Below the pieces are notes generated by a model. That model did not search any database and had not been told where the DNA came from. It saw only the letters and a list, made by a program, of their open reading frames with translations. A program made the translations under genes and the position numbers. DNA of 64,000 nucleotides from positions 2,285,001 to 2,349,000 of the forward strand of contig NC_019974.1 of NCBI RefSeq assembly GCF_000328685.1, given 5' to 3'. Shown one piece after another: positions 1-64,000 of this stretch (position 1 is its first letter; the number at the start of each line of letters is the position of its first letter). This DNA comes from Natronococcus occultus SP4. GTDB taxonomy: Archaea > Halobacteriota > Halobacteria > Halobacteriales > Natrialbaceae.

Positions 1-1208
1 TTCCGATCGAGATGGTCTCGACGACCGAGCTCTACACCGACGGCGAGTTCGACGACGTGACACAACACGTCCTCGCCAACCAGGATCGGGCCCGCGAGGT
101 ACTCTCGCAGTACCAGGACAAGGTCGACGAGGAGTACGTCCCGTTCAACCCGATCTGTGAGGAGTGTGGCAAGATCACCGAGACCGTCACCGACGTCGAC
201 TTAGCAACCGACCCTGCGACCGTCGACTACCGCTGTACCGACATGGACGCCGGCGACCGCACCATTGAGGGCTGTGGCCACGAGGGAACCGCCACCATCC
301 GCGAGGGGAAGATGCCTTGGCGCTTCGAGTGGCCCGGCCAGTGGCAGGCCTTAGGCGTCGACTTCGAACCCTTCGGCAAGGACCACGCCGAGGGCTCCTG
401 GCCAAGCGGCCAGGACGTCGCGCGCAACGTCCTCGAGACCGAGCCACCGGTGCCGATGGTCTACGAGTGGTTCACCCTCGACGGCGACCCCTTCTCCTCT
501 TCCGAGGGCAACGTCATCCTCGTCTCGGACGTCCTCGAGCTGCTCGAACCCGAGGTGCTGCGGTACTTCTTCGCGAAGGACCCCTCGAAGGCGCGGGACT
601 TCAGCGTCGAACGGCTCGACCAGCTCGTCGACGAGTTCGATCGCTTCGAGGCGACCTACTTCGGCGAGGTCGACGCCAGCGAGGACGAACGGGCCTTCGC
701 GGAGCGGGTCTACCCCCTCGTCGTGGAGGAGCCCCGCGAGGACCGGATTCGGCTCCCCTACACGTTCGCCGCCGTGCTGGGGATGTTCGACGACCCCGAG
801 CTGCGCGAGGAGGTCGCCCGCAAGGAAGGCCACATCCCCGAGGACGCCCCCGAGCGGGCCGTCGAGGACGCCCTGGCACGCGTCGAGCGGGCGCGCAACT
901 GGGCGCGCCGAACCGGCAACGAGTTCGACTACGAGCTCAAGCGCAGCGCGATCCCCGACCACGAGTTCGACGCGACGACCGAGGACGCCCTCGACGAGCT
1001 CGCCGACTTCGTCGCGGCGGGCCACGAGCCCGACGAGATTCAGGGCGAGATCTACGAGACCGCAAAGCGCCACGACGTCGAGATCGGCGACTTCTTCGGG
1101 GCCGGCTACCGGCTCTTTTTCGACGAGGAGCAGGGGCCGAAGCTGGGCCCGTTCCTCGGCAAGCTCGACCGGGAGTTCGTCGTCGCGCGACTCCGGCGGG
1201 AGCGCTAA
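1..1208 (+). CDS. lysS: Lysyl-tRNA synthetase, class I (C-terminal part, 5' end outside window)
   Basis: This enzyme charges tRNA-Lys with lysine in the cytoplasm. The reading frame is already open at base 3, so the gene begins upstream and the HIGH-containing N-terminus is missing. What is visible is the zinc-binding insert with CEEC and later Cys residues (about residues 48-85 counted from the ATG at 12), the WPGQW stretch, and the SSSEGN segment that takes the place of KMSKS, followed by LEPEVLRYFF. The C-terminal half is the helical anticodon-binding cage typical of the class I (archaeal) LysRS. The product ends with a basic tail. The M50 protease gene follows 74 bp downstream and appears to have its own promoter. 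The family call is confident. Confidence 0.93.
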   Translation, partial: PIEMVSTTELYTDGEFDDVTQHVLANQDRAREVLSQYQDKVDEEYVPFNPICEECGKITETVTDVDLATDPATVDYRCTDMDAGDRTIEGCGHEGTATIREGKMPWRFEWPGQWQALGVDFEPFGKDHAEGSWPSGQDVARNVLETEPPVPMVYEWFTLDGDPFSSSEGNVILVSDVLELLEPEVLRYFFAKDPSKARDFSVERLDQLVDEFDRFEATYFGEVDASEDERAFAERVYPLVVEEPREDRIRLPYTFAAVLGMFDDPELREEVARKEGHIPEDAPERAVEDALARVERARNWARRTGNEFDYELKRSAIPDHEFDATTEDALDELADFVAAGHEPDEIQGEIYETAKRHDVEIGDFFGAGYRLFFDEEQGPKLGPFLGKLDREFVVARLRRER

Positions 1209-1282
1209 CGGGTTCTCCACCGTCGCCCGACGAGCTCCGGGCAACACAAACCATTTGAGAACCCCTCCCCCAACTACGATAG

Positions 1283-3115
1283 ATGCAATACGGCTCTCCC
1301 GCTTTCGTCTCGGTGCCGGAACTTTTCGGTTCGACGACGCTGACGTGGGTGCTGATCGGCCTTCTCGCCTACTGGTTCCTGATCCTCTCGCTTCGTAACG
1401 CCGGACTGCTGCCGAGCTACGTCGGAACACAGGGGCCGATCACGACGTTTCACACCACGCGTGGCCGAGCGTTTCTCGACTGGCTTTCCGGCCCGAAGCG
1501 GTTCTGGCGAGCGTGGGCTAACGCGGGGATCGGCATCGCGGTCGTCGTCATGGTCGCGATGTTCGGCTTTCTGCTGTTCGCGGCGATCGCCGCGCTGTCG
1601 GCGCCCCAGCCGACGTCCTCGGTCCAACAGCCACGGAACGTCCTGATCATCCCCGGTGTCAACGACTTTCTCCCGCTCTCCGCGACGCCGGGGATCGTCT
1701 TCGGGCTGCTCGTCGGGCTGGTCGTTCACGAGGGGGGCCACGGCCTGCTCTGTCGCGTCGAAGACATCGACATCGAGTCGATGGGTGTCGCGATGCTCGC
1801 GATCCTCCCGATCGGGGCCTTCGTCCAGCCCGACCAGGAGAGTAGCCAGGACGCCGATCGCGGAGCCCAGACGCGGATGTTCGCCGCCGGCGTCACCAAC
1901 AACTTCGCGATCACGATCGTCGCGTTCGCCCTGCTTTTCGGTCCGATCGTCGGCTCGATCGCCGTCGCCCCCGGCGCCGCAGTCGGCGGGGTCGCCCCCG
2001 GTTCGCCCGCCGCCGACGCCGGCCTCGAGCCCAACGACCGCATTACCGCCCTTGAAGGAGAGGAGATCGAGGACAACGCCCACTTCCTCGAACTGCTCGA
2101 GGACGTCGACGGCGAGAGCGTCACCCTCGAGCGCAACGACGAGGAGACGGTGACCGTCCAGCGGTCGCTGGTCGTGACCGCAGCCGTCGACGGAAACCCG
2201 GCCGGCCTCGACACTGGGGAGTCGGTCTTTGCGGTCGACGGCGATCCGGTCGCGACCGAGGACGAACTGCTCGAGGCTGCCGGCGACGACGAGGTCGTCA
2301 CGCTGACCGTCGGCGAGGATGGCGACACTGACGAACGCGAGGTCCCGATCGGCGCGGCCGTCGCGATCGCCGAGGACGGTCCGCTGGCCGACGCCGGCGC
2401 CCCCGCGGGAGACCGGATGGTTATCACCGAACTCGACGGCGAACGCACCCACTCGGCGTCGGTGCTCCAGGATCGACTCGGCGACACCGATCCCGGCGAC
2501 GAGGTCACGGTTGCGGGCTACCTCGACGGCGAGCGCGTCGAGTACGAGATCACCCTCGGCGACCGAAGTCAGGTCACCGGTGGCGGAACGGCCGGCTACC
2601 AGCCGATCGAGGGGGTCTCGGGTGTCACCACCGAGGCACTCGGCGTCCAGCACTACCCCGCGGAGGCGTACCTCACCGTCCTCGGTGGCGACGGCGACAC
2701 CGAAGTTAGCCCGCTCGTCGACTCGTTCCTCGGGAAGATCGGCTTCGCGCTGTTCTTGCCGCTGGCGGGCTTTCTCGACGTCCTGCCGTTTAACTTCGCG
2801 GGCTTCGTTGGCGGGATCGAGAACTTCTATCAGGTCGAGGGATCGCTCTCCGTGTTCGGCGACTGGGCAGTGTTTACGGCGGCCAACTTGCTGTTCTGGA
2901 CCGGGTGGATCAACGTTCAGCTGGGCTTTTTTAACTGCATCCCGGCGTTCCCGCTCGACGGCGGCCACATCCTTCGGACCAGCACGGAGGCCGTCGTCTC
3001 GCGGCTGCCGATCGACGCCACTCGGGGGATGGTCCGAATGGTAACGACGACGGTCGGGCTGGCGATGCTCGCCAGCTTCCTGCTGATGCTGTTCGGACCG
3101 CAGCTACTGAACTGA
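1283..3115 (+). CDS. Site-2-protease-type M50 membrane metalloprotease with PDZ region
   Basis: This is a predicted intramembrane zinc protease of 610 residues. HEGGH at residues 149-153 is the HExxH zinc site, and the C-terminal segment NCIPAFPLDGGH near residue 551 supplies the third ligand motif of M50 proteases. About 30 residues at the N-terminus form a first membrane span, with several more around the active site. The central section from about 220 to 430 is soluble and contains two PDZ-like stretches (GVAPGSPAADAGL and a second copy near 365-400). Family members cleave membrane-bound regulators or signal remnants; the substrate here cannot be read from the sequence. The gene is convergent with the PadR gene, 27 bp away. 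Confidence 0.9.
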   Translation: MQYGSPAFVSVPELFGSTTLTWVLIGLLAYWFLILSLRNAGLLPSYVGTQGPITTFHTTRGRAFLDWLSGPKRFWRAWANAGIGIAVVVMVAMFGFLLFAAIAALSAPQPTSSVQQPRNVLIIPGVNDFLPLSATPGIVFGLLVGLVVHEGGHGLLCRVEDIDIESMGVAMLAILPIGAFVQPDQESSQDADRGAQTRMFAAGVTNNFAITIVAFALLFGPIVGSIAVAPGAAVGGVAPGSPAADAGLEPNDRITALEGEEIEDNAHFLELLEDVDGESVTLERNDEETVTVQRSLVVTAAVDGNPAGLDTGESVFAVDGDPVATEDELLEAAGDDEVVTLTVGEDGDTDEREVPIGAAVAIAEDGPLADAGAPAGDRMVITELDGERTHSASVLQDRLGDTDPGDEVTVAGYLDGERVEYEITLGDRSQVTGGGTAGYQPIEGVSGVTTEALGVQHYPAEAYLTVLGGDGDTEVSPLVDSFLGKIGFALFLPLAGFLDVLPFNFAGFVGGIENFYQVEGSLSVFGDWAVFTAANLLFWTGWINVQLGFFNCIPAFPLDGGHILRTSTEAVVSRLPIDATRGMVRMVTTTVGLAMLASFLLMLFGPQLLN

Positions 3116-3142
3116 ACGGCCCCTCAGAACCGACGACGGCGG

Positions 3143-3667
3143 CTACTCCTCTTCGTCGATCCCGTGGCGCTCGTAGAACTCCTCGGGGGTGTCCTCGATG
3201 CGTTCGAAGTCGGTATCGAAGTAGTGTTCGTGATGCCGGACGACCTGCTCGACGATCCAGGCGCTGAACGTCTCGTCGAACCGCCACTCGTCGTCGGGTT
3301 CGGGAATCTCGAACCGTTCGTCCGTCGCAAACGCCGCGTAGACGTGGAAGAATCCGAGGATGACGTCGGCGAAATCCCGGGCGTTCTCGGTGCTCGACTC
3401 CCGGCGGTCGGTAAGTTCCGCGTGGCCGTCCTCGGTCAGCTCGAAGTACTTCCGGTCGGGTTCGTCCTCGCGTTCGATCCGTTCGGCCCACCCCTTCTCC
3501 TCGAACTTGTAGAGGATGGGGTACACCGAGCCGTAGGACGGTTCCCAGTGGCCGCCACTGATATCGCGGATCTCCTTGAGAATCTCGTAGCCGTAGCGGG
3601 GTTTCTCCTCGAGCAGTTCGAGGACGAGATACGCGATCACTCCCTTCGGCGGGCCACTCTTCCGCAT
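3143..3667 (-). CDS. PadR-family transcriptional regulator
   Basis: This 174-residue cytoplasmic protein begins with a PadR winged helix: GVIAYLVLELLEEKPRYGYEILKEI is followed by GSVYPILYKFEEKGW and the wing REDEPDRKYFELTEDG. The second half is helical and acidic, as in longer PadR proteins that dimerise through the C-terminus, and ends in a Glu run. The ATG at 3667 is preceded on the minus strand by an AT-rich stretch (about 3680-3700), which would suit a short-leader transcript. PadR proteins usually repress a neighbouring transporter or enzyme. Here the neighbours are a convergent M50 protease and a distant cupredoxin gene, so the target is not obvious. Confidence 0.9.
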   Translation of the reverse strand: MRKSGPPKGVIAYLVLELLEEKPRYGYEILKEIRDISGGHWEPSYGSVYPILYKFEEKGWAERIEREDEPDRKYFELTEDGHAELTDRRESSTENARDFADVILGFFHVYAAFATDERFEIPEPDDEWRFDETFSAWIVEQVVRHHEHYFDTDFERIEDTPEEFYERHGIDEEE

Positions 3668-3932
3668 GTGATCCGAGATTTTAACGGACGTACGTAAAGG
3701 GTTTCGGTCACCCCATTCGCGAGAGCCGAGGGGCGCGCGACCGATCGAGGGCTAACGGATCCGCCGATCGCCGTCGTCAGCGATTCGAACCGCCCGGTGG
3801 GTTCTAGCGACCGATGGGGGGACACTCTGTACCGAGTGTACTGTCGAGGCCGGCTTGGAAGACGTGTCGGATTCGCCCGCTGACCGACGGTCGAGAGGAT
3901 AGTCGAAACGACTCGGCGTCGGTCGCCAAGAG

Positions 3933-4445
3933 CTACTCCTCGCGGAGTTCGACGGCACCGGCCATCTCCTCCGGGTGTGTCTCACAGAGATACTGTTCGA
4001 CCTCCGTGGTCACCTCGGCCTCGAACGTCGTCGACGCTCCGTCGTCCTCGAGGAACGCCGTGGACGCGACGGGGTCGGAGCCATCCCACAGTGCGAAGTT
4101 GTGGACGTCTCCGTCCACGTTCGTGACCCGGAACTCGTACTCGCGACCCTCGTAGAGAACGATATCCGGATTCTCCACGTCCTCGATCGCCTCGGGCTCG
4201 ACACCGATCCAGCCGTCGGTGTCGGCCTCGAATTCCAGCGTCGAAACGTCCTCCCACTCGTCTTCGGGAGGGTCCGGATCGTCCTCGTCGGCTTCCTCGG
4301 AGACGGTTTCGTCACTCTCGTTCTGGTCGGGTACCCCCTCGCCGTCGCCCGTCCCTTCGGTACAGCCGGCGGCGAGTGCGACTCCGGCAGTCGCACCGAC
4401 CAGCCGGAGCGTCGATCGGCGCGAGCGTGGCTCGGTTCGGGTCAT
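3933..4445 (-). CDS. Cupredoxin-domain lipoprotein (blue-copper-like)
   Basis: This 170-residue exported protein starts with RR (residues 9-10), a hydrophobic stretch and a lipobox-like LAAGC with Cys28, so a Tat-exported, lipid-anchored protein outside the membrane is likely. A long acidic linker leads to a plastocyanin-like domain whose likely copper ligands are visible: His115 (VHNF), Cys154, His157 and Met161 (CETHPEEM). The role would be electron transfer or copper binding at the cell surface. The ATG at 4445 was chosen because the reading frame upstream lacks cupredoxin or signal features, although it stays open across the divergent pitA gene. It is divergent from pitA with 117 bp between them. 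Confidence 0.88.
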   Translation of the reverse strand: MTRTEPRSRRSTLRLVGATAGVALAAGCTEGTGDGEGVPDQNESDETVSEEADEDDPDPPEDEWEDVSTLEFEADTDGWIGVEPEAIEDVENPDIVLYEGREYEFRVTNVDGDVHNFALWDGSDPVASTAFLEDDGASTTFEAEVTTEVEQYLCETHPEEMAGAVELREE

Positions 4446-4562
4446 CAGTTCCGTTTCGTTCTCGAAACACCTGAAGGAGCGGCAGACATTCGCGGGGGTT
4501 CGATAATCGAACGGCAGCACGAAACCCCGTCCTTCTTGTCGACGCCGGCCTAACCCGCGCGT

Positions 4563-6107
4563 ATGGAACGACGACGACCGCCACAGACCGAAGAGGGCTG
4601 GTACGTGCTCCACGATTTCCGGTCGATCGACTGGGACGCCTGGCGGGACGCTCCCGAACGGCACCGCTCGAGCGCGCTCGAGGACGGGATCGACTTCCTC
4701 GGGGCCGCCGAGGACGCCGTCGACGCCGAGGACGGCGAGTCGGCGACGTTCGCCGTCCTCGGGCACAAGGCCGACCTGCTGGTGCTCCATCTGCGGCCGA
4801 CGCTTTCCGACATCGACGCCCTGGAGCGTGGGTTCGAGCAGACCGCGCTTGCGGAGTACACCGAACGGGCGGACTCGTATCTCTCGGTGACCGAGGTCTC
4901 GGGGTACATGTCCGAGGAGTTCTTCGAGGACGACGCGGAGGTCGAGGACACCGGGATGCGCCGGTACATCGAGACCCGACTCGAGCCGTCGATCCCCGAC
5001 AGCGAGTTCGTCAGCTTCTACCCGATGGACAAACGCCGCGGCGACGAGGACAACTGGTACGACCTGCCGTTCGACGAGCGGGCCGACCACCTCTCGAGCC
5101 ACGGCGAGATCGGCAAGGAGTACGCGGGCCGGGTCACCCAGATCATCTCCGGCAGCATCGGCCTGGACGACTTCGAGTGGGGCGTGACGCTGTTCGCCGA
5201 CGACCCGACCGACGTCAAGGATCTGCTCTACGAGATGCGGTTCGACCCCTCGACCTCCCGGTTCGCCGAGTTCGGTCGGTTCCTCTCCGGGCGGCGGTTT
5301 CCGCCCGAGCAGCTCGGGGCCTTCCTTGCGGGTGAGCCGATTCCACAGGACGAATCCGATCCCCACGGCGGTCACCACCACGGCGAGTCGGGCGCCCACC
5401 ACGACACCGACACCCATCACGGCGATTCCGACGGCCACCACGGTGGAGACGACGAGGACGAGGAGTCGGTCCGCAGCGAACTCGAGGAGATAGGCGTCTA
5501 CGCGGGCCAGCCCCACGGCGAGGACGTCCACGCCGTCGTCCTCTACTCGGCGGCCAACCCCGAGGAGCTGTTCGAGGAAGTCGAGGGCCTGCGGACGAAC
5601 TTCGACCACTACGACACCCACGTCAAGACCGCCGTCTACGAACCCAGCGAGCTCGCCGACGATGAGAGCGAAACCGCCGTTGTCAGCCTCTGGGAGACGG
5701 AACGTGCGGCGAACACCGCCGCCGGGTTCCTCGCCGACCTTCCCGAAATCGTTCGACAGGCGGGCGACGATAGGGCGCCTGCCGGCGCCGATGGCGAGCG
5801 GGGCGACGACCCCGCGAGCGACGACTCCTGGGGGACGATGGGGATGTTCTACGCGGTCAAGCCCGAGCACCGCGGGGACTTCGTCGACACCTTCGAGGAC
5901 GCCGGCGCGCTGTTGGCGGACATGAAGGGCCACCGGAAGACCGACCTGCTGGTCAACCGCGAGGACGAGAACGACATGTTCATCGCCAGCCGCTGGGACT
6001 CCCGCGAGGACGCCATGCAGTTCTTCCGCAGCGACGCCTTCGCCGACGCCGTCGAGTTCGGCCGAGACGTCCTCGAGGAGCGTCCTCGACACGTCTTCCT
6101 GGCCTAG
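4563..6107 (+). CDS. pitA: PitA-type protein: chlorite-dismutase-family domain fused to antibiotic-biosynthesis-monooxygenase domain
   Basis: This 514-residue protein carries a chlorite dismutase-like (heme-binding Cld) region at about residues 1-255 and a dimeric ferredoxin-like Abm region at about 300-514. A His-rich linker (HGGHHHG, GAHHD, DGHHGG) sits near residues 265-300. This fusion with its His-rich hinge is the arrangement described for Haloferax volcanii PitA. Cld-family members handle heme, including coproheme decarboxylation in several lineages, so a heme-related role is likely but the reaction is not shown by sequence alone. The C-terminal Cld part repeats themes such as MGMFYAVKPEHRGDF. 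Its stop codon overlaps the stop of the small convergent membrane protein gene at 6104. Confidence 0.88.
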   Translation: MERRRPPQTEEGWYVLHDFRSIDWDAWRDAPERHRSSALEDGIDFLGAAEDAVDAEDGESATFAVLGHKADLLVLHLRPTLSDIDALERGFEQTALAEYTERADSYLSVTEVSGYMSEEFFEDDAEVEDTGMRRYIETRLEPSIPDSEFVSFYPMDKRRGDEDNWYDLPFDERADHLSSHGEIGKEYAGRVTQIISGSIGLDDFEWGVTLFADDPTDVKDLLYEMRFDPSTSRFAEFGRFLSGRRFPPEQLGAFLAGEPIPQDESDPHGGHHHGESGAHHDTDTHHGDSDGHHGGDDEDEESVRSELEEIGVYAGQPHGEDVHAVVLYSAANPEELFEEVEGLRTNFDHYDTHVKTAVYEPSELADDESETAVVSLWETERAANTAAGFLADLPEIVRQAGDDRAPAGADGERGDDPASDDSWGTMGMFYAVKPEHRGDFVDTFEDAGALLADMKGHRKTDLLVNREDENDMFIASRWDSREDAMQFFRSDAFADAVEFGRDVLEERPRHVFLA

Positions 6108-6292
6108 AGGGGGTCCGACGGACCGACTCCGTCGTAGAAGAAATACCCCGCAACTCCGGCCAGTCCGAGCACGAGCGTGATGTAGGGCCAGTTACCGGTG
6201 TCGTGGTCGGTCAGGTGGCCGTGGACAACGACGAAGGCCGCGAAGCCGGCGTTTCCCATTGCCATCGCGAGCAGAAACGGTGCGAGCTCCAT
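6104..6292 (-). CDS. Small two-span membrane protein
   Basis: This is a 62-residue hydrophobic protein. Two membrane spans are visible: residues about 3-24 (APFLLAMAMGNAGFAAFVVV) and 37-52 (ITLVLGLAGVAGYFFY), with HGHLTDHD between them. The ATG at 6292 (MELAPF) is preferred over the upstream in-frame ATG at 6319, which would add nine mostly polar, basic residues (MDRRRITRT). The gene is convergent with pitA and the two stop codons overlap. I do not recognise the family and cannot assign a function. Confidence 0.7.
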   Translation of the reverse strand: MELAPFLLAMAMGNAGFAAFVVVHGHLTDHDTGNWPYITLVLGLAGVAGYFFYDGVGPSDPL

Positions 6293-6455
6293 CGTTCGTG
6301 TGATTCGGCGTCGGTCCAATAGCCGTTTCGAACCGCCGTGATCCGTTCGGCACTCGCCGCGATCCGTTCCTGTGGCGGCGTTTCGAACGTAGCGCTGACG
6401 ATCGAAAGTCGACCGGCGTACAGAACGCGACGCTGCCCACAGAGGAGAAACTCGA

Positions 6456-6842
6456 TCAGTCGAAGTCGTGGTCCGGGTCGTCCTCGACCTGGCGTTTCAT
6501 CGATTCGCGGCGGGATTTGGCGTCCCGTCCGGTCGCCTCGAGCAGGAAGTCGTTTTTCGCGTCGACGGCCTCGCCTGCGGCCTCGAGCTCGTCGGGGCCG
6601 AGCTCGGTCGGATCGCGCTCGTGGAACTCGACGGCGAGTTTGTCCTTCTTCCCGGAGTATTCGACGGCGCCGACGACGATTCTCTCGAAGACGGGGTTGG
6701 TAGGCTCCTCGATGACGAACAGGTCGCTTCCCTTGTACTCCTCGGTGGCCGTAATCGGGCCGAAGTAGTCCTCGACGGTTCCTTCCATGTCGGGGATTCG
6801 CTCCTCGAGATACTCACCGCGGCGCATCTTGTACTCCTTCAT
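6456..6842 (-). CDS. DUF5611-type haloarchaeal protein
   Basis: This is a 128-residue soluble protein starting MKEYKMRRGEYLEERIPDM, an N-terminus I associate with the haloarchaeal DUF5611 family. It has a compact alpha/beta N-terminal half (YFGPITATEEYKGSDLFVI, VVGAVEYSGKKDKLAVEF) and a charged helical C-terminal tail ending DDPDHDFD. The start at 6842 is preferred over the in-frame ATGs at 6881 and 6959, because the extension is basic and unlike the body of the protein. The stretch just upstream (about 6860-6880) is AT-rich enough for a promoter. The function is unknown. Confidence 0.75.
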   Translation of the reverse strand: MKEYKMRRGEYLEERIPDMEGTVEDYFGPITATEEYKGSDLFVIEEPTNPVFERIVVGAVEYSGKKDKLAVEFHERDPTELGPDELEAAGEAVDAKNDFLLEATGRDAKSRRESMKRQVEDDPDHDFD

Positions 6843-6980
6843 GGATTGGAGATACACGGGGGAGTGTTTACCTCTTTTCATAGCCGCTGTCGGGTCTCCG
6901 GGCCGCCCCGGGCGAAACGCGATCGATTCGAGACGGTGAGAGGAAACCGAACCGCTCACCCGAGAGCGGCACCGATCCGA

Positions 6981-8039
6981 TCAGCGGTCGGGCTGGACAC
7001 CGAGATACCCTTTCCGGCAGTCGGGACAGATATCCCCGGTCCGGAGCGAGCTGCGGTCGCTGCCCGCGGTGAACCCACACCGCGGGCAGTGGAGCTGCGC
7101 CTGGCCGTCGCCACCGGGGATCCCGCCCTCGCTGCCGGGCGTCGGCGCCTCGCTGGCCCGTTCGATCCCGCTGCCCGGCTCGGCGACCGACTCCGCGTCG
7201 TTCGCCGTCTCCGGGTCGTCGGCTGCCGGCGGGCCGCCAGCGGCCGTCTCCGGGGCTGGCTCGGCTTCGCCACGATCCGAGGACGGCTCGGTCGTTCCGG
7301 TGTCGAGCAAGATCGCGTCGTCCTCGAGCGGCTCGGACTCCCTGTCGGGCCAGTCCTCGTCGTCGCTTTCGGGCGTAGTCTCGATCGGCGGTCCGACGTC
7401 ACTGGAGTCCGGCCACTCGCCGTACTCACGCTCCCGGGCGGGCGTTCCGTCGTCCTCGAGGATCTCGCCGTCGTCGGTGACGGGATCGCCGTTTTCGTCG
7501 GTCGGGAGCTCGATCCCGGTGTCGGCGGTGTTGCCCCGATCCGACGGCTCTGGCCGGGTGTCGGCGGCACCCTGCGGGTCCGCTTCGGACGTGGCCTCTC
7601 GCGGCCCGATCCCGGCTTCGGTCGTCGGGGCGTCGGCTCCGTTCGCTCCGGGAAACTCGTACTCGGTCTCGGTTGGTTCCGATCGACGCTCGGGGTCGGC
7701 GTCGACCGCGCCGTCCTCGTCGGCGTCGATGAACGTCGCGTCAGTCTCACCCGTTTCGGCGGCAAACGCGCCAGTGTTGCCGGAGTCGGGGTCCGCTCCG
7801 GGTGGCTCTGCCGACCGGGGTGTGGATCGCGGCTCCGAGGCATCGGGTCGCGGGTCGACGTCGTCCGTCGAGATGCTCCGCACTTCGGTGTTCTCGCTGA
7901 CGACGTGTCTGTCCCCACACTGCGTACACTCTTCGTACTCCCGGACGGTGAGGACGACCTCGCTCCCCCGCTCCTCGCGCTCGCGTTCGACGGCAACGTC
8001 TCCGTAGTCGTGACCGAGCAACGAACATCGCAGGCCCAT
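6981..8039 (-). CDS. Haloarchaeal zinc-ribbon protein with long acidic disordered centre (DUF7093-like)
   Basis: This 352-residue protein has an N-terminal domain (MGLRCSLLGHDYGDVAVERE) with CTQC near residue 40. A central region of about 220 residues is rich in Asp, Glu, Ser, Thr and Pro and looks disordered. The C-terminal zinc ribbon has CPRC near residue 318 and CPDC near 340. The layout is typical of a haloarchaeal family annotated as DUF7093. Two zinc-binding ends joined by an acidic linker suggest a binding or scaffold protein, but nothing shows the partner. It is divergent from the small protein at 8181, with a 141-bp shared promoter region. Confidence 0.72.
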   Translation of the reverse strand: MGLRCSLLGHDYGDVAVEREREERGSEVVLTVREYEECTQCGDRHVVSENTEVRSISTDDVDPRPDASEPRSTPRSAEPPGADPDSGNTGAFAAETGETDATFIDADEDGAVDADPERRSEPTETEYEFPGANGADAPTTEAGIGPREATSEADPQGAADTRPEPSDRGNTADTGIELPTDENGDPVTDDGEILEDDGTPAREREYGEWPDSSDVGPPIETTPESDDEDWPDRESEPLEDDAILLDTGTTEPSSDRGEAEPAPETAAGGPPAADDPETANDAESVAEPGSGIERASEAPTPGSEGGIPGGDGQAQLHCPRCGFTAGSDRSSLRTGDICPDCRKGYLGVQPDR

Positions 8040-8180
8040 GCTCTCACCGTATCAAGTCAGGCCATAAAAAACGTACTGCATGGTCGGTGCCGCCGTTCTG
8101 TCGGCTCCGGACCCGCTGGAGCCGAAGAACCGAGATCGAACGACAAACGTCAAATCCCGGGTCGACGAATAGGCGTACGG

Positions 8181-8480
8181 ATGAGAGCAAAGCGGGAGTA
8201 CCGGGATCGGGCGGAGACCGAGGTGGCGGTACTCGACGCGCTCGTCGACCGCGCCGAGGAGGGGATGACGATCTTCGAACTCCGCGCGGCGGCCGAGGTT
8301 GACATCGACGAGCTCGAGGCAGCGCTCGCAACGCTCAAGGAAGACGATCTGATCGACGTCGAGTCCAACACCAGCGAGACGGTCATCAAACCCGACGACC
8401 GCGTCGTTCCCGAGGTCCCGACCGACGACGAGGACGACCAGTCGGTCGGCGACTGGCTTCGCGACCGGCTTCCCTTTTGA
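8181..8480 (+). CDS. Small winged-helix-like protein (DUF6432-like)
   Basis: This 99-residue protein has a probable helix-turn-helix: EVAVLDALVDRAEEGMTIFELRAAAEVDIDELEAAL is followed by TLKEDDLIDVES, which reads like recognition helix and wing. The C-terminus is acidic and ends VGDWLRDRLPF, a short amphipathic tail. The reading frame is open far upstream, but only the part from the ATG at 8181 looks like protein; the rest lies antisense to the zinc-ribbon and DUF5611 genes. It probably acts in the cytoplasm as a small DNA-binding or adaptor protein. The ygfZ-like gene follows 39 bp later. Confidence 0.75.
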   Translation: MRAKREYRDRAETEVAVLDALVDRAEEGMTIFELRAAAEVDIDELEAALATLKEDDLIDVESNTSETVIKPDDRVVPEVPTDDEDDQSVGDWLRDRLPF

Positions 8481-8519
8481 ATCGAAACGCCTGAAGGTGT
8501 CGGTCCCCTTTCGGCGTTC

Positions 8520-9620
8520 ATGAGCGTTATCGAGTCCATTCACGCGGATCTCGGAGCCACGTTCGGCGACCGTGCCGGCCGAACGGTCGTCGAACACTAC
8601 GGTCGACCCGAGCGGACCCACCGCGCGGTCAGAAACGGGGTCGGACTGTTCGAGGCCGCCTACGGCGTCGTCGTCGTCGAGGGCGAGGACCGACTCGAGT
8701 ACGTCGACAACGTCGTCTCGAATCGGGTTCCGAGCGAGGACGGACAGGGCTGTTACGCGCTCGTCCTCGGTCCACAGGGCCGCATCGAGATCGAGCTCTA
8801 CGTCTACAACGCCGGCGAGCGACTGCTGCTGTTTACCCCGCCCGCCCACGCCGACGAGCTCGCCGCAGAGTGGGCCGAGAAGGTCTTTATCCAGGACGTC
8901 GAGATCCGGGTCGGGACCGACGACTACGCCATCTTCGGCGTCCACGGCCCCCAGGCCACCGAGAAGATCGCGAGCGTGCTCAACGGCGCCGCCTCCCCTG
9001 ACCAACGCTACTCGTTCGTCCGGGGCACGATGGGCGACGACGGCGTTACGGTCGTCCGCACCGACGCGCTTACCGGCGAGGAGAGCTACGAGGTCGTCTG
9101 TGCCGCCGACGCGGCCGAGGACGTCTACGACGTCCTGTTGAACCAGGGGCTCAACGCCGCTCCCTTCGGCTACCGAACGCGGGACACCCTCTCGCTCGAA
9201 GCGGGATCGCCGCTATTCGAAACCGAACTCGAGGGACAGATTCCGAACGTCCTCGGGCTCCGGAACGCCCTGGACTTCGAGAAGGGCTGTTACGTCGGCC
9301 AGGAGGTCGTCTCCCGGGTCGAGAACCGGGGCCAGCCCAGCAAGCGCCTCGTCGGACTCGAGCTCGAGGGCGAGGACGTCCCGGAGGCCGGCGCCGCGGT
9401 CTTCGACGGCGACTCGTCGGTCGGCGAGATCACCCGGGCCGACACCAGTCCGCTGCTCGAGGAGCCGATCGCGCTCGCGGTCGTCGAGTTCGGCCTCGAG
9501 GCCGAGACAGTGACGGTCCGGGTCGGCGGCGAGGAGGTCCCGGCCGCACGCACCGCGCTCCCGTTCGTCGAGGGGTCGGATCGCTCGGACAGGCTGCCGA
9601 CCTACGAACCCGCGGAGTAA
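8520..9620 (+). CDS. Folate-binding GcvT/YgfZ-type aminomethyltransferase-family protein
   Basis: This 366-residue cytoplasmic protein has the folate-binding GcvT fold. The YgfZ signature KGCYVGQEVVSR sits at about residues 254-265 with its conserved Cys, and a small C-terminal barrel (about 280-355) follows. YgfZ-family proteins use tetrahydrofolate or a related pterin in Fe-S cluster assembly or repair, whereas true GcvT acts in glycine cleavage. The KGCYxGQE motif favours the YgfZ side. No other glycine-cleavage gene is nearby. The start at 8520 follows the preceding stop by 39 bp. Confidence 0.85.
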   Translation: MSVIESIHADLGATFGDRAGRTVVEHYGRPERTHRAVRNGVGLFEAAYGVVVVEGEDRLEYVDNVVSNRVPSEDGQGCYALVLGPQGRIEIELYVYNAGERLLLFTPPAHADELAAEWAEKVFIQDVEIRVGTDDYAIFGVHGPQATEKIASVLNGAASPDQRYSFVRGTMGDDGVTVVRTDALTGEESYEVVCAADAAEDVYDVLLNQGLNAAPFGYRTRDTLSLEAGSPLFETELEGQIPNVLGLRNALDFEKGCYVGQEVVSRVENRGQPSKRLVGLELEGEDVPEAGAAVFDGDSSVGEITRADTSPLLEEPIALAVVEFGLEAETVTVRVGGEEVPAARTALPFVEGSDRSDRLPTYEPAE

Positions 9621-9715
9621 CTTGATCGACACCCCGCGGCCGTCGGCCGACGTCGAGACCGCCACCGGAACTGGCCGGGCACAGCCTCAAGAACCTCGGT
9701 AGCGGAGTCGCCGCC

Positions 9716-10111
9716 ATGGATTCGGCCACCGACTTCGAGGAACTGGTCGACCGCGTCCGCACCCAGTCCGAGGACGCCGCCGGCTCCGACACCGACCGGG
9801 TAACGATTCGCTCGTTCGGCGAGCTCGATGCCGACGCGCTCGCCGAACTGCTCGAGACCGTCGAGACCGACGCGAGCGAACCGGGCTCGCTGACGTTTCT
9901 CCTCTCACGGGAGAACGCCGACCGCGTCCTCGAGCGCGAGGACGACCTGGAGGACGTCGACGGTCTCGAGGACGAACTCGGCCGCGAGCTGCGAGTCGAG
10001 GAGGGGATGCCCGACGACGCCGTGTTGCTGTTAGATCCCGAGGCCGTCGACGGTGTGGAGCTGCGCGAGCCCGAGTCGATCGCCTGCGGGCTCGTCGGCG
10101 CTGACCGCTGA
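9716..10111 (+). CDS. Small acidic protein of unknown function
   Basis: This is a 131-residue soluble, very acidic protein. An alpha/beta pattern is visible: FEELVDRVRTQ, DADALAELLETVET, SLTFLLSRENADRVL, DDAVLLLDPEAVDGVEL. There is no membrane span and no Cys-rich motif. Codon use matches its neighbours, so it is a genuine haloarchaeal gene. It lies 95 bp after the YgfZ-like gene and could share its transcript. I do not recognise the family. Confidence 0.7.
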   Translation: MDSATDFEELVDRVRTQSEDAAGSDTDRVTIRSFGELDADALAELLETVETDASEPGSLTFLLSRENADRVLEREDDLEDVDGLEDELGRELRVEEGMPDDAVLLLDPEAVDGVELREPESIACGLVGADR

Positions 10112-10149
10112 CGGCTCCGGTCGGGTTCGTACCGCCGTCGGACGGAGCG

Positions 10150-10308
10150 CTAGGACTCGAGCTCCCGATCCGACTCCCGGAGCTCGCGTTGTTCGACCGA
10201 GTGACCGGTCTCGACGTGGTGGCAAATCATCACCCTGTTGAGCTCGCCGTCGGCGTCGTCCTCGACGCGGCGGCTCCAGTCGCACTCCTCACAGTACGCG
10301 ATTGGCAC
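10150..10308 (-). CDS. Very small CxxC zinc-binding-like protein (GTG start)
   Basis: This 52-residue frame is too short for usual ORF cut-offs. It reads PIAYCEECDWSRRVEDD near the start and then MICHHVETGHSVEQREL, giving two Cys (CEEC) and a Cys/His-rich CHHVETGH segment: a plausible single zinc site. The tail is charged (RELRESDRELES). The start is the GTG at 10308. An AT-rich ATAATT on the minus strand lies about 30 bp upstream, where a haloarchaeal TATA box for a leaderless transcript would be. Many haloarchaeal proteins of 50-60 residues have this kind of CxxC and His pattern. The function is unknown. Confidence 0.6.
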   Translation of the reverse strand: MPIAYCEECDWSRRVEDDADGELNRVMICHHVETGHSVEQRELRESDRELES

Positions 10309-10424
10309 AGACGGAGTTTCGAGTACGGGCTCTTGAATTATGTGATCCGGTCCCGGGAACCAGAGGCGCGATCCAGCGGCGATCGGGGACCACCGTTAAC
10401 TGCGGGCCCGCCGTACGACGCCCG

Positions 10425-11888
10425 ATGGCAGACGTCGACGGTCGTCCGAACGTGTTGTTCGTCCTCACCGACCAGGAGCGGTACGACTACTCCGCACCCG
10501 ACGGTCCGCCCGTCGAGACGGAGACGATCGATCGGCTCTCGAGCGAGGGGATGCGGTTCGAGCGGGCCGTTACCCCGATCAGCATCTGTACGAGCGCCAG
10601 AGCCTCCCTGCTGACCGGGCTGTTCCCCCACGGCCACGGGATGTTGAACAACAGCCACGAGGCCGACGCGATCCGGGCGAACCTGCCGACGGAGCTGCCG
10701 ACGTTCTCCGAGCTGCTCGCCGAGTCGGGCTACGAGCTGACCTACACGGGCAAGTGGCACGTCGGCGACGACCAGACCCCCGAGGACTTCGGCTTCTCGT
10801 ACCTGGGCGGCAGCGACAAACACCACGACGACATTGACGAGGCGTTCCGCGAGTACCGCGAGGAGCGCGGGACGCCGCTCGGGGAGACCGAGCTCGAGGA
10901 CGAGATCTACACCCGCGGCGGCGAGGAGTCGGGGACGTTCGTCGCGGCGAAAACGCCCGTCGACGTCGAGGACACGCGGGCGTACTTCCTCGCCGAGCGG
11001 ACGATCGACGCGATCGAGGCCCATGCGGAGGGCAACCGCGAGGAGCCGTTCTTCCACCGGGCGGACTTCTACGGCCCCCACCACCCCTACGTCGTCCCCG
11101 AGCCGTACGCCTCGATGTACGACCCCGCGGCGATCGAACGGCCCGAAAGCTACGCCGAGACCTACGACGGGAAACCCCAGGTTCACGAGAACTTCCTGCA
11201 TTACCGGGGCGTCGCCGACTTCGACTGGGAAACCTGGGCCGAAGCGATCGCGAAGTACCGCGGGTTCGTGACGATGATCGACGACCAGCTCGAGCGGATC
11301 CTCGACGTCCTCGAAGACCACGGTCTCGACGAGGAGACCGCGGTCGTCCACGCCGCCGACCACGGCGACTTCGTCGGCGGCCACCGCCAGTTCAACAAGG
11401 GGCCGCTGATGTACGACGACACCTACCGCGTCCCGCTGCAGGTGCGCTGGCCGGGGGTCGTCGAGCCCGGCTCCGTCTGCGAGGACCCGGTTCACCTCCA
11501 CGATCTGGCCGCGACCTTCCTCGAGATGGGTGACGTCGCGGCGCCGGACTCCTTCGACGCGCGGAGTCTCGTTCCCCTGCTCGAGGGCGAGGACGGAACG
11601 GACCGTCCCGACGCCGTGTTCGCGCAGTACCACGGCGACGAGTTCGGGCTCTACACCCAGCGGATGGTCCGCACCGAGCGGTACAAGTACGTCTACAACG
11701 GCCCCGATATCGACGAGCTGTACGACCTGGAGACCGATCCCGCGGAGCTGCAGAACCTGATCGACCACCCTGGCTACGCCGACGTCCGCGGGGCGATGCG
11801 GGAGCGACTGGTCGACTGGATGGACCGGACCGACGACCCGAACCGGAAGTGGGTGCCGGACGTCCTGCGAGATCGGGAGCGGAACTGA
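10425..11888 (+). CDS. Sulfatase-family hydrolase
   Basis: This is a 487-residue enzyme of the alkaline-phosphatase/sulfatase superfamily. The start PNVLFVLTDQERYD contains a metal-binding Asp. CTSAR at residues 55-59 matches the CxSxR motif whose Cys is converted to formylglycine in type I sulfatases. GKWHVGD and HAADHGDFVGGH are further conserved active-site blocks. No signal peptide is seen, so it may act inside the cell. The in-frame sequence before 10425 is not protein-like. The substrate could be a sulfated polysaccharide or choline sulfate; no neighbouring gene decides it. Maturation would need a formylglycine-generating enzyme, which is not in this window. Confidence 0.87.
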   Translation: MADVDGRPNVLFVLTDQERYDYSAPDGPPVETETIDRLSSEGMRFERAVTPISICTSARASLLTGLFPHGHGMLNNSHEADAIRANLPTELPTFSELLAESGYELTYTGKWHVGDDQTPEDFGFSYLGGSDKHHDDIDEAFREYREERGTPLGETELEDEIYTRGGEESGTFVAAKTPVDVEDTRAYFLAERTIDAIEAHAEGNREEPFFHRADFYGPHHPYVVPEPYASMYDPAAIERPESYAETYDGKPQVHENFLHYRGVADFDWETWAEAIAKYRGFVTMIDDQLERILDVLEDHGLDEETAVVHAADHGDFVGGHRQFNKGPLMYDDTYRVPLQVRWPGVVEPGSVCEDPVHLHDLAATFLEMGDVAAPDSFDARSLVPLLEGEDGTDRPDAVFAQYHGDEFGLYTQRMVRTERYKYVYNGPDIDELYDLETDPAELQNLIDHPGYADVRGAMRERLVDWMDRTDDPNRKWVPDVLRDRERN

Positions 11889-11939
11889 TCGGGAGGCGGG
11901 AAGCGTACGTTTACGGTTCCGAAGCGGGTAGCCACGCCT

Positions 11940-11978
11940 ATGACCGACGGACCGATCGCGACGGAGGGGAACCGATGA
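11940..11978 (+). other. Possible 12-codon leader ORF overlapping the next gene by ATGA
   Basis: An ATG at 11940 opens 12 codons (MTDGPIATEGNR) whose TGA stop overlaps the ATG of the gene at 11975. The spacing from an AT-rich TTTACG element (about 11910) fits the usual distance to a haloarchaeal leaderless start. Ribosomes starting here would end exactly at the next start codon, so the gene could be read by termination-reinitiation. It could equally be untranslated leader; only the sequence arrangement is seen. Confidence 0.35.
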
Positions 11979-12421
11979 GTCGATCCGGACGCGACGAACC
12001 GGACCCCGAGGAGCTCCGCGAACAGGCCGCCGAGGACGAGGCGATCGCCGACGCGCTCGAGGACCTGGTCGTCGAACTGCGGGACGAACCGATCAAGGAG
12101 AGCCGGCTCGAGGGGTTGTTCGACGAGGCAACGACCAGCGATCCGGGGATCTGGAACACCGTCACCGCCTTCATCGACGTCGAGGACGGGGCGGCGATCG
12201 TCACCGACGAGTCCAAGCTCGCCCAGGGAAAGTGGGCCCCCGAGATCGTCGACGACTGCGACACGATGGTGACGATCGACATCCAGCGCGGGCTGATGCC
12301 CGACGACTTCAAGTACCAGGTCGGCCGCGAGCTCCAGGATCGGATCACGGAGTTCCGCGAAGCGGCTGCGAAGAAACGCCAGGAGGCCGACGAGCTCGAG
12401 GCCGACGGCGACGGAGAGTAA
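11975..12421 (+). CDS. Acidic haloarchaeal protein of unknown function, start coupled to a 12-codon upstream ORF
   Basis: This 148-residue protein starts with a disordered acidic segment and continues with a globular part: VVELRDEPIKESRLEGLFDEA, WNTVTAFIDVEDGAAIVTDESKL, and DDCDTMVTIDIQRGLMPDDFKYQVGRELQDRITEFREAA with a helical tail. I do not recognise the family with confidence. The ATG at 11975 shares the four bases ATGA with the stop of a short reading frame that starts at 11940. A TTTACG element near 11910 is the likely promoter, which would put the transcript start next to the short frame rather than next to this gene. Confidence 0.72.
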   Translation: MSRSGRDEPDPEELREQAAEDEAIADALEDLVVELRDEPIKESRLEGLFDEATTSDPGIWNTVTAFIDVEDGAAIVTDESKLAQGKWAPEIVDDCDTMVTIDIQRGLMPDDFKYQVGRELQDRITEFREAAAKKRQEADELEADGDGE

Positions 12422-12517
12422 CGCCTCGGGGGCCGTTCGACGACCGAACGTGACGTCCTCGAGGCTGACGCCGACGAGTCGCGACAGAAATATGTCAGCT
12501 CGGCTGGACGGTGACGT

Positions 12518-13573
12518 ATGTCCGAGTTCGTCACGCCGCCGCCGCTGGAACGGGGCGACCGCGTCGCCGTCCTCGCACCCTCGAGCGGCGGCGCGCGGGA
12601 AGCGCCCCACGTCTTCGAGCTGGGTCTCGAGCGACTGCGGAACCGATTCGGCCTCGAACCGGTCGTCTACCCGACGGCCCGACAGGGAAACGACTTCCTC
12701 GCTGCCAACCCCCGCGCCAGAGCTGCGGACGTCCACGCTGCCTTTCGCGATTCCGACATCGGTGGGATCGTCGCCACCATCGGCGGCAGCGACCAGTTAC
12801 GGATCCTGAAACACCTCGACCCGGACGTCCTCCGGGCCAACCCGACCCGGTTCTACGGAATGAGCGACAATACCGCCCTCCAGCTGTTGCTGTGGAACGC
12901 TGGCATCGTCTCGTACAACGGCGCCCAGCTGATGAACGAGCTCGCCGTCCCGGGCGAGCTGCCCGGCTACACCGAGCGGTACTGTCGGCGCGCGTTTTTC
13001 GAGGACGTCCTCGGTCGGCTCGAGCCGGCCGCCGAATGGACCGACGAACCCTCGACGTGGTGGACCGATCCCTCGGCGATGGACTCGCCGCCGACCTACG
13101 AGCCGAACCCGGGCCGACGGTGGGCAGGTGGAAGCGACGCCGTCGACGGGCGAGCGTGGGGCGGGTGTCGCGCGATCGTCGAGTGGTTCCTGGCGAGCGA
13201 TCGGTTCATGCCAGCGCGGAGTGACCTCGACGGGGCGATCCTGTGTCTCGAAACCGCCGAATCGATCCCCGAGCCCGACACCGTCGGTGGGACCCTCATG
13301 TGTCTCGGCGAGCGCGGACTGCTCGAGCGGTTCGACGGCGTCGCGATCGCGCGTCCGCCGACCCGGAGCTTCCTGGAGGAGGAGCCCCGCGAGCAGCGGG
13401 AGACCTACCGCGAGCGACTGTACGCGGAGATCGTCGAGCAGGTTCGGCGGTACAACTCGGAGGCGCCCGTCCTGTTAGGTCTCGACTGGGGACACACGAC
13501 CCCGATCGCGCCGCTTCCGATCGGGGGGCGCCTCCGACTGGAGCCGGGGACGGAGACGGTACGGTGTTGCTGA
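12518..13573 (+). CDS. LD-carboxypeptidase, peptidase family S66 (MccF/LdcA type)
   Basis: This 351-residue serine peptidase-like protein opens with RGDRVAVLAPSSGGAREAP, the usual S66 beginning. IGGSDQLRILKHLD and YGMSDNTALQLLLW follow; the latter holds the nucleophile region, with Ser near residue 116. The C-terminal LGLDWGHTTPIAPLPIGG holds the catalytic His. In bacteria these enzymes trim murein tripeptides or give microcin C immunity. Archaea have no murein, so the MccF-like role (cleaving acyl-adenylate antibiotics or other LD-peptides) is the better guess. The gene stands alone between an unknown gene and a convergent membrane-protein gene. Confidence 0.85.
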   Translation: MSEFVTPPPLERGDRVAVLAPSSGGAREAPHVFELGLERLRNRFGLEPVVYPTARQGNDFLAANPRARAADVHAAFRDSDIGGIVATIGGSDQLRILKHLDPDVLRANPTRFYGMSDNTALQLLLWNAGIVSYNGAQLMNELAVPGELPGYTERYCRRAFFEDVLGRLEPAAEWTDEPSTWWTDPSAMDSPPTYEPNPGRRWAGGSDAVDGRAWGGCRAIVEWFLASDRFMPARSDLDGAILCLETAESIPEPDTVGGTLMCLGERGLLERFDGVAIARPPTRSFLEEEPREQRETYRERLYAEIVEQVRRYNSEAPVLLGLDWGHTTPIAPLPIGGRLRLEPGTETVRCC

Positions 13574-13673
13574 ACGAGGGCTCGACTCCCCGTTCGGTCG
13601 GCTCCGTCTCGAGTCCGTTCTGCCGGGGGTGCGAGGCCAGGACGAAAGCCACGGCGCTCGGCGTCGACGACCG

Positions 13674-14090
13674 TCAGGCGCCAAACTCCGGCGACTTACG
13701 TTCCGGCTCGAGGCGTCGGCGTGCCACGTCCGCGAGCGCGAACCCCCAGAGGAACGCGACCGCGAACTGCGGCAGCGTCGGCGCGTAGTCCGTCGGCACC
13801 AGGAGCCACAGCCCGACCGTTGCGACGACGATACCGAGGACGCTCCCGATCGTCGCTGCGATGTCGTCGACGTGGGAGAGATCGACCTCCTCGAGGGCAA
13901 CCGACGCCGAGGCGCCGACTGTGACACCGACGCCGGCGGCGAGCAGCGTCGCCTCCGTCGAGACGATTTCGCGACCGGGACCCAGAAGCAAGAGCGGGGT
14001 CATCGCGATGGCGACCAGCAGCGGCCGACCGACGAACGACCGTCGGTCCGCCTCGTATCGGCGGCCGTCGCTCGGCGGGGGCTCACCCAT
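13674..14090 (-). CDS. Membrane protein of unknown function, about four spans
   Basis: This is a 138-residue protein with a polar N-terminus of about 22 residues and roughly four hydrophobic segments: LLVAIAMTPLLLLG, ATLLAAGVGVTVGASASVAL, IAATIGSVLGIVVATVGLWLLV and FAVAFLWGFALADV. A basic/acidic tail (RRRLEPERKSPEFGA) probably faces the cytoplasm. I know no function for it. The ATG at 14090 is the first start in a clean frame. Downstream it is convergent with the S66 peptidase gene, 100 bp away. Confidence 0.7.
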   Translation of the reverse strand: MGEPPPSDGRRYEADRRSFVGRPLLVAIAMTPLLLLGPGREIVSTEATLLAAGVGVTVGASASVALEEVDLSHVDDIAATIGSVLGIVVATVGLWLLVPTDYAPTLPQFAVAFLWGFALADVARRRLEPERKSPEFGA

Positions 14091-14177
14091 GACGTTCGGT
14101 TACCCCTCGGACGCCATAATTGTTGCCAGCTAACCGGTATGCGACGGTACTCGACCCGATACCTGAACCGGGCACGG

Positions 14178-14588
14178 TCACTCGACGGCGACGTCCTCGC
14201 GCTCGAACTCGTCGTCCTCGCGCCAGCGCCAGGAGCCGATCTCGAAGGGATCGAGCGAGACGATGACGTACGAGCGGTCTGGCCAGGTTGCCTCGGCCGT
14301 GTCGGTCTCGCTGGGGTGGGGTGGGCCCTGCGGGTGGGAGTGATAGAAGCCGACGATCTCCTCACCGCGGGCCTCGAGGCGATCGAAGATCGCGAGCTGG
14401 TCCTCGGGATCGATCCGGTACCGGGTGCGAGGACGGTCGGCGACGTTTTCGGCGGGGTACTGGGACCGGACCTCGCTTCGACCGTTCGACTCGTACTCGC
14501 CCCCGAGGACGCCACAGATCTCCAGCGGGACGCCGTCGCGGGCCTGGTCGACGATCTCGTCTCGAACGGCTGCGGGCAGGACCAGCAC
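14178..14588 (-). CDS. JAMM/MPN+ metalloprotease, desampylase-like
   Basis: This 136-residue predicted zinc isopeptidase has the full JAMM motif: Glu23 (PLEICGVLGG), His83-Ser84-His85, then Ser93 and Asp96 with the expected seven-residue spacing after His85. It resembles Haloferax HvJAMM1, which removes ubiquitin-like SAMP proteins from targets and can free SAMP for sulfur transfer. The start is taken as the GTG at 14588, because the in-frame sequence upstream lies within the BtuF-like gene on the same strand and is Arg-rich. The GTG is 2 bp after that gene's stop, so the two are very likely co-transcribed and coupled. HvJAMM1 also works as a single small domain. Confidence 0.82.
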   Translation of the reverse strand: MLVLPAAVRDEIVDQARDGVPLEICGVLGGEYESNGRSEVRSQYPAENVADRPRTRYRIDPEDQLAIFDRLEARGEEIVGFYHSHPQGPPHPSETDTAEATWPDRSYVIVSLDPFEIGSWRWREDDEFEREDVAVE

Positions 14589-14590
14589 GG

Positions 14591-15565
14591 CTACGGCGCC
14601 GGGTCCGCTCGCGACTCGGTCGTTGGGTCGCTCCTGTCGGTCTCGAGCCCCGCGAGCTCGTCGAACGGGACCGCGACCGAGTCGGCGGGCCCGTCGAACA
14701 GCTCGGGGCTGACGATCGGTGCCAGCGACTCGAGGGTGTCGACGAGCCGCGGGCCGGGGCGGTTGAGGTAGTGGTGGCCGTCCATCGCCCACACGCGACC
14801 ATCACGGACCGCCGCGAGCTCGTCCCAGCCCTCGCGTTCGGTAAGGTCCGTTCGGTTCGCGGCCGTCTGGTCGAGGCCGAACCCGCAGGGGGCGACGATC
14901 AGGCGTTCGGGATCGTACTCGCGGATCGTCTCCCACTCTCGGGGCGTCGAACGCTGGCCGACGTCGGCCAGCCCATACTCCCCGCCGGCCCAGTCGACGA
15001 GTTCGGCGGTCCAGTGGCCCGCGACCATGGCTGGATCGGTCCAGTCGAGGACGGCGACCCGCGGTCGGCGCTCGCTCGCGACCCCCGCCGTTCGTTCCCG
15101 CACGGCGTCGATTCGCTCCTCGAGCTCTGCCCGAACCTCCCGGGCGCGGTCCTCGTGTCCGGTCGTGTGTCCGATCCGCTCGAGGTCGTCCAGGACGTCC
15201 GCGACGGTGTGGGGGTCGACGGTGAGCACGTCGGGGTCGGACTCGATCCGCGCGACCGCATCGGCGATCACGGCCTCGTCGACCGCACAGACGTCACACA
15301 TCGCCTGGGTGACGATCAGGTCGGGGTCGAGCTCCTCGAGCAGGTCGACGTCGACCTCGTAGACGCCGTCGTCGGTCTCGCCGATCTCGAGGACCTGCTG
15401 GTCAATTTCGCCGCTCGAGGCACTGGCGTCGACCCGGGAGCGGGTAACCGAGGGCAGCGACTCGACGTCGGGCGGATAATCGCACTCGTGGGAGACGCCG
15501 ACGGGCTCGAGCCCGAGCGCGGCGACGAGCTCGGTCGCCGAGGGAAGCGTCGTAACGATTCGCAT
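14591..15565 (-). CDS. BtuF-like cobalamin/metallophore-binding family protein without signal peptide
   Basis: This 324-residue protein of the periplasmic-binding (type III) fold begins MRIVTTLPSATELVAALGLEPVGVSHECDYP, the usual start of BtuF-like proteins, and has the long central helix near residue 180. No signal peptide or lipobox precedes the fold, and the ATG at 15565 is well placed, so this copy appears cytoplasmic rather than surface-bound. It has two Cys in AMCDVCAVDE. The JAMM protease gene follows after 2 bp. No permease or ATPase of a cobalamin transporter is nearby. A role in corrinoid handling is possible but not shown. Confidence 0.8.
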   Translation of the reverse strand: MRIVTTLPSATELVAALGLEPVGVSHECDYPPDVESLPSVTRSRVDASASSGEIDQQVLEIGETDDGVYEVDVDLLEELDPDLIVTQAMCDVCAVDEAVIADAVARIESDPDVLTVDPHTVADVLDDLERIGHTTGHEDRAREVRAELEERIDAVRERTAGVASERRPRVAVLDWTDPAMVAGHWTAELVDWAGGEYGLADVGQRSTPREWETIREYDPERLIVAPCGFGLDQTAANRTDLTEREGWDELAAVRDGRVWAMDGHHYLNRPGPRLVDTLESLAPIVSPELFDGPADSVAVPFDELAGLETDRSDPTTESRADPAP

Positions 15566-15618
15566 ACCGGCCGTAGGAACGGCAAGAACAAAAACAGCCG
15601 CCCCGACGGCGACCGACG

Positions 15619-16179
15619 TCAGTACTCGTCGAGATCCCGCTCGGAGTCGTCGCCGAGGTCGTGATCGGGTTCCTCCGAGTCGCCGGGCTGCTCGGTCGGG
15701 TCGTCCTCGATGTCGATGGTCGTCTCGGTGGCGTCCTCGTCGACGTCGAACTCGTCGGTCTCGAGCTCGCTTCCCTCGACGCCGACGCTGCCGTCGGTGA
15801 TCTCGATGGTGACCCCGTCGTGGATCGCCTTCGGGTCGCGGCCGACCATTTTGCCGGTCGCGGACTCGAGTTCGTCGTTGACCGCCCAGACGAACCGGAG
15901 GACGGTCTCGAGCTCGGCGCCCGCCTGTCGGACCCCCCGTTCGGCGGGAAGCCTGCCGAGGCTCTGTGCGCCCTCGGGGTGGAGGTACTGGATCGGGTGC
16001 TCGTTGGGCACTTCGCGGAGGTCGACGTCGAACGACCAGAGGTACGGCAACAGCTGCACGGCGTACCCCTGTGGTTTCGGCGCGCGGCGACCGGCCGCGG
16101 TAAAGGCGAGTGTCAGGGCCGACGACTCCGCCTCGGTGTCGAAGTAGACGCCGTCGAAGCCGGGGATCGAAATTCGCAT
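15619..16179 (-). CDS. Acidic protein of unknown function
   Basis: This is a 186-residue soluble protein. The first ~120 residues look globular (MRISIPGFDGVYFDTEAESSA, YAVQLLPYLWSFDVDLREVP, LETVLRFVWAVNDELE), while the last ~60 are almost all acidic and probably disordered. There are no Cys and no membrane span. It lies 53 bp upstream of the BtuF-like gene on the same strand, so it may belong to one transcript with the BtuF-like and JAMM genes. I do not recognise the family. Confidence 0.7.
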   Translation of the reverse strand: MRISIPGFDGVYFDTEAESSALTLAFTAAGRRAPKPQGYAVQLLPYLWSFDVDLREVPNEHPIQYLHPEGAQSLGRLPAERGVRQAGAELETVLRFVWAVNDELESATGKMVGRDPKAIHDGVTIEITDGSVGVEGSELETDEFDVDEDATETTIDIEDDPTEQPGDSEEPDHDLGDDSERDLDEY

Positions 16180-16260
16180 ACGCGAACGTCGGTCCCGTCG
16201 GGGGTAAGGATAGAGCCGGCACTCCCAGCCTCTTTTATCCGCAGTGGATCGAGGGTCGCC

Positions 16261-17001
16261 TCAGAAGCGATCGGCGTACTTGTCTCGTCTGTTGATATCC
16301 AGCTCGCTCACGCTCGAGCGATCCTGGCTCGCGACGAACCGGATCGCCTCGGCGACCTCCTCGGGTTCGCTGGCCTCGCTCTCGTCGAAAGCCTCGGCGA
16401 ACGTTTCGCCGCTCGTCGTCTCGAACTCCGAGCGAACCTCGGCGGGGTTGATGACGCTGACGCCGACGCCGTCGTCGCCGACCTGGGCCGCGACGCTCTT
16501 GGCGAACCCCCGGACCCACCACTTCGAAGCGGCGTAGATCGGGTTGAACGATCGCGGATACTGTCCGGCGAAGCTGCCAAGAAAGATCAGGTGCCCCTCC
16601 CGTTCACGGATGTGAGGGATCGCCGCACGGGTCGCGTAGAAGACGCCGTCGACGTTCGTCTCCTGTATCGTCTCGTACTCCTCTGTGCTCATCTCGGCAA
16701 TCTCGCTGCCCCGGGAGAGCCCCGCGTTGTTCACCAAGATATCGAATCCGCCGAAGCGATCGACGGTTTCCCCGATCAGGGCGTCGACATCGTCTTCCTG
16801 GCGGACGTTCGTCGGAACCGCGAGCGTCTCGACCCCGTACCCGGCCTCGAGTTCGTCCGCGAGTTCCGCGAGGACGTCCTCGCTTCGGGCCGCGAGAACG
16901 ACGTTCGCGCCCGCGTCCGCGAGCTCCCGACAGGTCGCCGCGCCGATTCCGGCGCTCGCTCCGGTGACGATCGCCGTCTGCTGCTCGAGTTGGTCAGTCA
17001 T
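16261..17001 (-). CDS. Short-chain dehydrogenase/reductase
   Basis: This 246-residue classical SDR has the nucleotide motif TGASAGIG at residues 13-20, NNAG near 91, catalytic Ser143, and Tyr156-x3-Lys160 (YAASK). The fold length is standard. It would carry out NAD(P)-dependent oxidation or reduction of an alcohol or carbonyl in the cytoplasm. Substrate-determining residues cannot be interpreted from sequence alone. It closely resembles the generic clan annotated as oxidoreductase in haloarchaea. It stands between the acidic unknown gene and the broken M32 gene. Confidence 0.9.
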   Translation of the reverse strand: MTDQLEQQTAIVTGASAGIGAATCRELADAGANVVLAARSEDVLAELADELEAGYGVETLAVPTNVRQEDDVDALIGETVDRFGGFDILVNNAGLSRGSEIAEMSTEEYETIQETNVDGVFYATRAAIPHIREREGHLIFLGSFAGQYPRSFNPIYAASKWWVRGFAKSVAAQVGDDGVGVSVINPAEVRSEFETTSGETFAEAFDESEASEPEEVAEAIRFVASQDRSSVSELDINRRDKYADRF

Positions 17002-17071
17002 CGTACCGAGTCGGACGGCTGTTTCCCCCTAAGCGTTTCCGGAGGGCCCGAATGTGTCCGGTTCGGGTTCG

Positions 17072-18964
17072 TCAGTACCCCTCGAGCTCGTACAGTTCGC
17101 CGTACTTCGACTTGACGTACTCGAGGAAGTAGTCGGCCGTGAGCGGTTCCCCAGTCGCGACCTCGATCAGCTCCTCGGTGGGGTAGCGCTGGCCGTGGCG
17201 GTGGACGTGCTCGGTCATCCACTCCCAGGGCGGTTCGAACTCGCCCTCGCGGATCAGCCCGTCGACGTCGAGATCCTCGCGGATCGCGGCGTCGAGCTGG
17301 GCGGCCAGCACGCTGCCGACGGTGTAGCCCTGGAACGCCGCGAAGCCGTACGACCAGTGGGTGTCCTGCAGGCAGCCGTCGGTGTCGGTCTCGGGGACGA
17401 CCCTGAGGTAGTCGTCCATCTTCTCGTTCCAGACCTCGGGAATCTCGGCGACATCGAGGTCCCCCTCGACGAACGCCCGATCGATCTCACAGCGGAAGAT
17501 GATGTGAAGGTGGTAGGTGAGTTCGTCCGCCTCGACCCGAATCAGGTTCTCCGGGTGAAGTACCACGGGCACGGTAGCCCGTGGCGTCCGGGTTTGGGGT
17601 CGCACTGCACCGGCACCGGCCGTTAATTCCCTCCGCACTTGACTGAACGTCTCGTGCCCGGCACGGGTAAACACCCGAACACTCGCCTACAGCGAGTGTC
17701 CGTGGAGGGCGGTCGCTCCACCACGACCCGACAACACCCGTCTCATCACGCCAATGACGTGGGTTTTGAGAGGTGTCGCATTTTCAGTGCCGACCCTACT
17801 TTCAGGTTGTTAATTCTGACTTGTTACTACTATGTACGTGAGGTGATTTATTAAACACTTCGACGCGCTTCACCCCCGACCACGGTGGGTCGGGGTACTC
17901 GCGCTGTTTTCTTTATAGATCCGGTTGACCGCGGCGTAGGCCTCGTCGACGGTGACGTCCTCGAGATGGGGAAACTGCGCTTTCATCGTCGGAAGGAAGA
18001 ACTCCCAGAACGCCCGCGTCCGGCCGACGTGGTTCTCCCAAAATCGCGACTGGGACTCGTGGACGCCCGAAGAGAGTGAGGCGCCGAGCGGGTTCCCGTA
18101 CTCCTCTTTCGGGAGTCCGAGCTGGTAGCTCGCGTGACCGAACTCGTGGATCGTCGCCATCAGGGCGTCGATCGGATCGTGCTCCCGAAATCGAGTAGTG
18201 ATCCGGGCGTCGAACTGGTTGCCCGACATGAACGGATGCGGTGCGGTGTCGAGGCGACCGTGTTCCTTGGGGTAGCCGAGCAGGTCGACGACCTCCCGAG
18301 AGAGCCATCTGATCGGCCTCGTCGTACGTGTACCCCGGATTCCGGAACGGCGATGGAAGCTCCCGGCCCTCGGCTTCGATCGTCTCGATCAGCGGGACGA
18401 GCCCCTCGCGAAGCTCGTCGAAGATTCCCTCGACGGTCTCGAGCGGGAGGTAGGACAGCTGTCCTCGTACAGCACTCTGTAAGGGTTCGCGTTGGGGTCG
18501 ATCGCGGCCGCCCGCTCCCGATGGAGGACGATTAGTTCCTCGAGGTTCGGCGCGAAGCGCTCGAAGTCGTCGTCGGCTTTCGCCTCCTGCCAGACCTGCT
18601 GGGTCTCGGCCTGGTGGGCCGCGAGCCGTTCGACCAGCGCTGCGGGCACCTCGGCCGAACGGTCGTACTCCCGGCGCAGTTCGCGGACGACGGCAGCCTG
18701 CTCCTCGTTCAGGTCGACAGAATCGAGCTCCTCGAGCCACTTGCCGACCTCGTCGTCGACCAGCAGCTCGTGACCCAGTCCGGACAGTGTCGAGAGCTGG
18801 CCGGCTCGAGCGGGGGTTCCGCCCTCGGGCATCATCACGCGCTGGTCCCAGCCCAGCGCCATCGAAGCCATCTGGACGTCGGTGAGCTTCTCGGAACGCT
18901 CGAGGAGGGCGTGGTAGACATCGGGTGCGTCGGCGGTGTCGTGGGTTTCGTCGGCGGTCGCCAT
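17072..18964 (-). pseudogene. Broken M32-family (thermostable) carboxypeptidase gene, frameshifted and interrupted by a mobile element
   Basis: Three fragments of one M32 metallocarboxypeptidase lie in order on the minus strand. The N-terminal part starts at the ATG at 18964 and loses frame near 18460 (after NPYRVLYED). A middle part (LPLETVEGIFDELREGLVPLIE) runs to about 18300, where a CT-rich run shifts the frame again. A third part holds the active site HEFGHASYQLGLP and stops at KEN. A 360-bp non-coding element then separates it from the C-terminal LIRVEADELTYHLHI through to GELYELEGY. The intact paralogue at 23279-24808 aligns across all joints. At least three lesions make function very unlikely. 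Sequencing error could explain a single frameshift but not the insertion. Confidence 0.92.
17549..17908 (-). mobile_element. 360-bp non-autonomous IS200/IS605-type element (PATE-like), inserted in the M32 gene
   Basis: Removing these bases rejoins the M32 reading frame, with GTT present at both junctions (17546-17548 and 17906-17908). Each end carries a perfect 8-bp hairpin with a similar loop: 17563-17584 (CCACGGGC, loop acggta) and 17874-17895 (CCCCGACC, loop acggtg). Two more stem-loops lie inside, at 17679-17699 and 17702-17721. No transposase is encoded. Subterminal hairpins, no clear target duplication and no ORF fit haloarchaeal palindrome-associated elements mobilised by TnpA of IS200/IS605 elements. 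The family call is from structure, not from a database match. Confidence 0.72.
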
Positions 18965-19198
18965 GTTTCGGTTCGAAATACATTGGAGAGCGTACTAAAC
19001 GCTCGGGTCGAGGCGACGGCTGAGCGGATAGTGACTCGAGTCCGGTGGGCAGTGGGGGCGATACAGTACTCAAAAAGCGGGCCCGGAGTAAGTACACCAA
19101 TCAGCTGCTAGAGCTGTTTCGGGACCTCTGTCGAATAGAGGGCGCAAACGTCGCACGAGGTTCAGCTTGGGTGTGACGGCGAACTCGTTGACAGCGTC

Positions 19199-20929
19199 CT
19201 AGGGCCGAACCGACGGCGTGTCGTCTGTGGACCCGCCGAGGGGCGTGTGAGTGTAGGATTCCAATTCGGTTAGCTGCTGTTCACGAAGTTCTGTGGCCGT
19301 CAGATCGCCATCGAGCAGTGACCGAATCTGCTCGATCAACTGCCGGCCGGCAAGCAACGCCGGGACGTTGACGTACAGCGCCCCTTCTTCGAGCAGGGAA
19401 ACCGCCGTCTCCTGGTCGCGAGCGCGCAACACGACGTCGGGCTCGAGGTCAAGCTGCAGGATTCGCCGGGAGAGGGATTCAGTCTCGACCGTCGAGATCA
19501 CGGCGCGCGCGTCCCCAACGTTGGCTTTCTCCCAGGTGTACGATTCCCATGCGTCGCCGATGACGACGGCGTCACACTCGGCTCGTACCTTGTCCCGGCG
19601 AGCTGGATCGTTCTCGACGACGACGTACGGCTGGTCACGTTCCTCACAGGCGTCGACCAGCTTCCGTCCGTGTCGACCGTAACCGAGGATGACGACGTGA
19701 TCGGAGATGTCGTCGGGGACCTCGCTCCACGAATCGATCTTGTCGTGTCCGCTTTTGAGGACCCCGCGGTCGGATAGCACCCGGTAGATCCCGTCGCTGT
19801 AATAGTTGGTGAGACTCGAGGAAATCATCGTCACGGCTGCAGCGAGGATGATGGCGTCGAACACCGACTGGGTCAGCGCGCCGAGCAACAGCGCTTCGAT
19901 CGCGATGATGAGCGCGAACTCGCTGACCTGGTCGGTGTTGAGGCCGGCCAGCGTCGCAGACCGGGCCTCGTAGCCACGGTAGAGCAGGATCGCCGTCGTG
20001 ACCGCCGGTTTCACGACTGCCGTCAGGAACACGAGTACACCGGCGATGAGAACCTTGTCGACGGAGGCAGCCCAGCCGACCTCGACGAACGGCCAGACGA
20101 CCAGTGCCCCGATCGTCACGAAGAAGATCGCGACGAAGAAGTCCCTGATCGACTGGAGGCCGTTGACCAAGCCGAGATGCTCGATGGGGTCGTGACGGAT
20201 CGCGAGGCCGGCGGCGAAGGCGCCGACGACGATGGAGACGTCCGCGAACTCCGCCGCACCGATGAACAGTGCGAGCAGCGAGACGGTTCCGAGGATCATG
20301 AGTTCGGACGACTCTCCTGCGAGCCGTCCGATCGCGTCGAACAGGAACCGGTTGACGAGGACGGCGGCGATGAGTAACGCAAGTCCGTACCCCAACATCT
20401 CCGCGATCGGATCGGCGGCAAGCACTCCGGCACTCAGGACGAGCAGCAACAGGACGGCGAGCAGGTCCTGCAGGAACTGGATCGATTCGGCGACCCGTCC
20501 GTGGACGAGGTCCATGCTGATATCGGCTTGCAACAGGGCGGTTCCGACGATCGTCGACGAGAGTGCCGCGGCGATACCCAGGTAGAGCGCCTCGGAGAGC
20601 GGCATCCCGAACGCGACACCAGCCCCGATACCAAGCCCACCAACGACGAGGATCTGTCCGAGAGCGGCGGTCTCGCTGTCGACCAACACCGACCTGACCG
20701 ACGAGAGCTCGATCCCGACGCCGAACGTGAACACGAGCAGCGCGATCCCGTACTGGGCGAGCTCGAGCGTGAGCGCCTCGTCGATCCCGAACCAGTCCAT
20801 TCCGATCCCGGCGACGATCCCCGCGAGGATGAAGAACGGAACGGTCGGCAGATCGAACCGGTTTGCGACCAGGAGGAACGGCCCCATAACGATGAAGATG
20901 ATCGAAACTGCGGTGAGCAGCTCACTCAT
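19199..20929 (-). CDS. Kef-type (CPA2) cation:proton antiporter with C-terminal NAD-binding TrkA-N domain
   Basis: This 576-residue protein has about 12 membrane spans in residues 1-385. A Rossmann TrkA-N domain follows (DHVVILGYGRHGRKLVDACEE, about 415-535), and the tail is short. CPA2 antiporters exchange K+ or Na+ for H+ across the membrane, and the TrkA-N part senses NAD(H). The start is the ATG at 20929 rather than the GTG at 20938, because GGAGGTGA lies 5 nt before it and the upstream gene ends at 20922. The 8-bp overlap shows tight coupling with the paralogue. The two may work as partners or separately on different ions. Confidence 0.86.
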   Translation of the reverse strand: MSELLTAVSIIFIVMGPFLLVANRFDLPTVPFFILAGIVAGIGMDWFGIDEALTLELAQYGIALLVFTFGVGIELSSVRSVLVDSETAALGQILVVGGLGIGAGVAFGMPLSEALYLGIAAALSSTIVGTALLQADISMDLVHGRVAESIQFLQDLLAVLLLLVLSAGVLAADPIAEMLGYGLALLIAAVLVNRFLFDAIGRLAGESSELMILGTVSLLALFIGAAEFADVSIVVGAFAAGLAIRHDPIEHLGLVNGLQSIRDFFVAIFFVTIGALVVWPFVEVGWAASVDKVLIAGVLVFLTAVVKPAVTTAILLYRGYEARSATLAGLNTDQVSEFALIIAIEALLLGALTQSVFDAIILAAAVTMISSSLTNYYSDGIYRVLSDRGVLKSGHDKIDSWSEVPDDISDHVVILGYGRHGRKLVDACEERDQPYVVVENDPARRDKVRAECDAVVIGDAWESYTWEKANVGDARAVISTVETESLSRRILQLDLEPDVVLRARDQETAVSLLEEGALYVNVPALLAGRQLIEQIRSLLDGDLTATELREQQLTELESYTHTPLGGSTDDTPSVRP

Positions 20930-22673
20930 CGGGCTCACCTCCGAGCAAGCGAATATCCGGAATCGATTTCTCGCTCCGTAACAGTTCGGCGTCGTCGTCG
21001 ATCGCTGCCTCGAGTGCCTCCGTTTCGTCGAGATACGCCCGGAGGTACTCCGCGAGCTTGTTACCGGACAGGTAGGCCGTCATGAGCACACAGTGAGCAC
21101 CGCTGTCGTAGAGATCGCGCGCGTCCTGAACCCGATCCGCCTCGAGGAAGACGGCCGTCTCGTCGCCGACCTCCCTGAGCAACGCCTTGTTCACCGCTAG
21201 GTCGGCCGACGACGAGAGGACCAAATCCGCACGTTTCAGCGCCGCGTCCTTTCGAATCGTCGCTTTACGCGCGTCGCCGTATACCACGTCGTATCCGTCC
21301 GCTTCGAGCGTGTCGATGTGGTCGACGCGTCGGTCGATGACGACGATATCCTCGTAGCGGTCCGCGAGGATCGGCAGGGCGTTTCGGGTCACGTCGTCGT
21401 AGCCGACGACGACCGCGTGGTCACGGTACTCCCGCGTGCTGGTTTCGAACGTTCCCTCGCTCGTCACCCGCGAGAGCGTCGGCTCGAAGCGATCGAACAG
21501 CGGATGTCTGAACTCGATGAAGTACACCGAGACGGCCATCGTGAAGATCGCGAGCAGCGTTACGAAGCCGAGCACCTCCGCATCGACGAAGCCGGCCGTC
21601 TGGGCGACGGCTATGACGATGATGCCGAATTCGCTGACCTGGATCATGTGGATGCTGCCGAGGAACGTCGTCTCGGTGTCGAAGCCCTGCCAGTCGAGTA
21701 GATACATGAAGACGAGGAACTTGATCGGGATCAGCACCAGTGCGGCGACGATCGCCTCCTGCCAGTAGGCGAGCAGTTGTGCGGCCTCGAGGTCGAGCGC
21801 CACCGAGACGAAAAACACCATTACGAACAGGTCGGTCAGCGGGTTGATTCTGTCCTGGAGTTCCTTGCTAAAGGACAGCTGTGCGATGGCGACGCCAGCC
21901 ATGAACGCGCCCATCTCGATCGAGAGGTACGCCTCGATGCCGAGGGGTGCGAGAAAGAGGTTGATGTTGTCCGAGACGAAGACGAAGAGGAACGCCCACG
22001 AGAGGGCGACCAGGAAAAACACCTCCTTGTTGTCAGCGATCCGGCGGAAGAGACGCGGCAGAACGGTCCGCGAGGCGGCAAGCGCCGCGATCGTTACGAG
22101 CGCGACGAGGACGAGCACGACGCCGAGCGTCGTCGCGACCTCGGCGAGGTCGTCCGGCTGTCCGGCCGCAAGCACGGCCAGGATGATGACGACGACGATG
22201 TCCTGAACGAGCAACACACCGACGTCGACCTTGCCGTGGAGCGACGTCGCCTCGCCGTTGTCGTTTAACATCTTGATGACGACCGCCGTCGAGCTGTAGA
22301 TTACTGCGAGCCCGATCAGGAACGACTCGACGGGGCCGAATCCGAGCGCGAACGCGACCCCTGCGCCCGCGAGAAAGATCGCGATCATCTGGGGGATCGC
22401 AATCTTGACGATCGGCGAGAGGACGTGCTGGATCTCGTCGATTCGCATCTTGATCCCGAGCAGGAAGAGCAGGAACGCCAGCCCGAGTTCGGAGAGCAAC
22501 TCGGTGAGGTCGCCGACCTCGACGAGCCCGAGGGCCGCCGGCCCGATCACGATACCGACGAGGATGTAGGCGATGATCGTCGGCTGACCCGTCTGTTTGG
22601 CGACGAAGCCGGCGAGCGTCGCACTCAAGAGGATAATGGCGAGGTCAACAGTAAGCGCCGCCTCAGTGATCAT
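20922..22673 (-). CDS. Kef-type (CPA2) cation:proton antiporter with C-terminal NAD-binding TrkA-N domain (first of pair)
   Basis: This 583-residue membrane protein begins at once with the first span (MITEAALTVDLAIILLSATLAGFVAKQTGQP). It has the usual 12 or so spans to about residue 385, and GFGPVESFLIGLAVIYSSTAVVIKML is typical of Kef exchangers. A TrkA-N domain (HAVVVGYDDVTRNALPILAD) occupies about 410-530, and the remaining ~50 residues are helical and acidic. It would control cytoplasmic K+ or pH, both critical for salt-in halophiles. It overlaps the second antiporter gene by 8 bp. The ~600 bp upstream contain only a mobile-element remnant and its promoter. Confidence 0.87.
   Translation of the reverse strand: MITEAALTVDLAIILLSATLAGFVAKQTGQPTIIAYILVGIVIGPAALGLVEVGDLTELLSELGLAFLLFLLGIKMRIDEIQHVLSPIVKIAIPQMIAIFLAGAGVAFALGFGPVESFLIGLAVIYSSTAVVIKMLNDNGEATSLHGKVDVGVLLVQDIVVVIILAVLAAGQPDDLAEVATTLGVVLVLVALVTIAALAASRTVLPRLFRRIADNKEVFFLVALSWAFLFVFVSDNINLFLAPLGIEAYLSIEMGAFMAGVAIAQLSFSKELQDRINPLTDLFVMVFFVSVALDLEAAQLLAYWQEAIVAALVLIPIKFLVFMYLLDWQGFDTETTFLGSIHMIQVSEFGIIVIAVAQTAGFVDAEVLGFVTLLAIFTMAVSVYFIEFRHPLFDRFEPTLSRVTSEGTFETSTREYRDHAVVVGYDDVTRNALPILADRYEDIVVIDRRVDHIDTLEADGYDVVYGDARKATIRKDAALKRADLVLSSSADLAVNKALLREVGDETAVFLEADRVQDARDLYDSGAHCVLMTAYLSGNKLAEYLRAYLDETEALEAAIDDDAELLRSEKSIPDIRLLGGEPDE
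20935..20942 (-). promoter_or_regulatory. Strong Shine-Dalgarno for the downstream antiporter gene
   Basis: GGAGGTGA on the minus strand ends 5 nt before the ATG at 20929 and lies within the last codons of the upstream antiporter gene. It decides the start codon and suggests that ribosomes are loaded inside the operon, unlike the leaderless starts common elsewhere in the window. Confidence 0.8.
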
Positions 22674-22829
22674 GCTGTTCGAACGATGTGCACACCCTGG
22701 ATTAACGGTGTCGAAAGTCCCGACACGTTCGCGTTGGTCTCACGGGAGTTCGGACAGCCCCACTATGTGGTGGGTTGGCGAGTCACTGATTTCGATATGA
22801 TACAGACGAAATCGTCGTACTGCAATGAA
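22674..22829. other. Non-coding promoter-side region of the antiporter operon
   Basis: This stretch separates the antiporter operon start from the decayed element to its right. It has no convincing reading frame. One short inverted repeat, CCCAC to GTGGG, is visible near 22759-22775. The promoter of the minus-strand antiporter operon must lie close to 22680-22720, but no clear TATA box stands out. Confidence 0.4.
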
Positions 22830-23262
22830 CTACCCTGCCCTACTGCGCTCGGGCTCATCCAGTCCTCGCCTGTCGGGGGGGTTCCTGGTTCTGCGTTAGA
22901 ACGTGCAGGAACGATATCCACAGCGTCCGGAAAAACGCAGTTCTTCTGCGGCCCGTCAGAACCGGCGGCTCCGAGAACGGTTCCGGCTCCGCAGGCGACG
23001 TCCCCTCACGGGCGGTTTGGTGTGTCCAATTTCTGCCGAACGGACACTACCGACGGAATCGATTGCTATGTCGGCACCCGCATGTCCTGTCCAGCACACT
23101 CATCGCTTGCTCGAAAATGAAAGACGAGTGGCGTTGACGAGACGCGAAGCGTCTCGTTCGCACACCAGAAATCGAAGATTTCTGGGGACGCTGTATCCCC
23201 TCCCTGCTCGAGCCTTCGGCTCTCGCTGAGGAAGGGGTCTTAGCGCCTAAATTCAGATTAAA
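22830..23262. mobile_element. Decayed IS200/IS605-type remnant with three perfect short hairpins
   Basis: A non-coding stretch separates the antiporter operon from the intact M32 gene. It contains three perfect stem-loops in a row, each with a three-base loop: 23137-23157 (9-bp stem), 23165-23185 (9-bp stem) and 23210-23222 (5-bp stem). One plus-strand frame (about 22903-23229) has a piece, RTLPTESIAMSA, that resembles the C-terminal tails of haloarchaeal TnpB proteins, but start and catalytic parts are absent. The hairpin cluster just downstream would match the right end of such an element. The outer borders are estimates. Confidence 0.45.
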
Positions 23263-23278
23263 ATCCCCACAACCGGTC

Positions 23279-24808
23279 TCAGTAGTCCTCGAGGTCGTAC
23301 AGCTCGCCGTACTTCGATTTCGCGTACTCGAGGAAGTAGTCGGCGGTGAAGGACTCGCCGGTGGCCTCCTCGATCAACTCGGGCGTGGTGTAGCGCTTGC
23401 CGTGCTGGTGGACGTTCTCGCGGAGCCAGCCGTTGAGATCGTCGAACTCGCCAGCACGAATATCGTCGTTCAGATCGCCGAGGTCGTCCTCGGCGGCGGC
23501 GTACAGCTGGGCCGCGAGGACGGAGCCCAGCGAGTAGGTCGGGAAGTAGCCGAAGGAGCCGTGGGACCAGTGGATGTCCTGCAGACAGCCCTCCGCGTCG
23601 GTCTCGGGGCGCACCCCGAGATACTCCTCGTACTTGTCGTTCCAGACTTCGGGGACGTCCTCGACCTCGAGGTCCCCCGAGATGAGAGCGCGCTCGATCT
23701 CGAAGCGGATCACGATGTGGAGGTGGTAGGTGAGCTCGTCGGCCTCGACCCGAATGAGGTTGTCGTCGTACACCTGGTTGGCGGCCTCGTAGGCGTCCTC
23801 GGGCGTTGCGTCCTCGAGTTCGGGGAACCGGTCGGCGACGGTCGGCAGGAACTGTTCCCAGAACGGCCGCGAGCGACCGACGTGGTTCTCCCAGAGGCGG
23901 GACTGGGACTCGTGGACCGACAGGTCACGAGACTCGCCGAGCGGCGTGCCGTACTCCTCGTCCGGCAGGCCGAGGGTGTAGTTGGCGTGGCCGAACTCGT
24001 GGATCGTCGAGGTCAACGAGCCGAGCAGGTCGTCCTCCTCGAAGCGCGTGGTGACGCGAGCGTCGAACTGCGTCCCCGAGGAGAACGGGTGGGGTGCGGT
24101 GTCGAGACGGCCTCGCTCCCAGTCGTAGTTCAGCGCGTCGAGGACGTCGCGGGCCAGCGCCTCCTGGTCGTCGTCGTCGAACGTTCCGGCGAAGGTGTCG
24201 GTCGCCCGATCGACGTCGGCATCCTGGATCGCGTCGATCAAGGGGACGAGCTCTTCGCGCAGGCGCTCGAGGACGCGCTCGGCAGTCTCGAGGTCCAGGT
24301 AGGGTTCGTAGTCGGCAAACAGCACGGCGTAGGGGTCGGCGTCGGGGTCGATGTGCTCGGCGTACTCCCGTTTGAGCTCCACGAGCTTCTCGAGGGTGGG
24401 CGCGAACTGCTCGAAGTCGTCGTCCTCTTTGGCCTGCTTCCAGGTGGGGTGGGCGTTGGCGGTCGTCTCGGAGATCTCCTCGACCAGCTCCTGGGGAACG
24501 CTCGTCTCGCGGTCGTACTGTCGCCGCACTTCCCGAACCGCAGCCTGCTGTTCGTCCGCGAGCTCGTCCGATTCCAGCTTTTCGAGCAACTCGCCCGTCT
24601 CGTCGGCGGTCAGCAGCTCGTGACTGATCGAGGACAGCGTCGACAGCTGCTGTGCCCGAGCCGGGGTTCCGGCCTCGGGCATGACGACCTCCTGATCCCA
24701 GCGCAGGATTCCGGCCGCGTTCCCGACGTTCGAGATCCGCGTAATCCGCTCTTCGAACTGCTCGTACGTCTCGTCCCGTTGCTCGCTCTGGGCCTGATCG
24801 GTTGCCAT
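23279..24808 (-). CDS. M32-family metallocarboxypeptidase (intact paralogue)
   Basis: This 509-residue cytoplasmic zinc carboxypeptidase has the length usual for the family. HEFGHANYTLGLPDEEYG (near residues 269-286) contains the HExxH site, and HESQSRLWENHVGRS a little further on is the conserved M32 block with the third ligand. The N-terminus (YEQFEERITRISNVGNAAGILRWDQEVVMPEAG) is helical and typical. The enzyme removes C-terminal residues from peptides, probably in protein turnover. It is the functional counterpart of the broken gene 5 kb to the left; the two aligned segments differ enough to be old duplicates rather than a recent copy. Confidence 0.93.
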   Translation of the reverse strand: MATDQAQSEQRDETYEQFEERITRISNVGNAAGILRWDQEVVMPEAGTPARAQQLSTLSSISHELLTADETGELLEKLESDELADEQQAAVREVRRQYDRETSVPQELVEEISETTANAHPTWKQAKEDDDFEQFAPTLEKLVELKREYAEHIDPDADPYAVLFADYEPYLDLETAERVLERLREELVPLIDAIQDADVDRATDTFAGTFDDDDQEALARDVLDALNYDWERGRLDTAPHPFSSGTQFDARVTTRFEEDDLLGSLTSTIHEFGHANYTLGLPDEEYGTPLGESRDLSVHESQSRLWENHVGRSRPFWEQFLPTVADRFPELEDATPEDAYEAANQVYDDNLIRVEADELTYHLHIVIRFEIERALISGDLEVEDVPEVWNDKYEEYLGVRPETDAEGCLQDIHWSHGSFGYFPTYSLGSVLAAQLYAAAEDDLGDLNDDIRAGEFDDLNGWLRENVHQHGKRYTTPELIEEATGESFTADYFLEYAKSKYGELYDLEDY

Positions 24809-24969
24809 TGGCTGGCAATACTTATGGGAGTGTCATCAACGTCGTGGTTCCGGAACGCCCGATCGAGTGTGAGTTCGGGTCAGTTTGCCTGAAACATCTC
24901 GAATGTGAGACAGCTGTGGAAACTGCAAGCCACGAACTGTTTTCCGATAGTGGTGAGTACCCTGATGCA

Positions 24970-25326
24970 ATGGTAGTAGCATCACTCGTCGTGTTCATCG
25001 CGAGCCTGCTGATCGGTGGTCTCGGTATCTTCCTCGGCGCGAAGTTCGTCGTCGACGTCGAGGACTACACCTACGCGTTCATCACCGCCCTCATCGGCGC
25101 GATTATCTGGGCGGTCGTCGGGTTCTTCGTGGGGTGGATCCCGCTGCTGGGTCCGGTCCTGGTGTTCCTGGCGTACCTCGCGGTGATCAACTCCCGGTAC
25201 CCCGGCGGCTGGTTCGAGGCGCTCACGATCACCGTGGTCGCCTGGCTGTCGGTGCTGGTCGTACTGTACATTCTGGCGTTCGTCGGCGTCACCGGGTTCG
25301 AGGCCGCGGGCGTCCCCGGCGCCTGA
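24970..25326 (+). CDS. Small membrane protein, four spans
   Basis: This 118-residue protein is almost entirely hydrophobic. Spans are seen at about residues 3-26 (VASLVVFIASLLIGGLGIFLGA), 33-56, 58-72 (IPLLGPVLVFLAYLAVI) and 82-105 (TITVVAWLSVLVVLYILAFVGV). The ATG at 24970 is chosen because it starts just at the first span; the frame upstream is not membrane-like. It is divergent from the M32 gene. The function is unknown. Confidence 0.75.
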   Translation: MVVASLVVFIASLLIGGLGIFLGAKFVVDVEDYTYAFITALIGAIIWAVVGFFVGWIPLLGPVLVFLAYLAVINSRYPGGWFEALTITVVAWLSVLVVLYILAFVGVTGFEAAGVPGA

Positions 25327-25426
25327 TCTCACCGGCGTCGTTCGCACACGTTTTTGCGTCGTCGGCCGGCAGGTCGAACGACAGGACGGTGAAGAGTTAT
25401 CCGCATCGGTCGACAACGTCCACCAA

Positions 25427-25726
25427 ATGGGTTTCTTCGAGAAGCTCGGCCGAAAGGTCGGGGAGTTCACACACGAGGCGAAGGAGGCAGCCGCCGACGA
25501 GGCACCGTACGTCTGCGAGGCGTGTGGCAACCAGTTCTACACGGACCAGCCGTGCCCGGAGTGTGGCAGCGAACGCGTGACCGAACGTGAGACCGCTTCC
25601 GACGAGGCAGACACCGAGCCGGCCGAGCAGAACGAGGCGTCCTCGGCGACCGACGAGGACACAGAGCCGACCAGGGACGGAACGGCTCCCTCGACGGACC
25701 CCGCCGACGACCCAGAACGGGAGTGA
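25427..25726 (+). CDS. Small zinc-ribbon protein with acidic tail
   Basis: This 99-residue protein starts with an amphipathic helix (MGFFEKLGRKVGEFTHEAKEA), followed by a four-Cys zinc ribbon, CEAC at about 31-34 and CPEC at about 45-48. The rest is an acidic, Ser/Thr-rich tail. Such ribbons in haloarchaea are probably adaptors or nucleic-acid binders, but no partner is indicated. It is convergent with the M20 peptidase gene with only 4 bp between the stops. Confidence 0.75.
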   Translation: MGFFEKLGRKVGEFTHEAKEAAADEAPYVCEACGNQFYTDQPCPECGSERVTERETASDEADTEPAEQNEASSATDEDTEPTRDGTAPSTDPADDPERE

Positions 25727-25730
25727 CGGC

Positions 25731-26834
25731 TCATCGGGGCCACGTCTCGGCCACCCGCCGGTAGATCGCAACGCAGCGCTCGAGGACGTCGGTCGAGACG
25801 CTCTCGGTGTCCGTGTGGGCCTCACCGGGCTCCGCGGCACCACAGATCACGCAGTCGGTACCCGCCTGGGAGAGCCAGCCGGCGTCGGTCGCGTGCGGTT
25901 TCGTCACGAGCTCCGGCGCCCCGGTCTGGGCGCCGTCGGCCGCCTCGAGGACAGTCTCGGCGAACGCCTCGTCGCCACACTCCATGGGCGGGAGGTCCTG
26001 ATCGACCGTCCACTCGACGCCGTCGATGTCGGTTACGTCCTCGAGCGGGGCCCGTTCGCCGGGCACCGTCCGCTCGTCGACGGTCACCGTACAGCGATCG
26101 GGGACGACGTTCATCGCGGTCCCGCCCTCGATTTCGGTGACGACGACGCTGCCCGCGAGTCGTTCGCCGGCGACATCGACCGCTGGTGGCTCGAGCTCGC
26201 GGACGATATCGACGGCGTCGCTCGCCCGGTAGATCGCGTTCTCGCCCGCCTCCTGCTCGCTCGCGTGGGCGCGCTTCCCGCGGGCGGTGATCGTGCTTCC
26301 GCGCCGACCCTTGTGAGCGACGGCGACGTCGGTGACGCCGGATGCGGAGTACCCCGTCGACCCCTCGCCGACGACCGCGTAGTCGGGCGCGAACCCCTCG
26401 TCGATGGCGTGGCGCGCGCCGACGCCGCCGACCTCCTCGCCGACGAAGCTCGCGAAAACGAGCTCGGCGGACCGGGCCGGGCTCCCCGCGGTGTCGGGCA
26501 CCTCGCTGTCCCGAAACGCGATCGCTGCCGCGGCGACTGCACCCTTCATGTCCGCCGTGCCGCGGCCGTAGAGGCGTCCGTCCCGCTCCTCGACGAGGTA
26601 CTCCCCGTCGGGGCCGACCTGCGAGTCGGCGGGTGCGACGACGTCGTGGTGGCCCACGAGCGCGAGGGTCTCCTCGCCCGCACCCTTCCTGGCGAGGACG
26701 TTCCCGACCTCGTCTCGGGTCACCGTCGCGTCGGTTTCGCGACGGAGCCACTCCTCGAGCAGGTCGCCCGCGGCGGTCGCGTCCTCGTGGCTCGGCACTC
26801 TCGCGAGGTTACGGGTGAGATCGACGACTGACAT
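25731..26834 (-). CDS. M20-family metallopeptidase/deacylase (ArgE/DapE type)
   Basis: This 367-residue cytoplasmic di-zinc hydrolase has GHHDVV (His62, Asp64) and GRGTADMKG (Asp95), which are metal-ligand blocks, and FVGEEVGGVGA near residue 150 contains the catalytic Glu and a ligand. The dimerisation domain occupies about 175-285. Family members remove acyl groups from amino acids or cleave dipeptides (acetylornithine, succinyl-DAP and others). No arginine or lysine biosynthesis gene is next to it, so the substrate is open. Confidence 0.88.
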   Translation of the reverse strand: MSVVDLTRNLARVPSHEDATAAGDLLEEWLRRETDATVTRDEVGNVLARKGAGEETLALVGHHDVVAPADSQVGPDGEYLVEERDGRLYGRGTADMKGAVAAAAIAFRDSEVPDTAGSPARSAELVFASFVGEEVGGVGARHAIDEGFAPDYAVVGEGSTGYSASGVTDVAVAHKGRRGSTITARGKRAHASEQEAGENAIYRASDAVDIVRELEPPAVDVAGERLAGSVVVTEIEGGTAMNVVPDRCTVTVDERTVPGERAPLEDVTDIDGVEWTVDQDLPPMECGDEAFAETVLEAADGAQTGAPELVTKPHATDAGWLSQAGTDCVICGAAEPGEAHTDTESVSTDVLERCVAIYRRVAETWPR

Positions 26835-26947
26835 GCGTAATCGATCGGGCGCGAGCGTGTTGAGACCACCGCAATCGGCGGCTCCGGTGACGTCGACCCT
26901 TCACATGCTTGAACACCCTTATTGGCGTTCGGAAACCAGTATAGCGT

Positions 26948-28822
26948 ATGAATGTCGTGCCGGATACGAGCGTGGTCATCGACGGCCGCGTCTCGGCGAC
27001 GATCGAAGACGGGCAGTTCGAGGGAGCGACGATTTCGGTGCCGGAAGCCGTCGTCGCGGAGCTCGAGGCGCAGGCCAACGACGGCCTCGACAGCGGCTGG
27101 GACGGGCTTTCCGAACTCCAGCGGCTCGCGGAGCTGGCCGACGAGGGGACGATCGTCCTCGAGTACATCGGCGAGCGGCCAAGCGCCATCGAGCGCGGCC
27201 ACGCCTCCGAGGGCGAGATCGACGCGCTGATCCGCGATCTCGCCGAGGAGCTCGACGCGACCTTCCTCACCAGCGACATCGTCCAGGCCGAGGTCGCACA
27301 GGCCAAAGGCCTCGACGTCGAACACGTCTCTCCGGAGGTCCGGGAGGTCGGAACCCTGACCGTCGAGGAGTTCTTCGACGACCAGACGATGAGCGTCCAC
27401 CTCCGGGCCGAGGCGGTACCGATGGCCAAACGGGGCGAGCTCGGCGAAATGCGCTACGAGGAGATCGCGGACGAACCCCTCGACGAGGCGACGATCGACG
27501 AGTACGCCCGCGAGGTCGTCGACGGCGCCAAGGAAGCACCCGACGGCTTCATCGAACTCTCGGAGCCGGGGATGAAGATCGTCCAGTTCCGGGACTACCG
27601 GATCGCGATCGGCCGCCCGCCGTTCTCGGACGGCATCGAGATCACCGCCGTCCGCCCGATCGCCCAGACCGACATCGAGGACTACGAGAACGCCGACGAG
27701 CTCAAAGAGCGGCTGCTCGAGCGCCAGCGGGGCGTCCTCATCTCGGGGGCGCCGGGCGCCGGGAAGTCGACGTTCGCCCAGGCGGTCGCCCGGTTTATCT
27801 CGAACAACGACTACGCAGTCAAGACGATGGAGAAACCGCGTGACCTGCAGGTCGGCCCCGATATCACCCAGTACACCGAGCTGGCCGGCGAGATGGAAAA
27901 GACCGCCGACGCCTTGCTGATGGTCCGCCCCGACTACACCATCTACGACGAGGTCCGCAAAACCGACGACTTCGAGGTCTTCGCGGACATGCGGCTGGCC
28001 GGCGTCGGGATGATCGGGGTCGTCCACGCGACCCGACCGATCGACGCGCTCCAGCGACTGGTCGGCCGGGTGGAGCTCGGGATGATCCCCCAGGTCGTCG
28101 ACACCGTCGTCTACATCGAGGCTGGGGAGGTCGACACCGTCTACGACGTCCGAACCGAGGTCAAGGTCCCTGCGGGACTCACCGAGGAGGATCTCGCTCG
28201 GCCCGTCATCCAGGTCACCGACTTCGAGACGGGCGAACCCGACTACGAGATCTACACGTTCAACCGCCAGGTCGTCACCGTCCCGCTCAACGACGACGAG
28301 GACGGCCCCGGAAGCGAGTCGGGTGTCGATCGCATCGCCAAACAGGAGATCGAACGCGAGATCCGCTCGGTCGCCCGGGGGTACGTCGACGTCGATCTCA
28401 AGAGCCAGGACAAGGCGGTCGCCTACGTCGAGGACGACGACATCTCGAGCGTGATCGGCAAAGGTGGCGGTCGGATCACCGACATCGAGAACCGCCTGGG
28501 GATCGACATCGACGTCCGAACTCACGACGAGAACCCGAGCTACGGCGCCGGCGGCGGTGGCGGCGGTGGCGGCGGTTCCGGCGGAGCTGCGGGCTCCCAA
28601 ACTGGCCAACTGGTCGAACCAGAGATCACCTCGCGCCACATCGTCATCCCCGTCGACGGCAGCCACGGCGAGACCGTCGAGGTCCAGGCCGGGGGCGACT
28701 ACCTGTTTACCGCGACGGTGAGCCGCGGCGGCGAGATCCAGGTTTCCCGGGGTAGCGCGATCGCGGACGACCTGGAGCGAGCGATCGATCGGAAGGATCC
28801 GATCACGGTCGTCCCCTCCTGA
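26948..28822 (+). CDS. PINA-type ATPase: PIN domain, VirB11/GspE-like ATPase and KH domain
   Basis: This 624-residue hexameric-type ATPase is conserved across archaea. The PIN nuclease-like domain covers about residues 1-130 (NVVPDTSVVIDGR with Asp6, later DALIRDL and LTSD). The ATPase core begins around 215, with the P-loop GAPGAGKST near 268 and GVGMIGVVHATRP near 357. A KH domain (VIGKGGGRITDIENRLGIDI) lies near 500, followed by a Gly-rich linker and a small C-terminal domain. The Sulfolobus homologue PINA is reported to act with Hel308 and Hjc on Holliday junctions. The ATG at 26948 gives the canonical PIN start. It stands alone with its own promoter. Confidence 0.9.
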   Translation: MNVVPDTSVVIDGRVSATIEDGQFEGATISVPEAVVAELEAQANDGLDSGWDGLSELQRLAELADEGTIVLEYIGERPSAIERGHASEGEIDALIRDLAEELDATFLTSDIVQAEVAQAKGLDVEHVSPEVREVGTLTVEEFFDDQTMSVHLRAEAVPMAKRGELGEMRYEEIADEPLDEATIDEYAREVVDGAKEAPDGFIELSEPGMKIVQFRDYRIAIGRPPFSDGIEITAVRPIAQTDIEDYENADELKERLLERQRGVLISGAPGAGKSTFAQAVARFISNNDYAVKTMEKPRDLQVGPDITQYTELAGEMEKTADALLMVRPDYTIYDEVRKTDDFEVFADMRLAGVGMIGVVHATRPIDALQRLVGRVELGMIPQVVDTVVYIEAGEVDTVYDVRTEVKVPAGLTEEDLARPVIQVTDFETGEPDYEIYTFNRQVVTVPLNDDEDGPGSESGVDRIAKQEIEREIRSVARGYVDVDLKSQDKAVAYVEDDDISSVIGKGGGRITDIENRLGIDIDVRTHDENPSYGAGGGGGGGGGSGGAAGSQTGQLVEPEITSRHIVIPVDGSHGETVEVQAGGDYLFTATVSRGGEIQVSRGSAIADDLERAIDRKDPITVVPS

Positions 28823-29019
28823 GACCCCGGCGGGCGCAGTTCGCCGCTCGGATTGGGTTGTTTTTCGATTGTTCGGAAATATGCGGACGGGCGCCCAACT
28901 TTTCTCCGACTTGTTCGTGACACCGTCACCCATACCGAGCGTACTAGCTGTATAATCATAAAGCACTTATACGAGACAAATGTCTTGATATTCGTAGATC
29001 AACATCGAGTGATTCAACC

Positions 29020-29925
29020 ATGGGTGCCAAAAGAAAGACGTTCGTCTATTCTGAGATCGATACCGATCCAGGTCCGTTCATCACCGATCGCGACGGCCTC
29101 GAGACGGTCCGAGAGCGGATCGTCGACGACCTTCGTCGAACCGTCTCCGGCGCCGACGCCGACGGCGTCGTCGTTGCGATGAGCGGCGGAATCGATTCGA
29201 CAGTAACCGCCGCGCTGGCCGTCGAGGCGCTCGGCAGTGACCGAGTCCTCGGGCTTGGACTCCCCTGTCATAAGAGCGATCGCACGCAGGTCAACGAGGC
29301 CCGAACGATCGCCGACGGGCTCGGGATGGAGTTTCGGGAGATCCAGCTCCAGCCGCTGCTTGACGCGTTCGAGGAGACGGTCGCGGCCGAGTTCGAACCC
29401 GAGACGCCCGACCGGCCGAACGAGCGCAATTACGCGCTCGGAAACGTGGTCGCACGGCTGCGGATGGCCTGTGCGTACTACGCCGCGAACCGCGAGTCGC
29501 GGCTCGTCGTCGGAACGGCGAACCGCTCGGAGCTTCTGCTCGGCTACTTTACGAAGTACGGCGACGGCGCGGCCGACGTGTATCCGATCGGCGACCTCTA
29601 CAAGACCGAGGTCCGAGCGCTGGCGAAACGGCTCGGTGTCCCCCGTCGGATCGTCACCAAGGCGCCGACCGCCGGCTTCTGGGCGACCCAGACCGACGCC
29701 GACGAGCTCGGCGCCGCCTACGACGTCATCGACCCCTTGCTGTGGCGGCTCGTCGACGAGGACGTCCCCCTCGAGGACGCGATCGACGTCCTCGGGATCG
29801 AGCCCGACCTCGCCCACGAGATCGTCGCGCGGTGTGTCCGGACGGCCCACAAGCGACAGACCCCCCGGACTCCGGGAATCGCGGACCGCGAGGGGTTCGG
29901 CGACGTCGATTCCTACTCGAGATAG
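29020..29925 (+). CDS. nadE: NAD+ synthase
   Basis: This 301-residue enzyme amidates nicotinate adenine dinucleotide to NAD+ with ATP. MSGGIDSTVTAAL at about residues 54-66 is the PP-loop of the N-type ATP pyrophosphatase fold. Other NadE blocks follow: RNYALGNVVARLRMACAYYAAN, VVGTANRSELLLGYFTKYGDGAADVYPIGDLYKTEV and KAPTAGFWATQTDADELG. No glutaminase domain is present, so ammonia or a separate donor is needed. About 200 bp upstream are AT-rich and hold the promoter. The 3' end overlaps the convergent membrane-protein gene by 13 bp. Confidence 0.95.
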   Translation: MGAKRKTFVYSEIDTDPGPFITDRDGLETVRERIVDDLRRTVSGADADGVVVAMSGGIDSTVTAALAVEALGSDRVLGLGLPCHKSDRTQVNEARTIADGLGMEFREIQLQPLLDAFEETVAAEFEPETPDRPNERNYALGNVVARLRMACAYYAANRESRLVVGTANRSELLLGYFTKYGDGAADVYPIGDLYKTEVRALAKRLGVPRRIVTKAPTAGFWATQTDADELGAAYDVIDPLLWRLVDEDVPLEDAIDVLGIEPDLAHEIVARCVRTAHKRQTPRTPGIADREGFGDVDSYSR

Positions 29926-30314
29926 ATATCGGGGTTGCGCCACCAGAACAGCCCCCACGAGAGCATGAATCCGACGGCCATCGCAACGATGTCCTGGACG
30001 ATCTGGGGGAGCCCGAAGTCGACGATCGCGACCAGCGCGATCGAGGAACCAAGCGCCGCGCCGGCGAGGACGAACGCCAGATCCGCGACCATCCGCTCCT
30101 GGGGTTGGTCCCAGTAGTGCTGGCGGTCCTCATCGTACCAGACGCCGACGTAGATCAACACCGGCGACATCAGCGTGATGACGGTAATCGACTGATACAC
30201 CTCGGGGAGCCCGATCGGGAACAACACCAGCTGATTGAGCAGCTGTGCGACGATCGACATTGCGAACAGCCCGACCAGCAACCATCCCCAGCGCGGCAAG
30301 CGCTCCTTGTCCAT
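29913..30314 (-). CDS. Membrane protein of unknown function, four spans
   Basis: This 133-residue protein has spans at about residues 11-33 (WLLVGLFAMSIVAQLLNQLVLF), 42-61 (SITVITLMSPVLIYVGVWY), 78-98 (LAFVLAGAALGSSIALVAIV) and 105-125 (VQDIVAMAVGFMLSWGLFW). The loop DEDRQHYWDQPQERM is predicted to be exposed. It lies 46 bp downstream of the small winged-helix gene on the same strand, so the two are probably one transcript. Its last codons overlap the end of nadE on the other strand. I do not recognise the family. Confidence 0.75.
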   Translation of the reverse strand: MDKERLPRWGWLLVGLFAMSIVAQLLNQLVLFPIGLPEVYQSITVITLMSPVLIYVGVWYDEDRQHYWDQPQERMVADLAFVLAGAALGSSIALVAIVDFGLPQIVQDIVAMAVGFMLSWGLFWWRNPDIYLE

Positions 30315-30359
30315 ACACCGAAACGACCGCTAGCGAAAAATAATCCTGCCGTTTCCGGT

Positions 30360-30653
30360 CTACTCCGCACAGCAGGCGTCTTTCTTCGGGGACTCCTCGA
30401 CGCCGCTCCCGTCGGCCGCGACGGGTTCCTCGAGACGGTAGAGGCTCTGGCGCGCGTCGGCGAAGTAGATATCCTCGTCGACGATTCCGATCTCCTCGAG
30501 ACGCTCGAGGGCGTACCGGACGGTTCGAGCCGAGAGCATCGACTCCTCGACGATCTGTTTCTGGGTCAAGGGACCGTCGTACTCGAGAACCTTGAAAACG
30601 AGTTTCGCGCTCGGTGGAAGATCCTCCAGGTCCTCGCCGTCAGTCGCGGTCAT
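30360..30653 (-). CDS. Winged-helix (MarR-like) regulator with C-terminal Cys pair
   Basis: This 97-residue DNA-binding protein contains the winged helix SAKLVFKVLEYDGPLTQKQIVEESMLSARTVRYALERLEEIGIV, followed by a short wing (YFADARQSLYRLEE). The C-terminus ends KDACCAE, a Cys-Cys pair that could bind a metal or respond to redox; this is inference. The promoter is bracketed by a perfect 9-bp inverted repeat (30669-30703), so autoregulation is likely. The four-span membrane gene follows in the same direction. Confidence 0.85.
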   Translation of the reverse strand: MTATDGEDLEDLPPSAKLVFKVLEYDGPLTQKQIVEESMLSARTVRYALERLEEIGIVDEDIYFADARQSLYRLEEPVAADGSGVEESPKKDACCAE

Positions 30654-30668
30654 ATTACGATTCGAAAG

Positions 30669-30703
30669 GTCCCAGTAGTATAAAAGTTGAGCCTTACTGG
30701 GAC
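30669..30703 (-). promoter_or_regulatory. Palindromic operator and TATA box of the winged-helix gene
   Basis: GTCCCAGTA at 30669-30677 and its exact reverse complement TACTGGGAC at 30695-30703 flank TTTTATA (minus strand, about 30680-30686). The TATA element lies about 27-33 bp from the ATG at 30653, the spacing of a leaderless haloarchaeal promoter. A dimer bound to the repeat would cover the TATA box. Confidence 0.65.
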
Positions 30704-30850
30704 GGAAATCGAGAAAATATATCTATAACTTCCAACGAGAAAAAATTGGGTACGGGAGCTATACCGAAACTTCTCGGCTGTTTGACCGGTCGGTCAGCCG
30801 AACCACGGCTCGGCAAAAACGGTCGCCCGGCGGACGAACTCCGTCGGGGC

Positions 30851-31990
30851 TCAGATCCGTTCCCAGGCGTCGTCGTCGTCGGGGTCCGGAAGCTCGCCGA
30901 ACGACTCCTCGGGGGGAAGCGCCGTTTCGTCGGCGGGAGCGGGAGTCTCGTCGCCGAGGTCGAGCTCCGGCCAGGCGGTTTTTTCCCACTGACCTCGCTC
31001 GGAGTGGTAGTAGACGACGTTGTCGTCGACGACCGCGAACAGCCCCCGCTGTCGGTCGTGGACGACCCGCGCGTTCGTATCGATCGCGACGTCGACGACG
31101 TCCTCGAGGGTGTCGAGCTCGAGGTGGTAGTCGCCGACCCACATCGGGATCGATCCCTCCGAGATCCACTCGGCATAGCGGTGTCTGTGGAGATCTCGTC
31201 GGGCGGACTCCCGATCGATCGGCTCGCGGCTGTAAACGAACCCGGCGCCGGCAAACGAGAGCAGGCCGATCGCCGCCAGTCCCGCGACGAGCGTGACGTT
31301 CGGCGAGTCTTGCACCGCAACCTGGACGGTGTCGCTGTGCTCGGTCGACGCCGCCAGCTCCTCGTCGTCTTCGAGCCAGTAGGCGCCCTCGGTCAGTTCG
31401 AGCGGACTCGAGACGACCTGTTCGTCGGCGTACGTTCCGGTGTCGTAGACCGCGACGACCTCGAGGACGGTCCGAACGGTTCCGACGCCGTCGAACTCCG
31501 CCTCGATCTCGGCGCGCTCCTCGTAGCGCCCCTCGATATCGACCGTCGTCTCGGATCGAGCGACGCCGTCCTCGACGGTCGCAGCGGTCCGTTCTTCGAG
31601 AACGCTCTCTTCCCAGAAGACCGCCTCGTCGCGGTCGGCCTCGTGGCGGAGCCGCACCTCGTGTTCGACCTCGGCCTCGTCGGACGGGACGTCGGTCTCT
31701 GCGGTGATCGTCAGCTCCGGGGTCTCGGGCAGCGTGTAGACCGGATTGTCCTCGAGTTCGGTTCCGACTTCCCAGGGACCGTCCTCGAGGACGGTCGCGC
31801 TGGTCGTCACCTCGGTCGCGACCGTCTCCCGGTCGACGTCCTCGGTCGTCGTCGACGTTCCCGGCGTCGCCGCAACCCAGCCGGCACTGGCCAGGGCGAG
31901 GACGCCGATCACCGCGAGGAGGATCGCGATCGTTCGGGCGCGGCCGGCGACGGCCAGGTTCACTCGCGGGTTATCGATCACGCGTCCCAC
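30851..31990 (-). CDS. DUF5305-family membrane protein
   Basis: This 379-residue protein has a first span at about residues 20-41 (TIAILLAVIGVLALASAGWV), a beta-rich outer domain of about 200 residues, and a second span near 250-270 (VTLVAGLAAIGLLSFAGAGFVY). A cytoplasmic domain of about 100 residues follows (ARRDLHRHRYAEWISEGSIP). This two-span layout with an extracytoplasmic domain fits the DUF5305 family. It is the last gene in a minus-strand set after the secreted DUF1102-like protein and the signal peptidase, 121 bp behind the latter. Such a protein could anchor or assemble the secreted subunit; that is inference from context. Confidence 0.82.
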   Translation of the reverse strand: MGRVIDNPRVNLAVAGRARTIAILLAVIGVLALASAGWVAATPGTSTTTEDVDRETVATEVTTSATVLEDGPWEVGTELEDNPVYTLPETPELTITAETDVPSDEAEVEHEVRLRHEADRDEAVFWEESVLEERTAATVEDGVARSETTVDIEGRYEERAEIEAEFDGVGTVRTVLEVVAVYDTGTYADEQVVSSPLELTEGAYWLEDDEELAASTEHSDTVQVAVQDSPNVTLVAGLAAIGLLSFAGAGFVYSREPIDRESARRDLHRHRYAEWISEGSIPMWVGDYHLELDTLEDVVDVAIDTNARVVHDRQRGLFAVVDDNVVYYHSERGQWEKTAWPELDLGDETPAPADETALPPEESFGELPDPDDDDAWERI

Positions 31991-32111
31991 CCGCCGACGG
32001 TCGCACCCGCCCGTCCGTCGCTTGAGGACGACCGTTGCCCGAGCGAACAGGTTCGGACAGAGAACTGTTCATACATGCGAGGTGTGGCGCGACCGCTATA
32101 ACGGTAGCGGC

Positions 32112-33272
32112 CTAGCGCCATCGTCGGAGCCGACGCCGTAGCCGCGTCGAGAGCGGAACGTGATCGCCCGGGCTCCGGATCCGGAGATCGCCGCGTCCGA
32201 ACAGGAGCACCACGAGTCCGATCGCCAGGCCGACGACGACCAGATCGACTGCGGCGACCGCGACCAGCGGATGGATCCCGTGCAGTGTGGTAAGCACCGC
32301 GGGCGGCAACACCGCGAGATAGCGGTACTCGCCGACATCGTAGCCGTACTCGCCGGTTTCCGCGGGTGCCGACACCGACAGTGTCGTCTCGGCGTCGCTC
32401 CGCGGGGCGAGGGTCTGTCGGGCGGGATCCGCCTCGAAACGATCGCTCTCGGCCTCGTGGACGACGACCACCGGCGCGTACCCCGCGTTCTCGACCGTCC
32501 GTGACAGCTCGGTCGTCTCGCCCGGCTCCAGCACCTGCGGGTCGTCGGTCGGCGACTCCGTGACGGCGATCTCGTACGCCGTCGTTCCGGTCGGCACGAC
32601 CATCGCCGCCGTCGCCAGCGCGACGAGGACGACCACCACCAGCGCGACCGTCGCCCAGAGGGCATAGACGTCCTCGCGGGAGGTCGATCGGGCCGTCTCG
32701 CGCCGGCCGGCACCCAGTCGATCGAACAGGAGGCCGAGCCCGAACAGCGCGACGCCGAGGCCGACCAGCGCCGCACCGAGACTGTGGCTGTCGGCCGCCG
32801 GCGCGTCGACGACCGACGCGACCGCGCCGTACCCCGACTCGAGGGCGCCCTGAACGCCCATCACCGCGGTGCCGAGGTGGGGAATCGTCACGGGCTCGCC
32901 GTGTCCCTGCCAGGCGACGGCGACGATCTGATCGTCGCTTACGGGGGGCTCGTCGCCGTCCTGATCGGTAAACGGGTTCGCGTCTCCGGCAGTGACGTAC
33001 CCCTCGGGGGTGTCCTCGACGATCCGGTGGGTCGTCAGCTCGCCCCCGTGGAGCTCCTCGGCGTCGAAGACGACGACGTCCCCCTCTTCCGGCGAGCCGG
33101 CGACGGCGCTTGGCACGGCGACGAACCCGTCGCCGGCGTCCATTGTCGGCTCCATGCTCCCCGTCGCGACGTATCCAAGCAGGATCGGCTGCCCGAGAAG
33201 CTGGCCGAGTACGAGTACGGCGACGGCGAGGACGACGACTCCGGCCGTAACACGGGCAGCGACGGATCGCAT
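32112..33272 (-). CDS. Signal peptidase I, archaeal Ser-His type, with large C-terminal membrane and Ig-like extension
   Basis: This 386-residue membrane serine peptidase has an N-terminal span at residues 8-27 and then TGSMEPTMDAGDGF with nucleophile Ser39. His82 lies in TTHRI, and Asp97 lies in GDAN. There is a His at the position where bacterial enzymes have Lys, as in SipW/ER-type enzymes. After the catalytic part (to about 140) come two spans, an extracytoplasmic domain (EPGETTELSRTVENAGYAPV, about 240-320) and one or two more spans. This is clearly longer than a typical archaeal signal peptidase of about 200-300 residues. The start at 33272 puts the first span right at the N-terminus. 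It probably processes the secreted protein encoded just upstream. Confidence 0.86.
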   Translation of the reverse strand: MRSVAARVTAGVVVLAVAVLVLGQLLGQPILLGYVATGSMEPTMDAGDGFVAVPSAVAGSPEEGDVVVFDAEELHGGELTTHRIVEDTPEGYVTAGDANPFTDQDGDEPPVSDDQIVAVAWQGHGEPVTIPHLGTAVMGVQGALESGYGAVASVVDAPAADSHSLGAALVGLGVALFGLGLLFDRLGAGRRETARSTSREDVYALWATVALVVVVLVALATAAMVVPTGTTAYEIAVTESPTDDPQVLEPGETTELSRTVENAGYAPVVVVHEAESDRFEADPARQTLAPRSDAETTLSVSAPAETGEYGYDVGEYRYLAVLPPAVLTTLHGIHPLVAVAAVDLVVVGLAIGLVVLLFGRGDLRIRSPGDHVPLSTRLRRRLRRWR

Positions 33273-33440
33273 TCTTACTCGTTCCTCATCATATCTACCC
33301 CGTCTTGTAACCTGCACTCGGAGTCAGCTCTCCGCTCGGCGGGAGTCGGGCTCGTAGCGTGCGACGACGGCTATCGTCGTCAGCTCTCACCGATCGGATC
33401 GGTAACTGAAACGCCCATCGATCAGTGACGGTTGCGTTCG

Positions 33441-33953
33441 TTACTCGGTACTCTCGTCGCTCTCAGCGATGATGGTAATCTCCCCGGGAATGTCGCCCTC
33501 GTCGTTCTCCCGGAGATCGAAGACGACGTCGAGGGATATTTCGTCCTCCTCATCTGATCCTGTGACATCGAAGGGTCCGTCTCCCTCGAAATACATCGCA
33601 CCTCCGTCCGTATTGAGAATATCTTCCTCAGTTTCTGCCATTTCGATCTCGATCGAGTACGTGACGTCGTCCTCGTCTCCGTTATATCCAATCACGAGCG
33701 CGTCGTTGAACCTCGTCGTTGCGTCCTCGTTGAGGTTATCGAGAGCGAATTCGATGACGTCGTTCTCGTTGTCTCCACTCAACGTCTCGCTCTCGATGCG
33801 TAACTCCAGAAGTGCGTCACCGTCGCCGTCCGTTTCGATGTCTACGTTTCGGTCGGCTTCGACGGTACTGAACGCGCCGGTACCGAGTGCCGCGCCGCCG
33901 CCGGCGACGATCGTTCCAAGTCCGATCAACGTGTTGCGTCGGTTGAGTCTCAT
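33441..33953 (-). CDS. Secreted DUF1102/TasA-like protein with SipW-type signal peptide
   Basis: This 170-residue exported protein has the N-terminus MRLNRRNTLIGLGTIVAGGG followed by AALGTGAFSTVEADR, which fits the GTxAxFS-type signal sequence handled by SipW-like signal peptidases. The mature part is acidic and beta-rich (RNVDIETD, ALLELRIESE, DALVIGYNGDEDDVTYSIEIE), like DUF1102, camelysin and TasA-type subunits. The base composition is lower in GC than its neighbours (28 of 60 in 33601-33660), a sign of transfer or relaxed codon use. The signal peptidase gene follows 168 bp later. Filament formation is inferred, not shown. Confidence 0.82.
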   Translation of the reverse strand: MRLNRRNTLIGLGTIVAGGGAALGTGAFSTVEADRNVDIETDGDGDALLELRIESETLSGDNENDVIEFALDNLNEDATTRFNDALVIGYNGDEDDVTYSIEIEMAETEEDILNTDGGAMYFEGDGPFDVTGSDEEDEISLDVVFDLRENDEGDIPGEITIIAESDESTE

Positions 33954-34217
33954 AGTGTGGTCACCTCGTGCCGACCGTCGACCCAGAGCGTCGACGTGCC
34001 CGCAGCCGATTAGGTGTTCGATACGTCTCGTCCCGGACCCTTTGTATTGGCGTTCCAGAAAGTCGTATTGGTGAATAATACTGTTTTCAAGGTCGGCCAG
34101 AACGGTGCAGCGCCGGTCTTCTCTCCCGTTCTCGTTTCCGAACGAAAATTATGCGAACCGGTTGGCCAGTAGGCTTATCTATCGGTGGTCGGTACAGTAC
34201 CCCGTACTGACGTTCTA

Positions 34218-34784
34218 ATGGCGATGGACACGGCAGCGGGGGAGAGGGGAACCGACGCCGACGAACGGACCCCGGATCGCGGGGAGATCTTCGATCTGCT
34301 TGCGAACAGTCGGCGACGGTACGCGATCCACTACTGTAAACGCGAGGACGGTCCCGTCGAGCTCGGCGACCTCGCCGAACACGTCGCCGCCTGGGAGCTG
34401 GACAAGGAGGTTCCGGAGGTTACCTCGGCGGAGCGAAAGCGAGTCTACACGTCCCTCCAGCAAACCCACCTGCCGACCCTCGAGCAGGCCGAGATGGTCG
34501 TCTTTGACAACGGGACGATCGAACTCACCGACAGCGCGTCCGAGCTTGACGTCTACCTCGATATCGTCCCGAGCGACAGTATTCCGTGGGGACTGTACTA
34601 CCTCGGATTATCGGTGCTTGCCGGAATCGTCATGCTCGGTCTGTGGCTCGGCGTCGTCCCGACCGGGACCATCCCGCCACTGGGGTGGACGACGCTCGTG
34701 GTCGCGTCGTTCGTCGTGTCGTCGACCGTCCACGTCGTCCAGAACCGACGAATGCGACTGGGAGCGATGGAGCGTCCACCCTGA
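34218..34784 (+). CDS. Winged-helix protein with two membrane spans (DUF7344-like)
   Basis: This is a 188-residue protein. A winged-helix part, RGEIFDLLANSRRRYAIHYCK with GPVELGDLAEHVAAWE and KRVYTSLQQTHLPTLEQAEMVVFD, is the haloarchaeal DUF7344 pattern. Two spans follow at about 128-148 (WGLYYLGLSVLAGIVMLGLWL) and 156-175 (GWTTLVVASFVVSSTVHVVQ). It is thus a membrane-tethered DNA-binding protein. The ATG at 34218 is chosen over the GTG at 34185. It is divergent from the DUF1102-like gene with about 264 bp between, and the next exported-protein gene starts 2 bp after its stop. It probably controls this surface-protein locus. Confidence 0.82.
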   Translation: MAMDTAAGERGTDADERTPDRGEIFDLLANSRRRYAIHYCKREDGPVELGDLAEHVAAWELDKEVPEVTSAERKRVYTSLQQTHLPTLEQAEMVVFDNGTIELTDSASELDVYLDIVPSDSIPWGLYYLGLSVLAGIVMLGLWLGVVPTGTIPPLGWTTLVVASFVVSSTVHVVQNRRMRLGAMERPP

Positions 34785-34785
34785 G

Positions 34786-36036
34786 ATGCGTGCGACGAAC
34801 GCGATTGCGATCGTGTGTCTCGTCCTCGGCGTCGCGCTACTGGCCGGGCCGACGTTCGGATTCGTCTCCATCTCGGCGGATCGCGGCGTTTCGATCGGCA
34901 CCGCCGACGACGGGTCGGGATACCTTGGTGTCGAGGCGGTCGATACCGTGGTCGACGATCGGAACGACGCCGAGGACGTCGTCGTGGTGACGAACAACGC
35001 CGACGAGACGCTGGCGATCGACGCCGACGCGACGATCGACGGTCCGGGTCTCGAGGCGGCGAGCGGGTTCGATCGGGAGCTCGGTCCGGGCGACACGACG
35101 GCGGTTGCGGTGACCTGTGAGCCGGGGACCGGAAGCGGTGAGACGGACCTCGAGGTCACGGTCGAGTCCGCCAGCGGGGACGGGATCTCGATCGAGGGGC
35201 TAGAGCGATCGTTCACGATCGAGCGCGACTGTCCCGGCCGCCCCGGTCCGGATCCGCCCGGCGAAGCCGATCCCGGAACCGGGTTCGACTCGGTTTCCGT
35301 CGACGACGTCTCCGGGTTCGTGAGTCCGAGCGAGGAACGCCAGCAGTTCCGGTTCACGCTCGCCGAGAACCGAGACCCCCACGAGGAGATCGAGATCGAC
35401 CTGCGCGATCCACACGGGGAGGGCGTCGACTACACCGAGACGTTCTGGGACGACGACACACTCGAGATCGTCGACGGAGCGGGCGAGATCTGGGGAGACG
35501 ACGGGACGATCGTCTACCAGGTCGCCCCGCAGGACGGTCACGACGATGAGATCGTCGTCGAGGCCGGCGGCTACGCGACCGACGGCGACGGCGGCCCATA
35601 CGAGGTGTCGTTCACGCGGTCGGAAACCGGCGAGGTCGGGACGGCGCCGTTCGAGATCGACGGCACGGGCGCCGGATCGGACCCGTTCGTCGGAGTCGGC
35701 GCCGACGACGTCCGTTCCGGCGACGGCCGTCAGACGTTCAGTTTCACCCCCACCGACGGGCTCGAGCCGTGGGAAGACGAGGTCCGAATCGATCTGGGTG
35801 ACGTGGACGGACTCGCATACGACTGGGACGTCGTCCTCGAGGAGGGGCCAGGGAACGATGGGAACGTCTGGCGAAACGAGGACGAACTCGTCTACCAGGT
35901 CAACGACAGGGGGACCGGCGGCGAGAAGATCGTCGTCTCGATCGGCGTCGAAGCGACGGCCCCCGGTCCCGGCGAGGTATCGTTCACACGGACTGACACG
36001 GGAGAGACGGCAGTAGAGTCGTTCGAAATCGAGTAG
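34786..36036 (+). CDS. Exported beta-rich protein with two tandem ~110-residue repeats
   Basis: This 416-residue protein has a signal sequence (MRATNAIAIVCLVLGVALLAGP) and then FVSISADRGVSIGTADD, much like the mature start of DUF1102/TasA-like proteins. The first domain, to about residue 145, is beta-rich. After a Pro-rich linker (PGRPGPDPPGEADPG) come two related segments, about 165-290 and 300-416. Each ends in a strand such as EVSFTRSETGEVGTAPFEID or EVSFTRTDTGETAVESFEIE, with FRFTL or FSFTP and IEIDLRD or VRIDLGD at matching places. It looks like a surface or filament-associated protein. No membrane anchor is seen at the C-terminus. Confidence 0.78.
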   Translation: MRATNAIAIVCLVLGVALLAGPTFGFVSISADRGVSIGTADDGSGYLGVEAVDTVVDDRNDAEDVVVVTNNADETLAIDADATIDGPGLEAASGFDRELGPGDTTAVAVTCEPGTGSGETDLEVTVESASGDGISIEGLERSFTIERDCPGRPGPDPPGEADPGTGFDSVSVDDVSGFVSPSEERQQFRFTLAENRDPHEEIEIDLRDPHGEGVDYTETFWDDDTLEIVDGAGEIWGDDGTIVYQVAPQDGHDDEIVVEAGGYATDGDGGPYEVSFTRSETGEVGTAPFEIDGTGAGSDPFVGVGADDVRSGDGRQTFSFTPTDGLEPWEDEVRIDLGDVDGLAYDWDVVLEEGPGNDGNVWRNEDELVYQVNDRGTGGEKIVVSIGVEATAPGPGEVSFTRTDTGETAVESFEIE

Positions 36037-36095
36037 CGCGTTCGGTCGCTCCGCAATGCGAACCCCTTTTCACCACCGACAACAGAATTCGAGCC

Positions 36096-36431
36096 ATGTC
36101 GACCGAATCGATTAGCGACCGACGCGAGCACATCCGCTCGGTCAGCGTGACGGCGCTGTCGGCGCTGCTCGGCGTCGGCGCGGCGTTCGCCACGCTGGCG
36201 CTGGCCGGCGACGTCTCGTCCGTCGAGGCCGCCGAGGCCGCCGCGACCGACACACGGGGGCTGTTGCTCGTCCTGGGGGCGGTTCTCGTCCAGTTCGTCC
36301 TCTATGACTTCACGGACATCTACGGCGAGGACGAGTTCGGCGTGAAACACTACCTGTTTATCACGTTCATGACGTTCTCGTTCTGGTTCGTCGTCCTCGG
36401 GATCCTCCTCACGACGGAGGCAATGGGTTGA
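36096..36431 (+). CDS. EMC6-like membrane protein
   Basis: This is a 111-residue protein with a charged N-terminus and three spans: about 17-37 (SVTALSALLGVGAAFATLALA), 53-70 (RGLLLVLGAVLVQFVLYDF) and 86-106 (LFITFMTFSFWFVVLGILL). The pattern fits the archaeal EMC6-like family linked to membrane-protein insertion. Its stop is 1 bp before the ABCE1/RLI start, so the two are translationally coupled; the pairing of a membrane-insertion-like factor with ribosome recycling is notable. Its exact function in archaea is not established. Confidence 0.75.
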   Translation: MSTESISDRREHIRSVSVTALSALLGVGAAFATLALAGDVSSVEAAEAAATDTRGLLLVLGAVLVQFVLYDFTDIYGEDEFGVKHYLFITFMTFSFWFVVLGILLTTEAMG

Positions 36432-36432
36432 G

Positions 36433-38244
36433 ATGGCCGACGACAGCATCGCCGTCGTAGACCTGGATCGGTGCCAGCCCGACCGGTGTAGCTACGAGTG
36501 CAAGAACTACTGCCCGCCCAACCGAACCGGCAAGGAGTGTATTACGCTTCGGGGCGAGGAGGCCGACCAGGGCCAGCCCGACCAGATCCACATCTCCGAG
36601 GAAATCTGTCTGGGCGAAACCTGTGGCATCTGCGTCGAGAAGTGTCCGTTCGACGCAATCGAGATCATCAACCTGCCCCAGGAACTCCAGGACAACCCCG
36701 TCCACCGCTACGGCGAGAACGCCTTCTCGCTGTACGGCTTGCCGGCACCCCAGGAGGGGAAGGTGACGGGGATCCTCGGGCCGAACGGGATCGGGAAAAC
36801 CACCGCCGTTCGCATCCTCGAGGGCGAACTCCAGCCCAATCTCGGCCGCGACGAGACCGTCGACTGGGACGACGTCCTCGAGGCCTACCGCGGGACCGAA
36901 CTGCAGGACTACATCGCCGACGTCCGCGACGGCGAGGTTACCGTCGCCCGCAAACCCCAGTACGTCGACCAGATCCCCGAGAGCTTCGACGGCAACACCC
37001 GCGAGCTGCTCGAGCGGACCGACGAACGGGGGGCGCTGGATTCGCTGGTCGAGCGCCTCGAGATCGGGCCCGTGATGGACCAGGCGATCGAAGATCTCTC
37101 GGGTGGAGAGCTTCAGCGGGTCGCGCTCGCGGCGACGCTCGCACGGGATACGGATTTCTACTTCCTCGACGAGGTGACGCCCTATCTCGACATCGGCCAA
37201 CGCGTCACCGCAGCGCGGCTGATCCGCGAACTCGCCGAGGAGGAGAACCGATCGATGCTGGTCGTCGAGCACGACCTGGCCATCCTGGACCTGCTCGCCG
37301 ACACGCTCCACGTCGCATACGGTGAGCCCGGTGCCTACGGTGTCATCACCTCGCCGAAGTCGGTCCGAAACGGGATCAACGAGTATCTCTCGGGCTATCT
37401 CGACAACGAGAACATGCGGATCCGACAGGACCCCATCGAGTTCGAGGAACACGCCCCACGGACCGCGACCCACGGCGACGTGCTGGTCGACTACCCCGAC
37501 CTCACGAAGAGCTACGGCGACGGCGAGTTCACCCTCGAGGTCAAGGGCGGGGAGATCCACCGCAACGAGGTGCTCGGTATCGTCGGTCCCAACGGGATCG
37601 GGAAGTCGACGTTCGCGAAGCTGCTGACGGGGAACCTCGGGCCGACCGCAGGCGACGCCGACCTCGATCTCGACATCTCCTACAAACCCCAGTACGTCAC
37701 CATCGACCAGCACATGCGGGTCGACGCCTTCCTCTCTTCCATTACGGACCAGTTCGGGTCCTCGTACTGGAACACCGAGATCGCCCAGCCACTACAGTTA
37801 GAGCGCATCATGGAACAGAACCTCTCGGATCTCTCCGGCGGTGAGCGCCAGCGGGTCGCCATCGCGGCCTGTCTCTCCGATTCGGCGGATCTGTACCTGC
37901 TCGACGAACCCTCCGCTCACCTCGACGTCGAACAGCGGGTCCAGGCCACGAGCGCGATCCGGCGCTACGCCGAACAGCAGGACGCCACCGTGATGGTCAT
38001 CGACCACGACATCTACACGATCGACCTGCTGGCAGATCGCCTGATGGTCTTCGAGGGCGAGCCCGCGGTAGCGGGCCACGCCAGCAAACCCCAGCCGATG
38101 CGGGAGGGGATGAACGAGTTCCTCTCGAACCTCGAGATCACGTTCCGGCGGGACGAGCGCACCTCGCGTCCACGGATTAACAAGCCGGAGTCGCAGCTGG
38201 ACCGCGAGCAAAAACGGGAAGGAGAGTACTACTACTCGCCGTAG
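36433..38244 (+). CDS. rli1: Ribosome-recycling ATPase RLI/ABCE1
   Basis: This 603-residue cytoplasmic ABC protein splits ribosomes after termination together with aRF1/Pelota. The N-terminus carries the Fe-S region: CQPDRCSYECKNYCPPN and later ETCGICVEKCP supply eight Cys for two 4Fe-4S clusters. Two ABC domains follow, with P-loops GPNGIGKTT (residue ~116) and GPNGIGKST (~385) and signatures LSGGELQRV and LSGGERQRV. The length is normal. It is coupled to the EMC6-like gene upstream by a 1-bp gap. Confidence 0.97.
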   Translation: MADDSIAVVDLDRCQPDRCSYECKNYCPPNRTGKECITLRGEEADQGQPDQIHISEEICLGETCGICVEKCPFDAIEIINLPQELQDNPVHRYGENAFSLYGLPAPQEGKVTGILGPNGIGKTTAVRILEGELQPNLGRDETVDWDDVLEAYRGTELQDYIADVRDGEVTVARKPQYVDQIPESFDGNTRELLERTDERGALDSLVERLEIGPVMDQAIEDLSGGELQRVALAATLARDTDFYFLDEVTPYLDIGQRVTAARLIRELAEEENRSMLVVEHDLAILDLLADTLHVAYGEPGAYGVITSPKSVRNGINEYLSGYLDNENMRIRQDPIEFEEHAPRTATHGDVLVDYPDLTKSYGDGEFTLEVKGGEIHRNEVLGIVGPNGIGKSTFAKLLTGNLGPTAGDADLDLDISYKPQYVTIDQHMRVDAFLSSITDQFGSSYWNTEIAQPLQLERIMEQNLSDLSGGERQRVAIAACLSDSADLYLLDEPSAHLDVEQRVQATSAIRRYAEQQDATVMVIDHDIYTIDLLADRLMVFEGEPAVAGHASKPQPMREGMNEFLSNLEITFRRDERTSRPRINKPESQLDREQKREGEYYYSP

Positions 38245-38259
38245 TTCGATTCGACGGCG

Positions 38260-38505
38260 CTACTCGGAGTCCGACTTCGAGAGCACGCCACCGAACTGTT
38301 CGTCCTTTCGCGTTCGCAGCTCGTCGAGTCGGGACTGGGCGCTCAGTCGGTTCTCGCCGACCGTCGCGCCGACGAGGGCACCGACCGCCGCACCGGAGCT
38401 CGCGACGTTTTTATTGACGAGTCCGCCGAGGCCGCCGCCGACGGCGGCGCCGATGGCTGCGTACCGTGCGCGACTGAGCGCGAGTTCGAGTTGCTGTTTT
38501 ACCAT
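38260..38505 (-). CDS. Small glycine-zipper protein
   Basis: This is an 81-residue protein. After a short helical start (MVKQQLELALSRARY), residues 16-52 are a Gly/Ala-rich hydrophobic segment (AAIGAAVGGGLGGLVNKNVASSG and GAAVGALVGATVG) of the glycine-zipper kind that packs in or across membranes. The tail is charged (RLDELRTRKDEQFGG). The ATG at 38505 gives the clean start. It is convergent with rli1 (15 bp apart). The function is unknown. Confidence 0.72.
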   Translation of the reverse strand: MVKQQLELALSRARYAAIGAAVGGGLGGLVNKNVASSGAAVGALVGATVGENRLSAQSRLDELRTRKDEQFGGVLSKSDSE

Positions 38506-38704
38506 ACGGACATATCTACGCGGAACGGAAATAAACGTGTTCCCGGAGAATCGCAACCACGAACACGTACGGCAGCCTGAACGGCCATTCAGCGGTGCTT
38601 GGTATCGGTGGCCGAGGATCGCCGGACTCGACGATCGGTCCGGAACGTGAGGGTAAAACGAGCCGCTCGAGGACGTCGCCTCCCGACGATGGAGAATCGA
38701 AGTG

Positions 38705-39226
38705 TCAGTGGACGTGTCGCTGACAGCTCCCACAGAGGTTCTCCTCTTTGATGTCGACCTCCCGAACGGTCGGCGAGAAGTTCATCACACAGCGGTTGTT
38801 GTCGCAGTGCTCGAGCCCGTAGGTGTGGCCGATCTCGTGGACGATCTCCTTACGGACGCGGTTCTCGAAGATCTCGCTGGCGCTTTTGTTCGAGAAACCG
38901 CCGTCGCTGGAGGTCTGCAGGCGGTACGTGGAGACGACGCTACCGCTTCCGTCGAGGTAGGCAAGCCCGAAGACGTAGTTGCGACGCCGGTAGAACAGGT
39001 CGTGGGGGGTGATGGCGATGTTTTTCTCCCCGCGGCCGACCCGCTCGGCGAGCTGGATGAACGTCTCTGCGCAGTACTGGTTCCGGCCGGAGTCGTACGC
39101 GCCGGTCGGAACCGACTGCGAATCGTTAACCGTGACGTCGCAGTCGTAGACCGATCGCAACGCGGAGGAAGCCGCCCGCTTGACCTCCGCGGAGACGCTG
39201 CCGACCGGCACGATATCGACGAGCAT
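38705..39226 (-). CDS. amzA: Archaemetzincin zinc metalloprotease
   Basis: This is a 173-residue protease of family M54. The motif HEIGHTYGLEHC gives His130, Glu131, His134 and His140, followed by Cys141 and Cys146, and Met148 is the Met-turn. A second zinc site is completed by Cys165 and Cys168 near the C-terminus (CGSCQRHVH). The N-terminus starts MLVDIVPVGSVS without a signal peptide, so it is cytoplasmic. The biological substrate of archaemetzincins is unknown. The length matches the family. Confidence 0.93.
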   Translation of the reverse strand: MLVDIVPVGSVSAEVKRAASSALRSVYDCDVTVNDSQSVPTGAYDSGRNQYCAETFIQLAERVGRGEKNIAITPHDLFYRRRNYVFGLAYLDGSGSVVSTYRLQTSSDGGFSNKSASEIFENRVRKEIVHEIGHTYGLEHCDNNRCVMNFSPTVREVDIKEENLCGSCQRHVH

Positions 39227-39265
39227 GACAACTGCTATGGTCGCGGGTAGCATAAACGTCCCGCC

Positions 39266-39706
39266 GTGACCAGTTTCCGCGGGAATCCAGGGACGCTCGA
39301 GGACCATCTCACGACCTACGATCGGGTCGTCGAGGTCGGGATCGGCCGCCGCACCGAACTGTCGGGAGCCCTCGCCGAGGCAGGCGTCTCGGTAACCGCG
39401 ACTGACGTCACGCCACGAGCGGTGCCCGACGCCGTCGAGTTCGTCGTCGACGACGTCGTCGACCCCGAGATCGGCATCTACGAGGACGCCGACGCGATCT
39501 ACGCACGAAACCTGCCCCCGGAGCTCCACCGGCCGACCCTCGCGGTCGCCGAGCGGGTCGGCGCCGCGTTCCTGTTTACGACGCTGGGGGGCGACCAGCC
39601 CGCGGTGCCGGTCGAACGGAAAACGGTGCGCGAGGGGACGCTGTACGTTGCCCGCGACGAGGCCTCGCGAGCGGACGAAAGGAGTTACCCGGGTCCGCGA
39701 GAGTGA
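39266..39706 (+). CDS. UPF0146-family protein
   Basis: This 146-residue protein has a Rossmann-like core: YDRVVEVGIGRRTELSGALAEAGVSVTATDV is followed by AIYARNLPPELHRP. It looks like a small nucleotide- or SAM-binding fold, as in the UPF0146 family found in archaea. The start is GTG at 39266, 39 bp after the divergent archaemetzincin start. Its stop overlaps the GTGA preceding the next gene, so the two are co-expressed. The function is not known. Confidence 0.8.
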   Translation: MTSFRGNPGTLEDHLTTYDRVVEVGIGRRTELSGALAEAGVSVTATDVTPRAVPDAVEFVVDDVVDPEIGIYEDADAIYARNLPPELHRPTLAVAERVGAAFLFTTLGGDQPAVPVERKTVREGTLYVARDEASRADERSYPGPRE

Positions 39707-39714
39707 GGGCAACG

Positions 39715-40353
39715 ATGGCCGTCGAGTCGCTCCCGTCCGGTTCCACTCTCCTCGCCGTCCTCGGGCTCGTCGTCGCGCTCGCTATCGTCCTGCGTGGACT
39801 GGGTGTCCTCCTCCGGATCGCGGTCCATCTCTTTGCCTTCCCGGGGGTCGTCGTCCACGAGTTCGCCCACGCGACGGCCTGTCGGCTCGTCGGCGTCAGG
39901 GTGATCGAGGCCGTCTACTTCAGGTTCGGGAACCCGCCGGGGTACGTCCGCCACGCCACGCCCGATCGGTACCGCCAGTCGGTGGTCATCAGCGTCGCCC
40001 CGTTCCTGCTGAACACGGTCGCCGCGGTCGCCGCGTTCGTCGGCGCCGTCCTCGTCGTCGCTGCGGCCGGCGGCGTTCGGACGGCTCCGCTCGAGTACGC
40101 GATCGCCAGCGGCGTCCTCGGCTGGATCGGGCTCTCGATCGGAATGGCCGCCTTCCCGAGCACGACCGACGCGCGGACGCTGTGGACCCGCTCCCGACGG
40201 GAGTGGCGCCGATCCCCGGTCGTGTTGCTCGGCCTCCCGATCGTCGCGCTGATCTACGTCGTCAACGTTCTCTCCTGGCTGTGGGCCCACGTCCTCTATG
40301 CCGTCGGTCTGTTCGTCCTCGCGCTCGTGACCGTCGGCGCGCTCGCGATCTGA
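39715..40353 (+). CDS. Membrane metalloprotease-like protein with HExxH
   Basis: This is a 212-residue multi-span protein. VVVHEFAHATACRLVGVRV near residue 47 contains HEFAH, a zinc-binding HExxH in a membrane setting, and YVRHATPDRY follows. Several spans occur later (FLLNTVAAVAAFVGAVLVVAA, GVLGWIGLSIGMAAF, VLLGLPIVALIYVV, VLYAVGLFVLALVT). It is related to minimal M50-like proteases, but a clear NPDG third-ligand motif is missing, so catalytic activity is uncertain. The ATG at 39715 has a GAGGG a few bases upstream; a GTG at 39703 is the alternative. Confidence 0.75.
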   Translation: MAVESLPSGSTLLAVLGLVVALAIVLRGLGVLLRIAVHLFAFPGVVVHEFAHATACRLVGVRVIEAVYFRFGNPPGYVRHATPDRYRQSVVISVAPFLLNTVAAVAAFVGAVLVVAAAGGVRTAPLEYAIASGVLGWIGLSIGMAAFPSTTDARTLWTRSRREWRRSPVVLLGLPIVALIYVVNVLSWLWAHVLYAVGLFVLALVTVGALAI

Positions 40354-40392
40354 ACCGTCCAGCTTTATTCCCGGGGGCGCGTTCGTCCCCGT

Positions 40393-41265
40393 ATGAACGC
40401 AGACGCAGTCGTCTTGGACATCGACGGCGTGCTCGTCGACGTCGCCGACTCCTACCGCCGGGCGATCGTCGAATCCGTCGAGCACGTCTACGACCGCACG
40501 ATCCGCAAAGAAGACATCCAGGCGTTCAAGAACGCCGGGGGGTTCAACAACGACTGGGAACTGACCTACGCCGCGGCGCTGTACGTGCTCGCGACCGAAG
40601 AGGGCTATCGCGCGTCGATCGACGAGTTTACCGACGCGATCGCCGAGCGCGGTGGCGGGCTCGAGGCCGCCGAGGGCGTCGTCCGCGAGGCGATCGGCGC
40701 GCGGGCGACCCAGCGCGTGACCGATCGGTGGGACCGCCAGCAACTCCGGGACGTCTTCCAGCAGCTGTACCTCGGCAGCGAGCTCTACCGGGGCCTCGAG
40801 GACGCCGAGCCCGACCTCGAGACGCGGGGATTCATCCACGACGAGCCCGTCGTCCTCGAGCCCGAGGTACGGGATCGGCTCCTCGAGAACTACGACGTCG
40901 GCGTCCTGACCGGGCGTCCCGCCGCGGAGGCCGAGATCGCCCTCGAACGGGTCGGCCTCGACGAGGCGATCCCCGCCGACCGCCGTTTTACGATGGACGA
41001 CTGGGAGGAGGGGAAACCCCACCCCCGGGCGCTGACCGTCCTCGCCGAGCGGTTCGACGCCGACGCGGTCGTCTTCGTCGGCGACACCTTAGACGACGTG
41101 CGGACGGCGAACAATGCGGCGGAAGCGGATCCCGACCGAACGTACCGCGGCGCCGGCGTGCTGACAGGCGGGCTCACTGGCGAGGACGGCCGTCGGGCCT
41201 ACGAGCGCGAGGACGCCGCGGCCGTCCTCGAGTCGGTCAACGAGCTGCCAGACCTGCTCGAGTAG
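40393..41265 (+). CDS. HAD-superfamily phosphatase (TIGR01548-like)
   Basis: This is a 290-residue cytoplasmic hydrolase. DIDGVL (residues 9-14) carries the two catalytic Asp of the HAD fold, VLTGRP supplies the motif II Thr, and [10 protein letters not shown] near residue 233 is motif IV. A helical cap lies between (about 20-150). The full-length layout resembles the TIGR01548 group of HAD phosphatases. The substrate is unknown. Confidence 0.87.
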
Positions 41266-41356
41266 GGGGTGCCCGACTGAGCGTCCGAGACCGCGCGGCC
41301 TGCAGCTCCCCCCATCCGTTTTTTCCCCGCCTTCGCCGTACTACCCGCAGATTCCG

Positions 41357-42886
41357 ATGTCCGACTTCGCAAGCGGCGACCTCCCCGGCGAGGCGACCTC
41401 AGTCTGGCTCGCGAACACCCGCGAGGACGATCCCGACCCCGATCCGCTCGAGGGGGCCCGCAGCGTCGACGTCGCCGTCGTCGGCGCCGGGATCGCCGGG
41501 CTCTCGACGGCGATCGAGCTGCGCGAGCGGGACCTGACCGTCGCCGTCCTCGAACGGGATCGCGTCGCGACGGGGATCACGGGGAAGACGACCGCGAAGC
41601 TGACCAGCCAGCACGGGGCAATCTACGATCACCTGCGCCGGGAGTTCGGCCAGGCACAGGCGAGTCGGTACGCCACCGTCCAGGAGGAGGCGATCGATCG
41701 GGTCGAGTGCCGGATCGAGGAGCTGGGGATCGACTGCGGGTTCGAGCGCCAGCCCTCCTACCTCTACAGCAACGAGCCCGACGAGATCGAACGGGAGGTC
41801 GACGCCGCCCGCGCGGCGGGACTCGAGGCCAGCTACGTCACCTCCGTCCCGCCGTTCGAGCGCGCGCAGGCCGCGGTCCGGTTCGAGGACCAGGCCTGGT
41901 TCCACCCCCGGAAGTACCTGCTCGCGATCGCCGACGAGCTCCGGGCCGACGACGGCGCCCACCTCCACGAGGAGACTCGCGTGACCGACCTCGAGGACGG
42001 AACGCCCTGCGTCGTTCGCACGGAATCGGGAACCGTCCGGGCCACACACGTCGTCCTCGCGACGGGGTTTCCGATCCGTGACCGGGCAGGCTACTTCGCC
42101 CGGATGCACCCCAAGCGGTCCTACGTCCTCGGGATCCGTCTGGACGGCGACCCTCCGGAAGGAATGTACTACCGCACCGGCGATCCCTACCGCTCCGTTC
42201 GCACCTACCGCGACGAGGGAGAGGAGCTGTTGCTGGTCGGGGGCGAGAACCACAAGACGGGCCAGGGCGGCTCGACCGCCGACCGCTACCGGCGGCTCGA
42301 GTCGTGGGCCCGCGAGCGGTTCCCTGTCGACGAGATCGCCTACCGGTGGTCGACCCAGGACTACAAGCCCGTCGACAAGATGCCCTTCATCGGCCGCGCC
42401 GGCGCCGGAACTGAGAACCTCTCCGTCGCGACGGGGTTCCGGGGCTGGGGGATGACCAACGGCACTGCCGCAGGACGACTGCTGGCGGCCGATATCGACG
42501 GCGAACCGGTGCCCGACCTAGATCTGTTCGACCCGCTCCGGCTGACGCCGAAGGCCTCGCTGGGCAAGACCCTCACCGAGAACGCCGACACGGCGAGCGA
42601 GTTCGTCACCGACTGGTTCCAGACGCTCGTCACCCCGGATCTGACGGCGCTCGGGCCCGGCGAGGCAAAGGTCGTCCGCAAGGGCGGGAAGCCCATCGCC
42701 TGCGCGCGCGACGACGACGGCGAGCTTCACGCCGTTTCGGCGGTCTGTACCCACATGTACTGTCTCGTCGAGTGGAACGACGCCGAGGAGAGCTGGGACT
42801 GTCCCTGCCACGGCTCGCGGTTCGATCCCGACGGCGAGGTCCTGGAGGGGCCGGCGACCGAGGACTTGCCGGCTCGGGAGGGGTAG
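41357..42886 (+). CDS. FAD-dependent oxidoreductase with C-terminal Rieske domain
   Basis: This 509-residue protein begins with a DAO-type FAD domain: VAVVGAGIAGLSTAIELRERDLTVAVLE near residues 37-64 is the dinucleotide fold, and GMTNGTAAGRLLA closes the FAD part. The Rieske domain occupies about 425-509, with CTH in AVCTHMYCLVEW and CPCHGSRF as 2Fe-2S ligands. Enzymes of this layout are probably amine or amino-acid oxidoreductases that pass electrons to the Rieske centre; the substrate is unknown. It directly abuts the convergent GDPD gene. Confidence 0.9.
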   Translation: MSDFASGDLPGEATSVWLANTREDDPDPDPLEGARSVDVAVVGAGIAGLSTAIELRERDLTVAVLERDRVATGITGKTTAKLTSQHGAIYDHLRREFGQAQASRYATVQEEAIDRVECRIEELGIDCGFERQPSYLYSNEPDEIEREVDAARAAGLEASYVTSVPPFERAQAAVRFEDQAWFHPRKYLLAIADELRADDGAHLHEETRVTDLEDGTPCVVRTESGTVRATHVVLATGFPIRDRAGYFARMHPKRSYVLGIRLDGDPPEGMYYRTGDPYRSVRTYRDEGEELLLVGGENHKTGQGGSTADRYRRLESWARERFPVDEIAYRWSTQDYKPVDKMPFIGRAGAGTENLSVATGFRGWGMTNGTAAGRLLAADIDGEPVPDLDLFDPLRLTPKASLGKTLTENADTASEFVTDWFQTLVTPDLTALGPGEAKVVRKGGKPIACARDDDGELHAVSAVCTHMYCLVEWNDAEESWDCPCHGSRFDPDGEVLEGPATEDLPAREG

Positions 42887-43726
42887 CTACCGGGCGAGCC
42901 CCGTCCCCGCCCCTGCCTCGAGCCCGGGGTAGTCCGCGACGACCCCGTCGACGCCCGCCGCGGCGAGCTCGTCGAACTGGAGCCAGCTATCGACGGTCCA
43001 GACGTTGACCGCGCGGCCCTCATCGTGGGCGAGCTCGACGACGTCGAGTTCGGGCTCGCTCGTCGGGAGCCCATAGTAGGGCTCGCTCGCGAGCGCGGTC
43101 CCCGCGATCGCGTTCCGCGGCGGGTGGATTGCCTCGCAGTCGTACCGGCGCGCGATCTCGACGCCCGCCTCGAGGTCGTCCCACACGAGGGGTGCGGCCG
43201 CGTCGTCGGCGACCTCCCGAAGGGCGGCGAGCGCGCCCTCGCAGAACGAGGAAAAGAGGAGTTCGCCGCCGAAGTCCTCGCAGTCCTCGAGGACGCGCTC
43301 GACGAACGGCTGCCACAGCTCCCGGCGTTCCGCCCGCTCGTCCGCGGGCAGGGAGTCGCCGACGCGCAGGTCGGTCGTCCCCGGATTCTTCAGCTCGACG
43401 TTGAGCCCGACCGTCTCGGGGACGGCTTCGAGCAGCGCCGACAGCGTCGGGATCGACGCCTCGGACCCCAGTACCGACAGCGACGTGAGCCGCTCGAGGG
43501 GTGTCTCCCAGAGAAGCCCAGCGGCGTCGGTTACGGGTCGGCCGTCCCGCGTTCCCTCGAGGCGCTCGTCGTGGAAGACGACCGGGGTGCCGCAGGCGGC
43601 GGGCTGGACGTCGATCTCGACCATCGCGGTCGCGTCGCGCTCGGCGGCGGCAACGGCCGCGGCGATCGTGTTCTCGGGGGCGACACCGGCGTAGCCGCGG
43701 TGGGCGATGAGAGCGGGACTGTGCAT
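42887..43726 (-). CDS. Glycerophosphodiester phosphodiesterase
   Basis: This 279-residue hydrolase releases glycerol phosphates from phosphodiesters. It begins MHSPALIAHRGYAGVAPENT, with HRG and PENT as the usual GDPD metal and catalytic motifs. VEIDVQ and VFHDERLEGTRDG follow, and VNVWTVDSWLQFDELAAAGVDGVVADYPG closes the TIM barrel. There is no signal peptide, so it acts in the cytoplasm. The ATG at 43726 is chosen over the upstream one at 43738 because it starts directly at the conserved block. It is convergent with the FAD/Rieske gene, with no bases between the stops. Confidence 0.92.
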   Translation of the reverse strand: MHSPALIAHRGYAGVAPENTIAAAVAAAERDATAMVEIDVQPAACGTPVVFHDERLEGTRDGRPVTDAAGLLWETPLERLTSLSVLGSEASIPTLSALLEAVPETVGLNVELKNPGTTDLRVGDSLPADERAERRELWQPFVERVLEDCEDFGGELLFSSFCEGALAALREVADDAAAPLVWDDLEAGVEIARRYDCEAIHPPRNAIAGTALASEPYYGLPTSEPELDVVELAHDEGRAVNVWTVDSWLQFDELAAAGVDGVVADYPGLEAGAGTGLAR

Positions 43727-43942
43727 ACCGACGCCCACGGCTGGGACCCCTATCAGTGGTTGGCAGTGCGGTTCGGTCGGTCGCTGTGCAACCTGCGTTC
43801 AGTACAGGGCAAACAGGTAATGGAACGACAGTTGATTTCACTGATGACTGCCAGGAGCGGTGTGTTGGAGAGAAAATGGGTTCAGCAAATCAGTTCCGCT
43901 TGTTCAGGAAACTATGCTGGGCTGACCGATTGGTACGACTGC
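43727..43942. other. Non-coding region beside a low-GC patch
   Basis: This stretch upstream of the GDPD start and downstream of the small membrane gene has no convincing reading frame. GC drops towards 43.9 kb. A short frame from about 43875 (MGSANQFRLFRKLCWADRL) ends quickly and is not recognised; it could be relict transposase sequence, but I cannot support that. Confidence 0.35.
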
Positions 43943-44110
43943 TTACGAAGTAGTGTGCAAGTCATAGAGGGTCGCAGCTCCAATGAGAGCGACAAAGATA
44001 CCGACTACACCGGTAACCCAATCGTTCGATACGAAGAAGGAACCTGCCAAGAGTACACCAATAACAATTGAGGCAGCCCCACTGAATTTTCGAACCCGGA
44101 TACTGTCCAT
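43943..44110 (-). CDS. Very small two-span membrane protein in a low-GC patch
   Basis: This 55-residue frame reads MDSIRVRKFSGAASIVIGVL, continues LAGSFFVSNDWVTGVVGIFV and ends ALIGAATLYDLHTTS. Two spans are clear, residues about 11-25 and 31-48, joined by a short turn, with a basic N-terminus. It falls in a stretch of unusually low GC (21 of 60 in 44101-44160), unlike the rest of the window. GTTAAC at about 44135-44140 could be its promoter. I see no homologous family name and cannot give a function. Confidence 0.6.
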   Translation of the reverse strand: MDSIRVRKFSGAASIVIGVLLAGSFFVSNDWVTGVVGIFVALIGAATLYDLHTTS

Positions 44111-44403
44111 ATACTCATTTCCATTGACATTGTGTTAACTACTTTGATCAGAACGGATACTAGGGTCTCCCGTTGCTCGGGGAGATTCGGTTCAGAATAG
44201 CCATCGGTTCATGCTATATTCGAGTTCTGTATTCCGCTTTGCTCTATCCACACAATCGATAGCTAAGAGAAGTAGCGGTGTTAGGTTCGCGAGCGTGATC
44301 AGCGGATCCGCCTCCTTTGACACCGATCCACTGCGACGACAACGCTCCTCGCGTTCGCCTGCCGGGTTGCCTTTCAATACGCTACCGGTCGAACCGAGGA
44401 CGT
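44111..44403. other. Low-GC intergenic region
   Basis: This is the divergent promoter region of the small membrane gene and the gene at 44404. A minus-strand GTG frame (44192-44323, ending NRWLF) has a hydrophobic piece TLANLTPLLLLAIDC but is too short and lacks a partner, so it is not called. GC rises again towards 44.35 kb. Confidence 0.3.
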
Positions 44404-44661
44404 ATGACGGACACGACGCTGGACGACGTCGAACGAAACCTGGGTCGGGTCGAGGAGCTCGAACAGGAGGAGGCGATCTCGGTGCTCCAGACCGCAAAGC
44501 AGGACCTCGAGGCGATGAGTACCGACGCCGACGTCGACGAGGAGCGCCGTCAGGCCCTCGAGGATCGCCTCGACCAGCGGCTGCGGGAGATCGAGGAGCG
44601 CGACGCTTACGACGGCAACGTCGGCGAGGCGATGAATCCAGAGGACCACGACGCGCCCTGA
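44404..44661 (+). CDS. Small helical protein of unknown function
   Basis: This 85-residue protein is charged and almost wholly helical: LDDVERNLGRVEELEQEEAISVLQTAKQDLEAMS, and DEERRQALEDRLDQRLREIEERD. It is probably a coiled coil; the size and first half resemble small subunits such as XseB, but the similarity is weak. The ATG at 44404 is clear and codon use is like its neighbours. The gene stands upstream of npdG by 144 bp. Confidence 0.68.
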   Translation: MTDTTLDDVERNLGRVEELEQEEAISVLQTAKQDLEAMSTDADVDEERRQALEDRLDQRLREIEERDAYDGNVGEAMNPEDHDAP

Positions 44662-44805
44662 GTCGGACCGGGAGACGTCGGCTTCGCGCAACCGCGGTCG
44701 AGTCGCGGTTGCGACTGAAAAACGGTCGTCAGGACGCGCCCGGGAACCCGGCGAGATCGGCCGACCCCCCACCGTTTTATTCGGCTGCCGTCCTCAGAGA
44801 CGCGT

Positions 44806-45474
44806 ATGCGAATCGCACTACTGGGCGGTACCGGCGATATCGGCGAGGGGCTCGCGCTTCGGTTCGCGCGCGACACCGACCACGAGATCCTCATCGGCTC
44901 CCGGGACCCCGAGAAGGCTCGCGACGCGGTCGCCGAGTACGAGGACGTCCTCGAAGCGATCGGCGCCGAGGCGAACCTGAAGGGCTTTATCAACGAGATG
45001 GCCGCTGACCGGGCCGACGTCGTCGTGCTCTCGGTCCCGCCGTACTACGCCGGCGACACGGTCGAAGACGTCGCGGACGTCCTCGACTCCGATACCGTGC
45101 TGGTGACGCCCGCGGTCGGCATGCAGGGTGACGACGACGGGCTCCACTATCATCCCCCGAGCGCCGGCAGCGTCTCCGAACTCGTCGCGAAGCGCGCGCC
45201 CGACGGCGTTCCCGTGGTGGGTGCCTTCCACAACCTCGCCGCCGGCGCGCTCACTGACCTCGAACTGGAGCTCGATCTCGATACGCTGGTCGTCGGCGAC
45301 GATACGGACGCGAAAGAACGGGTGATCGCGCTCGCGAACGAGATCAAGGGACTTCGGGCGCTCGACGTCGGTCCGCTTGCTAACGCGGCCGAGGTCGAGA
45401 GCGTCACGCCGCTTGTCATCAACGTCGCCCGGTACAACGACGAGCTCCACGACGTCGGCGTGAAGTTCAACTAG
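44806..45474 (+). CDS. npdG: F420:NADPH oxidoreductase
   Basis: This is a 222-residue cytoplasmic enzyme that transfers hydride between coenzyme F420 and NADP. The start MRIALLGGTGDIGEGLALRFA is the NADP-binding Rossmann motif, and ILIGSRDPEKA provides the phosphate-binding Arg. VVLSVPPYYAGDTVEDV and GAFHNLAAGALTDLE are typical of NpdG/Fno. The length is normal. The stop overlaps that of the convergent response regulator gene. Haloarchaea have F420, so the role is plausible. Confidence 0.93.
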   Translation: MRIALLGGTGDIGEGLALRFARDTDHEILIGSRDPEKARDAVAEYEDVLEAIGAEANLKGFINEMAADRADVVVLSVPPYYAGDTVEDVADVLDSDTVLVTPAVGMQGDDDGLHYHPPSAGSVSELVAKRAPDGVPVVGAFHNLAAGALTDLELELDLDTLVVGDDTDAKERVIALANEIKGLRALDVGPLANAAEVESVTPLVINVARYNDELHDVGVKFN

Positions 45475-45956
45475 CTCGCCGGTTCCGAGCCCGAGTCGGC
45501 CTCGGGCCCCGGCTCGGCCTCGAGTTCGATTCCGGACCACGACGTCTCCAGCGAACGCAGCGTCTCGAGGAGCCCGTCGGCGTCGACGGGTTTCGTGAGT
45601 GCGTCGTCGACGGGTAGCTCATCGAGCCCGAGCACGCGGTCCTGTGCGGGGTGGCCCGTAAGCACGACCAGCGGGATTGCCTCGAGTTCGGTCCCCTCGA
45701 TCTCGGTCGCGACCTCGTCGCCGTTCAGCCGCGGCAGTTTGAAATCGAGCAAGACGAGGTCCGGGCGGGGCGCGTCGACGAACTCCGCCCGTCGGTGGAG
45801 AAAGTCGAGCGCGTCGCTCCCGTCGTTGACGACGTGTAGCGTGTGATCGATCGGCGTCATCCGTAACGCCTCCTTAGTCAACCGCACGTCGCCGGGGTTG
45901 TCCTCGACGAGTAAGATCTCGAGCGACGCTGGAAGCCCACCGGCACCATCCGACAT
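45471..45956 (-). CDS. Response regulator receiver protein
   Basis: This single-domain receiver is 161 residues long when started at the ATG at 45956. LEILLVEDNPGDVRL carries the acidic pair, LVLLDFKLPRLNGDEV the phospho-accepting Asp, PLVVLTGHP the conserved Thr, and LTKPVDADGL the conserved Lys. No output domain follows; the acidic tail (LEAEPGPEADSGSEPAS) is disordered. The frame also has ATGs at 45983 and 46010, and TATTTCA near 46018 could drive a start at 45983, so the exact start is uncertain. It would pass a phosphoryl signal from an unlinked histidine kinase. Confidence 0.9.
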   Translation of the reverse strand: MSDGAGGLPASLEILLVEDNPGDVRLTKEALRMTPIDHTLHVVNDGSDALDFLHRRAEFVDAPRPDLVLLDFKLPRLNGDEVATEIEGTELEAIPLVVLTGHPAQDRVLGLDELPVDDALTKPVDADGLLETLRSLETSWSGIELEAEPGPEADSGSEPAS

Positions 45957-46196
45957 GTGCCTAGCTGGGACCGCCTCCCCCATGCAGTCGATGCCTGTTA
46001 TTTCAGGCATTGAAATACCCCCTCCCGTGATCAGGCTCCGGAGACCGGTCGTCGCCGTGTCGCCGGCCGGACCGAGGGCCGACCTCGCGAGCCGGACGCT
46101 CGACGGCCAGCCGGCTTCCGGTGGCGACGAACGGCCGCGAACGCCGGCGGCACCGCTTTCGAGCGGTGGTCGGCGGCAAAAAGCGAAGGGATCGGG

Positions 46197-46466
46197 TTAC
46201 GCGCCGGCGTCCTCGAGGGCGTCCTCGAGGTCATCGCGCTGGGTGACGCCGACGAAGCGTTCGACGACGCCGTCGTCGTTCTCGATGATCAGGGTCGGCA
46301 GGGATCGTACCTGATACTCGTTGGCGACGTCCTGCTGTTCGTCGACGTTTACCTTCTCGACCTCGAATCGGCCCTCCCAGTCGTCCTCGAGCTCCTCGAG
46401 GATCGGATCCTGGGTCTTGCAGGGGCCACACCAGTCTGCGTAAAAGTCCTTGAGCGTGACGGACAT
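46197..46466 (-). CDS. Thioredoxin
   Basis: This 89-residue thioredoxin begins [17 protein letters not shown], with the WCGPC active site (Cys13, Cys16). The cis-Pro motif RSLPTLII is in place and the fold ends at ALEDAGA. The upstream in-frame ATG at 46523 adds an Arg-rich stretch and is rejected. It works in the cytoplasm as a disulfide reductant. Confidence 0.92.
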
Positions 46467-46724
46467 GTGATCACAGGTAGTTGCCACGCGCCGCGCATAA
46501 GGGTTTCCCACTCGGGGGTTCACGCCGGTGTCGAGGACGCCGCGGGTCGATCCCCGCCGTCGTCACGGGGTTCCGGTCGGCGAGCGATCCCTCGAGCAAC
46601 GCTCTGCGCTGGCGATCGACGCAGCTCCGCCGGACGTCGGCGATCGCACTCGCCAGCCTGGCATCGCTCCGCGGGACACCCGATCGGCGAAAGCTTTAGT
46701 TCAACCCGACCCGATGGTGTACGT

Positions 46725-46886
46725 ATGGATAGAGGACAGAACTCCGGTGGGTTGATGTCCAGTGCCGGACTCGTCCGGTACTTCGACGCAGAGGACTCGA
46801 ACGCGATCCGTATCGATCCGAAGACGGTCATCGCGACCGGGATCATGCTGGGCGTGGTTATCCAGCTGCTGATCTTCGTCTCCTAA
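46725..46886 (+). CDS. secG: Preprotein translocase subunit SecG (Sec61-beta)
   Basis: This 53-residue component of the SecYEG translocon has the archaeal pattern: [17 protein letters not shown] as cytoplasmic start, then [20 protein letters not shown] and a single C-terminal span ([17 protein letters not shown]). The start at 46725 gives the exact family length. It is short and easily missed, but the match to the Sec61-beta motif is clear. Its neighbours, thioredoxin and pdxT, are not functionally linked. Confidence 0.95.
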
Positions 46887-46985
46887 GTCCTCGACCCCCT
46901 TTCCGTTCACCGGCCGCCGAGAGCCGCGGCGCCGGTCGCGTCCGTGACGCGGCGTTTTTGATCGTCCGCTTCGTACCCGACAGCG

Positions 46986-47603
46986 ATGACACTGACCGCC
47001 GGCGTCGTCGCCGTCCAGGGCAACGTCGACGCACACGCGACCGCGATCGAGCGCGCGGCCCGGAACCACGGCCGCGAGGTCACCGTCCGCGAGATCCGCA
47101 CGTCGGGGATCGTCCCCGACTGCGACCTGCTGGCGATGCCCGGCGGGGAGTCGACGACGATCTCCCAGCTCGTTCACGAGGAGGGGATCGACGCCGAGAT
47201 CCGCGACCACGTCGCGGCCGAGAAACCCCTGCTTGCGACCTGTGCCGGTCTGATCGTCGCCTCGCGCGATCCGAACGACGACCGCGTCGACGCGCTCGGA
47301 CTGGTCGACGCAAGCGTCGAGCGCAACGCCTTCGGCCGCCAGAAGGACAGCTTCGAGGCGCCCCTGGAGATCGACGGGCTCGCCGAGCCGTTCCCGGCGG
47401 TGTTCATCCGCGCGCCCGCTATCGACGACGTCGGCGGTGTCGACGTCCTCGCACGCTGGGACGAGCGTCCGGTCGCCGTACGCGACGGTCCCGTGATCGC
47501 TACCGCCTTCCACCCCGAGCTGACCCCCGATAGCCGTCTCCACGGGCTCGCGTTCTTCGAAAACGCGGCGTCGACCGGTCCCCAGCTCGAGGAGTCCGCG
47601 TAG
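46986..47603 (+). CDS. pdxT: Pyridoxal 5'-phosphate synthase glutaminase subunit
   Basis: This 205-residue class I amidotransferase supplies ammonia to PdxS for vitamin B6 synthesis. The start TAGVVAVQGNVDAHATAIE and MPGGESTTI are PdxT marks, TCAGLIV holds the nucleophile Cys (near residue 82), and FHPELT near 178 holds the His-Glu of the triad. PdxS is not in this window. The length fits the family. Confidence 0.94.
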   Translation: MTLTAGVVAVQGNVDAHATAIERAARNHGREVTVREIRTSGIVPDCDLLAMPGGESTTISQLVHEEGIDAEIRDHVAAEKPLLATCAGLIVASRDPNDDRVDALGLVDASVERNAFGRQKDSFEAPLEIDGLAEPFPAVFIRAPAIDDVGGVDVLARWDERPVAVRDGPVIATAFHPELTPDSRLHGLAFFENAASTGPQLEESA

Positions 47604-47711
47604 CGACGGTCGATCGCGACCGCAGCGCCGATCGACGCCGGCTGGTCGGTCCCGTTCGGGCAAGCATGTGCGACCGAACAGGTTTTTCCGCTGCCACACG
47701 TCGGTCGAGGT

Positions 47712-48179
47712 ATGGACGCAGCTATCGACGCCGTCCGCGTCGCGGGAACGCCCCAGGGGCCGGTGCCCGTCGTCGTCCTCGAGGTCGAGGACGAGGACGA
47801 CGTCGTCCCGATATTCATCGGGTTCAACGAGGCGGTAAGCATCGATCGCGGGCTCGAAGCCGAGGACATCGGTCGCCCCCTGACCCACGACCTGCTGCTC
47901 GACGTGATGGAGGAGCTGGGTAGCCGGATCGAGCGCGTCGTCGTCAGCGAAATCGAGACGGGGGACGACGGTCGTGGGGGAACCTACATCGCCGATCTCC
48001 ACCTCCGGACCCCTCGCGGCGAGACGGTGATCGACGCCCGTCCGAGCGATTCGCTCGCGCTTGCGGCCCGGACCAACGCCCCGATCGAGATCACCGAGGA
48101 CGTCTTCGAGGACGGCCGAGACGACAGGGAAAAGTTCGAGCACCTCGAATCCGTCCGCGAGGTTTCCGGTGAGCTCTGA
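47712..48179 (+). CDS. Bifunctional-nuclease-family protein (DUF151)
   Basis: This 155-residue cytoplasmic protein of the BFN/DUF151 family carries PVVVLEVEDEDDVVPIFIGFNEAVSIDRGLE and DLLLDVMEELGSRIERVVVSEIETGD. ADLHLRTPRGETVIDARPSDSLALAARTNAPIEI follows, typical of this fold. A plant member of the family has nuclease activity; archaeal roles are unknown. Its stop at 48177-48179 is followed directly by the hisE ATG, so the pair is coupled. Confidence 0.88.
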   Translation: MDAAIDAVRVAGTPQGPVPVVVLEVEDEDDVVPIFIGFNEAVSIDRGLEAEDIGRPLTHDLLLDVMEELGSRIERVVVSEIETGDDGRGGTYIADLHLRTPRGETVIDARPSDSLALAARTNAPIEITEDVFEDGRDDREKFEHLESVREVSGEL

Positions 48180-48464
48180 ATGGACGACACGCTCGAATCA
48201 CTGTTTGCCGTCATCGAGGATCGTAAGGAAACGCTGCCCGAGGACTCCTACACCGCGTCGCTGTTTACCCACGAGAAGGGTGAGAACGCGGTGCTCGAGA
48301 AGCTCGGCGAGGAAAGCACCGAGCTCGTCCTCGCGGCCAAGGACGACGAGCGCGAGGAGATCGCCGCCGAGTCCGCCGACATCGTCTACCATCTACTGGT
48401 GTTGCTGTCGATGAAGGGGATGGACCTCGAAGATCTCGAGGACGAACTCGAGGCCCGGCGCTGA
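48180..48464 (+). CDS. hisE: Phosphoribosyl-ATP pyrophosphatase
   Basis: This 94-residue enzyme performs the second step of histidine synthesis, hydrolysing phosphoribosyl-ATP to phosphoribosyl-AMP. It has SLFAVIEDRKETLPEDSYTASLF, GENAVLEKLGEESTELVLAAKDDERE and SADIVYHLLVLLSMKGMDLEDLEDEL, all conserved HisE segments. It is all-helical, as expected for MazG-like NTP pyrophosphatases. It begins directly after the DUF151 gene stop. No other his gene is nearby. Confidence 0.95.
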   Translation: MDDTLESLFAVIEDRKETLPEDSYTASLFTHEKGENAVLEKLGEESTELVLAAKDDEREEIAAESADIVYHLLVLLSMKGMDLEDLEDELEARR

Positions 48465-48523
48465 GGGCTGCCTGCAGTCGCCCGGGCCAGGTTGATGACA
48501 CCGTCCGGTGTTAACGTGTCCGC

Positions 48524-48868
48524 ATGGCAGTCAAACGGATCGAACACGCCGACGACCACATGCAGGAGTGTATCGACAACTGCCTCGAGGCCGCACAGGT
48601 CTGTGAGTGGTGTGCGGACGCCTGCGCCGACGAGGGCGAGGAGATGGCCCGCTGTATCCGGCTCTGCCGGGACGTAGCCGACATCGCGTCGCTGCACGCG
48701 CGGTTCATGGCCCGGAACTCGGCCTACCACGAGGAGCTGGGCGAGCTCTGTGCGGACATCTGCGAGGAGTGTGCCGAGGAGTGCGACGGTCACGACCACG
48801 ACCACTGTCAGGCCTGCGCGGAGATCCTTCCCGACTGCGTCGAGAGCTGCCGCGAGATGGCTAGCTGA
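48524..48868 (+). CDS. Cys-rich four-helix-bundle copper-binding protein (DUF326/Csp-like)
   Basis: This 114-residue protein has Cys in regular CxxxC and CxxC spacing: MQECIDNCLEAAQVCEWCAD, ARCIRLCRDVAD, LCADICEECAEECDGH, and HCQACAEILPDCVESC. A His-rich patch (DGHDHDHCQ) joins them. This is the pattern of the Csp copper-storage or DUF326 four-helix bundle family that packs Cu(I) inside the bundle. There is no signal peptide, so storage would be cytoplasmic. A role in copper buffering is inferred. It is convergent with the DUF5518 membrane gene. Confidence 0.85.
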   Translation: MAVKRIEHADDHMQECIDNCLEAAQVCEWCADACADEGEEMARCIRLCRDVADIASLHARFMARNSAYHEELGELCADICEECAEECDGHDHDHCQACAEILPDCVESCREMAS

Positions 48869-48914
48869 ACGCGTAGAGTGCGTTTCGGCTTCGCTCGCGG
48901 TTTCCTCCCGATCG

Positions 48915-49325
48915 CTACACTCGGCGACCGGGACCGCGCGGCTCGCGCGAGCGATCGGGACCGAACAGACCGCCGATCGCGCCGGCGATCGCGCTCTCGA
49001 GAGCCATAATAAACGAGATCGCAAGCGCTACGAGGAAGATCCCGAACCCGGCGAGTCCACTGATCAGACCCCCGATCGGGCCGCCCGCCCAGCCGGCGAG
49101 GCCGACGAAGACGGCAACGAGCAGGCCGCCGACGAGACCGCCGAACGCCCCGGCGAGCAGTCCGTGCCAGAGGCCACGACCGAGCCCGCCACCCGCCAGG
49201 TAGCCCGCGACGAGCCCGCCGACCAGCCCCGCTGCCAGCTGGCCGACGCCCGGCAGCGTGAGCCCGACGATTCCGAGGACGGTGATGACGAGAAAGCCGA
49301 TGATGACGGCGCGCCAGTCGGTCAT
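48915..49325 (-). CDS. DUF5518-family membrane protein
   Basis: This 136-residue Gly-rich protein has about four spans: AVIIGFLVITVLGIVGLTLPG, GQLAAGLVGGLVAGYLAGG, LLAGAFGGLVGGLLVAVFVGLAG and IFLVALAISFIMALE. Repeated GG and GxxxG motifs suggest tightly packed helices. It is a common haloarchaeal family without a known role. The ATG at 49325 begins right at the first polar residues before the first span. Confidence 0.8.
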   Translation of the reverse strand: MTDWRAVIIGFLVITVLGIVGLTLPGVGQLAAGLVGGLVAGYLAGGGLGRGLWHGLLAGAFGGLVGGLLVAVFVGLAGWAGGPIGGLISGLAGFGIFLVALAISFIMALESAIAGAIGGLFGPDRSREPRGPGRRV

Positions 49326-49458
49326 ACCGATTCGTCGGACGCGAGCGGACATAAGCCCTCGGCGTGGCCGCTGCCGGTCGCGGGCCGTCGGCGATCCGGC
49401 TCCGTCCGGCCGCGGGATAACGAACGACCTTTTACGGTCGCGGTTTCTAGCTGAACGC

Positions 49459-50472
49459 ATGATTTTCGAAGACCTTCCGACCACGCCCACGTCGGAAGAG
49501 CTGATCGACAAGGCGTTCTCGCGGGCGGCGCGGGCCGGAAAGGCCAAGGGCGGCCTTGAGGCCCAGCAGTCGATGCTCCAGACGGCGGCGAACATCATCT
49601 CGGACAACCTGGAGAACGTCGTCACGGCCTGGCCCGACTTCGAGTACGACGCCCACCCGTTCTACTACGAGCTCGCAGACGCGATTCTCGAGATCCCCGA
49701 CGCTGCGGACGCCGACTCCGGCGTCGACGCGCTCCGGAAGAGCCTCTCGGAGGTGATGTGGGCCAGCCGCAAGGCCCGCGAGATCCACGAGGAGTACCAG
49801 CCGAAGCTCCGCAAAACCGACATCGACACCGCGCGCAAACACCGCAAGCAGGCGTTTGCCCGCCTGGCCGACATCGTCGAGCAGGTCGAGGACGACCTGC
49901 TGTGGATCAACGAGGCGCGCAACGCCCTGCGGGACCTGCCCGAGATCAACCCCGACGAGCCGACGATCGTCGTCGCCGGCTACCCTAACGTCGGCAAGTC
50001 CTCGTTCGTCAACGACGTCACGAACGCCCGCGGCGAGACGGCCTCCTACCCGTTCACGACGAAAGGGATCGGGTTAGGCCACTTCGAGCGCGATCACATC
50101 CGCTACCAGATCGTCGACACGCCGGGGCTGCTCGACCGCAAACCCGAGGAGCGCAACCAGATCGAGTCCCAGGCGGTCAGCGCGATCGAACACCTCGCGG
50201 ACTGCATGCTCGTCGTTCTCGATCCCAGCGGAGAGTGTGGCTACCCGCTCGCGTCCCAGCTCGAGCTTCGGGACGCCATCGCCGCACAGTTCGAGGACGT
50301 TCCCGTGTTCACGATCGCGAACAAGGCCGATCGGGCCGACCGCTGGGACGCGGCCGCCGAGGACGAGTACGATCACGCGATGAGCGTTGAGACCGGCGAG
50401 AACGTCGAGGGAGTCCTCGACGCGGCCGTCGAAGCGATCGGCTACGAACCCGAGCTACCGTTCGAGGAGTGA
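49459..50472 (+). CDS. NOG1-family GTPase
   Basis: This is a 337-residue GTP-binding protein of the NOG1/Obg-related group. An N-terminal helical region covers residues 1-165. The G domain has G1 GYPNVGKSS near residue 174, G3 DTPGLLD near 219, G4 NKAD near 291 and a C-terminal SVETGEN-like G5. Eukaryotic NOG1 functions in large-subunit maturation; an archaeal role in 50S assembly is likely. The ATG at 49459 gives the classical N-terminus MIFEDLPTTPTSEELIDKAF. The next small gene starts 1 bp after its stop. Confidence 0.93.
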   Translation: MIFEDLPTTPTSEELIDKAFSRAARAGKAKGGLEAQQSMLQTAANIISDNLENVVTAWPDFEYDAHPFYYELADAILEIPDAADADSGVDALRKSLSEVMWASRKAREIHEEYQPKLRKTDIDTARKHRKQAFARLADIVEQVEDDLLWINEARNALRDLPEINPDEPTIVVAGYPNVGKSSFVNDVTNARGETASYPFTTKGIGLGHFERDHIRYQIVDTPGLLDRKPEERNQIESQAVSAIEHLADCMLVVLDPSGECGYPLASQLELRDAIAAQFEDVPVFTIANKADRADRWDAAAEDEYDHAMSVETGENVEGVLDAAVEAIGYEPELPFEE

Positions 50473-50473
50473 G

Positions 50474-50797
50474 ATGAAAGGGCCCGGAATCCTCTGGATG
50501 GTACAGACCGCGGCCGGCTTCTCGCTTGCCGGACCGCTGTTTTACCTCGCGGGGAGCCACCTGCTGTCGGGACGGTACGTCTGGGGCGCGGGATTCCTGT
50601 TTTTCGCGCTGCTCGTCCTGTACTTCCCGACCTACATCGTCAACCGCATCGGCGGGCCCCGGGCCTGGCTCCGACGGCGGATCGGTCGCGGCACGGACGG
50701 ATCGGACGCGGACACCGACGCGACGGAAGCCGGCGACGCGACCGACGAGAGCGAGACCGGAGTCCGGTCGCGACTCGAGAAGCTCCGCAGCCGTTGA
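50474..50797 (+). CDS. Small membrane protein coupled to NOG1
   Basis: This 107-residue protein has two spans, about residues 8-28 (MVQTAAGFSLAGPLFYLAGSH) and 33-54 (YVWGAGFLFFALLVLYFPTYIV). A basic loop (RRRIGR) and an acidic tail follow. The ATG at 50474 follows the NOG1 stop by one base, so they are coupled. The function is unknown, but conserved linkage would suggest a role near the ribosome or membrane. Confidence 0.75.
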   Translation: MKGPGILWMVQTAAGFSLAGPLFYLAGSHLLSGRYVWGAGFLFFALLVLYFPTYIVNRIGGPRAWLRRRIGRGTDGSDADTDATEAGDATDESETGVRSRLEKLRSR

Positions 50798-50820
50798 TCG
50801 GTCCTCGAGAAGCCAGGTAA

Positions 50821-52140
50821 CTACTCCTCGAGGATGGTGACGTACTGAATCTCGATATCGACGTCGCCGTTGGCGTGTGACTCGACGCGCTCGCGGATTT
50901 CGGTCGTTAATCCCGACGCGGTCTCGCCGGGCGGGCCGCCGATCGTCACGACCACTCGCTCGGGGCTCTGGATCGGATAGTCCTCGTCCATGACCACCTC
51001 GATATCGAGCAGCTGGTACTGTTCGAACTCCTCGTCGTCGAGGACCATCGTGATCTCCTCGCGGGTGTTCTCCTCGAAGTTGCCGACCTGGTACGACGAG
51101 TAGGTAATCGCTCCCAGAAAGACCGAGAAGACGACCACGATCACGACGAGCCCGACGACTCGTTTGCGGACTCGCTGTTCGGTCTCCCCGAGTGCAAACA
51201 GGCTCTCCGGACGATACCCCAGATACCACAACGTCAGCAGGCCGGCGAGGTTCACCGAGAGGACGTTGACGAACACCAGCGCCGTCGACCCGATCGCCGC
51301 CGCGGGTTGGCCCCAGGCGATCGCGATCCCCGCGGCCGCAGCGGGCGGGATCAGCGCCGCGGCGATCATGACACCGACGAGCGCGACCGAGATGCCCGTC
51401 GCAATACTGACGATCCCGGCGACGCCGGCACCGAGCGCGACGGCAAGCGACAGCAGGTCGGGGGCGAGCCGTTCGGAGATCTCGTCGACCTCCGCGAGGT
51501 CGAGCCCGGGCGGAACGATGTTGATCGCCTGGACGGCCCACGCGAAGACGGCCGCGGCGCCGATCGCGAAGACGATCCCGATAATCTGGTAGGTGATGCT
51601 CTCGACGAACAGCTCCTCGTCGTCGATCACCGAGCCGACGCTCGCGCCAAGGGCCGGACCGATCAGTGGTGCGATCACCATCGAGCCGACGACGACGGCC
51701 GGCGAGTCGAGCAACAGTCCCGCCGTCGCGACGATCGCACTGATGACCGTCATCGTCGAGTAGACGCCGAACGTCGGCGTCAGCGATTCGGCCTCCGTCT
51801 GAAGCTCCTGGCGGGAGATCCGATCGGACTCGACGTCGCCCTCCTCGTACTCCTCGCGCAGCGCCTCGAAGCGCCGCGAGATCACCGTCTCGGCGTCGAC
51901 GACGACTGTGTAGGCGTCCTCGCCGATTCCCACCTCCTGGAGCTCGTCGAGAACCGGCTCGACCGCCGGCGCCGGCAGCGGAAAGTAGACTACCGCCGTG
52001 TACTCCCGATCGCTCCCCTCGTCAGTCACGACGTAGTCGATCCCGCGGTCGTCGAGCGTCTCGAGGATCGTCTGTCGCTTTCCCGTCGGAACCGTCAACT
52101 GTACCAGCCGCACGTTCGGTAGATCGACCCCCCGGGACAT
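50821..52140 (-). CDS. TIGR00341/DUF389-family membrane protein
   Basis: This is a 439-residue protein. The N-terminal ~155 residues are soluble (VRLVQLTVPTGKRQTILETLDD). A Gly/Ala-rich set of six to seven spans follows: AIVATAGLLLDSPAVVVGSMVIAPLIGPALG, GIVFAIGAAAVFAWAVQAI, GAGVAGIVSIATGISVALVGVMIAAALIPPAAAAG and others. A small C-terminal domain closes it. The ATG at 52140 is preferred because the in-frame sequence before it is basic and not membrane-like. The DUF389 family has no fixed function. It is convergent with the NOG1 unit, 23 bp after it. Confidence 0.88.
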   Translation of the reverse strand: MSRGVDLPNVRLVQLTVPTGKRQTILETLDDRGIDYVVTDEGSDREYTAVVYFPLPAPAVEPVLDELQEVGIGEDAYTVVVDAETVISRRFEALREEYEEGDVESDRISRQELQTEAESLTPTFGVYSTMTVISAIVATAGLLLDSPAVVVGSMVIAPLIGPALGASVGSVIDDEELFVESITYQIIGIVFAIGAAAVFAWAVQAINIVPPGLDLAEVDEISERLAPDLLSLAVALGAGVAGIVSIATGISVALVGVMIAAALIPPAAAAGIAIAWGQPAAAIGSTALVFVNVLSVNLAGLLTLWYLGYRPESLFALGETEQRVRKRVVGLVVIVVVFSVFLGAITYSSYQVGNFEENTREEITMVLDDEEFEQYQLLDIEVVMDEDYPIQSPERVVVTIGGPPGETASGLTTEIRERVESHANGDVDIEIQYVTILEE

Positions 52141-52259
52141 AACTTCGGGCACTTTCGCCGGACGGTCGGTCGGTTTCGGTCGTCGACTCCCGGACGCGGA
52201 CGTCGACTGGACCCGGTCTGTGCGTGAACTATACCCCGCTCGCGTTCGTCCGACCCGGT

Positions 52260-52808
52260 ATGGCTCACCGAGTGACGGTCTCGCTCGACGACGACGCACA
52301 CGCGGCCCTCGAGACGCTCGAGACGAAGGCCGAGATGGGACGAAGCGAACTCGTTCGCCGCGCGATCTCCTTCTATGCAGCCAACTTCGAGGCCGCAAGC
52401 GAACGACCCAGCGACAACTTAGAGCAGTACTACCAGATGCTCTCCTCGGGCGAGCACGTCCTGCTCGACGTCGACTTCCTGCACGCCTTCCTCGAGTACT
52501 GCTACGCGGACGGCGATCCCGACCCGGCGTTCATCGAGGCGGCCGACCGGGTCTCGGACTACCACGCCCGCGAGTACGAGACCCGGTTCGAGGACGTCGG
52601 CGAGCTCCTGGAGTGGCTCTCGTTCTGTGGCTTCCTCGAGGTGCGCGACGAGGCCGACGGCGTCTACCACGTCGTCTTTCCCTCGGAGGCGATCCAGTGG
52701 TTCATGACGCGGTTCATCGAGCGCAGTACGTCCTCGCTGCCGACGGAGATCGAGATCGAGCGGGGCGTCTCGAAGACGATCATCGCCGAACGGTCCGGCG
52801 ACAGGTAA
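52260..52808 (+). CDS. Ribbon-helix-helix protein with C-terminal effector-like domain
   Basis: This 182-residue cytoplasmic protein starts with MAHRVTVSLDDDAHAALETLETKAEMGRSELVRRAISFY, a CopG-like ribbon-helix-helix. The remaining ~130 residues are alpha/beta (EHVLLDVDFLHAFLEYCY, VSDYHAREYETRFEDVGELLEWLSFCGFLEVRD) with the ending GVSKTIIAER. The ATG at 52260 is used; an ATG at 52224 adds 12 residues. It is probably a haloarchaeal transcription regulator. The downstream Nramp/hyu operon, 131 bp away on the same strand, is a possible target. Confidence 0.82.
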   Translation: MAHRVTVSLDDDAHAALETLETKAEMGRSELVRRAISFYAANFEAASERPSDNLEQYYQMLSSGEHVLLDVDFLHAFLEYCYADGDPDPAFIEAADRVSDYHAREYETRFEDVGELLEWLSFCGFLEVRDEADGVYHVVFPSEAIQWFMTRFIERSTSSLPTEIEIERGVSKTIIAERSGDR

Positions 52809-52939
52809 GTGGTCGTTCATACGAGTTCACACTCCCTCATACGGGAGTCGGATCGAACGGTGGCGCCGCCGAACGCGTGTGATCACGTCTCAACAACCCT
52901 TATCCGCCTCTCGGAGAGCGAAGAGTGTGTGCACTCACC

Positions 52940-54145
52940 ATGGGTCTTGTAGACAGATTGAAAGCAATCGGACCGGGCGCGCTCGTGGCGGCGGCGTTCG
53001 TCGGTCCGGGGACTGTCACGACTGCGAGCGTCCTCGGCGCGGAGTACGCCTACGTGCTGGTGTGGACGATCGCGTTCTCAATCCTGGCGACGATGGTGCT
53101 CCAGGAGATGAGCGCGCGCCTCGGCCTGATCACCAGCGAGGGACTGGGCGAGGCGTTTCGAAGCGAGTTCGAAAACCCCCTCGCGAAGGGGGCGACGGTC
53201 GCGCTCGTCGTGAGCGCGATCGGGATCGGAACGGCGGCGTTCCAGACCGGCAACATCGTCGGCGGCGCCGCCGGCCTCGCGACGATCACCGGCGTCAGCG
53301 AGAACGTCTGGGGACCGCTGATGGGATTGGTCGCCGCCGCGTTGCTCTGGACGGGTAACTACAAGCTGATCGAGCGGGTGTTCGTCGGCCTCGTGGTGGT
53401 CATGGGGCTCGCGTTCGTTATCAACGCGATCATGGTCCGCCCGGACCTCGGGGCGCTCGGAAGCGGACTCGTCCCGACGATCCCCGACGGCTCGGCGTAC
53501 CTGATCGCAGGCCTCATCGGGACCACCGTCGTCGGCTACAACCTGTTCCTGCATGCAAGCACCGTCCAGGAGCGCTGGGACGGGGCGGGCGATCTGGCCG
53601 AGTGTCGCACCGACACGATCGCGATGGTCGCCGTCGGCGGCGTCATCACGACCTCGATCGTCGTCACGGCAGCCGCGGTGTTTCCCGAGGGGACACAGAT
53701 CGCCGACGTCGGCGAGATGGCCGACCAGCTCGAGCCCGTCTTCGGCGGCTACGCGCTGACGCTTTTCGCGATCGGGCTCTTTGCCGCCGGCTTCACGAGT
53801 TCGATGAGCGCGCCGCTGGCCGGCGCCTACGCGACCGCCGGCGCGCTGGGCTGGGAGCGGGACCTGCAGTCGACCCGGTTCCGGGCGATCTGGGGGACGA
53901 TCCTCGGCGTCGGCATCGTCTTCTCGGCGCTCGACTACAACCCCGTCGAGGTGATCGTCTTCGCGCAGGTGGCCAACGGCCTGCTGCTCCCGATCCTCGC
54001 GGTCTTCCTCATCTACGCGATGAACAACGACGAACTGCTCGGCGAGTACACGAACAGCACGCTCCAGAACGTCCTCGGCGGACTCGTCACGCTCGTCGTG
54101 ATCGGCATCGGGCTGCAGACGCTCTACGACGTCCTGATACTATGA
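52940..54145 (+). CDS. Nramp-family transporter homologue lacking the metal-binding residues
   Basis: This 401-residue membrane protein has about 11 spans and an Nramp fold (PGALVAAAFVGPGTVTTASVLGAEYAYVLVWTIAF and TTVVGYNLFLHASTVQERW). In TM1 the canonical DPGN is GPGT, and in TM6 the canonical MPH is VGY, so the Asp, Asn and Met metal ligands are gone. It is therefore unlikely to carry Mn or Fe. Bacterial Nramp homologues near oxoprolinase genes (for example Bacillus ycsG) set a precedent for a non-metal role. Its stop overlaps the hyuA ATG by ATGA. The ATG at 52940 follows two upstream GTGs. Confidence 0.88.
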   Translation: MGLVDRLKAIGPGALVAAAFVGPGTVTTASVLGAEYAYVLVWTIAFSILATMVLQEMSARLGLITSEGLGEAFRSEFENPLAKGATVALVVSAIGIGTAAFQTGNIVGGAAGLATITGVSENVWGPLMGLVAAALLWTGNYKLIERVFVGLVVVMGLAFVINAIMVRPDLGALGSGLVPTIPDGSAYLIAGLIGTTVVGYNLFLHASTVQERWDGAGDLAECRTDTIAMVAVGGVITTSIVVTAAAVFPEGTQIADVGEMADQLEPVFGGYALTLFAIGLFAAGFTSSMSAPLAGAYATAGALGWERDLQSTRFRAIWGTILGVGIVFSALDYNPVEVIVFAQVANGLLLPILAVFLIYAMNNDELLGEYTNSTLQNVLGGLVTLVVIGIGLQTLYDVLIL

Positions 54146-56247
54146 ACGACGCATCCGACACACCAGAGAAATCCATGGCATCGAACCACGCTCCGTCCAC
54201 CCCGACGCTGACCGACGGGAGCGGAGAAACGACCACCGACCGGACTACCCGGATCGGCGTCGACGTCGGCGGCACCTTCACCGACGTCGCGCTGTCGGTC
54301 GACGACCGCCTCGTCACGGCGAAGGTCCCGACGACGACCGACCAGCAACACGTCGGCGTCCTCGAGGGGATCGCGAAGGCCTGCGACGAGGCGGGGATCG
54401 ACCCGAGCGAGATCGACGCCTTCGCCCACGCGATGACCGTCTCGGTCAACGCCCTGCTCGAGCGGGGCGGCGCCCGAACGGCCCTCGTCACGACGGCGGG
54501 CTTTCGGGACGTCCTCGAGATCGGCCGCCAGGACCGACCCGACCTGTACGATCTGGAGGCCGAGAAACCCGACCCGCTCGTCCCGCGGCGACGGCGCTTC
54601 GAAGTCGACGAGCGCACGACCGCCGACGGTGTCGAGCGACCGGTCGATCCCGACGAGGTTCGAGAGCTCGCGGCGACGCTGCGGGAGCGGGACGTCGAAA
54701 GCGTCGCGGTCTGTCTGCTCCACGCCTACGCCGACGCCGAGAACGAACGACGCGTCGCCGCGATCCTCCGCGAGGAGCTCGACGTTCCGGTGTCGGCCTC
54801 CCACGACGTCCTCGCGGAGTTCCGCGAGTTCGAGCGCACCTCGACAACGGCCGTCGACGCCTACGTCCGGCCCGCGATCGACCGCTACGTGGGGCGGCTG
54901 GTCGAGGAGGCTGCCGACGCGGGGATTCCGGCCCCACAGATCATGCAGGCCAACGGCGGGATCGCCGACCCCGAGACGGTCCGCGAGCACGCGGTAACGA
55001 CGACGCTGTCGGGGCCGGCCGCGGGCGTCGTCGGGGCCGCGGCGACCGTCGACGACGCCGACCTCGAGGGGCTCGTCACCTTCGACATGGGCGGGACCTC
55101 GAGTGACGTGAGCCTCGTCCGGGACGGCGAGGCCGAGCGGACGACCGACGCCGAGATCGACGGACTGCCGATCCGGACGCCGATGGTCGACGTCAACACC
55201 GTCGGCGCGGGCGGTGGTTCGATCGCCTGGGTCGACGCCGGCGGCGCGCTCCGGGTTGGGCCGCGATCCGCGGGCGCCGAACCCGGCCCCGCCTGCTACG
55301 GGAGAGGCGGAACCGAGCCGACCGTCACCGACGCCAACGTCGTTCTGGGCTACATCGGTCCCGAGACCGCGCTCGGCGGGGAGATGACCCTCGACGTCGA
55401 CGCGGCCCGCGAGGCGCTCGCGGGACTCGCCGACGAGGCCGGCCTCGAGAGCGCGCTCGAGGCCGCACGCGGCGTCTACCGGGTCGCGAACGCGACGATG
55501 ACCCGAACCATCCGCTCGGTGACCGTCGAGCGCGGCCACGACCCCCGCGAGTTCGCGCTCGTCGCCTTCGGCGGCGCGGGGCCGATGCACGCCGCCGCGC
55601 TGGCCGACTCGCTCGAGGTCGACCGCGTCGTCGTCCCCCGACCCGGGGGCGTCCTCTCGGCCTTCGGTCTACTGGCGGCCGACGAGGGGTACGACGCGGC
55701 TCGAACCGTCCGCACGCCGCTTGCCGCGGCCGAGCCGGACCGAATCGAGGACGTTTACGACGAACTGGTCGCGGACGTCCTCGACGACGCCACCGAGCCC
55801 GACGCCGCGAGGGTCGAGCGCGCGGCCGACTGCCGGTACGCGGGACAGAGCTTCGAGCTGACGGTACCCGTCGGCGAGTCGTTCGATCCGAACGCGGTCG
55901 GAGAGCGGTTCCACGCGGCTCACGAGCGGGCCTACGGCTACCGGATGGACGAGGACGTCGAGGTCGTCACGCTGCGGGCGTCGGCGACCGTCGCGGGCGC
56001 CTCGCCGACCGTCCGCCACGAGGGGGCCGGCGACGCCCGACTGGGCACACGGGAGGCTCACTTTCCTGACGGCGGCACGGCGGAGGCGACCGTCTACGAC
56101 CGCGACGGGCTGGCGCCCGGCGCGACCGTTACGGGGCCCGCGGTGCTCGAACAGGCCGAAAGTACGACCGTCGTCCCGCCCGAATGGGAGGGCGACGTCC
56201 ACGAGGACGGAACGCTCGCGATGACGCGCACGGAGGCAGACCGATGA
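54142..56247 (+). CDS. hyuA: Hydantoinase/oxoprolinase A-type subunit
   Basis: This 701-residue protein of the HyuA family has the acidic ATP-binding-like motif IGVDVGGTFTDVAL near residues 38-51. Later segments are conserved in N-methylhydantoinase and 5-oxoprolinase A: DMGGTSSDVSLVRDG near 313, and GAGGGSIAWVDAGGALRVGPRSAGAEPGPACYGRGG. The enzyme would open a cyclic amide with ATP. The start at 54142 overlaps the preceding stop by ATGA; the ATG at 54175 (MASNHAPS) is an alternative. It forms one operon with hyuB and a racemase. Confidence 0.93.
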   Translation: MNDASDTPEKSMASNHAPSTPTLTDGSGETTTDRTTRIGVDVGGTFTDVALSVDDRLVTAKVPTTTDQQHVGVLEGIAKACDEAGIDPSEIDAFAHAMTVSVNALLERGGARTALVTTAGFRDVLEIGRQDRPDLYDLEAEKPDPLVPRRRRFEVDERTTADGVERPVDPDEVRELAATLRERDVESVAVCLLHAYADAENERRVAAILREELDVPVSASHDVLAEFREFERTSTTAVDAYVRPAIDRYVGRLVEEAADAGIPAPQIMQANGGIADPETVREHAVTTTLSGPAAGVVGAAATVDDADLEGLVTFDMGGTSSDVSLVRDGEAERTTDAEIDGLPIRTPMVDVNTVGAGGGSIAWVDAGGALRVGPRSAGAEPGPACYGRGGTEPTVTDANVVLGYIGPETALGGEMTLDVDAAREALAGLADEAGLESALEAARGVYRVANATMTRTIRSVTVERGHDPREFALVAFGGAGPMHAAALADSLEVDRVVVPRPGGVLSAFGLLAADEGYDAARTVRTPLAAAEPDRIEDVYDELVADVLDDATEPDAARVERAADCRYAGQSFELTVPVGESFDPNAVGERFHAAHERAYGYRMDEDVEVVTLRASATVAGASPTVRHEGAGDARLGTREAHFPDGGTAEATVYDRDGLAPGATVTGPAVLEQAESTTVVPPEWEGDVHEDGTLAMTRTEADR

Positions 56248-57881
56248 CCCGAAGCCACGACGAGACCGACGACGGGATCGACCCGGTGACCCTGGAAGTG
56301 CTGCGCAACCAGCTCGAGGGCGTCGCCGAGGAGATGGGCCAGACCCTCATTCGGGGAGCATACTCCCCGAACATCAAGGAACGACGGGACTGCTCGACGG
56401 CGCTGTTCGACGCCGACGGGCGGATGATCGCCCAGGCCGAGCACATCCCCGTCCACCTGGGCGCGATGCCCCAGGCGGTCGACGCCGTCCGCGAGCACGA
56501 TCCCGAACTGGGCGACGTGTTCGTCCTCAACGACCCCTTCGCCGGCGGCACCCATCTGCCGGACGTGACGATGGTGTCGCCGATCGGGTCGGATGGCGAG
56601 ATCGTCGGTTACGCCGTCTCCCGGGCCCACCACGCCGACGTCGGCGGGATGGCCCCCGGCAGCATGCCAGCTGGAGCCCGCGAGATCTACCAGGAGGGGC
56701 TCCGACTGCCGCCCACGCGGCTCGTCGCGGACGGCGAGATCCGCGAGGACGTCCGGGCGCTGGTGCTCGCGAACGTCCGCAACCCCAAGGAGCGACGGGC
56801 GGATCTGCGGGCCCAGCTCGCGGCCAACGACCGCGCGGCCGAGCGCGTAGCCGATCTGTTCGACGAGCACGGCCGCGAGACGGTCCTGGAGGGGTTCGAC
56901 GCCGTGATCGACTACTCCGCCGACCGGATGCGCGACCAGGTGCGGGCGCTGCCCGACGGCACCTACGAGGCGACCGACGTCCTCGAGGGCGACGGGATCA
57001 CCGACGAGGACGTCGAGATCAGCGTGGCGGTGACCGTCGACGGCGAGGCGATCGAAGTCGACTTCACGGGGACGGCGGCCCAGCTCGAGGGGAACCTCAA
57101 CGCGCCCCTCGCCGTGGCGACGAGCGCGGTCTACTTCGTCGTTCGCTGCGTCACCGACCCCGAGATCCCGCCGAACGAGGGCTGTTACGAGCCCGTCTCG
57201 GTTCGAGCCCCCGAGGGGTCGCTGCTGAATCCCGAGGCGCCCGCGGCCGTCGTCGGGGGGAACGTCGAGACCAGCCAGCGGGTGACCGACGTCGTCTTCG
57301 CGGCCCTCGCGGAGGCGGCGCCCGATCGGGTTCCCGCGGGGAGCCAGGGGACGATGAACAACCTCACCGTCGGCGCCCGCGACGGCTCCTTTACGTACTA
57401 CGAGACGATCGGCGGCGGGTTCGGCGCGCGAGCAGAGCGGGACGGGATGGATGGCGTCCAGGTCGGGATGACCAACACGCTCAACACGCCCGTCGAGTCG
57501 ATCGAGACGGAGTACCCGCTCCGCGTGGAACGCTACGGTTTCCGGCCCGACAGCGGCGGTCGCGGCCGACAGCGGGGCGGGCTGGGACTCGAGCGAGCGC
57601 TCACCGTCGAGACCGAGGCGACCGTCTCCCTGCTGACCGAGCGCCGGCGCCACGCCCCGAGCGGCGTCGCGGGCGGCGAGGACGGCGCCCGCGGCGAGAA
57701 TCTGATCGACGGCGAGTCGGTGCCCGCGAAGACGACCGTCGACGTCGAGGCCGGAACCACGGTAACGGTCCGGACGCCCGGCGGGGGCGGCCACGGCGAC
57801 CCCGACGAGCGCGACGCGGCGGCCCTCGAGGCGGACCGCGCCGACGGAAAGATCGACGACGAGGACGGCGCCGATGAGTGA
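56244..57881 (+). CDS. hyuB: Hydantoinase/oxoprolinase B-type subunit
   Basis: This 545-residue HyuB-family partner of HyuA is recognised by [44 protein letters not shown] and VNVDDPF-like [32 protein letters not shown] and [10 protein letters not shown] near the C-terminus are further marks. It starts at 56244, overlapping the hyuA stop by ATGA, and its end overlaps the racemase gene by 8 bp. Together the four genes are read as one unit. Confidence 0.94.
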
Positions 57882-58605
57882 GCGGACGGGCGATCGAACG
57901 GTTCGGCTGGGGCTGATCGTCCCCTCGTCGAACACCACCGCGGAACCCGAGTTCCGCCGGTTCGGACCCGACGGGGCGACGGTCCACGCGGCGCGGATGC
58001 CCCTCGAATCGGTCACCGTCGACGAGCTCGACGCGATGAGCGACGACGCGGTTCGGGCGGCCGAACTGCTCGCCCACGCCGACGTCAACGCGGTCGCGTA
58101 CGCCTGCACGACGGGGAGCCTGATCCACGGCCCGGGGTTCGACGCCGAACTCGAGGCCGACCTGGAGGCCGCGGCGGGCGTCCCCGCCGTCGCGACGGCC
58201 CGATCGGTGGTCCGGGCGCTCGAGGCGCTCTCGGCCGATCGGATCGCCGTCGCGACACCCTACACCGACGTCCTCGACGAGAAGGAGCGGTCGTTCCTCG
58301 AGGCGGCCGGTTTCGAGGTCGCGACGATCGACGGCCGCGGGATCGCGGCCAACACCGAGATCGGCGCGCTCGAGCCCGCGGACGCGCGCCGGCAGGTGCT
58401 CGCACTCGACGCCGACGGCGTCCTCGAGGACGTCGACGCCGTCTTCCTCTCGTGTACGAACTACCGGTCGCTGGCGGCGGTGCCGGAACTCGAGGCCGAA
58501 CTCGGCGTTCCGGTCGTCACGAGCAACGGGGCGACGCTGTGGGACGTCTGCCGCGCGGCCGACGCGAGGGTCGAGGCTCCCGGACGGCTCTTCGAGCGGG
58601 CGTAG
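57874..58605 (+). CDS. Asp/Glu-racemase-family enzyme (maleate isomerase/arylmalonate decarboxylase-like)
   Basis: This 243-residue cytoplasmic enzyme opens with LGLIVPSSNTTAEPEFRRFGPDG, typical of the maleate isomerase/AMDase group. AYACTTGSLIHG (Cys near residue 76) and VFLSCTNYRSLAAVPELEAELGVPVVTSNGATLW (Cys near 193) supply the two catalytic Cys. It overlaps hyuB by 8 bp. In this operon it could racemise a hydantoin-derived acid or isomerise an upstream cyclic-imide product. Confidence 0.9.
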   Translation: MSERTGDRTVRLGLIVPSSNTTAEPEFRRFGPDGATVHAARMPLESVTVDELDAMSDDAVRAAELLAHADVNAVAYACTTGSLIHGPGFDAELEADLEAAAGVPAVATARSVVRALEALSADRIAVATPYTDVLDEKERSFLEAAGFEVATIDGRGIAANTEIGALEPADARRQVLALDADGVLEDVDAVFLSCTNYRSLAAVPELEAELGVPVVTSNGATLWDVCRAADARVEAPGRLFERA

Positions 58606-58659
58606 GTCGCGGCGTCGCGCTCGCGGTGCTTATATCCCGGGCCGCGACTACGGCTACAC

Positions 58660-59277
58660 ATGTTCGATACACGTCCCGACCGCGAGGCGGAGGTCGCCCT
58701 CGTCGGTCGCTCGAACGTGGGCAAATCCACGCTCATGCGCGAGATCACCGGCCACAGCTTCGACACCGGGGGCAAGCCCGGCGTCACCCGCGAACCGAAC
58801 CACTTCGACTGGACCGCCGAGGACTTCGTCGTCACCGACCTCCCCGGCTTCGGCTTCATGAGCGGCGTCGACGAGGACCGTCGCGAGCAGATCAAGACGG
58901 ACATCGTCCGCTACCTCGAGGAGTACGCCGACAACGTCCTCGTTGGGATCCTGGTCGTCGACGGGAAGAGCGTTATCGACATCATCGACCGCCACTCGGG
59001 GCCCGACGAGATTCCCTACGACGTCGAGATGTTTCACTTCCTGCGCGATCTGGATATTCCGACGGTCGTCGCGGTCAACAAGATGGACAAGGTCGACGAC
59101 CGCGACGAGCGACTGAACGAGCTCTGCGATCGGCTGGGGCTGCTCCCGCCCTGGAAGCAGTGGCAGGAGACCATCGCACCGATCACGGCCAAGAAGGGCC
59201 GAATCGAGCCGCTGAACGAGGCCGTTCGTACCCACCTCCACGAGCAGAACCGGGACGACCTCTTCAAGTTCTTCTGA
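58660..59277 (+). CDS. engB: GTP-binding protein EngB
   Basis: This 205-residue Obg-like-superclass GTPase has G1 [10 protein letters not shown]3 DLPGFG and G4 NKMDK, with a C-terminal basic helix. Bacterial EngB (YihA) aids 50S assembly and cell-cycle progress. The haloarchaeal homologue is conserved and probably assists ribosome maturation. It begins 54 bp after the racemase gene, but a TATA-like TTATATCC at 58629-58636 suggests its own promoter. Confidence 0.93.
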
Positions 59278-59479
59278 CCGCGTCCTCGGCGTCGCTCCCC
59301 GGGCTTCGTGTGTCCGTCGTCTCCCGTCTCCACGGCGTCGTCTCTCGTGCCCGCGGCGGCGTCTCGTGCCAGAAGGCCGATGGCACGTGCTGGCTCTCGG
59401 CACGATTCTCGGCCGTTCCTGGCGCCTTCCCGACGGTTAACCGGACGATAATTATAGCCCGAACGGGACGTCCTCGAGT

Positions 59480-60718
59480 ATGGACGACGATCGAGGGGCC
59501 GGAGCCGCGGCCCTGGAGACCCAGACCACGCGCCGCGGGCTCTTCGGGCTCGCCGCGGGCGGGCTGCTCGCGTTGACCGGAACCGGGGCGGGCGCCGCCA
59601 GCACCGCGGACGAGGAGACCAGCGGGAAAGTCGTGTTTATCTACGACGACAGCTGGCGCGAGGACTGGGACCAGACGTTCCCGGTTCACCAGGAGAAAGA
59701 CGCACCGGCCTGCTGTGCCGCGGTAACGGAGTACGTCGACACGAGTTGGGGGCTGCTCCCGGAACACCTCCGGGAGATGGAGGAGTCGGGATGGGAGATC
59801 ATGTCACACACTTCGGCTCACGACGTCGTCGGTAACCTCTATCTCACCGAACCCGCCGAGCCGGAGGACGATCGGCTCGCGGTAGACGGCAGCTTTCTGA
59901 CCGATCACGACGGCGAACCGATCGTTATCGGGACCGACGGTGGAACCGTCGAGAACGTCATCGCCGGCGGCGGCGAGGACGACGACGGCTTTTTCCTCGA
60001 CCTCGAGGAGCCGGTCGGCGAGGCGTTCGCGGCCGAGGAGACGTTCGTCCGCTTTACCGACGAGCGGATCCGCAAGGAGGTCGTCGGCTCGAAAGAAGAA
60101 CTCGAGGAGATGGGCGTCGACGTCGACTACTTCGTCTCCCCGTTCGGTCGCAGCGAGGGTCTCGTCGAGGAGCTCGTCGGGGAACACTACGCCGGCTTCG
60201 CGAACCGCGAGGGCGACGGACTGAACGGGCTCGCGAACCTCGATCCCTACGATCTCGGGCGGACGAGCATCGACGGCCGATCCTCGAGCCGGGCCGACAT
60301 CGAGACCTTCTACGATCAGGTCGCCGCCGGCGACTATCTCGGAATCGTCGTCGGTCACAGCCAGTTCGAGGAGACGACCGAGGAACGGGTCCGTTTCGCG
60401 ATCCAGGAAGCACGGGAGCGCGACCTCGAGATCGTCACGCTCCGGGAGGCGCTTTCGGCACACGGGGTCGGTCCCGACGAGGTGCTCGGAGCCGACGACG
60501 AGGAGTCGACCGAGGACGCAAACGGTGACGACGGAGCCGAGTCCAACGGCGACAACGGGGATGACGAGGGCGAGGCGCGCACCGAGGAGGAAACTGTCGG
60601 CTCGGCGATCCGGGAGAACGGTCCCTCGATCGCCGCCGGAACGGGGCTGCTCGCGACGATCGGGCTGGTGGGACGGGCCGCCTACCGTCGACTCAACGGC
60701 TCGGACGGACCGAACTGA
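59480..60718 (+). CDS. Tat-exported polysaccharide-deacetylase-like protein with C-terminal membrane anchor
   Basis: This is a 412-residue protein. A twin-Arg signal (TTRRGLFGLAAGGLLALTG) covers residues 13-35. The deacetylase fold has YDDSW near 55 (metal Asp pair) and SHTSAH near 112 (HSxxH-type metal site). It ends with an acidic stretch and a single span (SIAAGTGLLATIGLVGRAAY) near 385-405, so it is probably anchored outside the membrane. The substrate, perhaps an N-acetylated surface glycan, is not defined. ATAATTATAG at 59447-59456 is its likely TATA box. Confidence 0.86.
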   Translation: MDDDRGAGAAALETQTTRRGLFGLAAGGLLALTGTGAGAASTADEETSGKVVFIYDDSWREDWDQTFPVHQEKDAPACCAAVTEYVDTSWGLLPEHLREMEESGWEIMSHTSAHDVVGNLYLTEPAEPEDDRLAVDGSFLTDHDGEPIVIGTDGGTVENVIAGGGEDDDGFFLDLEEPVGEAFAAEETFVRFTDERIRKEVVGSKEELEEMGVDVDYFVSPFGRSEGLVEELVGEHYAGFANREGDGLNGLANLDPYDLGRTSIDGRSSSRADIETFYDQVAAGDYLGIVVGHSQFEETTEERVRFAIQEARERDLEIVTLREALSAHGVGPDEVLGADDEESTEDANGDDGAESNGDNGDDEGEARTEEETVGSAIRENGPSIAAGTGLLATIGLVGRAAYRRLNGSDGPN

Positions 60719-60846
60719 GCGGACGGCCGCACGTCGAGTCGACGTGAGAACGGGGTGGAAAACAGGTGTCACGGGCGACTCCCGCGAGCGTCGGCCGACG
60801 AGCGCCGGCGTCGCCTTCTTGAGTCGGGCCGTCGTCGGTGTCGACG

Positions 60847-61356
60847 ATGGTCGAACTCGGACGGATTGTGGTCTGTCAGTACACTGGACGCGTCGTCGAC
60901 GACGGGGAAGCGGGCGAGCCGTTCGACACCACCGACGCCGAACTCGCGCGGGAGGCGGGGATCTACCACGAGCACCGCAACTACGAACCCCTCGAGATCC
61001 GGGTCGGACAGGGCGAAGCCGTCCCCGGCGTCGAGCGCGCGTTACGGGAGTTCGAGGTCGATGACGAGGACGTCCCAGCAAAGACGACGATCCGTCTCGA
61101 CCCCGAGGAGGCCTTCGGCGAGCACGATCCGGACTGGGTCGTCGAGCTACCGCTCGCGGAGATCGACGCCGACGAGACGGACGCGATCGAACCCGAGACG
61201 CCGGTCCGGGACGACGACGGGAAACGCGGCTGGATCACCGCGATCGACGACGGGACCGCCACCGTCGACTTCAATCACGAACTGGCCGGCGTCCCCGTCG
61301 AGATCGAACTCGACGTCCTCGAGATCCGCGACGGGAGCTCGGCGACTCCCGAGTGA
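60847..61356 (+). CDS. FKBP-type peptidyl-prolyl isomerase (SlyD-like)
   Basis: This 169-residue cytoplasmic chaperone/isomerase carries an FKBP core: VVCQYTGRVVDDGEAGEPFDTTD, IRVGQGEAVPGVERALREF and TIRLDPEEAFGEHDPDWVVELPL. The inserted flap or IF domain (IDADETDAIEPETPVRDDDGKRGWITAIDDGTATVDFNHELAG) is seen in SlyD-type archaeal FKBPs. There is no His-rich tail. The start is the ATG at 60847; an in-frame GTG at 60838 is also possible. Confidence 0.91.
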   Translation: MVELGRIVVCQYTGRVVDDGEAGEPFDTTDAELAREAGIYHEHRNYEPLEIRVGQGEAVPGVERALREFEVDDEDVPAKTTIRLDPEEAFGEHDPDWVVELPLAEIDADETDAIEPETPVRDDDGKRGWITAIDDGTATVDFNHELAGVPVEIELDVLEIRDGSSATPE

Positions 61357-61437
61357 CGGCGTGGGCTTTCGTGCTGGTCACTGTCAACGGTACGATTGAT
61401 CGGCAGCTCGCCGGTCGAACGACGGCTGCCGTGGCGT

Positions 61438-62733
61438 TCAGTCGAGTTCAGTCGGATCGACTTCCGGCAGCGTAATGAGGTTCTCCCGGCCGATACGGAG
61501 CTTCTCGATATCGCCGTCGTCGGCCATCTGGGAAAGCAGCTGCGAGACCTTCGCGTTCGACCAGCCGGTCTCGGAGACGATCGACCCCTGTTTCATCCGC
61601 CCGCCGTTTTGCCTGAGTAGTCTGAGGACCCGCTCCTCGTCGCTCAACAGCTCGAGATCGACCGCGTCGGCGTCGTCAGCGCTCGAGTCCTCGGCGTACG
61701 CGAACGTCTGCCCTGCCGGCTCGTCGGTCGATTCTCGGTAGGTGGTGTCGGTCACTGGCCCCCGTCGGGACGCGGAGTCGACCGGGCCGCGTCGTCGCTC
61801 GTCGCCTTTCGCCGATCGCTCGGCCGTCTCGTCGGCGCGGTCGCTCTCGTCGGAGGCGAGGACGGCGGCGGCAGTCGCCGACAGTCGGTTCGCTCCGACC
61901 CGCCGGATCAGCGCGTACCCCGCTACGCCGATCGCCGCGATGACGACGAGCGCGCCAACGAACAGTTCGGTGCTCGCGGGGAGCAACCCGCCGGTACTCC
62001 CGGTCGCTCCGTCACCGGCGCCACGGAGGAACGTCGTCTCGAGTTCGCCCTCGCTGAACTGGTACGGTCCGTCGACGACGAGCGCGCTATCCTGCGGGCT
62101 CACCGGGAGGTTGTAGTCGTGAAATCCGTAGTTCGCCGGCGACTGGATCACGAGCCGCTGATCGTCGGCGAGCGTCGATAGCCACGGACCGTCCGTGCCC
62201 TGAAACGCGTCGCCGACATGGACCCGGTTCCCGTCGACCGCCGCGAACCCGGTCCAGGTAAACGAGTACGTGAGGACGCCGACCATCGGCTCCGACTCGT
62301 CGCTCGCGGAGTCGCCGTCGTCGTACACCGCCGGCTCCTCCCAGCCGTCTTCCCGGAGTGTCATCTCTCGGTCCGTCGTCTCCTCGGCCGCCTCGACATG
62401 GGGCTCGAACAGCCCGCGGTCGTAGACATCCCCGCGTTCGCCGTCGCGGATCTCCTCGGCGTACTCGAGGAACGCGTCGGTCTCCTCGTCGTCGCTCAAC
62501 AGGAACCGACTCTCGATCTGCCAGACGGCGTCCCCGCCTTCGGTGACGTTGATTCGGATCACCTGTGCGGGGTCGGTGGTCTCGAGGACGGAATCGTTCC
62601 CGACCGCGAACTGTGTCGATCGGTCCTGGGGCGAACTCGCCGATCCGTCGGCGGCCGCTACTGCCGGGACGACGGCGACCGAGCCGGCGAGGAGAACCAC
62701 AAGGACGACTGACAAGACGGTCGAGATCCGCAT
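61438..62733 (-). CDS. Surface-domain membrane protein with cytoplasmic winged-helix (DUF7343/DUF7345-like)
   Basis: This 431-residue protein has a signal sequence (STVLSVVLVVLLAGSVAVVPAVAA) and an extracytoplasmic domain of about 230 residues. One span lies near 258-278 (ELFVGALVVIAAIGVAGYALI). A linker of about 90 residues leads to a C-terminal winged helix (DEERVLRLLRQNGGRMKQGSIVSETGWSNAKVSQLLSQMADDGDIEKLRIG). It may sense something outside and regulate DNA inside. The start at 62733 is leaderless behind TTTTTTACT. It is divergent from the DUF7096-like gene. Confidence 0.85.
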   Translation of the reverse strand: MRISTVLSVVLVVLLAGSVAVVPAVAAADGSASSPQDRSTQFAVGNDSVLETTDPAQVIRINVTEGGDAVWQIESRFLLSDDEETDAFLEYAEEIRDGERGDVYDRGLFEPHVEAAEETTDREMTLREDGWEEPAVYDDGDSASDESEPMVGVLTYSFTWTGFAAVDGNRVHVGDAFQGTDGPWLSTLADDQRLVIQSPANYGFHDYNLPVSPQDSALVVDGPYQFSEGELETTFLRGAGDGATGSTGGLLPASTELFVGALVVIAAIGVAGYALIRRVGANRLSATAAAVLASDESDRADETAERSAKGDERRRGPVDSASRRGPVTDTTYRESTDEPAGQTFAYAEDSSADDADAVDLELLSDEERVLRLLRQNGGRMKQGSIVSETGWSNAKVSQLLSQMADDGDIEKLRIGRENLITLPEVDPTELD

Positions 62734-62851
62734 GCATACCACCGTTATTCTCAGAGTAAAAAACACTTTCTATGAGAAATAAAACAGTACAGCACCGTTC
62801 GACCCGTCTCGGTCCCTCTCGGCCGATGCCGAGACCAGCAAGCCGGTCATA

Positions 62852-62859
62852 TTTTATAT
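62852..62859 (+). promoter_or_regulatory. TATA box of the DUF7096-like gene
   Basis: TTTTATAT at 62852-62859 lies about 23-30 bp before the ATG at 62882, which suits a leaderless haloarchaeal transcript. No Shine-Dalgarno is present between. Confidence 0.7.
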
Positions 62860-62881
62860 CATGAGTTCTTACGGTGTATCG

Positions 62882-64000
62882 ATGAAGCGTGCGATGGCCG
62901 TCCTTCTCGCGGGGCTGCTCGTCCTCTCGCTGCCGGCGGTCGCCGTCTCGGCGACCGATTCGAGTGAAACGGACGAGACTGCCCTCGAAACGGACGAGCC
63001 GAGCCAGCCGTTCGTCGAAACGAACGGAACGACGAACCGTCTCGATCCCGGCGCTGACCCGCGAAGCGAGCGCACCGAACACGGCGACGATCTCGGAACG
63101 ACGCTGATGAGCGCCGACGACGAGCTCAGAGTCGACTACGAACAGGAGGCTATCGTCCGGAACGGGTTCGAGAACGCCTCGAGCGGGGATCGCGAGGAGA
63201 TGGTCCAGCTGGGGTACGAACGACTGCAGGAACGGACCGACGTCCTCGAGGAGCGCGAACGAGCGGCAGTACGGGAACACGCGGCCGACGATCGGTCGAC
63301 GACCAGACTGTTACAGACGTTCTCGCGGAACTATCACGAGTCGAGCGTGATCGCGAGCGCACTCGACGAACTGGTCGGGTACGCGGATCGGGTCCCGGAG
63401 TACTCGCTTTCGATCCGTGACGACAAGAGCGTCCTGGAGATGTATCGCACCGACGTCCGTTCACAGCTCGATGCGACGTCTGATCGAGGCGAGAGTGACC
63501 GAACGCACCTGGCCGTCAGAACCGCCGAAACCGGCTACTCCCTCTCCGTGCTCGATCGAAACTACGTTCGGGAGGCGACCCGGTTCGACAGCCGGAACGC
63601 GAGTCAGCCCGACCAGTTCAACGACATCACCGACGCACACGGAACGGCCCAGGAGCTGTACCCGTGGGTATTCGAGGCCGATCACGAAACCCACTCATCG
63701 ATGGCCGAGAGCAGAACCGTCCAGCTGTACCGAATTCAGGCAATCCACGATCAGGGTCAGCTAACCGCGTATCTCGACGGCGGAACGGGTACGGTCCACC
63801 GAGAGCTGCAAACCCTCGATCACGAGCAGTTGCCGCCGATCGACGACGATCGGTGGACCGAGGACGGCCTCGAGCTCTCGATAACCGAAACCGCCGCGAA
63901 CGGCCCGGCCGAAGTGTCGGTCGCGGACGCCGACACCGGCGACCCGGTGGCAGCGACGGTCTCAATCGAGGGAGCGTTCGCCGGCGAAACGGGGTCGAGC
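62882..64000 (+). CDS. Exported protein, DUF7096-like (3' end outside window)
   Basis: The frame is open from the ATG at 62882 to the window end (373 codons). A signal sequence (MAVLLAGLLVLSLPAVAVSA) is followed by an acidic linker and a helical domain (REEMVQLGYERLQERTDVLEERERAAVREHAADD, TFSRNYHESSVIASALDELVGYADRVPEYSL). Later beta-rich material leads to VADADTGDPVAATVSIEG, where the window stops. The pattern suits a haloarchaeal surface protein with a large extracytoplasmic part, and a C-terminal span is expected beyond the window. It is divergent from the sensor-like gene at 62733. Confidence 0.82.
   Translation, partial: MKRAMAVLLAGLLVLSLPAVAVSATDSSETDETALETDEPSQPFVETNGTTNRLDPGADPRSERTEHGDDLGTTLMSADDELRVDYEQEAIVRNGFENASSGDREEMVQLGYERLQERTDVLEERERAAVREHAADDRSTTRLLQTFSRNYHESSVIASALDELVGYADRVPEYSLSIRDDKSVLEMYRTDVRSQLDATSDRGESDRTHLAVRTAETGYSLSVLDRNYVREATRFDSRNASQPDQFNDITDAHGTAQELYPWVFEADHETHSSMAESRTVQLYRIQAIHDQGQLTAYLDGGTGTVHRELQTLDHEQLPPIDDDRWTEDGLELSITETAANGPAEVSVADADTGDPVAATVSIEGAFAGETGSS

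Follow-up and report, generated by a model that had tools for sequence, protein, structure and literature searches.

A Probable Tafi-Type Pilus Locus in the Haloarchaeon Natronococcus occultus SP4

We have found that five neighboring genes of Natronococcus occultus SP4 very probably encode a Tafi-type haloarchaeal pilus, a thin surface fiber held together by donor-strand complementation. The genes are located at positions 30851–36036 of the window, the stretch of 64,000 nucleotides of contig NC_019974.1 (positions 2,285,001 to 2,349,000) that was analyzed here. This assignment is based on homology to a solved pilin, synteny, a match in fold, and a shared strand motif. Fibers of the Tafi type are already a known kind, and the window provides a further example. 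A preliminary description, made from the sequence alone, had proposed a filament locus resembling those of TasA and AbpA, with three genes on the minus strand and a divergent pair on the plus strand. The proposal was essentially right, the pilin being a sequence relative of PDB entry 9p0a, and all five genes were located as claimed with slight corrections to the start sites (Table 1). The signal peptidase (SPase) starts at the ATG at 33272 rather than at the mechanically assigned GTG at 33317, and the TafC-like protein starts at the ATG at 34786, directly past the stop codon of the winged-helix (wHTH) gene. A search of the available literature for the source paper on Taf or Tafi found none, and the only sources of the names used here are NCBIfam and the title of the PDB entry.

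Table 1. Features of the predicted pilus locus (positions in the window)
Feature	Position	Strand	Evidence or remark
DUF5305 membrane protein, 379 aa	30851..31990	-	PF17231, E 8.7e-44
ER/SipW-type signal peptidase I (SPase)	32112..33272	-	TIGR02228, 52.4 bits; SipW model, 35 bits
Gap, usual site of a ~380-aa TafF-like CARDB protein in most relatives	33273..33440		TafF-like gene absent
Pilin, TafE-like, small exported protein, 170 aa	33441..33953	-	Homologous to the 9p0a pilin
Predicted pilin donor strand FSTVEADRNVDIET, residues 28-41	33831..33872	-	Hydrophobic alternation in relatives
Intergenic region separating the two divergent transcription units	33954..34217		Gene coordinates
Membrane-tethered DUF7344 wHTH regulator, 188 aa	34218..34784	+	PF24035, E 1.3e-28
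TafC-like exported protein, putative minor subunit/adhesin, 416 aa	34786..36036	+	NCBIfam TafC, 39.4 bits
TafC-like protein, Ig-like repeat 1	35278..35664	+	Internal alignment; AF2 strands
TafC-like protein, Ig-like repeat 2	35680..36033	+	Internal alignment; AF2 strands; Z 10.2 to LrpA

The pilin is predicted to consist of a Tat-type RR signal, a mature start at A27/F28, and an Ig-like domain spanning residues 44–166. The profile of its family matched 9p0a ("Natrinema sp. J7-2 Tafi pilus") with an E-value of 1.3e-44. The window pilin alone matched the same entry with an E-value of 2.3e-15 over residues 1–65 only, which are mostly signal and strand. Beyond these residues, the kinship with 9p0a is supported by the family profile and by an AF2 model with a low-confidence N-terminus (pLDDT of 75.8 overall and 45–65 for residues 1–50). 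When this model, a structure prediction of the kind suggested in the preliminary description, was compared with VIA, the top two matches were solved donor-strand filaments, namely 9p0a (Z 7.6, 114 residues, 3.1 Å) and the bundling pili of Pyrobaculum AbpA (7ueg; Z 7.2, 105 residues, 3.0 Å, 6% identity), followed by a row at 6.2; these Z values are moderate, and values below 8 may reflect matches to a common fold. Both alignments begin only at pilin residue ~44 and thus cover the globular domain but not the N-terminal strand. Foldseek alone returned nothing below an E-value of 0.02. The Sulfolobus threads (Saci_0406, 7pnb; Foldseek E 0.18) and FimA of the type 1 pilus (VIA Z 5.4), which likewise form donor-strand fibers of Ig-like subunits, were weak fold matches; no sequence relation to either was found, and the locus contains no chaperone-usher genes.

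The nearest relative of the pilin is the Tafi/Taf pilus and not TasA itself. AbpA was the second-best fold match but stood only 1 Z unit above unrelated rows, and no sequence match between it and the pilin was found here. TasA/camelysin (Peptidase_M73) was absent among the Pfam matches of the pilin and its 46 aligned sequences. No TasA entry was among the structural matches listed for the pilin by Foldseek and VIA, which says nothing either way. The viral contigs that were scanned with the pilin held no relative.

Residues 28–40 of the pilin form an almost perfectly alternating strand that opens with A-F-x-x-V. Positions 31, 33, 37, and 39 were found to be hydrophobic in all 46 relatives, R35 is invariant, and the intervening positions 32, 34, 36, 38, and 40 are hydrophobic in 0–7% of the same sequences. 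The donor strand of TasA comprises residues 28–38, with F29 and I32, and its motif is also present in TapA (PMC9674648); the spacing from F28 to V31 in the pilin is the same. In the structure library, the chain of 9p0a comprises 188 of 215 residues, a length that would be consistent with a mature protein beginning at F28. The strict motif GxGAFxxV occurs at three sites in the genome, two of which are the two pilin genes, against one site for the reversed control.

The predicted mature starts of the pilin (AFSTVEADR) and of the TafC-like protein (GFVSISADR) lie at equal distances past the hydrophobic segment, and both proteins match the NCBIfam TafC model. The resemblance noted in the preliminary description is thus borne out at the level of the motif; when the two proteins were aligned over a wider range, the score of 73 was not above that of shuffled sequences (45 ± 8, maximum 92). 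The TafC-like protein has a signal at residues 1–25, the donor-strand motif from F26, an N-terminal β domain extending to residue ~150, and two Ig-like repeats. The TafC model (NF052521) aligned with residues 8–150 only, at 39.4 bits, and the curated cut-off of 410 was not reached. The two C-terminal repeats, which had also been noted previously, are real, with a local alignment score of 165 versus 39 ± 7 for shuffled sequences, and residues 303–416 of the AF2 model match the Cna-B-type shaft pilin LrpA with a Z of 10.2. The C-terminal modules of its relatives differ by species and include Ig repeats, bactofilin-like, LamG, and FG-GAP modules; the Natrinema proteins carry a low-complexity repeat tail in place of the tandem Ig module.

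A role as a plain second shaft subunit was considered for the TafC-like protein and dropped because only the N-terminal ~150 residues are conserved and the remainder changes between species. Since the protein carries the same donor strand together with two Ig-like modules and is not a plain shaft subunit, it is most likely an end cap, probably at the outer tip, and its role is probably that of an adhesin subunit whose heads can be exchanged. Within the same pilus model, it might be placed at the base instead, as an initiator that, like TapA, begins the fiber at the cell surface by supplying the first donor strand, given that the motif is common to it and the pilin as it is to TapA and TasA (PMC9674648). 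However, the protein has no C-terminal membrane segment, and species-variable C-terminal modules are expected of an exposed binding head, and we regard the basal position as rather unlikely.

The gene neighborhood was surveyed in 66 haloarchaeal loci that were anchored on the SPase and had enough flanking sequence, with genes counted within 7.5 kb. DUF5305 was found near the SPase in 64 of these loci and the wHTH in 62, and all four other gene types were present in 61, and given this number the neighborhood is not due to chance. The gene order, whose conservation the preliminary description had made decisive, is maintained over many haloarchaeal families. In Natrinema gari (locus L119), the product of the gene at the same syntenic position as the pilin gene of the window shows 100% identity, over 190 residues, to the sequence printed for 9p0a. 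This gene precedes TafF-SPase-DUF5305; both loci contain the SPase-DUF5305 pair and the divergent wHTH-TafC unit, and the two SPases fall in one supported clade of 32 rows. A TafF-like gene is present in the N. gari locus and in 46 of the 66 loci and is regarded as accessory rather than defining for the Tafi type; it is absent from the window and from L093–L096, L134, and L152, an absence common to a Natronococcus subclade. A search of the N. occultus genome for TafF found only partial CARDB matches.

NCBIfam describes the Taf fimbriae by four families, TafA (NF052520), TafC (NF052521), TafE (NF052522), and TafF (NF052523), and locus L065 has the full set. There, TafA-wHTH-TafC-DUF5305-SPase are on one strand, with TafE and a membrane protein of ~400 aa divergent. 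The window likewise contains a TafE-like pilin, a TafC-like protein, the wHTH, DUF5305, and the SPase, but it lacks TafA and TafF, its scores are under the curated cut-offs, and its gene order differs from that of L065.

The best NCBIfam model for the small protein is TafE, named as a "fimbrial adapter" (108.9 bits, curated cut-off 155). Canonical loci such as L065 have a separate TafA, and a second pilin-like gene is present in the genome at C1:608.5 kb. The small protein could accordingly be a minor adapter of a shaft encoded elsewhere, for example by that second gene. We consider this improbable. The subunit that was solved as a pilus (9p0a, the L119 gene) is itself best matched by TafE, at only 77.1 bits and also under the cut-off, and no other small gene of the pilin type was found in its locus. 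No TafA match above the cut-off of 190 bits was found in the genome, the best being 49.7 bits in the signal region only, and the second, diverged Taf-like locus is equipped with its own SPase, DUF5305, and wHTH. It is less probable still that the products form no fiber and are instead surface proteins, either secreted or attached to the membrane, that share an export signal and serve as S-layer decoration or extracellular matrix. Similar signals are indeed carried by many exported, multicopy proteins of haloarchaea that have other domains, and some of these proteins have no adjoining SPase (L074, L081, and L082), but this explanation is opposed by the fact that a pilus subunit of solved structure is directly homologous to the pilin and syntenic with it, and by the amphipathic strand kept in all relatives of the pilin.

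The SPase scored above the TIGR02228 cut-off of 51.85 bits, and Ser39 and His82, the Ser-His catalytic pair, are invariant in an alignment of 13 relatives. Its hydrophobic segments are at residues 1–36, 163–187, 199–232, and 329–365, and its C-terminal extension is composed of an Ig-like domain between two transmembrane segments. An early iterated SPase profile captured TafF-like proteins; once clean profiles were used, only a weak similarity between the Ig-like domain and the TafF CARDB repeats was left of this link (domain E of 5e-4 at best), and therefore no homology is claimed. The DUF5305 protein, a putative assembly or anchor partner, has estimated transmembrane segments at residues ~12–43 and ~231–253, an exported middle, and a conserved cytoplasmic tail. 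The wHTH protein has a hydrophobic stretch at residues 122–152.

We infer that the pilin is exported via its Tat-type signal, that the adjacent SPase cuts it at the TG-A-F boundary, and that it polymerizes in N. occultus by donor-strand exchange, in which the freed strand (F28 to about T41) would enter the groove in the Ig-like domain of the next subunit to form a thin fiber. The TafC-like protein would serve as an adhesin and cap the fiber at one of its ends, probably the outer tip. DUF5305 and the Ig-extended SPase would remain in the membrane, where they probably constitute the platform for assembly and anchoring, and the membrane wHTH may control expression from the divergent intergenic region. 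A more speculative proposal, which we hold to be doubtful, is that this is a minimal Tafi pilus that has lost its membrane-anchored TafF-like subunit and in which the Ig-like domain makes the SPase both protease and assembly platform by holding the cut pilin or anchoring the fiber, while TafC-like tips exchange their heads between species.

The locus resembles the TasA-TapA-SipW system of Bacillus in its dedicated SipW/ER-type signal peptidase, in the predicted mature start A-F-x-x-[IV], where the F is followed by a hydrophobic residue at +3, and in a second protein bearing the same donor-strand motif. It differs in the Ig-like extension of its SPase, and we know of no counterpart in the Bacillus system of the archaeal DUF5305 and membrane wHTH.

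These results connect a haloarchaeal pilus of solved structure with a gene set that is both widespread and conserved; in this set, as in Bacillus biofilms, a SipW-like protease is found beside its presumed substrate. The Ig-extended SPase, DUF5305, the membrane wHTH, and the variable-head TafC-like protein are now candidates for the processing, assembly, and aiming of archaeal donor-strand pili, and the uncharacterized families DUF5305 and DUF7344 gain a testable context. In the N. occultus genome there are three archaeal SPase matches, two of which are in Taf-type loci.

All five genes that the preliminary description had grouped into one locus at 30851-36036 are present, as judged from gene calls and from matches to Pfam and NCBIfam families (see the table). 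The TafC model also matches the small exported protein, weakly. The end of the locus is marked by two ordinary housekeeping genes, an archaeal EMC6 homologue (PF19094; 36096-36431) and an ABCE1/RLI-like ATPase (36433-38244).

Genes of the Taf-type locus and their family matches
Gene product	Position	Strand	Family match
DUF5305 protein	30851-31990	minus	Pfam DUF5305, 8.7e-44
Signal peptidase (SPase)	32112-33272	minus	NCBIfam archaeal signal peptidase I, marginally above cut-off
Small exported protein (pilin)	33441-33953	minus	NCBIfam TafE, 108.9 bits (below the cut-off of 155)
wHTH	34218-34784	plus	Pfam DUF7344, 1.3e-28
Repeat protein	34786-36036	plus	NCBIfam TafC, 39.4 bits (residues 8-150)

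A profile of the small protein's family found one solved structure, PDB 9p0a (E 1.3e-44), which was also reached with the small protein as a single query (2.3e-15). This entry is entitled "Structure of Natrinema sp. J7-2 Tafi pilus" and was released on 2025-07-23. Over a 190-residue part of its sequence, 9p0a shows 100% identity to a protein of Natrinema gari (L119:5860-6537) whose gene has the same position as that of the small protein in the window: it diverges from a wHTH-TafC-like pair located about 3.4 kb away, and is followed by genes for a TafF-like protein, SPase, and DUF5305. The SPases of the window and of N. gari both belong to a supported clade with 32 members, and the nearest relatives of the former are from Natronococcus (80% identity; 5-row clade, 100/100), which suggests that the genome as a whole is close to this genus. 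This kind of system is already known from a pilus of solved structure and from the curated Taf families, and pilin homology together with synteny identifies the window as a predicted member. The NCBIfam equivalog cut-offs are missed by the window locus and likewise by the gene of the solved pilin itself (77 bits).

The AlphaFold2 model of the small protein (46 sequences) is an all-beta domain with a pLDDT of 75.8. Using VIA-align, the best match was 9p0a (Z 7.6, 114 residues, 3.1 Å), followed by the AbpA bundling pili (Z 7.2, 105 residues, 3.0 Å), in keeping with the TasA/AbpA-like filament subunit originally proposed; PapD-like Ig folds (≤6.2) and FimA (5.4) ranked lower. A Z below 8 is weak if taken alone, and the match to 9p0a is secure because of the sequence match. 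The relationship to AbpA, based on the modeled fold, is no more than suggestive.

Both alignments start at residue 44-45, so that residues 28-43 lie outside them. Among 46 aligned pilin-family sequences, positions 31, 33, 37, and 39 are hydrophobic in every one and R35 is invariant, while positions 32, 34, 36, 38, and 40 are hydrophobic in just 0-7%. The stretch after A27-F28 is thus predicted to be an amphipathic strand. The donor strand of TasA comprises residues 28-38; two of these, F29 and I32, are buried in neighbors, and TapA has the same N-terminal donor-strand motif (PMC9674648). The same F/+3 spacing is found in the N-terminal strand of the small protein. The repeat protein begins with FVSISADRGVSI, which has the same hydrophobic alternation. 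At the level of this motif, the resemblance between the two mature starts noted earlier was upheld, as was the presence of two repeats: the final 250 residues consist of one unit twice (score 165 vs 39 ± 7 for shuffled sequences).

From its start, the repeat protein consists of a signal, the motif of the donor strand, an N-terminal domain in which a cysteine pair (C111/C149) is conserved, and the repeats. A search by hydrophobicity for a C-terminal membrane segment found none. Residues 303-416 structurally resemble shaft pilins of the Cna-B type and adhesins of Gram-positive bacteria (LrpA: Z 10.2, 110 residues, 2.7 Å). The N-terminal part is kept among relatives and the remainder is variable; the C-terminal parts of 34 relatives include bactofilin-like domains in six, laminin-G in one, and FG-GAP in one, and TafC-like proteins of the same genus differ in carrying a single Ig repeat, two of them, or other heads. 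This is most simply read as a shared plug that bears a binding head and may sit at the tip or the base of the pilus.

S39 and H82, corresponding to the Ser-His pair of ER/SipW-type enzymes, are invariant in the 13 SPases aligned. Two of the three archaeal SPase matches in the genome sit in Taf-type loci. A strict DNA motif for G-x-G-A-F-x-x-V has three sites in 4.3 Mb, vs one for the reversed control; two of the three lie in the pilin genes of the two Taf-type loci. The SPase location and the motif count support a putative dedicated substrate-protease pair.

The gene order proposed for the window recurs in other haloarchaea. Among 66 loci with enough flank, drawn from public genomes via an SPase alignment (Natrialbaceae, Haloferacaceae, Haloarculaceae, Halococcaceae, and others), the pilin family was present in 65, DUF5305 in 64, a TafC-like protein in 63, and the wHTH in 62. 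All four were found together in 61, a count that is no measure of their frequency without SPase since the loci were selected on that gene. A pilin-based search gave matches in 87 of the 145 genomes of the order, and 42 neighborhoods, picked mainly on pilin scores and including the window and the second locus described below, contained DUF5305 in 36 cases and the wHTH in 35.

The canonical locus L065 (TafA, 226 bits; TafC, 414; TafE, 210) also holds the wHTH, DUF5305, SPase, and a membrane protein of about 400 residues adjoining TafE. This last protein (L065:9495-10703), with hydrophobic segments at its C-terminus, is likely a TafF counterpart. No TafA above the cut-off was found in the window or elsewhere in its genome. 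TafF-like proteins combine a pilin-similar N-terminal part, CARDB domains, and a hydrophobic C-terminus, and for this reason may form a membrane-bound base. A TafF-like gene occurs in 46 of the 66 SPase-chosen loci; none was found in the 168-base gap at 33273-33440, and a search of the rest of the genome gave CARDB fragments only. The gene is also missing from L093-L096 and present in N. pandeyae (L126), and it was therefore probably lost once, in the subclade of the window and L093-L096. L134 and L152 lack it separately from this subclade.

A second, diverged Taf-type locus is located at 608-613 kb of contig C1 in the same genome (region C1:602000-615500; L013:6222-11262). It encodes a 206-residue pilin-like protein, DUF5305, SPase, wHTH, and a short TafC-like protein, and its SPase falls in a different clade from that of the window. 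Two such locus types occur together in several Natrialbaceae. A third DUF5305 gene (L177:7742-8854, near 3.485 Mb of C1) lies next to glycosyltransferase-like and sugar-nucleotide genes, with SPase and pilin absent alongside; from these surroundings, the function of DUF5305 may extend beyond pili. Four other loci (L081, L082, L074, and L056) hold clusters of exported proteins that share the Tat/AFxxV start; their C-terminal parts are sometimes long and differ, and some have no adjoining signal peptidase. One genome (G007) gave 13 matches. Contig PULR01000059.1 (L166), labeled "Mollicutes bacterium", carries a haloarchaeal Taf locus that groups with Natronomonas and is probably from a mis-binned or mislabeled MAG.
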